A stretch of 34,774 bases of DNA. Origin: an uncultured Eubacteriales bacterium. Lineage in GTDB: Bacteria > Bacillota > Clostridia > Christensenellales > Aristaeellaceae. Location: NCBI GenBank assembly GCA_902796025.1, contig CADBNW010000003.1:1-34774 (forward strand). The letters are read 5' to 3'. The translations under genes were made by a program, and so were the position numbers. Positions 1 through 34,774 of the stretch are shown piece by piece. Numbering within the stretch: the stretch's first letter is position 1; each line of letters begins with the position of its first letter. The notes under the pieces were generated by a model that saw only the letters and a program-made list of their open reading frames with translations, searched no databases and was not told where the DNA came from.

Positions 1-40
1 TCCTCACAATTCCTTTTGGTTATTTGTTTAGTCTATGTTA

Positions 41-73
41 AAAGTCACACCGCAGAATCTGTAGTGTGACTTT
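41..73. repeat. Perfect inverted repeat
   Basis: The arms AAAGTCACAC (41-50) and GTGTGACTTT (64-73) are perfect reverse complements around a 13-nt loop. This could be the 3' hairpin of a gene that ends before the window, since a short T run follows the right arm. No coding sequence is visible between 1 and 470, so its owner is unknown. Confidence 0.5.
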
Positions 74-86
74 GTTGATGGTCTGA

Positions 87-116
87 AGCCCGCTCCGCTG
101 GAAAGCGGAGCGGGCT
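87..116. terminator. Strong hairpin, terminator-like but without a T-tract
   Basis: A perfect 13-bp stem (arms 87-99 and 104-116) closes a GGAA tetraloop. Neither side carries a clear T run, so termination by this hairpin alone is doubtful. It could serve transcripts entering from the left or the minus-strand transcript of the broken gene at 470-1359. Confidence 0.4.
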
Positions 117-173
117 AAGTGGGCTTACATTCCCGTAGTGATCTGATTTAAATGCTTACAAGGGAGCTGTTGC

Positions 174-462
174 ACAAGCGCAAAACCCCGGGGTAGCTTG
201 GAGGGGCCGCAGCCCCTCCAAACTTCAATCCGCATGGGTGGCTCGCGGTGCCGCGGCTCAAATCTCAGATTTGAGCCGTCGGCATCCCACGCTCTGCATG
301 GGATTGACTTGCCGATGGCAAGTCAACCTTCCGCCCCGAGGACAGCGATTTTTGCGAAGCAGCGCTTGCCTAAGGTGCTACGGATCGTCGTTTTGATCAA
401 ATAGACTATTCTGCCAACATAACCATCCGCTCAAAATGAATCGTTGATTCATTTTGAGCGTG
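174..462. repeat. Modular palindromic repeat, copy 1
   Basis: This non-coding block shares its ends and one internal box with the block at 13835-14116. It opens with a hairpin (TTGGAGGGGC 198-207, loop CGCA, GCCCCTCCAA 212-221). The common box GAGGACAGCGATTTTTG lies at 338-354. It closes with a perfect 15-bp hairpin (428-442 with 446-460). Between the opening hairpin and the common box is a copy-specific insert holding two more near-perfect palindromes (255-265 with 267-277, and 304-313 with 317-326). No transposase or protein is encoded. The role is unknown; a REP- or MITE-like element, or a structured RNA, are both possible. Confidence 0.7.
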
Positions 463-469
463 ATCCCCT

Positions 470-1359
470 TCACTCCGCCGTCGTCAGCAAGGAAGCAAAG
501 CCGTCCATGCCCAGCTGCTGGTACAGCGCCAAATAGAAATCGATCATGTCCGCATAATCCGGATGCTCCGCCTTCAGTGCGGCGATGGCTTCGCTGATAT
601 CGGCTTCCTCGCCGGACTGCGCCTGTTCGAGCAGGGCCATGATCTCGGTCATCAGTTCGCTGATCTCCGCGAGGGGGTCTTCGGGCTCCTCTACGGTCCC
701 GTCTGTGTGAAAGCGCCTGTTGGCCGCAGACTCTGTGATGCCGATCAGCTTTACGTCCGCAACCGCAAGTTCGCCCTCAGTGTCGTTTTCCTTGGCCGCT
801 TCGTATGCTTCCTCGTCCGCGTCCATCCGGCACGCATAGTCAAACACGCCAAAGCGCAGCGTATAGACGATGAGGACTTCGTTTTCCCCCTCGCCGCTTT
901 CCGTGCCGTTGGAGCCGATCTCAAAGCCGGCCTCCGTCAGCTCGGCAAGGGTCTTTCCGACCAGGGCAGCCCTCTCTTCGTCCGTCAGCGGCTCCGCCGT
1001 GAACATCTCGGTAAAGGCGATCGGCAGGGTCTTTACATGCTCCTCTATCGCCGCCAGCGCCGCGTCGTGCTGTTCAAAAAGTCTTCCGCCTCATAATCCA
1101 ATTACCCGAGCGCTTCCTCAAGCTCGGTAAGCTTTTCGTCGTAAAGCGCTACGCTGCGAAAGTATTTTCCGCCCCTCAGCGTGACCACGGCATAGTATTC
1201 CCCCGGAACGCCTCCGGAAACGACATTTCCTTCAGCATCATCAGCCAGCGCCTCGCCCACCGTAGCGTACAGGGGTGCCAGCTGCCCCTCCTCCGCCATC
1301 GCGCTCAGGTTCAGGCAGACCATAAGCACAGTCAAAATCACTGCGATCAGCTTCTTCAT
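470..1359 (-). pseudogene. Secreted protein of unknown function, broken by a stop codon and a frameshift
   Basis: The gene starts at ATG 1359 with GGAGG 7 nt upstream and encodes a classical signal peptide (MKKLIAVIL..., cleavage likely after AMA). The first frame stops at TAA (1102-1104) after 85 codons. Reading on, the same frame gives LDYEAEDF. From there the protein clearly continues in another frame as EQHDAALAAIEEHVKTLP and on into the 178-residue reading frame that ends at 470. The shift fits a lost T in the T5 run (1076-1080 on the plus strand). Repairing both lesions gives one acidic, Ala/Glu-rich exported protein of about 295 residues. I do not recognise the family. It is either a genuine pseudogene or carries sequencing errors; two independent lesions favour decay. 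Confidence 0.7.
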
Positions 1360-1438
1360 GTTCTCGTCCTCCAACCATTCTATCGAATCTGTAAAATGAA
1401 CTTGCTGCGTTCTCCGGGATGCCCCCGGCAGCTCCCCT

Positions 1439-1467
1439 ATTATACTCGCTTCGCGCCAAAAACGCAA
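1439..1467 (-). promoter_or_regulatory. Promoter of the broken secreted-protein gene
   Basis: On the minus strand, TTGCGT (1462-1467) and TATAAT (1439-1444) are separated by 17 bp. The start codon at 1359 is about 75 nt downstream. The good promoter suggests the gene was functional until recently. Confidence 0.65.
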
Positions 1468-1562
1468 TGGATAAAAATCGGGCTCGCCAATGCACCGCGC
1501 GTTCAATTTGCCGGTCTGGCGCTTACAGGGTTCAGCGCCCTGGGTGGACAAAGCTGCTCATC

Positions 1563-1591
1563 TTGACGATTTTACTCCGTTTGTATATAAT
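1563..1591 (+). promoter_or_regulatory. Promoter of the AraC-type regulator
   Basis: TTGACG (1563-1568) and a perfect TATAAT (1586-1591) are separated by 17 bp. The start codon at 1734 leaves an untranslated leader of about 135 nt. The 374-bp space between 1359 and 1734 otherwise holds only this promoter and the divergent one at 1439-1467. Confidence 0.75.
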
Positions 1592-1733
1592 GTTAACAAG
1601 AGATACAGCATCGCATGGATGCGTTTTTAGACGCAAAATATCTTTTGAAAATGCATGCCGAAGGTGTGATAAAAAGACGGTGTACGCAAAATAACGAAAG
1701 CGGGCAACCGCTATCGGATAAGGCACAGGAATT

Positions 1734-3962
1734 ATGGTTGACAAGGACAGACAGGTTCAGACCAGGAAAACAACGGGAAGCTTCTGGCTTACGACATTTC
1801 TGATCATAGCGGCGCTGGCGCTGCTGTTTTCCGGTTTTATACTGCGCGAAACCTTTCAGCATTCCAGGCGGAATATCGAAACGGCGCTTACGACGCTTAC
1901 GCGTTCTGTGGACGAAAAGCTGGAATCGGTCGATACGCGCATGCAGCAGCTGATCCAAAGCGATCTGAAAGCCCGGGCCTTCTTTATCAACAATATCAAG
2001 CGTGAGGACTACTACGACTTGTACCTTTTCTTTCAGGATCTGTACAACACAGTGGTGCTGGACGAAACGCTCCATTCCCTCTATGCATACCGAAGAAGCG
2101 ATGACCTCGTTATCAGCACCGCGTATATCCACACCAGCAAGCTTAGCGACTTTGGTGACCAAGACTTTCTGCTTACGCTCGACGAAGGATATAAGGCGGC
2201 GCACAGTCCCGTGCAAAGCATTTTGGACGCGTACAAGAGGGTTTCGCCCCTGCGTCTGGTGGACGGGCAGAGCGTGCTGTCCATCAGCAATTGCTATCCG
2301 ATCTATTCCAATCGCTATGGCTGGCTTGTGGCCAACGTCAGCGCCAAGGCGCTCAAAAACTATATCGGCGCGCTGGTCGACGATACCGGCGCAGAGATCG
2401 AGGTAAGCGATCAGGCTGGCAGCGTGCTGTTCAGCACCTTTCAGGAAGGCGGCGGGAGGTACTCTATTGAAGGCGAGCGCCTGTCAGCGTATTCCGGGCT
2501 CCGCTTCAGGGCCCGGCAGAGGACTACCCTGGCCGGATATTTCATTACAAAAGGCTATTTTGCGCTGATCGCGCTGGGCGTATTCATGCTGCTTGTATGC
2601 GCATACAGGATTTTGGCCTTCACGAAAAACGAAACGATGCCGCTTGACAGGATCAAAGGAGAAATGAAGCTGTTTTTTGGCGCGGAGACAGCGCCAAACG
2701 ACTCCGGCCGGAAAACGCCGCCCCTTGAAAGCAGCTTTGCGCAGCTGCTGACAGAAGCCAGGAAGTACCGCGGCAAGTACGATGAATGGCGCGTGCTCAA
2801 GCGGCAGGATTTTATCAATCTGCTTTTGAACAGCTCTGAAAACTTAAGTCAGGAAGAGCTGAACGAGTACTGCCAATACGACGATGTATCGTTTTTGCGC
2901 GGAGCGGTCACCCTGGCCGTGATCTGCGCGATCGACGAGGAAACAGATTCCAATACGCAGCTGGCAGATCCGGAGTACCTTCCAAACACCTTGGAAAAGG
3001 CGCACGAATACATGGGCAGCCAGTATCTGATGCAGCGCAGAAGCGCAGCGGAAACCGTGCTGATCACAGAAATGGCGCCGCTTGAGGTGCAGCAGCTGCT
3101 GTCCTATATCAACGGCAATCTGGTGCCGCTGAGCATGGCAGTGAGCGATTATGTCTTTGACTATCACCAGATCGCAGCGTGCTATGCAGAGTTAAACAGC
3201 ATGCAGCGCTACAGGATGGTGCTGGATAACCCCTTTATCATCACCAGGCAGCGCTTTAACCTCCTGGACAGGGCAAACAGCATCGAGATCTACGCAGCTG
3301 TCCAGGATTTGAACGGCGCCATTACGCGCTTTGATCCCGAATGGGAGGAAAAACTGGAGCTCCTCCGTTCCCGGATGGAGGCCTCTTTGCTGACGGAAGA
3401 AAATATCCGTCAGATCGTCCACGGCTTGCTTGGAAACCTGCAGGAGAGCCTTAAAATCATCGGGCAGGAGTTCCAAACGGAATTTAGGCGCAGCGTGGTC
3501 GAGGTCTATACCCTGCAGGAGGGATCGCTTCGGACGCTCAGCAGCGTGATGGACGCCTTGAAGGCGCTGCTTTCTGAATATATGCTTTGGGCGGGAGACA
3601 ACCAGCGAAACAGCAGCCGCCATGCGCTGATGCGCAGGATCGAACAGTATATCGACGGCGAGATCGGAAACGATCAGCTGTCGCTGCAGTCCATCAGCGC
3701 GTATTTTAACATGAACGCCAGTTCGTTCAGCACCGTGTTCAAAAAACTCTTTGGCGAAAAATTTGTGGATTACGTGATCCGCCTGCGCATAGAGCGCAGC
3801 TGCATGCTGCTGAAGGATCCGGCTGTGACCGTGGAGGCGGTCGCCCGCTCCGTGGGCTATGCAAACGCCGCGTCCTTCAGCCGCGTTTTCAAAAAGGAGA
3901 CCGGCCGCTCCCCCAGCGAATACCGAACGATGAACCAGGAGCCGGGCAGCGCACAGGCCTAA
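1734..3962 (+). CDS. Membrane-anchored AraC-family transcriptional regulator
   Basis: This 742-residue protein has the layout of the large sensor-type AraC regulators that sit beside LplB/YtcP sugar transporters in Bacillota. A transmembrane segment lies at about 17-37, followed by an extracellular sensor region of about 230 residues, a second transmembrane segment at about 270-292, a long cytoplasmic linker, and a C-terminal double helix-turn-helix at about 633-733 (second helix-turn-helix VEAVARSVGYANAASFSRVF). It probably senses an extracellular sugar directly and activates transcription. The likely target is the convergent operon at 8748-4139, whose promoter is preceded by two direct repeats of AraC type. 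Start ATG 1734 has AGGA only 3 nt upstream, with AAGG about 10 nt upstream. Ligand unknown; the family call is firm. Confidence 0.9.
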   Translation: MVDKDRQVQTRKTTGSFWLTTFLIIAALALLFSGFILRETFQHSRRNIETALTTLTRSVDEKLESVDTRMQQLIQSDLKARAFFINNIKREDYYDLYLFFQDLYNTVVLDETLHSLYAYRRSDDLVISTAYIHTSKLSDFGDQDFLLTLDEGYKAAHSPVQSILDAYKRVSPLRLVDGQSVLSISNCYPIYSNRYGWLVANVSAKALKNYIGALVDDTGAEIEVSDQAGSVLFSTFQEGGGRYSIEGERLSAYSGLRFRARQRTTLAGYFITKGYFALIALGVFMLLVCAYRILAFTKNETMPLDRIKGEMKLFFGAETAPNDSGRKTPPLESSFAQLLTEARKYRGKYDEWRVLKRQDFINLLLNSSENLSQEELNEYCQYDDVSFLRGAVTLAVICAIDEETDSNTQLADPEYLPNTLEKAHEYMGSQYLMQRRSAAETVLITEMAPLEVQQLLSYINGNLVPLSMAVSDYVFDYHQIAACYAELNSMQRYRMVLDNPFIITRQRFNLLDRANSIEIYAAVQDLNGAITRFDPEWEEKLELLRSRMEASLLTEENIRQIVHGLLGNLQESLKIIGQEFQTEFRRSVVEVYTLQEGSLRTLSSVMDALKALLSEYMLWAGDNQRNSSRHALMRRIEQYIDGEIGNDQLSLQSISAYFNMNASSFSTVFKKLFGEKFVDYVIRLRIERSCMLLKDPAVTVEAVARSVGYANAASFSRVFKKETGRSPSEYRTMNQEPGSAQA

Positions 3963-4062
3963 AAGCCGCGCAAGTCACAGACAGTCCGGCGACATTCTGG
4001 CCACGTCATTGCACTGTGCCCCGCCTTTGATGCAGCTTTCCCGAAAACAGGCAAAACGAAAT

Positions 4063-4132
4063 GCGGAAGGAAGGCGGCCGCCTGAACCAAGGCGAGCCGC
4101 TTCCTTCCGCCGGCGCGTTTTGCTTTTTGTTT
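4063..4132. terminator. Bidirectional terminator between convergent genes
   Basis: GCGGAAGGAAG (4063-4073) pairs with CTTCCTTCCGC (4100-4110), extended by CGGC/GCCG. The plus side is followed by a T-rich stretch (4118-4132), and the minus side runs into TTTCGTTTT. It separates the AraC regulator gene from the oppositely oriented sugar-transport operon. Confidence 0.75.
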
Positions 4133-4138
4133 ACGGAT

Positions 4139-5194
4139 CTATTGACGCTCGCGAACGAGGTCTATGATCTGCTGCGCCTCGTAAACAGAAGAGGCATTCA
4201 GGTTGACGATGGCGCGGTGGGCAAGCAGAAAATCAAGATTGTCGCGCACGCCCTGGGCATCCAAGTCCACGTTGACCAGGCAATCTTCAAAATAAGGCGC
4301 GTACTCCCTGAATACCTCCATGCCCGTGGGCTGGTTGGGATCGTCGGTGAGCTGGTACATTTTGATCTTTTGGAGCTTTTTGAACAGGGGGATGCAGCTG
4401 CGGCCCAGCGAGTGCACGTGCAGGGCCGCATAGTCAAAATGCTCGAGTACCCTTGCGGTGTAAGGCAGGCCGAATTCCTCGTACATCTGCGGCGAGCACA
4501 TGGAGGACAGATCCTCCGAGATGTGGCCGATCGCGTTGCCCGGCATCCACAGCCCCTGCCCGCTGATGTAGCCGCCCTCCACGACATCCGCGTAGCGGCG
4601 CTGGTTCTGGCTTGTCCACAGGCAGCCGTCCGCGCAGAAATCGATAAACGCCTTCGTCTCCTCCGGCTCATCGTACAGGTCGTAGAGGATATCGTTGCCG
4701 CGGATGGCGTTTGCAATGTCCATGGGGCCGTCAAAGCCGCGCAGCGAGACATAGTAGCCGTATTCGCTGCTTTTTTTCTTCAGATATGCCATGCAGTCCA
4801 TGAGCAGCTTGTAGTGAGGGCGGTTTTCATCAAAGCGCAAGCGCCTGAAATCGGTGATGTCGTCCAGGGCCGGCTCCTGGTAGCTGGTGTTTCCCCCATA
4901 CCGCACCTCGCCGCCCAGAAAGCAGCTGTGCTCGGCGATGCCAAGAAAGGGCTTCAGCGCCGGGATATAGTCGTCATCCAGCACCTGATGGGCCTCAAAC
5001 CACTTTACATGGCTGGCGATGACCGCGTCCATGTAGGAGCTGGTATCCCGCGGGAACACGCAGCTTTCCAGCGGCGGGACCTTTGGAAGCTCCAGGGGGC
5101 CAAAGCCGGTACAGCGTATCAGAATGCCCCTTCGATGCTCGTCCAGGGTGAGCTCTTTTGTGCGTTTGATCGCCTGATCCAACTGGTATTTCAT
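4139..5194 (-). CDS. Uroporphyrinogen decarboxylase (URO-D)-like protein
   Basis: This 351-residue protein resembles the URO-D/MtaA/CmuA superfamily of TIM-barrel decarboxylases and corrinoid methyltransferases. Family-like stretches are GFDGPMDIANAI in the middle, a late LHVHSLGR, and NVDLDAQG near the C-terminus. It is last in the operon after the permease gene (10-bp gap; GAGG 5 nt before ATG 5194). No haem-pathway genes are near, so true uroporphyrinogen decarboxylation is unlikely. More probably it acts on a methylated or carboxylated compound related to the imported substrate, but the reaction cannot be read from the sequence. Confidence 0.7.
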   Translation of the reverse strand: MKYQLDQAIKRTKELTLDEHRRGILIRCTGFGPLELPKVPPLESCVFPRDTSSYMDAVIASHVKWFEAHQVLDDDYIPALKPFLGIAEHSCFLGGEVRYGGNTSYQEPALDDITDFRRLRFDENRPHYKLLMDCMAYLKKKSSEYGYYVSLRGFDGPMDIANAIRGNDILYDLYDEPEETKAFIDFCADGCLWTSQNQRRYADVVEGGYISGQGLWMPGNAIGHISEDLSSMCSPQMYEEFGLPYTARVLEHFDYAALHVHSLGRSCIPLFKKLQKIKMYQLTDDPNQPTGMEVFREYAPYFEDCLVNVDLDAQGVRDNLDFLLAHRAIVNLNASSVYEAQQIIDLVRERQ

Positions 5195-5204
5195 AGCAAC
5201 CTCA

Positions 5205-6092
5205 CTATCCCTTGATGGCGCCGATCATGACGCCTTTTGTGAAATAACGCTGCAGGAACGGATAGACAATAAACACGGGCAAAATCAGCACCACGATGCC
5301 CGCCGCCTGGATGCCCCGCTCCACGGTGTCAAAGCCCAGGGCGGATACATCCGCGTTGGCGTTGAGCTCGGTAAGCGCCTTTTGCTGGCTGATCATGTTT
5401 TGAACATAGACCGCCAGATTGTGATACGTGGAATCGTTGATGTACAAAAGGACGTTGCGTATCATGTTCCAAAAGTCGACCAGCGCAAACAGGCCAAGCG
5501 CCGCGTAGGTCGCCTTGGAAAGCGGAAGGTACATTTGCAGCATGATGCGCCATTCCCCCGCGCCATCGATGTAAGCGGACTCGTAGATTTCTGCGGGGAT
5601 GGACTCGAATTGGGTGCGCATGATCATGGTATTGTAGATGCCCACCATGGCGGGCAGCCACAAGGACCAGTAGCTGTTCAGAAGCCCAAGGTTCGACATC
5701 AGCATGTAGGTTGGGATCATGCCGCCGCCGAAGATGCGCGCAAAGACAAAGAGGATGCTGAAAAATCTGCGGCCATAAAAGTACTTTTTTGACAGGGGGT
5801 AGGACGCCAGCGTTGTGCCAAACAGGTGCAGCGCTACGCCGACAACGGAGATGATACAGCTGTTTACAAAAGCGGAGATCACCCTTGAGGAGCGCAGCAT
5901 CAGCTTATAAGAGTCCAAGCTGAACTGGACGGGCCAGAAATACACCTTTTGTCTCAGGATGGCGCTGGCAGAGGAAAAGGATTCGCTTATGACATGCAAT
6001 ACCGGTAAAATGCACATCAGCGACAAAAGCGCGAGGATAACGTGTACGATGGCCAGGTAGATCCTGTCCGACGTCGTGTCTTTCACTCTCAT
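5205..6092 (-). CDS. Carbohydrate ABC transporter permease, YtcP type
   Basis: This 295-residue inner-membrane protein has about six hydrophobic segments and the cytoplasmic EAA loop (ESAYIDGAGEWRIMLQMYLP) that docks on the ATPase. Length and sequence fit the YtcP branch of the MalG-like family, which pairs with an LplB-type permease. It sits 16 bp downstream of that partner, with AAGGAGG before ATG 6092. No ATPase gene is in the operon. Such systems commonly use a shared MsmX-like ATPase encoded elsewhere. Confidence 0.92.
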   Translation of the reverse strand: MRVKDTTSDRIYLAIVHVILALLSLMCILPVLHVISESFSSASAILRQKVYFWPVQFSLDSYKLMLRSSRVISAFVNSCIISVVGVALHLFGTTLASYPLSKKYFYGRRFFSILFVFARIFGGGMIPTYMLMSNLGLLNSYWSLWLPAMVGIYNTMIMRTQFESIPAEIYESAYIDGAGEWRIMLQMYLPLSKATYAALGLFALVDFWNMIRNVLLYINDSTYHNLAVYVQNMISQQKALTELNANADVSALGFDTVERGIQAAGIVVLILPVFIVYPFLQRYFTKGVMIGAIKG

Positions 6093-6108
6093 TTTGCCAT
6101 TCCCTCCT

Positions 6109-7050
6109 TTACCACAGCTGGTGGCCGGTTGGACGGCACAGGCGGTTGACGATGACCATCATGAGAAAGCCCATGCCGGCTTCCACAAAGTTCATGGCCG
6201 TTGTGACGCCGAAGTTTCTGCCTTCCCTGATGGAGTTGTAGGAATACAGCCCGATCACGTTGGTGGAATTTTTCACTGCGTTGTTTGTCATCACGTAGAT
6301 TTGCTCAAAGCCCACGTTCATCACGCTTTCCACGCTCATGATGAGCTTGATCATGATGATCGGCAGGATGGAGGGCAGCGTGATATACCAGGTTTTTTGG
6401 ATGCGGCTGGCCCCATCCAGCGTGGCGGCCTCGTACTGATCCAGCGACACGCCCGCGATGGCTGCAAGATACAAAACGGAGCCAAAGCCCGCGCTCTTCC
6501 ACACGCCTGTGCCAAGGTAGATGACCAGCCAGGAGTTCTCATTGTATAAAAAGGCCCTTCGCGGCCCGCCCAGGGCGGCAATGAATGTATTTACAAGGCC
6601 CGTTTCTTCCGAAAAAAGCATGATCACAAAGGTGCCCACGACCGTCCAGTTCAAAAAATGCGGCATGAAAACGGCCGTCTGCGTGATCTTTTTATAACTC
6701 ATGCTGCGCACTTCATTCAGCAAAAGCGCGATGACGATCGGCATCGGAAAGCTTACTGCAATGCCCAGCAGGCTCAATTTCAGGGTATTGAGCACGATCC
6801 GGCGAAAGACCGGATTGGTGAACATCATATGAAAATTGTACAGGCCCGTCCAGGGACTGCCGGAAATGCCGTCGAGCATTTTATAGTCCTGAAAGGCCAT
6901 GACATAGCCGGCCATGGGGATGATATGGAAGATAAAAAACTGCACCATCACAGGAAGGAACATCGTGTAGAGCACAATGTTCATTCTGAAAATGCGCTTA
7001 TTGAATATTTTCCTTTTCACCACGGGTATGGAATTGAGTGCTTGTGACAT
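6109..7050 (-). CDS. Carbohydrate ABC transporter permease, LplB type
   Basis: This 313-residue protein has an N-terminal cytoplasmic tail, about six membrane segments and an EAA loop (EAATLDGASRIQKTWYITLP). It forms the heterodimeric channel with the YtcP-type permease encoded next. GAGGG precedes ATG 7050 by about 7 nt. It follows the solute-binding protein gene after a 102-bp gap that contains a strong stem-loop. Substrate unknown; LplB/YtcP systems usually import complex or uronate-containing oligosaccharides. Confidence 0.92.
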   Translation of the reverse strand: MSQALNSIPVVKRKIFNKRIFRMNIVLYTMFLPVMVQFFIFHIIPMAGYVMAFQDYKMLDGISGSPWTGLYNFHMMFTNPVFRRIVLNTLKLSLLGIAVSFPMPIVIALLLNEVRSMSYKKITQTAVFMPHFLNWTVVGTFVIMLFSEETGLVNTFIAALGGPRRAFLYNENSWLVIYLGTGVWKSAGFGSVLYLAAIAGVSLDQYEAATLDGASRIQKTWYITLPSILPIIMIKLIMSVESVMNVGFEQIYVMTNNAVKNSTNVIGLYSYNSIREGRNFGVTTAMNFVEAGMGFLMMVIVNRLCRPTGHQLW

Positions 7051-7098
7051 AGATCATCCCTCAAATCTGCTCTTTGCTTGAGAAATAGGAGAGGAGAT

Positions 7099-7133
7099 GG
7101 AGCGGGAGGCTCCTTACATGCAGCTCCCGCTCC
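7099..7133 (-). promoter_or_regulatory. Intercistronic stem-loop after the binding-protein gene
   Basis: A 10-bp perfect stem (7099-7108 with 7124-7133) lies between the binding-protein and permease genes. It has no U-tract on the minus strand. Such structures often cap the 3' end of an abundant binding-protein mRNA and lower expression of the downstream permeases. This role is inferred from position. Confidence 0.5.
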
Positions 7134-7152
7134 CTGCCGCCTGAGCCGCCAG

Positions 7153-8748
7153 CTACTCAAGATAGTTGGGCTTCAGCTCCAGGTTGTCGTTGCGCACATA
7201 GATCCTGTCGCGGTTGTTGGTGAACCAGTCGGTCATGAATTCCACATATTTGCCGTAGCCGGATTCCTCGTAAAGCTTCTCGTAATCGGCAAGCGCCTCC
7301 TCAAGGCTGTACGCGTCGCCGGAGGTGACGGCCTTGTCCCAGATGCCCTGGTATTCGGCCGCCATGCTGTCGTAGGCGAACTGGATATCGGTGGGCAGCT
7401 CGACAGTGGAGCTGATGACCAGCGTGCACTGACGGCCGTCCTCAAACATCCATTTCGTGGCGTCATTGACGATGTTGGCAAAGTCGACTGCTGCGCGGTC
7501 GGATTCTTCGGTAAGCTTGGCTACCGGATCCGCCCAGGCTGCGGGCATCTTGATCTTGGCGTAGGTCATGCAGTAGTCAAAGCCGCTGGCCCACTGCATT
7601 TCCGCGGTGTACCTTTCCTGCTCTTCAGCGGAGCGGACGGGCACGCCCTTTTCGTTGAAGTGATAGTGTACGCCCTCCACGCCGAACATCACGCGGGCGT
7701 AGAATTCGTCGGACTGCATAAAGTCGATGTACTTGATGACGTCCTCGGGATGCGTGCAGTTGCGATTGATGAAGCCGGTGTTGTAGAGGCCGCCCTGCAC
7801 ATGGCCGTTGAAGGAGCCAAACTCGTTGGACGGCATGGGCATGGTGACGACGCGCGCTTCAGGCACGTTCTTGTACAGCTCGCGGATGAGGTTTTCAGCC
7901 TTCACATCGCTGGTGCCAAGGATAGCCATGCGCCCGCTGACGAAGTCCGCGTCCGCCTTTTCGCCGTTGGTATCGGTCAGGTAGTCGTGATCGATGATGT
8001 TGTTGTCATACATCCACTTGAGCAGCTCATAATAGGCTTCCATGCGCTCGGTGGAGTAGCTGATGTCGCCGTTTTCATCAATGTGGGGCCCGATCGTCTC
8101 GTTGCTCAAGCCCATCATGAACTTGATGAAATCGCTGACATTGGTGCCATAGGTGTCGTCCTCGCCATTGCCGTCGGGATCCTCCGTGGTCAGGGTATAA
8201 AGCACGTCCTTATACTCCTCCAGGGTCGTGGGGATCTCAAGGCCGAGCTTGTCCATCCAGTCGGCGCGGATGAGGACGGTGGTGTAGTTGGTGCAGGGCC
8301 AGATGCGCACGAAGGTGTGCATTTGTTCCTTTCCGCTTGGGATCGCGATCTTCTTTGCAGCGGGATACTTTTCAAGCAGTTCCTTGTACTCCACGCTGTA
8401 TTCGTCGATCAGATCGTCAAGAGGCATCGTGTAGCCTTCCTTGATCCAGGTGCCGCACTCGTACTCGCAGATCAGATCCGGAGCCGTTCCTGCGGCAAAC
8501 CAGGCGGCGAAGGTCTCGGCAGAGTTCCAGCGCGGCACTGCCATGAACTCCACTTTGACAGGGCTGTTTTCATTGATCCAATCCACCACGGGGTTGTCAA
8601 CGATGGTGCCCACGGAGGTGGGTACATTTCCACGGTCGTACACGCTCACGGTGATCGTGGGGCGGTCGTCCTGTTCGGCGAAGACTGAAATCATGCCGGC
8701 AGTAAGCAGCATGACCACGGCCAGCAGGGCTGCGAACCATTTTTTCAT
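7153..8748 (-). CDS. Extracellular solute-binding protein of a sugar ABC transporter (LipO-like)
   Basis: The 531-residue product starts at ATG 8748 (MKKWFAALLAVVMLL...). It has a Sec signal peptide and family-typical features: WINENSPVKVEF near the N-terminus, FAAWFAAGTAPDLI, and aromatic-rich ligand-binding segments. It captures the sugar for the LplB/YtcP permeases encoded downstream. The signal peptide ends VFAEQDD with no lipobox cysteine, so the usual lipid anchor of Gram-positive binding proteins appears to be missing. The Shine-Dalgarno AAAGGTGG is about 11 nt upstream, rather far. As the first gene of the operon it is driven by a strong promoter at 8803-8831. Confidence 0.9.
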   Translation of the reverse strand: MKKWFAALLAVVMLLTAGMISVFAEQDDRPTITVSVYDRGNVPTSVGTIVDNPVVDWINENSPVKVEFMAVPRWNSAETFAAWFAAGTAPDLICEYECGTWIKEGYTMPLDDLIDEYSVEYKELLEKYPAAKKIAIPSGKEQMHTFVRIWPCTNYTTVLIRADWMDKLGLEIPTTLEEYKDVLYTLTTEDPDGNGEDDTYGTNVSDFIKFMMGLSNETIGPHIDENGDISYSTERMEAYYELLKWMYDNNIIDHDYLTDTNGEKADADFVSGRMAILGTSDVKAENLIRELYKNVPEARVVTMPMPSNEFGSFNGHVQGGLYNTGFINRNCTHPEDVIKYIDFMQSDEFYARVMFGVEGVHYHFNEKGVPVRSAEEQERYTAEMQWASGFDYCMTYAKIKMPAAWADPVAKLTEESDRAAVDFANIVNDATKWMFEDGRQCTLVISSTVELPTDIQFAYDSMAAEYQGIWDKAVTSGDAYSLEEALADYEKLYEESGYGKYVEFMTDWFTNNRDRIYVRNDNLELKPNYLE

Positions 8749-8771
8749 GCGAAAACATCCACCTTTCTTTT

Positions 8772-8788
8772 TTTGGCTGTTTGCCAAA
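8772..8788 (-). promoter_or_regulatory. Leader inverted repeat in the sugar operon
   Basis: TTTGGC (8772-8777) and GCCAAA (8783-8788) flank a 5-nt centre, between the expected transcription start and the start codon. It could be an operator for a second regulator or a leader hairpin. No function is demonstrated. Confidence 0.35.
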
Positions 8789-8802
8789 TTTATTACGCCT
8801 GA

Positions 8803-8831
8803 ATTATATGGAATATCCCAAAAAATGGCAA
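8803..8831 (-). promoter_or_regulatory. Promoter of the sugar ABC operon
   Basis: On the minus strand, TTGCCA (8826-8831) and TATAAT (8803-8808) are separated by exactly 17 bp. The start codon at 8748 is about 50 nt downstream. Confidence 0.8.
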
Positions 8832-8838
8832 TGCACAA

Positions 8839-8866
8839 TTCTTTGCAAGCTTAACATTTCTTTGCA
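8839..8866 (-). promoter_or_regulatory. Candidate AraC-type operator (two direct repeats)
   Basis: Minus-strand TGCAAAGAA occurs twice (8858-8866 and 8839-8847), and the match extends to TGCAAAGAA(A/T)TGT. The two copies are 19 bp apart, about two helical turns, and the nearer one ends 7 bp upstream of the -35 box. This same-face direct-repeat arrangement next to -35 is the classic activator site of AraC-family proteins. The regulator at 1734-3962 is the obvious candidate. Confidence 0.6.
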
Positions 8867-8930
8867 TAGGCTTGATCTCAGGGGGAAATAGAAGGGTAAA
8901 CAGAGAAAAAAGCATCGAAAGCGAAGTAAC

Positions 8931-8968
8931 AAAAAAGGCCCGCCCCGCCAGCAAGCGGATCGGGCCTT
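8931..8968 (-). terminator. Intrinsic terminator of the glycan-enzyme gene
   Basis: AAGGCCCG (8935-8942) pairs with CGGGCCTT (8961-8968), with an inner CCGC/GCGG stem. The A6 run at 8931-8936 reads as a U-tract on the minus strand. It insulates the sugar operon promoter region from the gene ending at 9100. The 130 bp between 8969 and 9099 hold no recognisable gene. Confidence 0.8.
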
Positions 8969-9099
8969 GAGTTCCAACTCGTCTTTGTCGATTATATTTT
9001 TATGATTGGGGAAATGTTCTGGGATCCTCTTTCGTTCGTCAGATATCGCAGTCCCAAAGGAATGGCGTTTTCAGACGGGACCTGTGCCCACGTCCTGTT

Positions 9100-10632
9100 T
9101 CACCACTCCAATCTTTCAGGCATGATCGTCAGTTCTCCCCCGTCGGGCGCAAGCAGGAGCGCATCGCTCGAGGACACGCTGCCCTTTAGCAGCCGCAGGG
9201 CATAGCGCATCCCGTTATATTCATAGAGCAGCCGACCCTTTTCCGCCGCGAGGAAGGGCGTTTTGTCCTTCCGCCAGCGCAGGGCAAGCGCCGCGCCGCC
9301 AAGGATGCTTATGCGGTCCTCCGTAAGCAAAATGGATTCCTGGTCGAAGGTAAGGCACAGGGCGCTTTCCCCCTCCTCGGCCTTCAGGGGTGAAGGATAA
9401 AGCGGCTGTCCCTGCCCATCGACCAGCCAGGCTCCCGCGAGGATCCCCTTGCCGCTCATGCGGTTGCCGTCGATCAGGGACAGGTTGTCAAACACCAGAT
9501 ATTCCGTTTTGCAGACGTGCTCCCTGTAGCGCTCCGGGTATCGTTCGTCAAAAAGGGTCAGATCCCGCAGGCGCAGGCCCTTTTCGTCCCTGTAGACATT
9601 GGCGCGATAGTTTTTGCAGTCGTACCACACAGACTGGGCCTGTCTGTCGCCGTAAGGCTCCAGCGCGCACACGGAGGTCGCGGGGGTCAGGCGGAAGCGC
9701 TTACGGTACCACCTGCCGGTATCGCCCAGCTTCTCCACGCGCAGACCCTTTTCCGCGCGCCATCTGGCAAACAGCGGGAACTGGTACTCAAGGCCCATTT
9801 TCATCATCGGCCAGCCGAAGGAATTCTCCTGTCCCGCCTGCGCGTAGGCAAAGGCCAGGCTGCCGCCCTCAAAGTTCTGGCGCATGAACCAGTTGATCCA
9901 CTCCGGATTGCTGCCCTCGTTGCCGTAGACCGGTTCCAGGGACGCCACGTGCTGCACCGCCGCCGCGCCGTCGTCCAGCCTGAGGCCCAGGTCGTACTGC
10001 GTGACCGGGTCGCTGCCCAGCATGCGGAACACCGGCACGGGGATCTGGTTTTCCGCCGTTTGCGCAGGGCAGAGCACGTTGTTCCGGCTGGGATAATACC
10101 CTTGATTCCAGTACCCGCCCCAGATGGTGTAGCCGTCGGTCCCCCATTGATCCTTGCAGTTGCAGCTGGCCTCGATGCCGTAGCGGTCGGACAGGTATCC
10201 AAGCGTCCAGGCGTCCAGCATCCAGGAGCCAACCGAGCGGACGGGGCGATGGAAGCATTCCTCAAACTTTGCTACCAGTGCGTCGCTAAGCGCCCGGCGC
10301 TCCTCAAGGGTATAGCCCACGGAGAAGCCCACGTGCGCGTGCCAGTCCCATTCAAAGCCCGGCCGTCCCCGCCAGGGAAGGCCCGCCGCCTCCACGTGGG
10401 GCTGATTCATCTCAAACCACAGGCCCAATTCGAACTGCTCCGGGTCGAGCGGCCGCAAAAGCGCCAAGATATCCTCGCGCAGCATCGCGTCGTATTGAAG
10501 AAGAAAGGTGCCCGGCAGCTTGTAGCGCTTCATCAGCTCGATCTGCCGCCGCACCGGCTCCACCAGGTCGATTGCCCGATTTCTCGGTTCCGCCCCGCGA
10601 ATGAAATTGATGATGTTCAGAATATTTTCCAT
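9100..10632 (-). CDS. Putative glycan-active enzyme, barrel-type, unassigned family
   Basis: This 510-residue cytoplasmic protein (no signal peptide) starts at ATG 10632 with AGGGGG 4-5 nt upstream. The N-terminal half has the feel of a polysaccharide-deacetylase or glycosidase barrel: QYDAMLRED near the start, WFEMNQPHVEA, WDWHAHVGFSVGYT with a conserved His pair, then SWMLDAWTLGYLSDRYGIEA. The C-terminal part is beta-rich, as in glycosidase accessory domains. I cannot assign a CAZy family. Lying next to the sugar ABC operon, but separated by a terminator, it may process imported oligosaccharide. The next gene upstream ends 63 bp away. Confidence 0.6.
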   Translation of the reverse strand: MENILNIINFIRGAEPRNRAIDLVEPVRRQIELMKRYKLPGTFLLQYDAMLREDILALLRPLDPEQFELGLWFEMNQPHVEAAGLPWRGRPGFEWDWHAHVGFSVGYTLEERRALSDALVAKFEECFHRPVRSVGSWMLDAWTLGYLSDRYGIEASCNCKDQWGTDGYTIWGGYWNQGYYPSRNNVLCPAQTAENQIPVPVFRMLGSDPVTQYDLGLRLDDGAAAVQHVASLEPVYGNEGSNPEWINWFMRQNFEGGSLAFAYAQAGQENSFGWPMMKMGLEYQFPLFARWRAEKGLRVEKLGDTGRWYRKRFRLTPATSVCALEPYGDRQAQSVWYDCKNYRANVYRDEKGLRLRDLTLFDERYPERYREHVCKTEYLVFDNLSLIDGNRMSGKGILAGAWLVDGQGQPLYPSPLKAEEGESALCLTFDQESILLTEDRISILGGAALALRWRKDKTPFLAAEKGRLLYEYNGMRYALRLLKGSVSSSDALLLAPDGGELTIMPERLEW

Positions 10633-10695
10633 ATATCCCCCTTATTCGGCTCCTGGCGGCCCGCAGGCCGTACTGCGCCAAAGAGGTGTCCCTCC

Positions 10696-11214
10696 CTACG
10701 GTGCCAGGGTGATGATTCTTTTTCCCTCGTCGTAGGCAAGGCCCACGGTCATGCGGGTGCCGCCGTGGGTGCCGTCGTAGACGGCGATCAGGGTCTGGCA
10801 GGCGTTTACCATAAAGCGGTTGCGCTCGTACATGCAAAAGGGTGTGTAGATCTCGCTGATCGTGGTAAGCGCGTCCGCCTGATCGCAAAGGCGTTTATGG
10901 AGCTGCACATCCCGCGCGCTCCAGTAGCGGGTCTGGTCCGGGCAGGGCAGCGCGATCTCAAGCGTCAGGCGGGGGTCTTTTTCCCGCATTTCCAATATCA
11001 GCAGCGCCGCAAGCGTATCGACGCCCAGCGCCCCGCCGGAGATGAAATGGGTGTAGCCCTCCCCGATCAGATCCTCTACTGCGCCGCGCAGGCGCTTAAG
11101 CAGGCTGCGGCAGGCGTCGCTTCCGGGATCGCTCAGCCAGGGATATTTGTTTGGCCGATGCCCGGTAAAGGCGCAGATGAGCCCTGCAGCCTCGCGCCGA
11201 AGGATGCGCTTCAT
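10696..11214 (-). CDS. SLOG-family (YpsA/DUF1273-like) protein
   Basis: This 172-residue Rossmann-like protein has the SLOG signatures TGHRP (17-21) and SGGALGVD (about 59-66), a C-terminal nucleotide-site region YDGTHGGTRMTV, and no membrane segment. SLOG proteins bind nucleotides or nucleotide-derived signals, and YpsA-type members affect cell division and stress in Bacillota. Its ATG overlaps the stop of the HAD gene (ATGA, 11211-11214), so it is translationally coupled as the last of a four-gene chain. Confidence 0.82.
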   Translation of the reverse strand: MKRILRREAAGLICAFTGHRPNKYPWLSDPGSDACRSLLKRLRGAVEDLIGEGYTHFISGGALGVDTLAALLILEMREKDPRLTLEIALPCPDQTRYWSARDVQLHKRLCDQADALTTISEIYTPFCMYERNRFMVNACQTLIAVYDGTHGGTRMTVGLAYDEGKRIITLAP

Positions 11215-11942
11215 GTAAGCGAAGCTGTGCCCGCGTTGTGCGCGTCCACAAGGCGCAGCACGTCGCTAAGATCGTGCGCCTCGCGCCCCGGCCAGTCGAA
11301 ATCCGGCATGGGGACGTTCAGATACTTTTCCCGCCTCATGCGGATCGTGTGAAGGCCGAGCCGCCTTGCGGTAAAGAGGTTATCCTTTAAGTCCTCCACA
11401 AAGATGCATTTTTCCGCGGGCAGATCAAGCTCCTTTAGCGCCCGCAGGTAGATCTCCTCCCCGGGCTTTTGGCAGCCGCACAGGCAGGACACGGTAAAGC
11501 AGCTGAGCCTTGCTGTGATGCCGCTGGTATCCAGCGCGCGGATCATGGAGGGCAGGGCGTTAGACAAAAAGCCCACGCGGTATTTTGCGCACAGGGCGTC
11601 AACGCCCTCATGCGCGTCCGGGTAGAGGGCGTATTTGCTGTCGGCGTAGGTGAGGTAATCCACTACCGCGTCGATCTGGGAGGGGGTAAGGCCGGTTTTC
11701 AGCTCCTCGTTCATGCGGGTGTTGAATTGTACCCTAAGCGCGCGCTCGTGCCCAAGGCCGGTGATCAACTGCCCCTCGTCCATGAAGTGCGCGTGCCGCG
11801 CAAAGGCGCGCTTTGCGTCCTCCATGGAAAAGGAAAGCTTTCTTCCGTTCAGGATCGCGTCGAGATTTGCGGGCGCGAGCCACTCGCCCGATTCGGGATA
11901 TACCACCACGCCGCCGCAGTCCAGCAGTATCGCTTCGATCAT
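11211..11942 (-). CDS. HAD-superfamily hydrolase, subfamily IA
   Basis: This 243-residue protein has HAD motif I LLDCGGVV (nucleophile Asp8), motif II FLSNA, motif III CQKPGEEIY (catalytic Lys) and motif IV FVEDLKDN. The usual acid/base Asp two residues after the nucleophile is Gly, as in the DxG-type IA branch related to YihX. It is likely a phosphatase of a small phosphorylated metabolite. It overlaps both neighbours by 4 bp (ATGA at each junction), so it is co-translated with the phosphodiesterase and SLOG genes. Confidence 0.85.
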   Translation of the reverse strand: MIEAILLDCGGVVVYPESGEWLAPANLDAILNGRKLSFSMEDAKRAFARHAHFMDEGQLITGLGHERALRVQFNTRMNEELKTGLTPSQIDAVVDYLTYADSKYALYPDAHEGVDALCAKYRVGFLSNALPSMIRALDTSGITARLSCFTVSCLCGCQKPGEEIYLRALKELDLPAEKCIFVEDLKDNLFTARRLGLHTIRMRREKYLNVPMPDFDWPGREAHDLSDVLRLVDAHNAGTASLT

Positions 11943-12412
11943 AAGTCGTTTGCTCCATCCAGTTTTTTAAGTTCGTAGCTGATCTTGCCCGCGTCCAGCG
12001 TGACGATGGCATAACAGCCGTTGCATAGCGCGCCGGGATTCAGGCACAGCACTTCGCCGTCGTCCTGCGCCGTCTGCACGTGGCTGTGGCCAAAAAGCGC
12101 AAGGCGCGCGCCCTTTTCCCGGGCCTTCAGTGCAAGGCGGGTAAGGCCGTACTTTACGCCGTAGGCGTCCCCGTGCGTCATGAGAACGCGCACGCCGTCC
12201 CGCTCGAAAAGCTGGAGCGGCGGCGCAAAGGACAGCGGATCGCAGTTCCCCGGCACGCTTATGAGCCTGCCAGGGCGCAGGTCAAAGGCGTCCATGTCGC
12301 TGTCGTGATCGCCAAGGTGCAAAATGAGCTCACAGGATTCCATTTTCTCCAGCGCCTTTTGGATGTTTCGGCGGGCGCGATGGCTGTCCGCCATGACGCC
12401 AAGGCGCGTCAC
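11939..12412 (-). CDS. YfcE/MJ0936-family metallophosphodiesterase
   Basis: This 157-residue protein carries all calcineurin-like metal motifs in order: ADSH, LGDHD, PGNCD, THGD and GHSH. That matches the small YfcE/MJ0936 family of Mn-dependent phosphodiesterases. The start is GTG at 12412, inside the stop of the RNase PH-RdgB gene (GTGA). Linkage of rph, rdgB and yfcE-like genes is common in clostridia, which supports the call. Confidence 0.9.
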
Positions 12413-13734
12413 TTTTCCGCCTCCAGATGGCTTTTGAGCGCCGCGATCGCCCGCGCCCGGTGGGAGATGCGCTGCTTGTCCGCGTCCGGCGCTTCCCCGA
12501 AGGTGCGGCCCTCAAGATCATAGGAGGAAAACAGCGGATCGTAGCCAAAGCCGCCGTTGCCCCGGGGCTCGAAAGTGATCTCGCCCTCGCAGCTGCCCTC
12601 GAAGGTCAGCGTTTCGCGGCCGGGGCGCGCAAGGCTGACCGCGCTTACAAAGCGCGCGGTGCGCGGGGCGGGCACGTTTTTAAGCTCGGCAAGCAGCTTT
12701 TGGTTGTTGGCCTCGTCGTCCCCGTGCACGCCGGCGTACCTTGCGCTGTAGACGCCAGGCCTTCCGCCAATGGCGTCCACCATCAGGCCGCTGTCGTCGG
12801 CCAGGCAGGCGCAGTGCGCTTCGCGCATCAGGGTCTCGGCCTTCAAAATCGCGTTTTCGGCGAAGGTCTGGCCGGTCTCCTCGATGTCCTGATCATAGCC
12901 CGCCTCGGAGGCGGAGTAAATGTCGAACTGCTCCCCGAGAAGGGAACGGATCTCCCTCAGCTTTCCAAAGTTGTGGGTGGCGACCACGAGGCGCGGCTTT
13001 TTGCCGATCACCTGCGCGCGCTCTTTAAGCGCCGTTTCCTGCGCGCGGTAGAGGCGCTTAATGCCCCTTTCCGCAAGGTTCAATAGCTTATTCAGCTCCG
13101 CGCGGGAAAAGCTTCTGCCCTCCCCCGTGCCCTGCACCTCCACAAATTCCATGCGGCCCGCGGCGTCCCGGGTCATCACCACGTTCATGTCCACCTGCGC
13201 GCGGGAGTCCTGCGCGTACTCAAGATCCAGCGTGGGCACGTCGTCCACAAGCCCTACGCTCACGGCGGCCAATTGCTTTATCACGGGGCTGTCCACGATG
13301 ACGCCCTGCTTTAGCAGCCTGTCGCAGGCGAGGCACAGCGCCACAAAGCCGCCGGTGATAGAGGCCGTGCGCGTGCCGCCGTCCGCCTGCAATACGTCGC
13401 AGTCGATGTAGATCGTGCGCTCGCCAAGGCGGGTCAGATCCACCGCCGCGCGCAGCGAGCGCCCGATCAAGCGTTGGATCTCCACCCCGCGCCCGTCCTT
13501 TTTGATGCCGTCGCGCTCCTTGCGGCGGGAGGTGGAGCCGGGCAGCATGGCGTACTCCGCCGTGAGCCAGCCCGTGCCGGAGCCCTTTTTGAAGGGCGGC
13601 ACGCCCTCGTTTACGGACGCCGTGCACAGCACGCGCGTGCGGCCACATTCGATCAGCACGCTGCCTGCGGCCATTTCGGTATAATCGGGAATGATGCGCA
13701 CCTTGCGCAGGGCGCTTGCGCTTCTGTCTGCCAT
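12409..13734 (-). CDS. rph-rdgB: Fused RNase PH and RdgB (XTP/dITP diphosphatase)
   Basis: One 441-residue chain joins two housekeeping enzymes. Residues about 1-240 are RNase PH, the phosphorolytic 3'-exonuclease that matures tRNA ends ([18 protein letters not shown]). Residues about 248-441 are RdgB/HAM1, which hydrolyses non-canonical purine NTPs ([57 protein letters not shown]). The junction is continuous with no stop, and both catalytic cores look intact. Start ATG 13734 has AAGGAG 6 nt upstream. In many clostridia these are adjacent separate genes. It heads the four-gene chain. Confidence 0.93.
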
Positions 13735-13771
13735 GTTGCTCTCCTTGTCAAAGCATCAGATTTTTTTCTTC

Positions 13772-13800
13772 ATTATACCACAGTCCCGCAACGTAGTAAC
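13772..13800 (-). promoter_or_regulatory. Promoter of the rph-rdgB chain (extended -10)
   Basis: On the minus strand, TATAAT (13772-13777) is preceded by TGG, an extended -10 element. The -35 region near 13795-13800 (GTTACT) is poor. The modular repeat copy 2 begins just beyond it. Confidence 0.6.
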
Positions 13801-13834
13801 GCACAATATGTAAAAACATGGGACCATACCAAAC

Positions 13835-14116
13835 CCCCGGGAGGCTTGGAGGGGCCGCAGCCCCTCCAACAATAATCCGCAGGGGTGGCTCCGCCACCCC
13901 GAGGACAGCGATTTTTGTGCAGGAAGCGCAGCGCAGCGAAGACGACCGGAGCAAATAATCGCGACCTCTCAGTTTTTGCGCCCGGAAATTCCCGCAGGAA
14001 TTTCAGCAAAAACTGCTAACCTATCGCCCATCCGCCAGCGGCTTGTCGTTTCGATCAAATGGCCTATTCGTACAACATAGCCAACCGATCAAAATGAATC
14101 GGAGATTCATTTTGAT
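13835..14116. repeat. Modular palindromic repeat, copy 2
   Basis: It opens with the same hairpin as copy 1 (13846-13855 with 13860-13869, loop CGCA) and continues with a short GGTGGCTCCGCCACC hairpin. The shared box GAGGACAGCGATTTTTG is at 13901-13917. A copy-specific insert follows with a nested palindrome (CAGTTTTTGC 13970-13979 with GCAAAAACTG 14006-14015, inner GAAATTCC/GGAATTTC). It ends in a 13-bp hairpin (14088-14100 with 14104-14116) homologous to that of copy 1. A pair at the base of this stem differs as C-G in copy 1 and A-T here, a compensatory change. The block fills the space between the divergent rph-rdgB and Cthe_2159-like genes. Confidence 0.75.
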
Positions 14117-14163
14117 TGCAAATTCTTTTCTTTTGGTTTTAGCTTCGCTTTAAGCTTGCAGGA

Positions 14164-14169
14164 TATAAT
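14164..14169 (+). promoter_or_regulatory. -10 element for the Cthe_2159-like gene
   Basis: A perfect TATAAT lies 33 bp before ATG 14203. No convincing -35 box is seen at 16-18 bp spacing, so an activator may be needed. Confidence 0.5.
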
Positions 14170-14202
14170 CACGCCATCAACAAGAAAGCGAGGAACAAAA
14201 CC

Positions 14203-15417
14203 ATGAAGCACAGGATCATAGCCATCCTTACTCTTATCGCCATCGTCGCGGGCCTTGGCATTTTTACCCTAAGCAAAAACGCCGAGGCCGCGCAAAGCAG
14301 TGCGGGCAGCACAAGCGCCCAGACGCTTGACGCCTCCGAGCTATTCACCAGCCGCGATCTGGAGCAAACGCCGGACCTTAGCAGCGCGACCTATTACACC
14401 CTTTCAGACGGCAGCGACATCCACATTACGACCAAGGGCGTATACGTCTTTAGCGGCAGCGCCAAGAACGCGACCATTTACGTGGAGGCTGCGGACAACG
14501 ACAAGGTGCAGCTTGTGCTGAACGGCGCGTCCATCACGAACACGAGCTTTCCCTGCATCTACGTAAAGAGCGCGGACAAGGTGTTTGTTACAACTACCGC
14601 AGACAGCCAATTGCAGGTGACCGGCTCCTTCCAGTCTGACGGCGACACGCAGACCGACGCCGCGATCTTTTCAAAGCAGGATATCACCTTAAACGGCAGC
14701 GGCAAGCTTACCATCACTTCCACCTATAACGGCATCGCGGGCAAGGACGACGTAAAGATCACCGGCGGCAGCTACGCGATCACCGCGACCTCCAAGGCCA
14801 TCGAGGCAAACGACTCCATCCGCATATCCGGCGGCACGCTGATTTTGAACTGCGGCACCGACGGCCTGCACGCGGAAAACGCGGACGACGACAGCCTGGG
14901 CTACATCTACATCGGCGGCGGCACGCTGTCCATCCGGGCCGGGGACGACGGCATCCGGGCGACCAGCCTTGTCACGATCGACGGCGGAGACATCACCATC
15001 GTGGCCTCCGAGGGCATCGAGGGCACGTACATCCAGATCAACGGCGGCGTGATCGACATCCAGGCGACCGACGACGGCATAAACGCCGCAAACAAAAGCA
15101 GCGCCTACTCTACCGCCCTCGTGATAAACGGCGGCAGCATCACCGTGGTGATGGGCTCCGGCGACACCGACGGCATCGACTCCAACGGCGACATCATCGT
15201 AAACGGCGGCAGCATCAACGTAAGCGGCTCCTCCACCTTCGATTACGACGGCAGCGCCCAGTACAATGGCGGCACCATCATCGTAAACGGCCAGCAGGTC
15301 AATTATATCCCCAATCAGATGATGGGCGGCATGGGCGGCTTTGGACAGATGGGCGGACAGAGCGGCTGGGGACAAAGCGGCTGGGGCGGACAGAGCCGAG
15401 GGAGATTCGGCAGGTAA
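14203..15417 (+). CDS. Secreted Cthe_2159-like carbohydrate-binding beta-helix protein
   Basis: This 404-residue protein has an N-terminal signal or anchor segment (about 1-28) and then repeated short beta strands of the form ITGGSYAITA, ISGGTLILN, IGGGTLSI, IDGGDITI. That pattern is a right-handed parallel beta-helix as in the Cthe_2159 (DUF4353) family, which binds cellulose or pectin-like glycans and calcium. Asp-Gly-Ile turns (DDGI, TDGL, TDGID) recur at each coil. The last about 35 residues form a Gly/Gln/Trp/Met-rich tail (QMGGQSGWGQSGWGGQ), perhaps for wall or glycan contact. GAGGA lies about 8 nt before ATG. It is a lone gene with its own promoter and terminator. Confidence 0.88.
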   Translation: MKHRIIAILTLIAIVAGLGIFTLSKNAEAAQSSAGSTSAQTLDASELFTSRDLEQTPDLSSATYYTLSDGSDIHITTKGVYVFSGSAKNATIYVEAADNDKVQLVLNGASITNTSFPCIYVKSADKVFVTTTADSQLQVTGSFQSDGDTQTDAAIFSKQDITLNGSGKLTITSTYNGIAGKDDVKITGGSYAITATSKAIEANDSIRISGGTLILNCGTDGLHAENADDDSLGYIYIGGGTLSIRAGDDGIRATSLVTIDGGDITIVASEGIEGTYIQINGGVIDIQATDDGINAANKSSAYSTALVINGGSITVVMGSGDTDGIDSNGDIIVNGGSINVSGSSTFDYDGSAQYNGGTIIVNGQQVNYIPNQMMGGMGGFGQMGGQSGWGQSGWGGQSRGRFGR

Positions 15418-15426
15418 AAGAAATGG

Positions 15427-15460
15427 CCCGGCTTTCCGGTAGGGAAGCCGGGTAGTTGTT
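15427..15460 (+). terminator. Terminator after the Cthe_2159-like gene
   Basis: CCCGGCTTTCC (15427-15437) pairs with GGGAAGCCGGG (15442-15452) with one G-T wobble, followed by a modest T-rich stretch. It lies 10 bp after the stop codon. Confidence 0.65.
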
Positions 15461-15512
15461 TGGATGAGGGGGCGGTAAGCTGTTAAAATCGCATCCGCCC
15501 CTTCGGGGCACA

Positions 15513-15711
15513 TCGCCGTCTCTTAAGGCTTCCCCTCTGGGGAAGCTGTCAGCCGCAGGCTGACTGATGAGGTTCTGTCTCGATGGCGCGGGTCAAAATA
15601 TGCCATTATCAGGAAAAAACTATCCCCCCGTAATAGGCTGGTATTAAAAGCCCTACTCTATACAGAACCTCATCCGCCCCTTCGGGGCACCTTCCCCTAA
15701 AGGGGAAGGCT
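15513..15711. mobile_element. MITE-like inverted-repeat element, unit A
   Basis: The left end (GGCTTCCCC... then TGTCAGCCGCAGGCTGAC, then GATGAGGTTCTGT) and the reverse complement of the right end (GCCTTCCCCTTTAGGGG, then GCCCCGAAGGGGC, then GGATGAGGTTCTGT) are diverged inverted repeats, each holding two small hairpins. The core of about 80 bp codes for nothing. An extra right-end fragment (CATCCGCCCCTTCGGGGCA) lies just before it at 15492-15510. I recall similar sequences as frequent intergenic repeats in gut clostridia but cannot verify this here. Confidence 0.65.
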
Positions 15712-15752
15712 TTAAATCGGCTCACTTCTCCCCTCGAATCAAAGAGCAAATC

Positions 15753-16002
15753 TCGCCGTCTCTTAAGGCTTCCCCCTTGGAGCGCATTGCGGTAGTGAAT
15801 CGATGTCCAGTGGACATCGAGAGCCGCAATGCGTTACGTGTCAGCCGTAAGGCTGACTGATGAGGTTCTGTCTCGATGAGGCGGGGAAAATATGCCATTA
15901 TCTGACAAAACACAACCCCCGTAATAGGCTGATACCGCCCTTCCTACTCTATACAGAACCTCATCCGCCCCTTCGGGGCACCTTCCCCTAAAGGGGAAGG
16001 CT
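15753..16002. mobile_element. MITE-like inverted-repeat element, unit B (with insertion)
   Basis: It repeats unit A nearly base for base, including GCCGTCTCTTAAGGCTTCCC at the left, the core (AATATGCCATTATC, CCCCCGTAATAGGCTG) and the right-end hairpins. Its left-end hairpin is interrupted by a palindromic insert at 15781-15838. A, B and the extra right-end piece together fill most of the 646-bp gap between 15417 and 16064. Confidence 0.65.
15781..15835. repeat. Nested palindrome inserted in MITE unit B
   Basis: The outer stem AGCGCATTGCGG (15781-15792) pairs with CCGCAATGCGTT (15824-15835), and the inner stem TCGATGTCCA (15800-15809) with TGGACATCGA (15811-15820). It replaces the second arm (GGAAGC) of the hairpin present in unit A. 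So it arrived after the element was in place, or marks a variable slot of the element. Confidence 0.65.
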
Positions 16003-16063
16003 AAGAACTACCTTACCTTCCCCTCTACCCAATCACATAAACACTTCCGGCAGTCGGCTGCGG

Positions 16064-17545
16064 CTACCCTTGCTCATACTCCACCCTCTCTATCATCCCC
16101 CTGCCGCTGGAAAACCCGTCACGATTCACGTCGTCAAACGCCACGGCCTTGAGATACGGTTCTATCCTGTCCGGGGTGTTGCCGTTTATCCTTATGCGGC
16201 CCAGGTGCAGCTCTTCCAGCTTGCAGCTTACGTAGGGGTCGAAGATCTCGCATGTGCCCTCGTCCACCACGCAGGACTTGGGGCCTGCGCACAGCAGGTA
16301 GGAAAGGGGGTACTTTTCCCTGTGGAGGGTAAGGTCGATATTTTCAAAAAAGAGATGCTTTATGTTCGCGCCGATCTCAAAGGCGGCAAAGGCGCCGCGC
16401 ACGGGATCAGACTCGCGGTATTCCCGAAAGCCGTCGATGGGCCCGGCAAGGTCCACGCTGATGTCTTCAAAAAACAGCCAGTCGCCGCTGCCCGGCGCGC
16501 CGCGCTCCGGCTTTTGCGTGCGGAGCTTATAGCGCGGCGTCTGATAGTAGAGCTTGAAGGTGCGTATCCCGCGCACGTTTTTTACGATGATCCCGTCCAG
16601 CGCACAGTCCACCCAGGAGCCGTCGTCGTAATAGTAGATCCCGGGCTGGATGCGCATGGCTTTGTAGGGGCTGGACGCCGAAAGCTCCAGATTTTCGCAC
16701 AGGATACAGCGCATGGGGCCGAAGTTTACGGAGGAGTTTTGCCAGTCGTAGGCGTTCAGGGCCACGAGGTCGTCCCCGCACTGGCCGTGGATATCGCATA
16801 TCCACGCGCGGTCGATATTGCCGTTCAAGTGCAGGCCGTCCGCATAGCACTGGTCAAAGGCGATGTTGCCCATCACCGCGTTTTGCAGATCCCCGCACTG
16901 CACCGCAAAGCCGGCCATGTGGGCAAAGGTCATGTTTTGCAGGGTAAGGCCGGAAAGATTGTTGAACAGCATCGCGGTAGAGACCCCGTAAAAGCTTCGC
17001 TCCTCGTCGATCATGCCGGTTTTGCCGTAGCCGGCGCGCACGTCCATGCTCTCCTCCCAGCGCCCGCCGGTGATGCAGATGTTGTGATCGCGCACAGGGG
17101 CGGAAATGGGGGCGTGCGTCCCGTCCGCGACGTGCCGGTTTCGAAGCATCAGGGTCCTGATCCCCTTTTTGAGGCGGATCACCGCGCCGTCCTCCGCCTC
17201 GATACGGCGATCCGAGGGGATCAGGATCGAGCGGTCGATATAGTACGGCTCCTCCGCGCGGGGGATAAAAACGATCTCGTTTTCGTCAAGCGCCGCTTGA
17301 AGGGCCTCCGACCAGACGCTGATCTTTTGCCCGTCCTGCTGGGACGGCCGCACAAGCGCCCGGTAATCGGCAAGGGAAGCCCGCTTTGTAAGCCTTGCCT
17401 GCGCGGCGGCATTATCCTGCCGCATTTTTGCAAGCGCGTCATAGATCTCCGCCTTTTTGGGGTGCATCGCGCGCCCGCTCGTCGTGTCGTCGTTCATGCC
17501 TTTGTCCCCACTTTCCTCGTTTGTTTCAGTCGCAGGATCAGTCAT
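16064..17545 (-). CDS. Right-handed beta-helix (pectate lyase/GH28-like) protein
   Basis: The 493-residue product starts at ATG 17545 with AGGAGG about 7 nt upstream. That ATG overlaps the stop of the upstream MmeI-like gene (ATGA). The N-terminus is polar with no signal peptide. From about residue 60 it follows the pectin-lyase superfamily: YYIDRSILIPSDRRIEAEDG, ICITGG, a run of short coils (LSGLTLQNMTFAHMAG), then ADGLHLNG and DIHGQCGDDLVALNA, the GH28-like active-site region with two adjacent Asp. It probably cleaves or isomerises a cytoplasmic uronate-containing oligosaccharide. Its base composition matches the host, unlike the upstream genes. Confidence 0.82.
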   Translation of the reverse strand: MTDPATETNEESGDKGMNDDTTSGRAMHPKKAEIYDALAKMRQDNAAAQARLTKRASLADYRALVRPSQQDGQKISVWSEALQAALDENEIVFIPRAEEPYYIDRSILIPSDRRIEAEDGAVIRLKKGIRTLMLRNRHVADGTHAPISAPVRDHNICITGGRWEESMDVRAGYGKTGMIDEERSFYGVSTAMLFNNLSGLTLQNMTFAHMAGFAVQCGDLQNAVMGNIAFDQCYADGLHLNGNIDRAWICDIHGQCGDDLVALNAYDWQNSSVNFGPMRCILCENLELSASSPYKAMRIQPGIYYYDDGSWVDCALDGIIVKNVRGIRTFKLYYQTPRYKLRTQKPERGAPGSGDWLFFEDISVDLAGPIDGFREYRESDPVRGAFAAFEIGANIKHLFFENIDLTLHREKYPLSYLLCAGPKSCVVDEGTCEIFDPYVSCKLEELHLGRIRINGNTPDRIEPYLKAVAFDDVNRDGFSSGRGMIERVEYEQG

Positions 17546-18792
17546 TTGCCGCCCTCCTGGGCGGTCAGGGCCTGATAGCGGCGCATCAGCTCCGCCACGC
17601 AGGCGGATTCGGACTTGAAGGCCGGATGATTTTTGTCGATGCCGTAGGCCTCCATCACGGCCTTGTCGTTTTGCTGGTGCGCGGTGCGCAGCTCCGGCGG
17701 CATGGTGAGATCGTCGTAGAGATCGGCAAGGCTGCAATCGGGATACAGGGCGCGGGCGTCCAGGATGGCCTGCGCAGTCTGTTCGATCTTCGCCTTCTGC
17801 TCCTCCGTGGCCTCCGGCCAGGGGAAGTTGTTGTAGACGATGTCCTTGCTGTAGCGGTAGTCGCTTTTCAGCCGCCCGCACACCGTGCGCATCCACGCCA
17901 TGTGGACGTTGGAGGTCAATACGCCGAAGTGGTAGAGGGTGGCGGTGGGTATCAAAAATAATAGGTCACTGGCAATAACATCACAATTCAGGAAACCTAA
18001 TGGGATATATCTCCGACGTTCTGATGACGTTTTGGGAACGGCGATATAGCTTCCTTCTGTTGGTTGAGCGATTTGACAGAACAACGTTGGAGTTTCTGCA
18101 AATTTTCTTGTGCCTGCCGCTTTGCTCGATAGTCTCGTATTTCTGACATGCTCAATTCTGGCTTTCACCATTGGACATTTCGCAATTTCTGAAGGATTTG
18201 CCCTCAGTAACCAAAGGCAATATCTCTTTTTATTGTTAAGAAACTCTTCTGCACCTAAATAGAGATGTATCCATTTTTCTGATATGGGCTCTTTTGAGAT
18301 TAGTTCTTCTTTCTGTTCTTCACTTAGAATAAATCCTCCTCCGTCTCTTGGCATGCTTCCAAAGCGCATTGCAGGAACGTTACATAAAGGTGTAGACCGG
18401 CTATCGATAATAGCGGTAGGTGCATTCGTCAAGTATTGATTGATGTTGTCAACTTGCTTTTGTATGCCCGCAGCATCAAACAATACCGCGTATGCCTTTT
18501 TGATATATGAAAAACCAACAATGATGCAATGCACATGCGCCTTAATCGCTGCCTCGCTGTCCCATCTAAAGGTCTGATGAGCAAAATTGATATAAACACC
18601 CTGTTGAATTAGGTTTGCCCATAGTGTGGTTGCCTGTTGCCCTTGGCATATTGAATTTGTGGAAACGAATGCAGATTGAATACTTGTACCATACATAAGA
18701 TCAAGTGGACCCGCGTCTGGTTTGTGCCATCCCAGCCATGCGGCCTCATGACATAACCATGTTTGAACAAAAGATGATTTCGATAGAATCAT
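17542..18792 (-). pseudogene. C-terminal half of an MmeI-like (type IIG/IIL) restriction-methylation protein
   Basis: The 416 codons match the C-terminal half of MmeI-family class I SAM-dependent DNA methyltransferases. The start AFVSTNSICQGQQ follows the catalytic domain, then FAHQTFRWDSEA, a target-recognition region, and the conserved LYHFGVLTSNVHMAWMRTVC plus DYRYSKDIVYNNFPWP. The nuclease domain, SAM motif and NPPY-type catalytic motif are all missing. Residues 1-30 (LCHEAAWLGWHKPDAG) do not look like MmeI. AGAGG lies about 8 nt before ATG 18792, so translation is possible. The last about 135 codons are GC-rich like the host and the rest are AT-richer; the change falls near 17950 in a conserved motif. 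A free-standing recognition subunit is possible but less likely. Confidence 0.75.
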
Positions 18793-20755
18793 TCAAGTAC
18801 CTCTTCACTAATACTTTTTCAGCTACAAGTCAGCATCTAGATTCACTCTTTGAACTTCCCCATTACTTTTTTATCTGTCACCCATCCATTAACCAATTCA
18901 GAAAGAAACAAGAAGGGTTGAATGAACGATAGGCTCTCCATCTCTCAATTCCAAAGACACCCCTTTTACCATCATGCCGCTTTCAATACAGCAGTTGAAT
19001 GCATTCCGATAGGCTTCAATTTCCTCATTGATTGCCAGTCGTTTGATGCTAGGGTTCAATGAAACGAAGACATAACCGACCCTATATCCTTCATCTAAGA
19101 GGTGTCTGAGCTTTATCAACTGGTCAATAGCTCGCTGTGAGTAAACTGAAGGAAATCGAGCCTCTCTGCCTTTTGCAAAGGACAAGATACTTTTTATCTC
19201 AACTACAGTCCTTGTGTCTTCAATATACAAATCACTTTTATATCCATTGATCTTGCATTCCCTCTTAACGAGTTTTCTCTTTCCCAGAAAACAAAAGCGT
19301 CTGCTGCCTATATTAACTGCCACAGCTTCATTGGCTTTTGACATATTCAAAAGGATAAAACCATGATTTCCAGATAAAGCAAATACTGAATATTTTGTTC
19401 TAGCGTTGGGTGACGATACTGGCGAAACCAATACTTCTCTTCCTGTAAGATCAATGAAGTTGCTGAGCCTACACGACGATGGAATATAGCAGAGAGTGTC
19501 TTCACCATCGATCTCAACAAGGCATAAAAACCTGTTTTTAAGTTCTTCCTTGAATATGCCATGCTTGAAAGATTGTTCCAACACTCTCAAACTCCTTCGT
19601 TTCCGCGGAACTACAGTTTTCCGTTAATTACGTCTTTCACAATTTCGTCTAATTCCGGGATCTCAATTAAATAGCCTTGTGCCCGCTCAACGGTATCACC
19701 ATTCTTATAGATCATATCGCCATGCTTTTGAAGGTATTGAGCATCTGGAGCCTCAATAATCATCCTCGATGAGATACCGTCGTTAACTCGCAAAGCAACA
19801 CGACCATTCAACTGAGCCTTTGTCGTTGATGGTACCAGTTTTGCTTCAGGTCGCTGAGTGCAAATAACCAGATGTATACCTCTACTTCTCCCAGCCTGAG
19901 CGATTCGTTGTACGGGTTTATAGAATGCATTTTGCTCTTTTTTCGTTTCAAGCTGATCCGCAAGGTCTGCAAATTCATCGATCACTACTACAATAGGCGC
20001 GAGTTTCTCTGTAGCAATTTTATTGTATTCTACGATATTTGCGACCCTGGCTTCAGCTAACAGCTTTCCTCTACGCTCAGATTCCTCAAAGATTACATCT
20101 TTTATTACCCTCGTAGCCTCTACTGCATCGGAAATAACGCTTCCTGAATAAAGGTGTGGTAATCCTTCAAAATGTATAAAGTCCTCCAGCTTTGATGAGG
20201 AAAGCACCAATTGAAGGTCATCCTGAGTTGGATGGGTCATCAGTAAAGCTGCAAGCATCGTGAAGAGGAATACTGATTTCCCTGAACCTGTGCTGCCACC
20301 AACAAGCATATGTGGCAACTGCCCAAGATCTTCAATCAAATCCTTCCCATTCGGAGTCCTCCCAAGAGGGAAGTATAACTGCTCAGGTGAAGTAACCTTT
20401 GGAAGACAAGCAATAACGTCCTTAAAGAGAACCTTTTCTCTCTTTAACCTAGGTACATCTAAGAGCAATTCATCAGAGTTCGGCTCCTGTTGGATAATTA
20501 CACCAGTACGCTTCATTTCCCTCCCGATGTCCTCTAAATGGCTGGACAGTCCCTGAAGCGATTGACCTCTTCCAAGCCTGAATTTGAGCCTTATCACGCT
20601 TGGCCCAACAACTGTATCCTCTGGATTACATTCCTTCAGAGACACATGATAATCCCCGCATGAGCGCTTAAAATCCTTAACCAGTTGTTCAATCTCTTTG
20701 CGACTGACACTATTGTTTGTATCTATTTGAGTCGCAGGAGATACGGTATCTGATG
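17950..20755. other. AT-richer inserted or recombined segment inside an MmeI-like gene
   Basis: Base composition changes abruptly near 17950 and near 20755. Outside these points lie GC-rich remains of what appears to be one MmeI-like gene: promoter, ribosome site and first codons at 20851-20756, and the C-terminal codons at 17950-17542. Inside lie the FtsK-like gene, the SfsA-like gene and an AT-rich MmeI middle part. No transposase, integrase or flanking repeats were seen, so homologous recombination on one side and illegitimate joining on the other is the best fit. An assembly chimera cannot be excluded. Confidence 0.6.
18898..19584 (-). CDS. SfsA-like DNA/RNA nuclease-fold protein
   Basis: The 228-residue protein aligns by eye along its length with SfsA. 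It has an N-terminal OB-like part (FLCLVEIDGEDTLCYIPSSC..., where SfsA has HCPNTG), a middle GFILLNMSKANE region, then the nuclease core YKSDLYIED followed by VVEIKSILSF, an Asp...Glu-x-Lys arrangement, and VYSQRAIDQL where SfsA has TERGQKHL. SfsA proteins are nucleases, although the name comes from sugar fermentation. I chose GTG 19584 because AAGGAG lies 7 nt upstream; the TTG two codons earlier sits too close to it. It follows the FtsK-like gene after 26 bp, which suggests a joint role in DNA processing or defence. Confidence 0.75.
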   Translation of the reverse strand: MLEQSFKHGIFKEELKNRFLCLVEIDGEDTLCYIPSSCRLSNFIDLTGREVLVSPVSSPNARTKYSVFALSGNHGFILLNMSKANEAVAVNIGSRRFCFLGKRKLVKRECKINGYKSDLYIEDTRTVVEIKSILSFAKGREARFPSVYSQRAIDQLIKLRHLLDEGYRVGYVFVSLNPSIKRLAINEEIEAYRNAFNCCIESGMMVKGVSLELRDGEPIVHSTLLVSF

Positions 20756-20801
20756 CTTCGCCGCCGCCCGCTGCTGTACGTCGTTCATGGTAGCCCTCCA
20801 T
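19611..20801 (-). CDS. FtsK/SpoIIIE-type DNA translocase motor, 5'-truncated
   Basis: Up to 396 codons are open. From about residue 33 the chain is an FtsK-type motor: an alpha/beta entry region, Walker A GGSTGSGKS (168-176), Walker B VVVIDEFADL (about 271-280) and TQRPEAKLVP. There are no membrane segments and no gamma DNA-recognition domain. The first about 16 residues (MEGYHERRTAAGGGEA) are an out-of-frame reading of a GC-rich MmeI-like gene start, and ATG 20801 has no Shine-Dalgarno. So the native N-terminus and start were lost at the junction near 20755. Homologues with this motor are often longer and act in plasmid transfer or anti-phage islands. The motor looks intact, but expression is doubtful. 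Confidence 0.82.
   Translation of the reverse strand: MEGYHERRTAAGGGEASDTVSPATQIDTNNSVSRKEIEQLVKDFKRSCGDYHVSLKECNPEDTVVGPSVIRLKFRLGRGQSLQGLSSHLEDIGREMKRTGVIIQQEPNSDELLLDVPRLKREKVLFKDVIACLPKVTSPEQLYFPLGRTPNGKDLIEDLGQLPHMLVGGSTGSGKSVFLFTMLAALLMTHPTQDDLQLVLSSSKLEDFIHFEGLPHLYSGSVISDAVEATRVIKDVIFEESERRGKLLAEARVANIVEYNKIATEKLAPIVVVIDEFADLADQLETKKEQNAFYKPVQRIAQAGRSRGIHLVICTQRPEAKLVPSTTKAQLNGRVALRVNDGISSRMIIEAPDAQYLQKHGDMIYKNGDTVERAQGYLIEIPELDEIVKDVINGKL
20723..20788 (-). pseudogene. 5' stub of an MmeI-like gene
   Basis: ATG 20788 has GGAGGG 5 nt upstream and a good promoter. It opens MNDVQQRAAAK, the kind of N-terminus I associate with MmeI-family proteins. After that, HQIPYLLRLK and a stop at 20723 come from the adjoining AT-rich DNA. 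About 11 codons remain; the C-terminal end of probably the same gene is found 2.8 kb further on, at 17542. Confidence 0.55.
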
Positions 20802-20822
20802 AAACAGTTAAGAGTTAAGTTG

Positions 20823-20851
20823 ATTATAGCATAAAACGGGAGGGGGGACAA
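20823..20851 (-). promoter_or_regulatory. Promoter of the interrupted MmeI-like gene, now driving the FtsK-SfsA run
   Basis: On the minus strand, TTGTCC (20846-20851) and TATAAT (20823-20828) are separated by 17 bp. The -35 box lies inside a G-run-rich tract. Confidence 0.65.
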
Positions 20852-20938
20852 GGGGGAGAGTTTGGGGGAGGATGGATGGGAGGATGGGCGGGGAAATAGC
20901 CGGAGAAAAGGCTGGGGCGTTAGCCTTCCCCTCCGGCT
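20838..20938. repeat. G-run tract and hairpin between divergent promoters
   Basis: The plus strand has four G runs (20838-20840, 20842-20847, 20852-20856, 20864-20868) with loops of 1, 4 and 7 nt, fitting the usual G-quadruplex rule. A two-part hairpin follows (AGCCGGAG 20898-20905 with CTCCGGCT 20931-20938, inner AAGGCT/AGCCTT). A C-run-rich stretch at 20949-20992 would put G runs on the other strand, though with longer loops. Confidence 0.5.
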
Positions 20939-20992
20939 CTTCCTCGCGCCCCCTCCCTTCCGTCCTCCCCCTATTTTTTCCCCCCTCCGCCC

Positions 20993-21022
20993 TTGACATC
21001 GACCGGGGATCCTTTTTATAAT
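20993..21022 (+). promoter_or_regulatory. Consensus promoter of the PHP gene
   Basis: TTGACA (20993-20998) and TATAAT (21017-21022) are separated by 18 bp. The ATG at 21021 overlaps the -10 box, so it cannot be the start codon. Confidence 0.85.
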
Positions 21023-21056
21023 GGGGCGGACAACATCAAAAAGAAGGTGCGTTATT

Positions 21057-21854
21057 GTGAAATTTCAGGCGGATCATGATCTGCACATCCATTCGTTCCT
21101 GTCGGACTGCTCCACCGACCCCGAGCAGCTGCCGGAGAAGATCCTTGCCCTCGAGGCGGAAAACGGCTTTACCACGCTGTGCCTGACCGACCACATGTGG
21201 GACGCGGCCATCCCCGGCGCATCCAAATGGTACGCGCCGCAGACCTTTGAGCACATATCCCAGGCGCTTCCCCTGCCGCAGCGGGAGGGCATGCGCTTTT
21301 GGTTTGGCTGCGAAACGGACATGGATCGCTTTGGAACGATCGGCATCTCCCGCGCGGTGATGGACAAGATGGATTTCATCATCGTGCCAACGACGCACAT
21401 GCACATGAACGGCTTCACGCTGGACGGGTCAGAGGGCGCGCAGGAGCGCGCGGAGCTTTGGATCAAGCGCTTTGACGCGCTTTTGGACGCGGACCTTCCG
21501 TTTTACAAGGTGGGCGTCGCGCACCTTACCTGCACGCTGATCTGGAAAAACCGCCACCTCGAGGTGATGCGGCTGATCCCGAAGGACGAATACCACCGCC
21601 TGTTCCAAAAGGCCGCAAAGGTCGGCATCGGCATCGAGCTGAATTTTGAACCAACATCCTTTACCAAGGAGGAGCTTGAGATCGAGCTTACACCCTACCG
21701 CATCGCAAAGGAGGAGGGCTGCAAGTTCTACTTTGGCAGCGACGCGCACAGCAACGCGGACACGCGCGCGGCCAAGGCCAAGGTGGAGGGCATTTTGGCG
21801 CTGCTGGATCTGACAGAGGAGGATAAGATCCCGCTGCTACGGGATCGGCAATAA
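21057..21854 (+). CDS. PHP-domain phosphoesterase (histidinol-phosphatase-like)
   Basis: The product is 265 residues when started at GTG 21057 (AAGG about 9 nt upstream). The upstream in-frame ATG lies in the promoter. PHP metal motifs are present in order: DLHIHS (10-12), TDHMWD, a middle Glu in FGCETDMD, VPTTHMHM, and GSDAHS near the end. It likely hydrolyses a phosphate ester in the cytoplasm with a three-metal centre. No histidine pathway genes are near, so HisK activity is only one option. It is divergent from the FtsK run and ends at a hairpin terminator. Confidence 0.85.
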   Translation: MKFQADHDLHIHSFLSDCSTDPEQLPEKILALEAENGFTTLCLTDHMWDAAIPGASKWYAPQTFEHISQALPLPQREGMRFWFGCETDMDRFGTIGISRAVMDKMDFIIVPTTHMHMNGFTLDGSEGAQERAELWIKRFDALLDADLPFYKVGVAHLTCTLIWKNRHLEVMRLIPKDEYHRLFQKAAKVGIGIELNFEPTSFTKEELEIELTPYRIAKEEGCKFYFGSDAHSNADTRAAKAKVEGILALLDLTEEDKIPLLRDRQ

Positions 21855-21889
21855 AAAAAACCGGGGCTTTTGCAAGTACAAAAGCCCCG
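21853..21889 (-). terminator. Terminator for the toxin-antitoxin operon, shared with the PHP gene end
   Basis: CGGGGCTTTTG (21862-21872) and CAAAAGCCCCG (21879-21889) form a perfect 11-bp stem. The A8 run at 21853-21860 is a U-tract for the minus strand. It starts at the last base of the plus-strand PHP gene. Confidence 0.75.
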
Positions 21890-21945
21890 TGGGAGCTTGG
21901 AGGGGCCGCAGCCCCTCCAAGTTCAATCCGCAGGGGTGGCTGTGC
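21889..21945. repeat. Modular palindromic repeat, copy 3 (left end only)
   Basis: The opening hairpin (21897-21906 with 21911-21920, loop CGCA) and the following TTCAATCCGCAGGGGTGGCT match copies 1 and 2. The internal box and closing hairpin are absent. The copy abuts the 3' end of the HicA-like gene. Confidence 0.65.
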
Positions 21946-21949
21946 CCCC

Positions 21950-22171
21950 TCATTTCAGTTTTGAATTGAAGTATTCCTTGCTGACCTGAAGCTGGCGGTT
22001 CAGAATGGTCTTCCACAGGTGCCCGTTGATCTGCCCCGGGTTTTTGGAAACCTTGGTCAGGCGGATATTGCCATCCGCATCCCGTTTGCGAAAATAGTAA
22101 TGGTCTGTTTGCTTATACAGCTCCCAGCCGTCGTGCTCGCAAAAGCGCTTCAGATCTTTCCAGCTTGGCAT
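21950..22171 (-). CDS. HicA/YcfA-like mRNA-interferase toxin
   Basis: This 73-residue basic protein has the HicA layout: a short helix, then GWELYKQTDHYYFRK with the glycine and the catalytic-type His24, then beta strands and a C-terminal IxGHLWKTILNR where HicA has its GTLxxILKQ-like helix. HicA toxins cleave mRNA. The start lies inside the last 22 bp of the antitoxin gene, giving tight coupling. Its 3' end merges with repeat copy 3. Confidence 0.75.
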   Translation of the reverse strand: MPSWKDLKRFCEHDGWELYKQTDHYYFRKRDADGNIRLTKVSKNPGQINGHLWKTILNRQLQVSKEYFNSKLK

Positions 22172-22578
22172 TGAATGCTGTCTCCGATCTTATGGATGTC
22201 TCCGATAAACAGCGCCTTGAATACATACGGGATATGCGCCCTGCGATTTGGCGCACTGCTCCAATAGGAGAAATCGTTGTAATAATCCTCGGCGTATTCA
22301 AGGATCGCTTTTGCAAGCTTCTCGCGCGCTTCCGCTTCGTCCCTGCCGTTTTCCACAAGGTCGATCTCGTTGAGCGCAAGGGTCACAGACCCGTCCTCCT
22401 CATCCATCCGCAGCGCCGAATAGGAATACCCTTTCAGCAGCTCCTCCATAAAGCGAAGATCCGAAAGAAAGATATAGTCCCGCGTCCGCTTAAAGAACTG
22501 CGGTTTTGTTCTGACCGTATTATCTACAACGGCGCTCCAATCTCTGCGAACATCGGTCGCGTTCATGACCTCGATCAT
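22150..22578 (-). CDS. Antitoxin partner of the HicA-like toxin
   Basis: The 142-residue protein starts at ATG 22578 with GGAGGTGG about 6 nt upstream. The N-terminal about 50 residues (MNATDVRRDWSAVVD, RTRDYIFLSDL) look like a Phd/YefM-type DNA-binding dimerisation part. The rest (DGSVTLALNEIDLVENGRD, AREKLAKAILEYAEDYY) resembles the degraded RNase H fold of HicB antitoxins. It probably binds the toxin and represses the operon through the palindromes at the promoter. Such two-part antitoxins beside YcfA-like toxins are familiar in clostridia. Confidence 0.7.
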   Translation of the reverse strand: MIEVMNATDVRRDWSAVVDNTVRTKPQFFKRTRDYIFLSDLRFMEELLKGYSYSALRMDEEDGSVTLALNEIDLVENGRDEAEAREKLAKAILEYAEDYYNDFSYWSSAPNRRAHIPYVFKALFIGDIHKIGDSIQCQAGKI

Positions 22579-22600
22579 TATTTCCACCTCCCGCAAAACT

Positions 22601-22648
22601 ATAATATCACATAGTGCACACAATGTCAAGTATGTACATTATGTACAT
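22601..22648 (-). promoter_or_regulatory. Toxin-antitoxin promoter with palindromic operator
   Basis: On the minus strand, TTGACA (22624-22629) and TATTAT (22601-22606) are separated by 17 bp. Just upstream, two copies of the self-complementary ATGTACAT (22632-22639 and 22641-22648) form one large palindrome. This fits an autoregulatory operator bound by the antitoxin. Confidence 0.75.
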
Positions 22649-22658
22649 TTTTGCGTGC

Positions 22659-22717
22659 TTGCACGCGCGGGCGGAAAGTGCTATCATTAAGGCAAGGCTA
22701 ACGAGCCTTGCGTTTTT
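22659..22717 (+). promoter_or_regulatory. Sulfatase promoter followed at once by a terminator-like hairpin
   Basis: TTGCAC (22659-22664) and TATCAT (22682-22687) are separated by 17 bp. GCAAGGCT (22692-22699) and AGCCTTGC (22704-22711) then form a stem followed by G and T5 (22713-22717). The hairpin begins at the expected first transcribed bases. It may attenuate the gene or protect its 5' end, or it may terminate read-through from elsewhere. Confidence 0.45.
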
Positions 22718-22771
22718 CCATGATCCGTCCAGGGCCAGCATGCTACAGTCGCTGCTTTTCAGGAGGCCATG

Positions 22772-24232
22772 ATGAAGCCAAACATCGTTTTTATCCTTTC
22801 CGACGATCAGGGCGCGTGGGCCATGCACTGCGCCGGGGAAAAGGAGCTGTGCACCCCGTCCCTCGACCGCATCGCCGCCGAGGGCCTGCGCTTTGACAGC
22901 TTTTTTTGCGCCTCCCCGGTGTGCTCGCCCGCGCGGGCGTCGCTTTTGACGGGGCGCATGCCCTCCGCCCACGGCGTGCTGGATTGGCTTAGGGGCGGAA
23001 ACATGGACGGCAGGCGCTTTGCCGCCCAAAGCGCGCAGATCCCCTACGGGCGCGGCTACGCGGACGAGACAGAGCCGATCGCCTATCTCGACGGGCAGGA
23101 TACCTACACCGCCATGCTGCAAAGGGCGGGCTACCGTCTGGCGCTAAGCGGCAAATGGCACCTTGGCGACAGCCTGCGCCCGCAGCAGGGCTTCAGCGAC
23201 TGGTACACCATCGGCCTTGGCGGCTGCTGCTACTATCATCCCGACATCGTGGAAAACGGGGACGTGTCCGTGCGCCACGGGGAATATGTGACTGATCTCA
23301 TCACCCGCCGCGCGGTGAGCGACATCCACCGCCTGGCAGCGGGAGACGCGCCGTTTTATCTTGGCGTACACTACACCGCGCCGCACTCCCCCTGGGAGGC
23401 GGATCAGCACCCCAAAAAGTGGATCGAGCATTACGAGGGCTGCGCCTTTCATGGCATTCCCGACGTGCCGGATCACCCGGATATGACCACCGGCCCCGTC
23501 TACGGCACGCCGAACCGCCGCAGCAACCTGCGCGGCTACTTTGCCGCCATCAGCGCCATGGACGAGGGCGTGGGCGAGATCATGGACGCGCTTGAACAGG
23601 AGGGGATTTTGGACGACACCCTTTTGATCTTTGCAAGCGACAACGGCATGAGCATGGGCCACCATGGCATCTGGGGCAAGGGCAACGGCACCTTTCCCAT
23701 GAACATGTACGATACCGCCGTAAAGGTGCCCTTTTTGCTGCGCTGCCCCGCGCTGGTGAGCGCGCCCGGCCGCGTGATAAGCGAGCTTGCAAGCGCGCTG
23801 GACGTGTTCCCCACCCTGTGCGAGCTGGTGGGAGAGGATGCGCCAGAGGGTCTTCCCGGGGTAAGCCTTCTGCCCCTGATCCGGGGCGAAGCGGGTTCGC
23901 GCCGCGAGGTGGTGATCTTTGACGAATACGGCCCCGTGCGCATGATCCGCACGGCGCGCTGGAAGTACGTGCACCGCTATCCCTACGGGCCAAACGAGCT
24001 GTACGACCTAAAGGCAGACCCGGACGAAACGATCAATCGCATAGACGACGCAGCCTGCGACGAAGTGGTGATGGAGCTTTACGCAAAGCTGGAGGGCTTC
24101 TTCCTTCAAAACGCAGACCCCGCCCTGGACGGCGCGCGCCAGGCCGTGACCGGCTCCGGCCAGTTCTGCCGCCCGGGGATATACGCGACGCGAAAAGAGC
24201 CTTTTGCGCCAGCGCCGAAAACGGGGAAATAA
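22772..24232 (+). CDS. Formylglycine-dependent sulfatase, type I
   Basis: The product has 486 residues. Of the paired ATG codons (22769, 22772) the second is preferred because AGGAGG is only 2 nt before the first. Type I sulfatase signatures are present: metal site FILSDDQG, active-site CSPARASLLTG whose Cys would be converted to formylglycine, the substrate-site GKWHLGD, and late metal residues in ASDNGMSMGHHG. There is no signal peptide, so it acts in the cytoplasm, probably desulfating imported sulfated glycan fragments. No anaerobic maturase gene is in the window, though the organism would need one. Confidence 0.92.
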   Translation: MKPNIVFILSDDQGAWAMHCAGEKELCTPSLDRIAAEGLRFDSFFCASPVCSPARASLLTGRMPSAHGVLDWLRGGNMDGRRFAAQSAQIPYGRGYADETEPIAYLDGQDTYTAMLQRAGYRLALSGKWHLGDSLRPQQGFSDWYTIGLGGCCYYHPDIVENGDVSVRHGEYVTDLITRRAVSDIHRLAAGDAPFYLGVHYTAPHSPWEADQHPKKWIEHYEGCAFHGIPDVPDHPDMTTGPVYGTPNRRSNLRGYFAAISAMDEGVGEIMDALEQEGILDDTLLIFASDNGMSMGHHGIWGKGNGTFPMNMYDTAVKVPFLLRCPALVSAPGRVISELASALDVFPTLCELVGEDAPEGLPGVSLLPLIRGEAGSRREVVIFDEYGPVRMIRTARWKYVHRYPYGPNELYDLKADPDETINRIDDAACDEVVMELYAKLEGFFLQNADPALDGARQAVTGSGQFCRPGIYATRKEPFAPAPKTGK

Positions 24233-24238
24233 AAATCG

Positions 24239-24275
24239 ATGAGGGGCCGCTTAAGCCCCTCATTTCTATTTTAGC
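24239..24275. terminator. Bidirectional terminator between sulfatase and symporter genes
   Basis: ATGAGGGGC (24239-24247) pairs with GCCCCTCAT (24255-24263). The plus side continues TTCTATTTT and the minus side CGATTTTTATTT. It lies between two convergent genes. Confidence 0.75.
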
Positions 24276-24279
24276 TCTT

Positions 24280-25683
24280 TTACGCCTTTGGCTTTTTCAG
24301 CCTGTCCCTCATGATCACAAGCAGCATAAGCGCCATCAGCACCACCATGATGATAAGGCAGATGAGGCTCCACTTTATGCTTCTTGCGACGTAGCCCATC
24401 AGCAGCAGCATGGGAAAGCCGATGATGATGCTCCAAAGGTTCTGGTAGACGATGTTGTTTGAGGCGGGGGTCTCAAAGGACGGGTCGATCTCCCGAAGCA
24501 AAATCACGCCCGTTGAGGCCGTGCCGGTCAGCATGCCGTAGAGGGCCAAAAACGCCTCGTCCTCGTAGGAGGAAAACAGGCGCTTGCAGCACCAGCGGCA
24601 ATACAGGTACGTGGCCACCGCGCCCAGCGTGCAGGTAAGCGCAAGGGGCAGCACGAATTCCCGGTGCCTGAAGGCGCTAAGGTCTATCGCCGCGATGGAG
24701 GCTGCGACCATCAGGTCGAACATGGTGCCGGAGATGCGGTTGAGCATAAAGCTGTTGGTGTAGGCGCGCTTGATGACGCCCTTGCGACGAAGCGCGTTCA
24801 TGAGGCTCTTTATGCCTATCGCTACCGCCGTGCCCACCAGGAAGTTAAAGCCCCACATGAGGCTGCGCACCGTGTTATCGTAAAACGGGATGCCGCTGCA
24901 CAGCGTGTGGATGAGGTACATAAACAGATACGCAAGCGCGTAGCTCAAAAATACCAGCGCGAACTGGATGGTGAGCTTGTCCACGGATTCGCTCAGCGGG
25001 ATCTCTCCCGGCGCGGTCACGTGCTGGGCGGTCAAAAGCTCCACCTGCTCTGCGTCCTCCACGCGGGCGACGCCCTTTTTGCGGCGGATGCGCTGCAGAT
25101 AGATCACCCCGCCGACGCTGGCCGAGATAAAGCCGCACGCCGCCACCGACAGGCCGTAGCTCACGCCGTTTTCAAAGCCCAGGTCGCTGAAGTTTTTGCC
25201 CCAGGCGTAGGCCTGTCCGGGGCCCTGGCCGTAGCCCATGGGCAGCAGCATGCCGGCCGCCGCAAACGAGCCGATGAGCTTGAACAGAATAAGCGTGATC
25301 GTAAGCCCCACGAGACCCTGCACGATGTAGCTGCTTACCACGACCGCAGAGGTATTGAAGATGTCGCGCCGGGCCTTTGGGCCGCCGTGCTTTTCCATGG
25401 TCCTAAGCGACAAGGCAACAAAGCCAAGCCCAAGGCCGTGGTAGGTCAGCGCCTCGAGGGTGGTCGTATCCAGCATGGGCTTGCCGGTGATCGCCTTCCA
25501 CGCCCAGCCAAGGCCCAGCACTAAAAAGCCCGCCAGCACCGAGGAGGGGATCAGCGACCTGCGCAGGGGCTTGATCGCGCGCCTTAAGGCGTTTGCCAGC
25601 AGCATCGCGCCAAACAGCACCGCCAGCACCACCACAAAGCTCCAAACCCCGCTGTCCCAGAAATTGACCTGTCCGTTTACCAT
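24280..25683 (-). CDS. Sodium/glutamate symporter family (GltS/ESS) transporter
   Basis: This 467-residue protein has about ten to twelve hydrophobic segments. It carries the ESS-family glycine motif (GMLLPMGYGQGPGQAYAWG) in the first half and a second re-entrant-type stretch (GMLTGTASTGVILLREIDP) in the other half, as expected for the inverted two-repeat fold. It is slightly longer than E. coli GltS because of a hydrophilic central loop (RIRRKKGVARVEDAEQVE). AAAGGA precedes ATG 25683. It follows the M28 peptidase gene after 25 bp, so peptide breakdown and sodium-driven amino-acid uptake appear co-expressed. Confidence 0.88.
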   Translation of the reverse strand: MVNGQVNFWDSGVWSFVVVLAVLFGAMLLANALRRAIKPLRRSLIPSSVLAGFLVLGLGWAWKAITGKPMLDTTTLEALTYHGLGLGFVALSLRTMEKHGGPKARRDIFNTSAVVVSSYIVQGLVGLTITLILFKLIGSFAAAGMLLPMGYGQGPGQAYAWGKNFSDLGFENGVSYGLSVAACGFISASVGGVIYLQRIRRKKGVARVEDAEQVELLTAQHVTAPGEIPLSESVDKLTIQFALVFLSYALAYLFMYLIHTLCSGIPFYDNTVRSLMWGFNFLVGTAVAIGIKSLMNALRRKGVIKRAYTNSFMLNRISGTMFDLMVAASIAAIDLSAFRHREFVLPLALTCTLGAVATYLYCRWCCKRLFSSYEDEAFLALYGMLTGTASTGVILLREIDPSFETPASNNIVYQNLWSIIIGFPMLLLMGYVARSIKWSLICLIIMVVLMALMLLVIMRDRLKKPKA

Positions 25684-25708
25684 ACGTGTTTATCCTTTCC
25701 GGCGTGCC

Positions 25709-26959
25709 TCAGATCGCCCTTTGATCCATGTAGTCCTCTACCTTTTTGCGCATCTCGTCGCTCACCTTGCGCTCAAAGGGCAGCATGACCGCGTTTGCAA
25801 GGCGGCTTACGATCAAAAGCGCGATGCGCCCGGTCTTATCAAGCGCCGGGGCGCTTACGTATGCAAGCTTATCCCGGTTACAGTGGATGTAGCTCATGCC
25901 CGGCGCGCCAAAGCGCCCAAGGGACAGGGCGGGCACGCCCTTCAGCGCAAAGGGCAGACAGTCGGAGGAATAGGTGTCCGTCCGGGTCTCCACGGCGTAG
26001 CCCTCCTCCTTTACCAGCATGTCCACGTGATGGGTAAGCGCCTCCGGGCCGGTGACGATGGCAAACTCGTGCCCCGCAGGGCTGCCCGCAAGGTCCAGAT
26101 TGACGCACAGGCAGACCTTTTCCAGCTCGTCCGCGTGGGCGGAAACGTAGTGCTTGCTGCCAAGCAGGCCCTTTTCCTCTCCGCCCGTCCAGATAAAGCG
26201 CAGGGAGCGCTTCGGGGGATGCGCGGCAAAATACCTTGCAAGCTCCAGCATGACCGCGCTGCCGGCGGCGTTATCGTAGCAGCCGGGCGAGGTGGGCACG
26301 GAATCCATGTGCGCGGTAAAGGCGATGATCTCGTCCGGGTACTGCGTGCCTTTGATATAAGCGCTCACGTTCCGGCCGGTGAGCTCCACGTCCCTTGAGA
26401 CCACCTTGACCTTGGCTTCGCTTGCGCCGCGAACGATCATCTCCAGCAGGTCGCGCTTGCGCAGGTTTATCACGCACAGGCGCTGATCGTCAAATTTTTC
26501 TGTAAGCGTCGGGCGCAGCATGCCGCCCATCAGGGGCATTTCGTTTGGGTCGTCCAGCGCGTCGCCCTCGCCCTGCAAGATGCAAAGGGGCCTGGCCTTC
26601 AAAAGCGCCTCGTAGTTTTTGCGCCCCGCGGCGGTGTTGATGATCAGGATGGCTCCTTCCGCGTCCACGAGGTTTGCAGGCAGCGCGTCCTCTGCGTAGA
26701 TCACGCGCGCTTCCCCCAAGGCGCTTGCGCTTCGCCTTAGCGCCGACGCCTCGTAGACCTTGTGATAGGGCTTTGTGACCTCAAGCGCCGTTTCCGCTAT
26801 TTCGCCGTCCTGCTCCGGGAACGGGTCGATGCAGGCGTCAAGGCCCAGGGCCTCGCATTCCTGAAGCAATATGCGCGCGGCCTCCTCCTCCCCGGGCGTA
26901 CCGCTGACCCGGACAAAGTTCAGCTTTTCGATCAGTTCAAACATTCGCTGTCCATCCAT
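25709..26959 (-). CDS. M28-family zinc aminopeptidase
   Basis: This 416-residue protein has M28 metal motifs: AHMDSVPTSPGCYDNAAGSA (His and Asp ligands), TGGEEKGLLGSKHYV (catalytic Glu-Glu), LDLAGSPAG and the late YIHCNRD. A PA-like insert at about 100-200 lies before the catalytic core. There is no signal peptide, so it likely trims peptides in the cytoplasm. GGGAG lies about 9 nt before ATG 26959. First gene of a two-gene unit with the glutamate symporter. Confidence 0.88.
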   Translation of the reverse strand: MDGQRMFELIEKLNFVRVSGTPGEEEAARILLQECEALGLDACIDPFPEQDGEIAETALEVTKPYHKVYEASALRRSASALGEARVIYAEDALPANLVDAEGAILIINTAAGRKNYEALLKARPLCILQGEGDALDDPNEMPLMGGMLRPTLTEKFDDQRLCVINLRKRDLLEMIVRGASEAKVKVVSRDVELTGRNVSAYIKGTQYPDEIIAFTAHMDSVPTSPGCYDNAAGSAVMLELARYFAAHPPKRSLRFIWTGGEEKGLLGSKHYVSAHADELEKVCLCVNLDLAGSPAGHEFAIVTGPEALTHHVDMLVKEEGYAVETRTDTYSSDCLPFALKGVPALSLGRFGAPGMSYIHCNRDKLAYVSAPALDKTGRIALLIVSRLANAVMLPFERKVSDEMRKKVEDYMDQRAI

Positions 26960-26994
26960 TGCAAGCGCTCCCTTTCAAAGCCAAATTTGTGTTC

Positions 26995-27024
26995 ATTTTA
27001 CCACAAAAAGCCGCGCCACGTCAA
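26995..27024 (-). promoter_or_regulatory. Promoter of the peptidase-symporter unit
   Basis: On the minus strand, TTGACG (27019-27024) and TAAAAT (26995-27000) are separated by 18 bp, with TGG before the -10 box. Confidence 0.65.
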
Positions 27025-27119
27025 ATAAATGCAGGAACAAAATGCGCGAGGCGTCAAAATTAAAAAGGACTGATGCACAGGCCCCTTTGGGGCTTCGCTC
27101 TCCCCCGTTCAAATCCATG

Positions 27120-27199
27120 TTGACGAACGCGGCCCGCAATGTTATAATTTTTTGACAGAGGTTTTTCCTACTTTATATGCGCGGGGCTTGATGCCCTGC
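27120..27199 (+). promoter_or_regulatory. Two tandem promoters and a leader hairpin for the PqqD-like operon
   Basis: P1 is TTGACG (27120-27125), 17 bp, TATAAT (27143-27148). P2 is TTGACA (27152-27157), 16 bp, TATATG (27174-27179). P2 starts 4 bp after the -10 box of P1, so P1 transcripts begin inside P2. A hairpin (CGCGGGGC, TTGAT, GCCCTGCG; about 27179-27199) follows. A second small hairpin (GGCCCC/GGGGCT) lies near 27080-27094. Confidence 0.65.
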
Positions 27200-27218
27200 G
27201 CGGAAAGAAAAGAGTTTC

Positions 27219-27479
27219 ATGAGGCTGAAAAGCGATTTCGTATCTCAGGACGTGGACGGGCGGCGCTATCTGATCCCCACCCTGGGGCAGGAGTTCAGCG
27301 GCATCGCGCGCGGCAACCGCTCGGCGGCGTTTTTGCTGGATCGATTGGCAACGGAGACCAGCTTTGACGCGCTGGTGGACGCGATGTGCGAAAAGTACGA
27401 CGCGCCAAGGGAGCAGATCAGCCGGGACGTGCAGGAGTTTCTGAATTCCCTACGCGCAATCGGCGCGCTGGAAGAATAG
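27219..27479 (+). CDS. PqqD-like peptide-recognition protein
   Basis: This 86-residue protein has the PqqD/RRE layout: three N-terminal strands (FVSQDVDGRRYLIPTLG, FSGIARGNRSAAFLL), then a helix-turn-helix-like part (TSFDALVDAMCEKYDA, ISRDVQEFLNSLRAIGAL). PqqD-type proteins hold the leader of a ribosomal peptide for a modifying enzyme. The Shine-Dalgarno is weak (AAGAAAAGAG). Only 1 bp separates its stop from the nucleotidyltransferase start. No radical-SAM enzyme, cyclase or precursor is visible nearby, so the client is unknown. Confidence 0.82.
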   Translation: MRLKSDFVSQDVDGRRYLIPTLGQEFSGIARGNRSAAFLLDRLATETSFDALVDAMCEKYDAPREQISRDVQEFLNSLRAIGALEE

Positions 27480-27480
27480 G

Positions 27481-28599
27481 ATGGACGCGCCTTCTGCTTT
27501 GGACAAGGCCGCGCGGGATCTGATGCTCCTTTTGCGCTGCGCCGCAAACGGCACGGCGCCGGACGCCGCGCGGGCAGCGCGCATGGATCTTGACGCGGTG
27601 TACCTTCTGGCAAGGCGCCACATGCTAAGCGCCTGCGCCGCCCTGGCGCTTGAGCGGGCGGGCCTTGAGGACGCGCGCTCCCGGGACGCGCTGTCTTCAG
27701 CGCTTCGAAGGGCCGCCGCGTTTGACGGGGCGATGAGGCAGGTGACGCAGGCCTTTGACGAGGCAGGGCTTTGGTACGCGCCCCTGAAGGGCGCGGTGCT
27801 CAAGGACTTTTATCCCGCCTACGGCCTTCGGGAGATGGCGGACGTCGATCTGCTGATAGACCCCGCGCGGGAGGACGAGGCGCAGCGCCTGATGGAGCAG
27901 CTGGGCTTTGCACTGCAAAAGCAGTGCAGCGCCTGCCACCGGGTGTATCGCAGGGGCCCCACTGTGACGTTTGAACTGCACAGCGCGCTGTTTGCCCCCG
28001 CGCACGGCGAAAAGCTGCACACGTATTATAAGGACATAGGTTCCCGCCTTGTGCCATCCTCAGGCAGCGCGCGGCGCTTTACGGACGAGGACTTTTACCT
28101 CTACCTTTGCGCCCACGCCTGGAAGCATTTTAACGCGGGCGGCGCGGGGCTGCGACTTTTGATGGATCTCTACCTCTATACGGAAAAAACGCCCCTTAAC
28201 GAAACGGTCGTCCGGCGCGAAACGGAAAAGCTCGGCATCGCGCATTTCGAGGCGCGGCTTCGCGCCCTTTCCCGCGCGCTGTTTGCGGACGAGGGCGAGG
28301 CAGACGCTGAGCTGCTGTCCTACATGCTGCATTCCGGTGCGCAGGGCAGCTGGGCACACCTTGCGCAAAACGGCCTGCGCCGCGCGGGCGGCTCTCCCCT
28401 GCGCTACGCGATCAGGCGCCTGCGGGTGCCGCTTGACCAAAGCGATCCCCTCTACAGCGCCTACGCCGCGCGCTATCCCCTGTTTTACCGGCACAAACTC
28501 CTTTTGCCCCTGCTGCCCGCATGGCGCTTTCTTGGCGCGCTCGGCAGCGGGCGGCTGAAAAAAGAGCTTTGCCTGTTTCACGAAAAGAAACGCAAATAA
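27481..28599 (+). CDS. Nucleotidyltransferase-family protein (NTP_transf_5-like)
   Basis: This 372-residue protein has the family core PLKGAVLKDFYPAYGLREMADVDLLID at about 101-128, where the DxD pair would bind metal and nucleotide, and a following FELHSALF strand. The C-terminal half is helical and basic. These proteins are often found with PqqD-like, kinase-like or lasso-peptide genes, where they may modify a peptide or a sugar. Here it is coupled to the PqqD-like gene (1-bp gap). Confidence 0.78.
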   Translation: MDAPSALDKAARDLMLLLRCAANGTAPDAARAARMDLDAVYLLARRHMLSACAALALERAGLEDARSRDALSSALRRAAAFDGAMRQVTQAFDEAGLWYAPLKGAVLKDFYPAYGLREMADVDLLIDPAREDEAQRLMEQLGFALQKQCSACHRVYRRGPTVTFELHSALFAPAHGEKLHTYYKDIGSRLVPSSGSARRFTDEDFYLYLCAHAWKHFNAGGAGLRLLMDLYLYTEKTPLNETVVRRETEKLGIAHFEARLRALSRALFADEGEADAELLSYMLHSGAQGSWAHLAQNGLRRAGGSPLRYAIRRLRVPLDQSDPLYSAYAARYPLFYRHKLLLPLLPAWRFLGALGSGRLKKELCLFHEKKRK

Positions 28600-28706
28600 T
28601 CAAGATAAACAGTACGTCTGCGCAGCGGTCCTTTGGGCTGTCGCGCTGACGTTTTTGTGTGCAAACAGGGTGTATCATGGCTGAATAATTGTCAAGAGTT
28701 CAGCAC

Positions 28707-28736
28707 AAAAAACCAGCTCTCGCAATGGAGAACTGG
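28707..28736 (-). terminator. Intrinsic terminator of the LRR gene
   Basis: On the minus strand, CCAGTTCTC pairs with GAGAGCTGG with one mismatch (28728-28736 with 28713-28721), followed by U6 (28707-28712). The 107 bp between the nucleotidyltransferase stop and this site also hold an imperfect hairpin with T5 (about 28617-28656) that may end the plus-strand operon. Confidence 0.75.
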
Positions 28737-28759
28737 CTGTGAATTATAACAGCTGTGTC

Positions 28760-30442
28760 TTACTCGAGTTTCGTACCGCACTCAGGACAGAACTTCATCG
28801 TCATCCCTTCCGGAACCTCATAGCCACAGTTGGTACATGCCTGCCCTTGCGGGCGGGGGGTTCCACATTCAAAGCAGAATTTTCCTCGGTTCATTTCTGT
28901 TCCGCACTCAGGGCAAGTCCAAGTATCATTGCCTTGTGCATTAGTATTTGGTTCCTGGGTTGGTGCAGGTACATCAAATGCCTTAACAACAAACTTGATG
29001 TTCTCTTCAGTACAGTGCGCTTCAGCGGTTGATCCTGCAGGAGCATAGACAGTCAATGCGTCACCACAAAAACCGAATACTCCCCATCTGTCGAAACTCG
29101 TGTATGGGTTCTTGATGTTGACAGTTGTCAAGTGCTCATCCCAGTCGAAGACCCCATCACCAAGCGAAAGACAGGAATACGGTATTGTTACGATAGTCAA
29201 GGAATCGCATGAACTAAAGGCGTGATAATCGAGGCTCACAAGACCTTCTGGTAAGTCAATCGTTGTAATCTTGTCACAGCCACTAAATGCGGAGCTTCCA
29301 ATAGTAATCAATGTGCTGGGGAACGTTATTGAAACAAGATTCTTGTTGTACAAGAAGGCATATTCCCCGATAGTAGTTACACCTTCTGGGATAACGTAGG
29401 CATTCTTAGTCGCAGCTGGCGGAAAAGCAACAAGAGTCGTCATGTCGTCACTGAACAAAACACCGTCAACTGAGGTAAATGCCGTTGAACCTTCCGCCAC
29501 TTCAATACGAGTCAGCTTTGAACATGATTCAAACATATCGTCCCCTAATGAGATTAACGAGGCGGGGAACACGATGGTGGTCAGAGATCGGCACTGATGG
29601 AATGCCGTGTTTCCAATCGACACAAGTCCTTCTGCAAAATTGATGGATGTCATCTTGCTACAGCCTGCAAACGCATCGTTTCCGATGGTTGTTACTGTAT
29701 TCGGGATCGTAATGCTGGTAATGTTCTCATTCCAATAAAACGCATAAGCAGCAATGCTGGTAACTGACTGCGGTACAGTAAAGCTGGGTATTGCTTTGCC
29801 GGCAGGATAACACATAAGGATTGTTTGATCTGCATTATAAAGAACTCCATCAACGGAGATGTAAGAGGGATTTCCAACTGCAACGTTAATCCCAGCTAGC
29901 CTGTCACATCCCTTGAAAACACGGTCATCACTTATACTCACTACGCTGGCAGGAATTGTCAGTTCGAGAATCGATTCACAATCCGCAAAGGCCAGTTCTT
30001 CGATGGTAGTCAACCCCTCTGGGAGGGTTAAGCTGTTCAAAGCTTTGCATCCATAGAAACACCATTTAGGAATAACAGTAACGCCAGTAGGAATGTTTAA
30101 AGATACGAGCTTGCTACAGTTCTCGAAGGCGTATTGTCCAATGCTCGCTACACTTTCAGGGAGTGACACTGTGGTCAGATTACGACACCAGTAGAAAGCA
30201 TACTCGCCAATGCTCGTAACTCCTTCTTCAATAACCACACTCTTGATATTATCACGCTGGTCTTTCCAAGGTATGCCACTACCATAGCTATATGAATCCA
30301 TTGGGCCAGTTCCTTGGATTGTTAGTACACCGGCATCGCTGAGTGTCCACGTGAGATTCGGCCCACATTTCTCATCAGCAAGAGCCAATCCAGCGACAAG
30401 GCACAGAATCAGTGTCAGCATCAAGATAGAAAGCCTCTTCAT
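28760..30442 (-). CDS. Secreted BspA-type leucine-rich repeat protein with C-terminal zinc ribbons
   Basis: This 560-residue protein begins with a signal peptide (MKRLSILMLTLILCLVAG..., cleavage near ALA). It then has about 15 LRR_5 repeats of roughly 23 residues (ITIPNTVTTIGNDAFAGCSK type), a Gln/Asn/Thr linker, and two short zinc ribbons in the last 53 residues (CPEC...CFEC and CTNC...CPEC, eight Cys). BspA-type repeats mediate adhesion to host or glycan surfaces. Zinc ribbons on an exported protein are uncommon. AGGAGG is 8 nt before ATG 30442. The start overlaps the stop of the AbiEi-like remnant. Codon use is AT-richer than in the flanks, suggesting acquisition. Confidence 0.88.
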   Translation of the reverse strand: MKRLSILMLTLILCLVAGLALADEKCGPNLTWTLSDAGVLTIQGTGPMDSYSYGSGIPWKDQRDNIKSVVIEEGVTSIGEYAFYWCRNLTTVSLPESVASIGQYAFENCSKLVSLNIPTGVTVIPKWCFYGCKALNSLTLPEGLTTIEELAFADCESILELTIPASVVSISDDRVFKGCDRLAGINVAVGNPSYISVDGVLYNADQTILMCYPAGKAIPSFTVPQSVTSIAAYAFYWNENITSITIPNTVTTIGNDAFAGCSKMTSINFAEGLVSIGNTAFHQCRSLTTIVFPASLISLGDDMFESCSKLTRIEVAEGSTAFTSVDGVLFSDDMTTLVAFPPAATKNAYVIPEGVTTIGEYAFLYNKNLVSITFPSTLITIGSSAFSGCDKITTIDLPEGLVSLDYHAFSSCDSLTIVTIPYSCLSLGDGVFDWDEHLTTVNIKNPYTSFDRWGVFGFCGDALTVYAPAGSTAEAHCTEENIKFVVKAFDVPAPTQEPNTNAQGNDTWTCPECGTEMNRGKFCFECGTPRPQGQACTNCGYEVPEGMTMKFCPECGTKLE

Positions 30443-30753
30443 AGTATCATCCTCCTGTGTTTCAATGCGGAGCGAAAGCTACCACTCTCCTGATAGTATA
30501 ACAGAAAAATGCTGTCTTTGAAAGAGGGCTTTGCAGGATGTGAACAATTCTGTGTGCAGAAAAACGCAGACTCGAACGAGAGCCTACGCTTAATCATGAT
30601 AGAATCTTGTCGTAACGATGAAACACAGAGCCTATATCCCTTTTTCAGATAATCCCGAAGGAGAGACGCAGCTGTGGGGTCATTGCCAAGATAGGCCGCG
30701 ATATCGCTTCGTGAAAAACAGCCAAGCTCTATCAGCTTTTCATAGTGTTTCAT
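30439..30753 (-). pseudogene. AbiEi-like antitoxin N-terminal domain, truncated
   Basis: From ATG 30753 (GGGAGGG about 6 nt upstream) the first about 40 residues (MKHYEKLIELGCFSRSD, LGNDPTAASLLRDYLKKGY) form the winged-helix domain of AbiEi-type antitoxins. After that the 104-codon frame gives RLCVSSLRQDSIMIKRR and further residues with no resemblance to the family, and it ends on the LRR start codon. No AbiEii toxin is present. It may be a remnant, or a small DNA-binding protein now coupled to the LRR gene. Confidence 0.6.
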
Positions 30754-30775
30754 TCGCAGCCCTCCCATCAGACTA

Positions 30776-30804
30776 ATAATAGCACATAAAGATGAATGTT
30801 TCAA
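30776..30804 (-). promoter_or_regulatory. Promoter of the AbiEi-like remnant and LRR gene
   Basis: On the minus strand, TTGAAA (30799-30804) and TATTAT (30776-30781) are separated by 17 bp. A weaker site near 30495-30523 (TATACT) could also serve the LRR gene. Confidence 0.65.
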
Positions 30805-30907
30805 TCCTCTGATGCATATTTTAGTCACGTTATCTGAAAACCATTTCATGAAGTATCACCCCCTCTGCCCGGTGCCGGATCGAGTTCATTCTCCGAATCC
30901 ATTCCAT

Positions 30908-31207
30908 CTAATCAGCAGCCTTCAGCTTTTCATCAATGCCTTCAGCCGCTGCCATCTGCCGGACAATCAGGTCGAGCCGTGCCTGAGTCTGTTCATTCAT
31001 ATCAACCAGATAGCTGTTCAGTTTGCCGGACAAGATCATCTGGCTGTACAGTCCGGGCCTGTGCTCCTTCAGGTAAGTCAGGTGCATTCGTCCCCATTTA
31101 CCGATGGGCCGGCTATACTGTGGGCAAGTCAGATCGGGAATGTAGTAATCCCCGTGCAGCGTGTAATGGATTCTAATTTCCGTGATTTTTGCTGGCAGTT
31201 TCTCCAT
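30908..31207 (-). CDS. TnpV family transposon-associated protein
   Basis: The 99-residue protein starts at ATG 31207 with AAGGAG 6 nt upstream. It matches the TnpV pattern: HYTLHGDYYIPDL, PIGKWGRMHLTYLKEHRPGLY, LILSGKL-like segment, and an Arg/Gln-rich C-terminal helix. TnpV is found on clostridial mobilisable transposons; its function is unknown. No recombinase is present, so this is a leftover or passenger of an element. Confidence 0.85.
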   Translation of the reverse strand: MEKLPAKITEIRIHYTLHGDYYIPDLTCPQYSRPIGKWGRMHLTYLKEHRPGLYSQMILSGKLNSYLVDMNEQTQARLDLIVRQMAAAEGIDEKLKAAD

Positions 31208-31370
31208 GGCAATCTCCTTCCTGTCCAATTCATATGGCTGAGCAGTGGTGCTGAGTATGTGCGAAGCGTTCTGCGGAATCGGGTTTGTCTGGATTGTGCT
31301 TTCTCCTTCCTTAGCAGTCGGTATTTCTTACAACTACTCGGCCATATTATGCTTTAAGACAAAGGAGCGC

Positions 31371-32588
31371 TCAGGCTTTGGGCGGAGTTACACTGTCTTC
31401 CTCTCCGATCCCGATTTCGTCCCAGTGCAGGGGTATATCCCGCGCCCGCAGCGCGGCCTGAACTTTTGGGACGTCCCCGTCCAGCGCTGCGGCCAGGCCC
31501 GCAGCCTCGCCGCTCACCGCGCAGCAGGGAATGGCCCGGGCGATGTCCCACATTTTGTCGTCCGCCGAGAGCACGCGCCCGGCGGCAAAGAGGTTTTCCG
31601 CTTCGCCCCGCAGCGCGCCCAGGGGCAGCTCGTACACCGGGCCGCTGACCCGCCAGTTGGAGAACATGCCGACGCTGTCCGATTGGCTAACAAAGGCGTC
31701 CTCCAGGCGCATGCAGTTTTTGCCCACGATGCGGCGGGTCATGCGAAGCTGCGGGATCTGGGGCAGGGTGGAGATCGCGTGTTCCTCCGTAAGCCCGCCC
31801 CGGGACAGGAAGTCCTGCAGGATCAATCTTCGCGCTTCAAGCATGAGGCCGGTCTTTTCACGGCTCGTAAGACCACAGACGCCGCCCTCCACCCTTTCGC
31901 CCGGCTGCGGCGCGGAGCCGATGGTGTGAAAGGCGTTTTTGCCATTTTCGCAGCTATAGTACCAGGCCGCCTGCCGATTGCCAAGGGGATAGAGCGCGGT
32001 CTCCTCCCCCGCGCAGGCAAAGAGGGCCGCGTCTCCGCTTGCGTCCACAAAGCCGTTTGCCTCGTAGGCCGCAAGTCCCTCCGCCTGAAGGCATAAAAGG
32101 GCTTTAAGGCGCTTTCCCTCCCGCAGGGCGTCAAACACGGTAGCGCCATAGAGGATCTCGACGCCGCTGTCCACCAGCAAACGCTCTGCCAGGCAGGTAA
32201 AAAGGCCCGCGTTGAAGCGGCAGCGATAGCGTTCGCCCCGGCGCTGGTCGGGGCCCGCGGGCGCTACCCAGCAGGCCGGGATCGGCTGCTCCGCCCCTTT
32301 AGATACCGACAGGCGCAAAAGCTCCTGGGCGATGCCAAAAGACACCTGATGCCCCCGCCCGTCGCAAAGCGGCAGATAGATCGTAACAAGGCCAAGCGTC
32401 GCAAGCCCGCCCGGCGCGTACTCGCGCTCAAGCAGGAGCACCCTCTTTGCGCCCGCGCGCTTTGCGGAAAGCGCCGCCGCGATGCCGGCGATGCCCGCGC
32501 CGCACACGATCACGTCATAGGAGCCTTTGATCTCGGCCCGCTTAGCGGAGAGTGAAACAAATCCATCCATAGCTGCGCCCCCGTACAT
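31371..32588 (-). CDS. FAD-dependent oxidoreductase
   Basis: This 405-residue protein has an N-terminal dinucleotide-binding fold (DVIVCGAGIAGIAAALSAKRAG, then a Glu in LLEREYAPGG) and a late FAD motif (NLFAAGRVLSADDKMWDIAR). It belongs to the broad FAD_oxidored group linked to sugar or organic-acid metabolism. GGAG lies 7 nt before ATG 32588. It follows the amino-acid binding protein gene by 73 bp, with an intervening hairpin. Substrate unknown. The next six codons include a second ATG (MDGF), less well spaced. Confidence 0.82.
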   Translation of the reverse strand: MYGGAAMDGFVSLSAKRAEIKGSYDVIVCGAGIAGIAAALSAKRAGAKRVLLLEREYAPGGLATLGLVTIYLPLCDGRGHQVSFGIAQELLRLSVSKGAEQPIPACWVAPAGPDQRRGERYRCRFNAGLFTCLAERLLVDSGVEILYGATVFDALREGKRLKALLCLQAEGLAAYEANGFVDASGDAALFACAGEETALYPLGNRQAAWYYSCENGKNAFHTIGSAPQPGERVEGGVCGLTSREKTGLMLEARRLILQDFLSRGGLTEEHAISTLPQIPQLRMTRRIVGKNCMRLEDAFVSQSDSVGMFSNWRVSGPVYELPLGALRGEAENLFAAGRVLSADDKMWDIARAIPCCAVSGEAAGLAAALDGDVPKVQAALRARDIPLHWDEIGIGEEDSVTPPKA

Positions 32589-32617
32589 CTGTTTGCTCCG
32601 TGATCCCTTGAATAGAC

Positions 32618-32655
32618 GTCGGAGGAAGCAGTTTGCTTCCTCCGACTTGTTTTTG
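32618..32655 (+). terminator. Hairpin with T-rich tail on the plus side
   Basis: The 13-bp perfect stem (32618-32630 with 32634-32646) is followed on the plus strand by TTGTTTTTGTTTTA. On the minus strand, where the flanking genes are read, no U-tract follows. It may act as an RNA stem between the binding-protein and FAD genes, or stop antisense transcripts. Confidence 0.5.
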
Positions 32656-32661
32656 TTTTAC

Positions 32662-33468
32662 TTATTCCGCGGGTACTGCGGTGATGTCGCCGCCGAAATT
32701 TTTGATGGACAGCTCGGCCAGCACGCCCTCGGCGCGCAGCTCCTCGATGGCCTTGCTCACGGCCTCGACCAGCGAAGCGCTGTCGGCGTCCTTGCGCATT
32801 TCGATGCAGACGAGGTTTGCTTCCTCGGTGCGGTCCACGATTTTGATCGGGGCGTCGGGATGCACGCGCAGGTAATCGTAGAAGGCGTCCTCGGAATTGG
32901 CGGTGGCGTCCACGCGGCCAAGCATGACCAGCTCGATCGTGGCGTCCAGATCGTCCACGCCGTCGGTGGTCGCGCCGTAGCTCTCGGTCAGCTGCGCGTA
33001 GGTGGAGGACAGGGTGTTGGCGGTGCGCTTGCCCTTTAGGTCCTCAAAGCTCTTGATGTCCTCGTTGTCGCTTCGCACGATCAGCACCGTGTGGGTGTAG
33101 CAGTAGGGAATGGAGAAGGCGTACTTTGCCGCGCGCTCCTCGGTCCAGTCTACGCCGTTAGCCACAAAATCGTAGCGCTTGGCGTCCAGGCCGCCGAAAA
33201 TGCTGTCCCACTGGCAAAGCTCAAAGCTGGCCTCCACGCCAAGCTTTTTGGCGATGGCGCGGGATACGTCCACGTCAAAGCCCAAAAGGACCTCTTCGCC
33301 GTCGATCTCCTCGACATAGGTCCAGGGAGACCAGGTGCCTTCCATCGCCACGATCACGCTGCCGCGCTGTTTGATGCGGGCCAGCAGGTCGTTTTCCTCC
33401 GCCATCGCGGGCGCGAAACACGCAAGCGCCAAAACCAGCGCCAAAGCGAGGGCAAAAACCTTTTTCAT
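32662..33468 (-). CDS. Amino-acid ABC transporter substrate-binding protein
   Basis: This 268-residue SBP_bac_3 protein has a signal peptide (MKKVFALALALVLALACF, cleavage after AMA). It shows the family signatures GFDVDVSRAIAKKLG, RYDFVANGVDWTEERA, FEDLKGKR and GRVDATANSEDAFYDYL. It resembles cystine/polar amino-acid binders. AAGGAGG precedes ATG 33468. A Cys lies in the signal peptide, but an SPase I-type AMAEE site follows it, so lipidation is uncertain. It follows the ATPase gene by 36 bp. Confidence 0.92.
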   Translation of the reverse strand: MKKVFALALALVLALACFAPAMAEENDLLARIKQRGSVIVAMEGTWSPWTYVEEIDGEEVLLGFDVDVSRAIAKKLGVEASFELCQWDSIFGGLDAKRYDFVANGVDWTEERAAKYAFSIPYCYTHTVLIVRSDNEDIKSFEDLKGKRTANTLSSTYAQLTESYGATTDGVDDLDATIELVMLGRVDATANSEDAFYDYLRVHPDAPIKIVDRTEEANLVCIEMRKDADSASLVEAVSKAIEELRAEGVLAELSIKNFGGDITAVPAE

Positions 33469-33504
33469 TGTGATTCCTCCTTGGTAAAATATCGATACCG
33501 GGCG

Positions 33505-34296
33505 CTACCGCTCGGTTATCGTTTTCAAAAACGCCCGGGCCCTGGGGCTGCGGGGATCGGCAAAGAATTCCTTCGCGCTGTTCTCCTCCGCGATGACGCC
33601 CTGGTCCATGAACAGCACGCGGCTGGAAACGTTGCGCGCAAAGCTCATTTCGTGCGTCACCACCAGCATCGTCATGCCCTCCTCCGCAAGGTCCTGCATG
33701 ACCTTCAGCACCTCGCCAATCAGCTCCGGGTCGAGGGCGCTGGTGGGCTCGTCAAAGTAAATGATCTCGGGCTTGTAGGCAAGGGTGCGGGCGATCGCCA
33801 CGCGCTGCTGCTGGCCGCCGGAGAGCTGGATGGGATAGTGGTCGTACCTGCCCTGCAGGCCGACCTTGTCCAGCGCCTGGATGGCGATGTCCCGCGCGTC
33901 CTTGCGGCTAACGCCCCGGGCTGCGGTCAGTCCCTCCATCACGTTGCCAAGCGCCGTGCGGTTTGCAAACAGGTTGTAGCTTTGAAACACAAAGCCCGTT
34001 TTGCGCCGGAGGCGGTTTATGTCGCTCCTTCGCATGTTTTTCAGCTCGTAGCGCGCGCCGTCAAACTCCATGGTGCCGCTGTCCGCCCTTTCAAGAAAGT
34101 TCAGGCAGCGAAGCAGCGTGGTCTTTCCGGAGCCGGAGGGCCCGATGATGGCGACCACGTCGCTTTTGTTTACCGTGAGGGAGATGTCCTTCAGCACCTC
34201 CAGGCGGCTCTTTGCTTCCCGCTTGAGCAACCCCCGGCCGCCCTCGCCGCCGGTTTTAAAGGATTTGCTTAAGCCCGTTACTGATATGATAGACAA
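33505..34296 (-). CDS. Amino-acid ABC transporter ATP-binding protein
   Basis: This 263-residue ATPase has Walker [10 protein letters not shown], signature [13 protein letters not shown], Walker [13 protein letters not shown] and the switch His in VVTHEMSFA, typical of the GlnQ/HisP group. The likely start is TTG 34296 with GGAGG about 9 nt upstream; no better ATG is present. It energises import with the binding protein encoded next. The membrane permease normally encoded between or beside these genes is absent from the window. Confidence 0.93.
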
Positions 34297-34320
34297 ATTT
34301 TTGTTCCTCCCCCATCAAGC

Positions 34321-34774
34321 CTACAGGCCGATGTCGAGATACCTGCCCGTGCGCACCCGCCTTACCAGCAGCCCCGTGCGCACGTATGCATCGATCACAA
34401 AGGCGATCCACGGGCCGGTGTAGGCAAACAGCAGCGCAGGGTACGCCTGATTGACCGGATGGCACAGTGCCCAGGTAAGCAGCGGGCGAAGCAGCGCGAC
34501 CGAGATCAGCGAGCAAAGCGCCACATACTTTACGTCCCCCGCGCCCCTTAGGCAGCCGGACAGGATCACCCTGGCATTTTGGGGCACGAAGCCCGCCAGC
34601 ACCACCGCAAACGCCCAGGACGCGCCGCTTATGACCTCTTCGTTGTCCGTAAAGATCTGCGCGATGGAGCGCCTGGTAAAAAACAGCCCCACGATCAGCA
34701 CGGCGCTTATGATGTAGCCCATGCGCATGCACACCTTCGCGTAGCCCCGCGCCTTGTCCTTGCGCCTTTCGCCA
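34321..34774 (-). CDS. MATE-family efflux transporter, C-terminal part (runs off the window)
   Basis: The frame is open to the window end, giving about 150 C-terminal residues. Hydrophobic helices (YIISAVLIVGLFFTRR, SWAFAVVLAGFVPQNA, LFAYTGPWIAFVIDA) and the segment VILSGCLRGAGDVKY match the last third of MATE drug/sodium antiporters. The C-terminus is short and basic. Its stop is 24 bp before the start of the ATPase gene, so both may share a transcript. Confidence 0.82.
   Translation of the reverse strand, partial: GERRKDKARGYAKVCMRMGYIISAVLIVGLFFTRRSIAQIFTDNEEVISGASWAFAVVLAGFVPQNARVILSGCLRGAGDVKYVALCSLISVALLRPLLTWALCHPVNQAYPALLFAYTGPWIAFVIDAYVRTGLLVRRVRTGRYLDIGL

What the first reader, a model, noticed from the sequence alone, without database searches (positions are those of the whole stretch)
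17542..20851. FtsK-SfsA module lodged inside an MmeI-like restriction-modification gene
A host-like promoter, ribosome site and the MmeI-type opening MNDVQQRAAAK (20788) are cut at about 20755. AT-richer DNA then carries a FtsK-type motor and an SfsA-like nuclease. An MmeI C-terminal half follows, and from about 17950 on it is GC-rich again. The first about 16 residues of the FtsK frame are a frame-shifted reading of the MmeI start, which proves a join. A dsDNA translocase plus nuclease next to MmeI is a plausible anti-phage or plasmid-processing module that I do not know as a described system.
Basis: partly seen in the sequence, partly recalled or inferred. Interest (0 to 1): 0.72.

Follow-up and report, generated by a model that had tools for sequence, protein, structure and literature searches.

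The report
Broken DndFGH remnant inside dead MmeI
The odd motor-plus-nuclease pair looks like the leftover tail end of a larger phage-defence operon stuck in a dead restriction gene, and following it up showed that the nuclease gene recurs beside that operon in other bacteria.

Summary
In detail: an MmeI-type start (to 20754), a FtsK-like ORF, an SfsA-like ORF, then MmeI residues ~542-920. But the FtsK ORF is not a free motor. It is the last 381 residues (91% identical) of a ~1590-aa DndH/SspH-type protein. The part with the REase-like motif is missing here, and no DndF or DndG relative was found in this genome (no positive control). MmeI is broken too: nuclease, spacer and most of the methyltransferase are gone. 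So this is a composite remnant of two defence genes. The GC step at ~17950 is an MmeI target-recognition-domain boundary shared by a relative. MmeI turned up in none of 30 stretches around the relatives. What is new is in the relatives: DruA(DUF4338)-DndF-DndG-DndH with an SfsA-type nuclease of a distinct clade. DndH precedes it in 12 of 14 loci found by SfsA (10 of 12 without duplicates). The 3 new loci followed from DndH searches all have SfsA and DruA; 3 haloarchaeal plasmids lack SfsA. DUF4338-DndF fusions are published (PMC10853773); my searches found no paper linking SfsA to DndFGH. Not shown: that SfsA acts in defence, or that the window pair works.

The parts
20754..20851 (-). MmeI promoter, ribosome site and first ~11 codons (ATG at 20788)
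   Evidence: 73-94% identical to MmeI starts in 6 contigs of 5 genomes, matches ending at 20754 or 20753
20753..20760 (-). join 1: MmeI codon 11-12 to DndH residue ~1207, over a few shared bases
   Evidence: MmeI matches end at 20754/20753, the L040 DndH match starts at 20759; sequences printed
19611..20759 (-). 3' end of a dndH/sspH-type gene: HerA/FtsK ATPase domain, residues 1207-1587 of 1588; the first three quarters are missing
   Evidence: 91% identity over 381 aa; PADLOC SspH 3.5e-65; GSTGSGKS, VVVIDE and CTQ motifs
18898..19590 (-). complete SfsA-type PD-(D/E)XK nuclease gene of the Dnd-linked clade, 230 aa
   Evidence: Pfam SfsA and SfsA_N above cut-off; D120, E131, K133 kept in 31 of 31 aligned rows; clade
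18706..18897 (-). spacer of unassigned origin between the sfsA stop and the MmeI homology; join 2 lies at about 18705
   Evidence: no blastn match in the loci compared; MmeI homology starts at ORF residue 30-35 in 17 of 19 genomes
17542..18705 (-). 3' part of an MmeI-type (Type IIL) gene: end of methyltransferase, TRD, C-terminal bundle
   Evidence: aligned to 542-920 of a 921-aa relative, 57%; Pfam MmeI_Mtase 187-258 of 259, MmeI_TRD, MmeI_C
17542..17960 (-). GC-rich, genus-like MmeI tail; the step is the TRD boundary, not an edge of the FtsK-SfsA piece
   Evidence: identity to same-genus L057 goes from 42-58% to 74-83% nt at codon ~280, and L057 has the same GC step

Best explanation
A composite of two broken defence genes. 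A DndFGH-type operon with a downstream sfsA-type nuclease gene came to lie in, or recombined into, an MmeI-type restriction-modification gene. An illegitimate join over a few shared bases then removed everything from MmeI codon ~12 to DndH codon ~1206: MmeI's nuclease half, DndF, DndG and three quarters of DndH. [quoted passage not shown] In the intact relatives the most likely mechanism is that proposed for DndFGH (PMC10853773): DndF and DndG, here with DruA, sense or bind invader DNA, the HerA/FtsK domain moves along it, and the DndH REase cuts it. I add that SfsA is probably a second nuclease that degrades or processes the cut DNA. Shown by sequence: both truncations, the parentage, the gene order in relatives, the kept nuclease motif. 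Inferred: the order of events, the deletion route, SfsA's role. The window copy most likely no longer restricts DNA.
For: DndH C-terminus 91% over residues 1207-1587 of a 1588-aa protein. Complete operon in 9 fetched loci, L042-L046, L048, L050-L052, 7 without duplicates; the first gene was family-tested in L042 and L048 only. REase-like D962 and E981-x-K983, present in at least 13 of 14 aligned DndH, lie outside the retained part. No DruA-DndF or DndG match in the own genome. The join lies inside coding genes at both ends with only a few shared bases. Other MmeI genes of the genus and family are broken too: own C10 keeps 36-38 tail residues, G002 about 20 start codons, G006 and G032 are cut before motif I.
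Against: The retained FtsK and SfsA frames are open. Nonsynonymous distance to L042 equals that of L040 (0.053 and 0.053 for FtsK; 0.235 and 0.235 for SfsA; synonymous sites are saturated), so no decay is visible: the loss is recent or the pair is still used. An internal ATG at 20516 behind GGGAGGGAA could start the ATPase. The own-genome absence rests on a 246-contig, 94%-complete bin and two searches without a positive control. I found no relative with the operon inside an MmeI gene, so the order of events is inferred.
Confidence: 0.82

Rival explanations
1. Assembly or library chimera: MmeI sequences, which repeat and often end contigs in these bins, were wrongly joined to a DndH-SfsA contig from another organism.
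For: The genome is a 246-contig bin with 5.66% contamination. Several MmeI copies sit at contig edges: own C211, G005 C206/C228/C264, G006 C50. The module is AT-rich. None of 390 other genomes of the class matched DndH at 1e-60, and no match in 60 relatives spans a join.
Against: Both outer ends return to MmeI sequence in the right order and strand. The join shares only a few bases with either parent, far below a usual assembler overlap (inference).
Confidence: 0.13
2. A working, streamlined two-gene device: the HerA/FtsK ATPase and SfsA nuclease, now driven by the MmeI promoter, act together on foreign DNA without DndF, DndG and the REase domain.
For: Both frames open, active-site and Walker motifs kept, no excess of nonsynonymous change. 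Relative L040 independently lost the end of DndF, DndG and the DndH N-terminus by an in-frame fusion but kept the REase-like motif, ATPase and SfsA.
Against: For SspFGH, loss of any one of the three genes abolished protection (PMC8092258, passages). The FtsK ORF begins in the MmeI leader, without a start of its own there. No second genome with the reduced pair was found among the loci examined.
Confidence: 0.07
3. SfsA is only a chance neighbour of DndH, carried in the same defence island.
For: SfsA lies on the opposite strand in G1107 and its frame is interrupted in G1563. The 3 haloarchaeal plasmids examined have no SfsA match. In L041 it sits near Pbe-like genes, in L112 beside a DUF1156-type methyltransferase, both without DndH.
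Against: 12 of 14 loci found by SfsA have DndH directly upstream; stop-to-start distance is -3 to 29 bases in the 11 measured, window included. The 3 new loci followed from DndH searches, with DndH only 24-25% identical, also have it. The clade is separate from other SfsA.
Confidence: 0.2

Closest known systems
DndFGH restriction module with DUF4338-DndF fusion (Rakesh, Aravind, Krishnan 2024, PMC10853773; sections 20 and 22 and passages read)
   Same: Relatives carry the DUF4338 (DruA) domain fused to or beside DndF, a ~500-aa DndG, a ~1520-1590-aa DndH with REase-like motif and C-terminal HerA/FtsK
   Different: Adds an SfsA-type nuclease, a word with 0 hits in that paper's main text (supplements not seen); the window keeps only the HerA/FtsK domain plus SfsA
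SspFGH (PMC8092258, passages read)
   Same: PADLOC matches to SspF, SspH and, for the archaeal relative, SspG
   Different: No sspBCD genes recognised beside the relatives by eye or among 8 flank genes scanned; DruA and SfsA were not seen in the SspFGH passages
SfsA, PF03749 (PD-(D/E)XK prediction in PMC1189080, passages read; solved 4da2, 4dap)
   Same: OB-fold plus nuclease domain, same D...E-x-K motif
   Different: Separate clade (branch 1.92, support 1.0), 20-24% identical to 14 other SfsA; below the sfsA equivalog cut-off (76.5 against 126.45 bits)
SfsA-like nuclease domain in Argonaute-linked proteins (PMC2743648, one passage read)
   Same: An SfsA-like PD-(D/E)XK domain proposed in a defence setting
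   Different: Weak HHpred similarity (E 0.022 there), other partner genes, not compared here
MmeI / Type IIL (PMC4833311, passages read)
   Same: TRD and C-terminal bundle present
   Different: Nuclease (1-155), spacer and most of the methyltransferase missing
Druantia type I
   Same: DruA (DUF4338) present in the relatives
   Different: No DruE helicase noticed (not searched for); DruA goes with DndFGH instead (DruE as a hallmark is recalled)

Membership tests
DndFGH/SspFGH (the window locus) | all three genes dndF, dndG, dndH | tested here: not met
   Only the last 381 aa of DndH; no DruA-DndF or DndG match in the own genome (no positive control)
DndFGH/SspFGH (relatives) | three-gene operon F-G-H | tested here: met
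   F: SspF 8e-18; H: SspH 1.8e-63; G: no own family match, but profile match 99.9%, E 1e-34, to the archaeal protein that hits SspG 2.5e-12; order
DndFGH (relatives) | REase domain in DndH before HerA/FtsK | tested here: inconclusive
   D962 and E981-x-K983 in at least 13 of 14 DndH; the domain itself was not modelled
DndH (window fragment) | HerA/FtsK ATPase with intact Walker motifs | tested here: met
   GSTGSGKS, VVVIDE; Pfam 3.4e-31
Phosphorothioate-dependent restriction | dndBCDE or sspBCD partner genes | tested here: inconclusive
   None recognised by eye in the flanks; one weak DndC-like ORF near L048 (3e-5); no systematic search
SfsA family | OB-fold + PD-(D/E)XK domain with D and E-x-K | tested here: met
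   PF17746, PF03749 above cut-off; 31 of 31 rows keep D, E, K
sfsA equivalog (TIGR00230) | score at or above the curated cut-off | tested here: not met
   76.5 against 126.45 bits
MmeI / Type IIL RM enzyme | one chain with nuclease, methyltransferase and TRD | tested here: not met
   residues ~12-541 absent
Anti-phage system | protects cells from phage | not testable with these tools
   needs experiment

The most novel reading that the evidence does not exclude
A defence-specific SfsA clade is a second, separate nuclease component of DruA-DndFGH systems in Clostridia and their kin, and the window shows its translocase-nuclease end surviving on its own.
Probability: 0.45. Interest if true: 0.6.

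Novelty: new variant of a known kind. Interest (0 to 1): 0.42.

Why it matters
SfsA is a protein with a predicted nuclease fold (PMC1189080) and, as far as I recall, no settled role. A recurrent clade tied to DndFGH would give it a testable place in phage defence and add a component to DndFGH systems. The window itself shows how defence genes break and re-join, and how a free 'FtsK-nuclease system' can be inferred wrongly from a fragment.

Tried and rejected
Free-standing FtsK-SfsA system: rejected, because in 9 of the 12 DndH-bearing SfsA loci the FtsK match is the end of a 1574-1593-aa protein and in L049 of a 1518-aa one; L047 starts near a contig edge and L040 is a 1472-aa fusion.

GC step at 17950 as a module edge: rejected.

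Same-site insertion at MmeI codon 11 in relatives: G002 breaks about 10 codons later, and own C211 and both G005 starts run on to contig edges, so no shared target site is seen there.

Module as a mobile element that targets RM genes: MmeI lies in none of the 30 stretches tested. L042 has a truncated Type III mod gene downstream; L046 has a transposase there; I saw no RM gene by eye in L043 or L048. Terminal repeats were not searched for.

DNA patterns across join 1 and just before join 2 in viral contigs: 0 hits each. DndH in the class: 0 of 390 other genomes at 1e-60. SfsA in the order: 36 of 396 genomes including the own one, but of the comparison rows only G286 came near the Dnd-linked clade. 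Phages with DndH: 245 records, none covering 80%; the rows shown match only query residues 1169-1587. SfsA in plasmids: 2 records, ~25% identity. SfsA in viral contigs: 2 loci, of which L111 is identical to part of L051.

Rows dropped: 202 of 398 genomes rang; most listed frames are 700-1000 aa, which I take for cellular FtsK (inference). I followed only the two above 1500 aa (G845, G1107), left frames of 1000-1200 aa unlooked at, and the list was cut by the tool. In the SfsA tree, 4 of the 19 comparison loci L019-L037 gave no ORF match and fell out; L045, L050, L111 (duplicates) and L118 (broken frame) were left out. Of 6 plasmid records I opened 3.

Structure prediction was not used: the family matches were clear.

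Full report
Observation. The minus strand of 20851-17542 reads: MmeI-type promoter and start, FtsK ORF (20801-19611), SfsA ORF (19590-18898), MmeI-type ORF (18792-17542). Pfam assigns FtsK_SpoIIIE, SfsA with its OB domain, and the end of MmeI_Mtase, TRD and C-terminal domain. The MmeI leader matches six other contigs of five genomes, and each match stops at 20754 or 20753. The first 16 FtsK codons are MmeI leader read in another frame. The finding is real at sequence level; whether reads span the joins cannot be tested here.

What the FtsK is. PADLOC's best model is SspH, matched at 1185-1557 of 1561. A scan of a collection of 84,980 species genomes with the SfsA protein returned 14 loci. In 12 of them (not L041 and L053) a DndH-type gene lies directly before sfsA, and the window's FtsK matches its C-terminus (85-92% in 11; 32% in L049). 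L053 begins at a contig end; L041 has no DndH match. L044/L045 and L050/L051 are over 99.9% identical, so the distinct count is 10 of 12. Against the 1588-aa protein of L042 the window aligns from residue 1207 to 1587 at 91%. In 14 aligned DndH proteins D962 and E981-x-K983, which I read as the REase motif, are present in at least 13 and lie outside the part kept here. The window therefore holds the HerA/FtsK domain alone.

The parent operon. In nine loci (seven without duplicates) the order is: 1195-1206-aa protein, ~500-aa protein, ~1580-aa DndH, ~228-aa SfsA. In L042 and L048 the first protein was tested: DruA/DUF4338 N-terminally, SspF-like after it. The ~500-aa protein has no family match itself, but its profile matches the corresponding haloarchaeal protein (probability 99.9%, E 1e-34), which hits SspG. 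DruA is a separate gene in L049, G845, G1107, G1563 and the three haloarchaeal plasmids. Rakesh et al. 2024 (PMC10853773; sections 20 and 22 and passages read) describe DndF with an N-terminal DUF4338 domain and DndH with REase and HerA/FtsK, and propose DndFGH as a stand-alone counter-invader system. 'SfsA' does not occur in its main text.

Is SfsA part of it? The 14 loci were found through SfsA, so they are biased. Searches by the SspH model and by DndH gave three new loci that I followed: G845, G1107 and G1563, with DndH only 24-25% identical to L042. All three have an SfsA of this kind next to DndH, and a DruA gene. In G1107 sfsA points the other way; in G1563 its frame is interrupted. The three haloarchaeal plasmids have DruA-F-G-H and no SfsA match. 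In the tree, 16 SfsA of the window's kind (13 with DndH, plus L041, L053, L112) and G286's SfsA at their base are separated from 14 other SfsA of the order by a long, fully supported branch. D120, E131 and K133 are kept in 31 of 31 rows, matching the nuclease motif predicted for SfsA in PMC1189080 (passages read). Members also sit near PbeA/PbeC-like and methylase genes (L041) and beside a DUF1156-type methyltransferase in a viral contig (L112).

Literature. None of the 12 papers holding at least two of SfsA, DndH, SspH, DndFGH and DptH contained SfsA. Searches gave no link, nor did the 10 papers shown of 671. Two passages bear on it: PMC1189080 notes an SfsA in a cluster with two COG4127 nuclease candidates in Dehalococcoides, and PMC2743648 an SfsA-like nuclease domain in proteins linked to Argonautes. 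Supplements were not seen, and most preprints and subscription papers are not held.

What happened to MmeI. The window keeps codons 1-11 and residues ~542-920. By the published MmeI map (PMC4833311, passages read) the nuclease, spacer and most of the methyltransferase are gone, so it should neither cut nor methylate. In 17 of 19 matching genomes homology starts at ORF residue 30-35. The AT-rich TRD is nearest to other families (72% aa to G280), while the tail is genus-like; same-genus L057 shows the same step. That looks like an ordinary TRD exchange, separate from the module. Other MmeI copies in the genus and family are broken too.

How it arose and whether it works. The simplest path is an operon lodged in or recombined with MmeI, then an illegitimate join over a few shared bases. 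No relative shows the intermediate, so this is inferred. FtsK and SfsA show no excess of nonsynonymous change, and an internal ATG at 20516 has a good ribosome site, so residual expression is possible. Without DndF, DndG and the REase, restriction is unlikely: for SspFGH, deleting any one of the three genes abolished protection (PMC8092258, passages read).

Verdict. A wreck of known parts at the given coordinates, but it points to a recurrent SfsA neighbour of DruA-DndFGH systems for which my searches found no report.

Noticed in passing
L064 857-2038 (G006:C34), L065 128-1420 (G032:C41), L057 4496-6274 (G006:C50): MmeI genes cut at the same codon, just before methyltransferase motif I (ASLTFL|DPACGSGNF): two N-terminal halves and one C-terminal half. 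Looks like a site-specific integration target.
   Followed up: partly
G000:C10:877-990 (L113); L061 5271-5340 (G002:C35): Further MmeI wrecks: only 36-38 tail residues in the own genome, and about 20 start codons followed by unrelated DNA in a same-genus genome.
   Followed up: partly
L040 5559-9977: In-frame fusion of DruA-DndF residues 1-720 to DndH residues 827-1587 before SfsA, with DndG absent: an independent shortened version that keeps the REase-like motif.
   Followed up: partly
L041 1663-10693; L112 5772-8657: SfsA of the same clade near PbeA/PbeC-like and methylase genes, and beside a DUF1156-type methyltransferase in a viral contig.
   Followed up: partly
L066 912-2744; L070 16219-19490: A Lamassu LmuB-like gene (L066) and ABC-3C/LmuB-like genes (L070) lie directly upstream of the DruA-DndFGH operon, with a short HTH-like ORF (by eye) between in L070.
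   Followed up: partly
L042 11014-15095: A Type III mod-like gene without its start and a ResIII gene follow SfsA.
   Followed up: no
window 28760-30442: A second AT-rich stretch carries a 560-aa repeat protein with a zinc-ribbon-like end (family recalled, not tested).
   Followed up: no
window 21950-22629: PHD-like antitoxin ORF (Pfam 8e-31) overlapping a 73-aa ORF: a possible toxin-antitoxin pair near the remnant.
   Followed up: no
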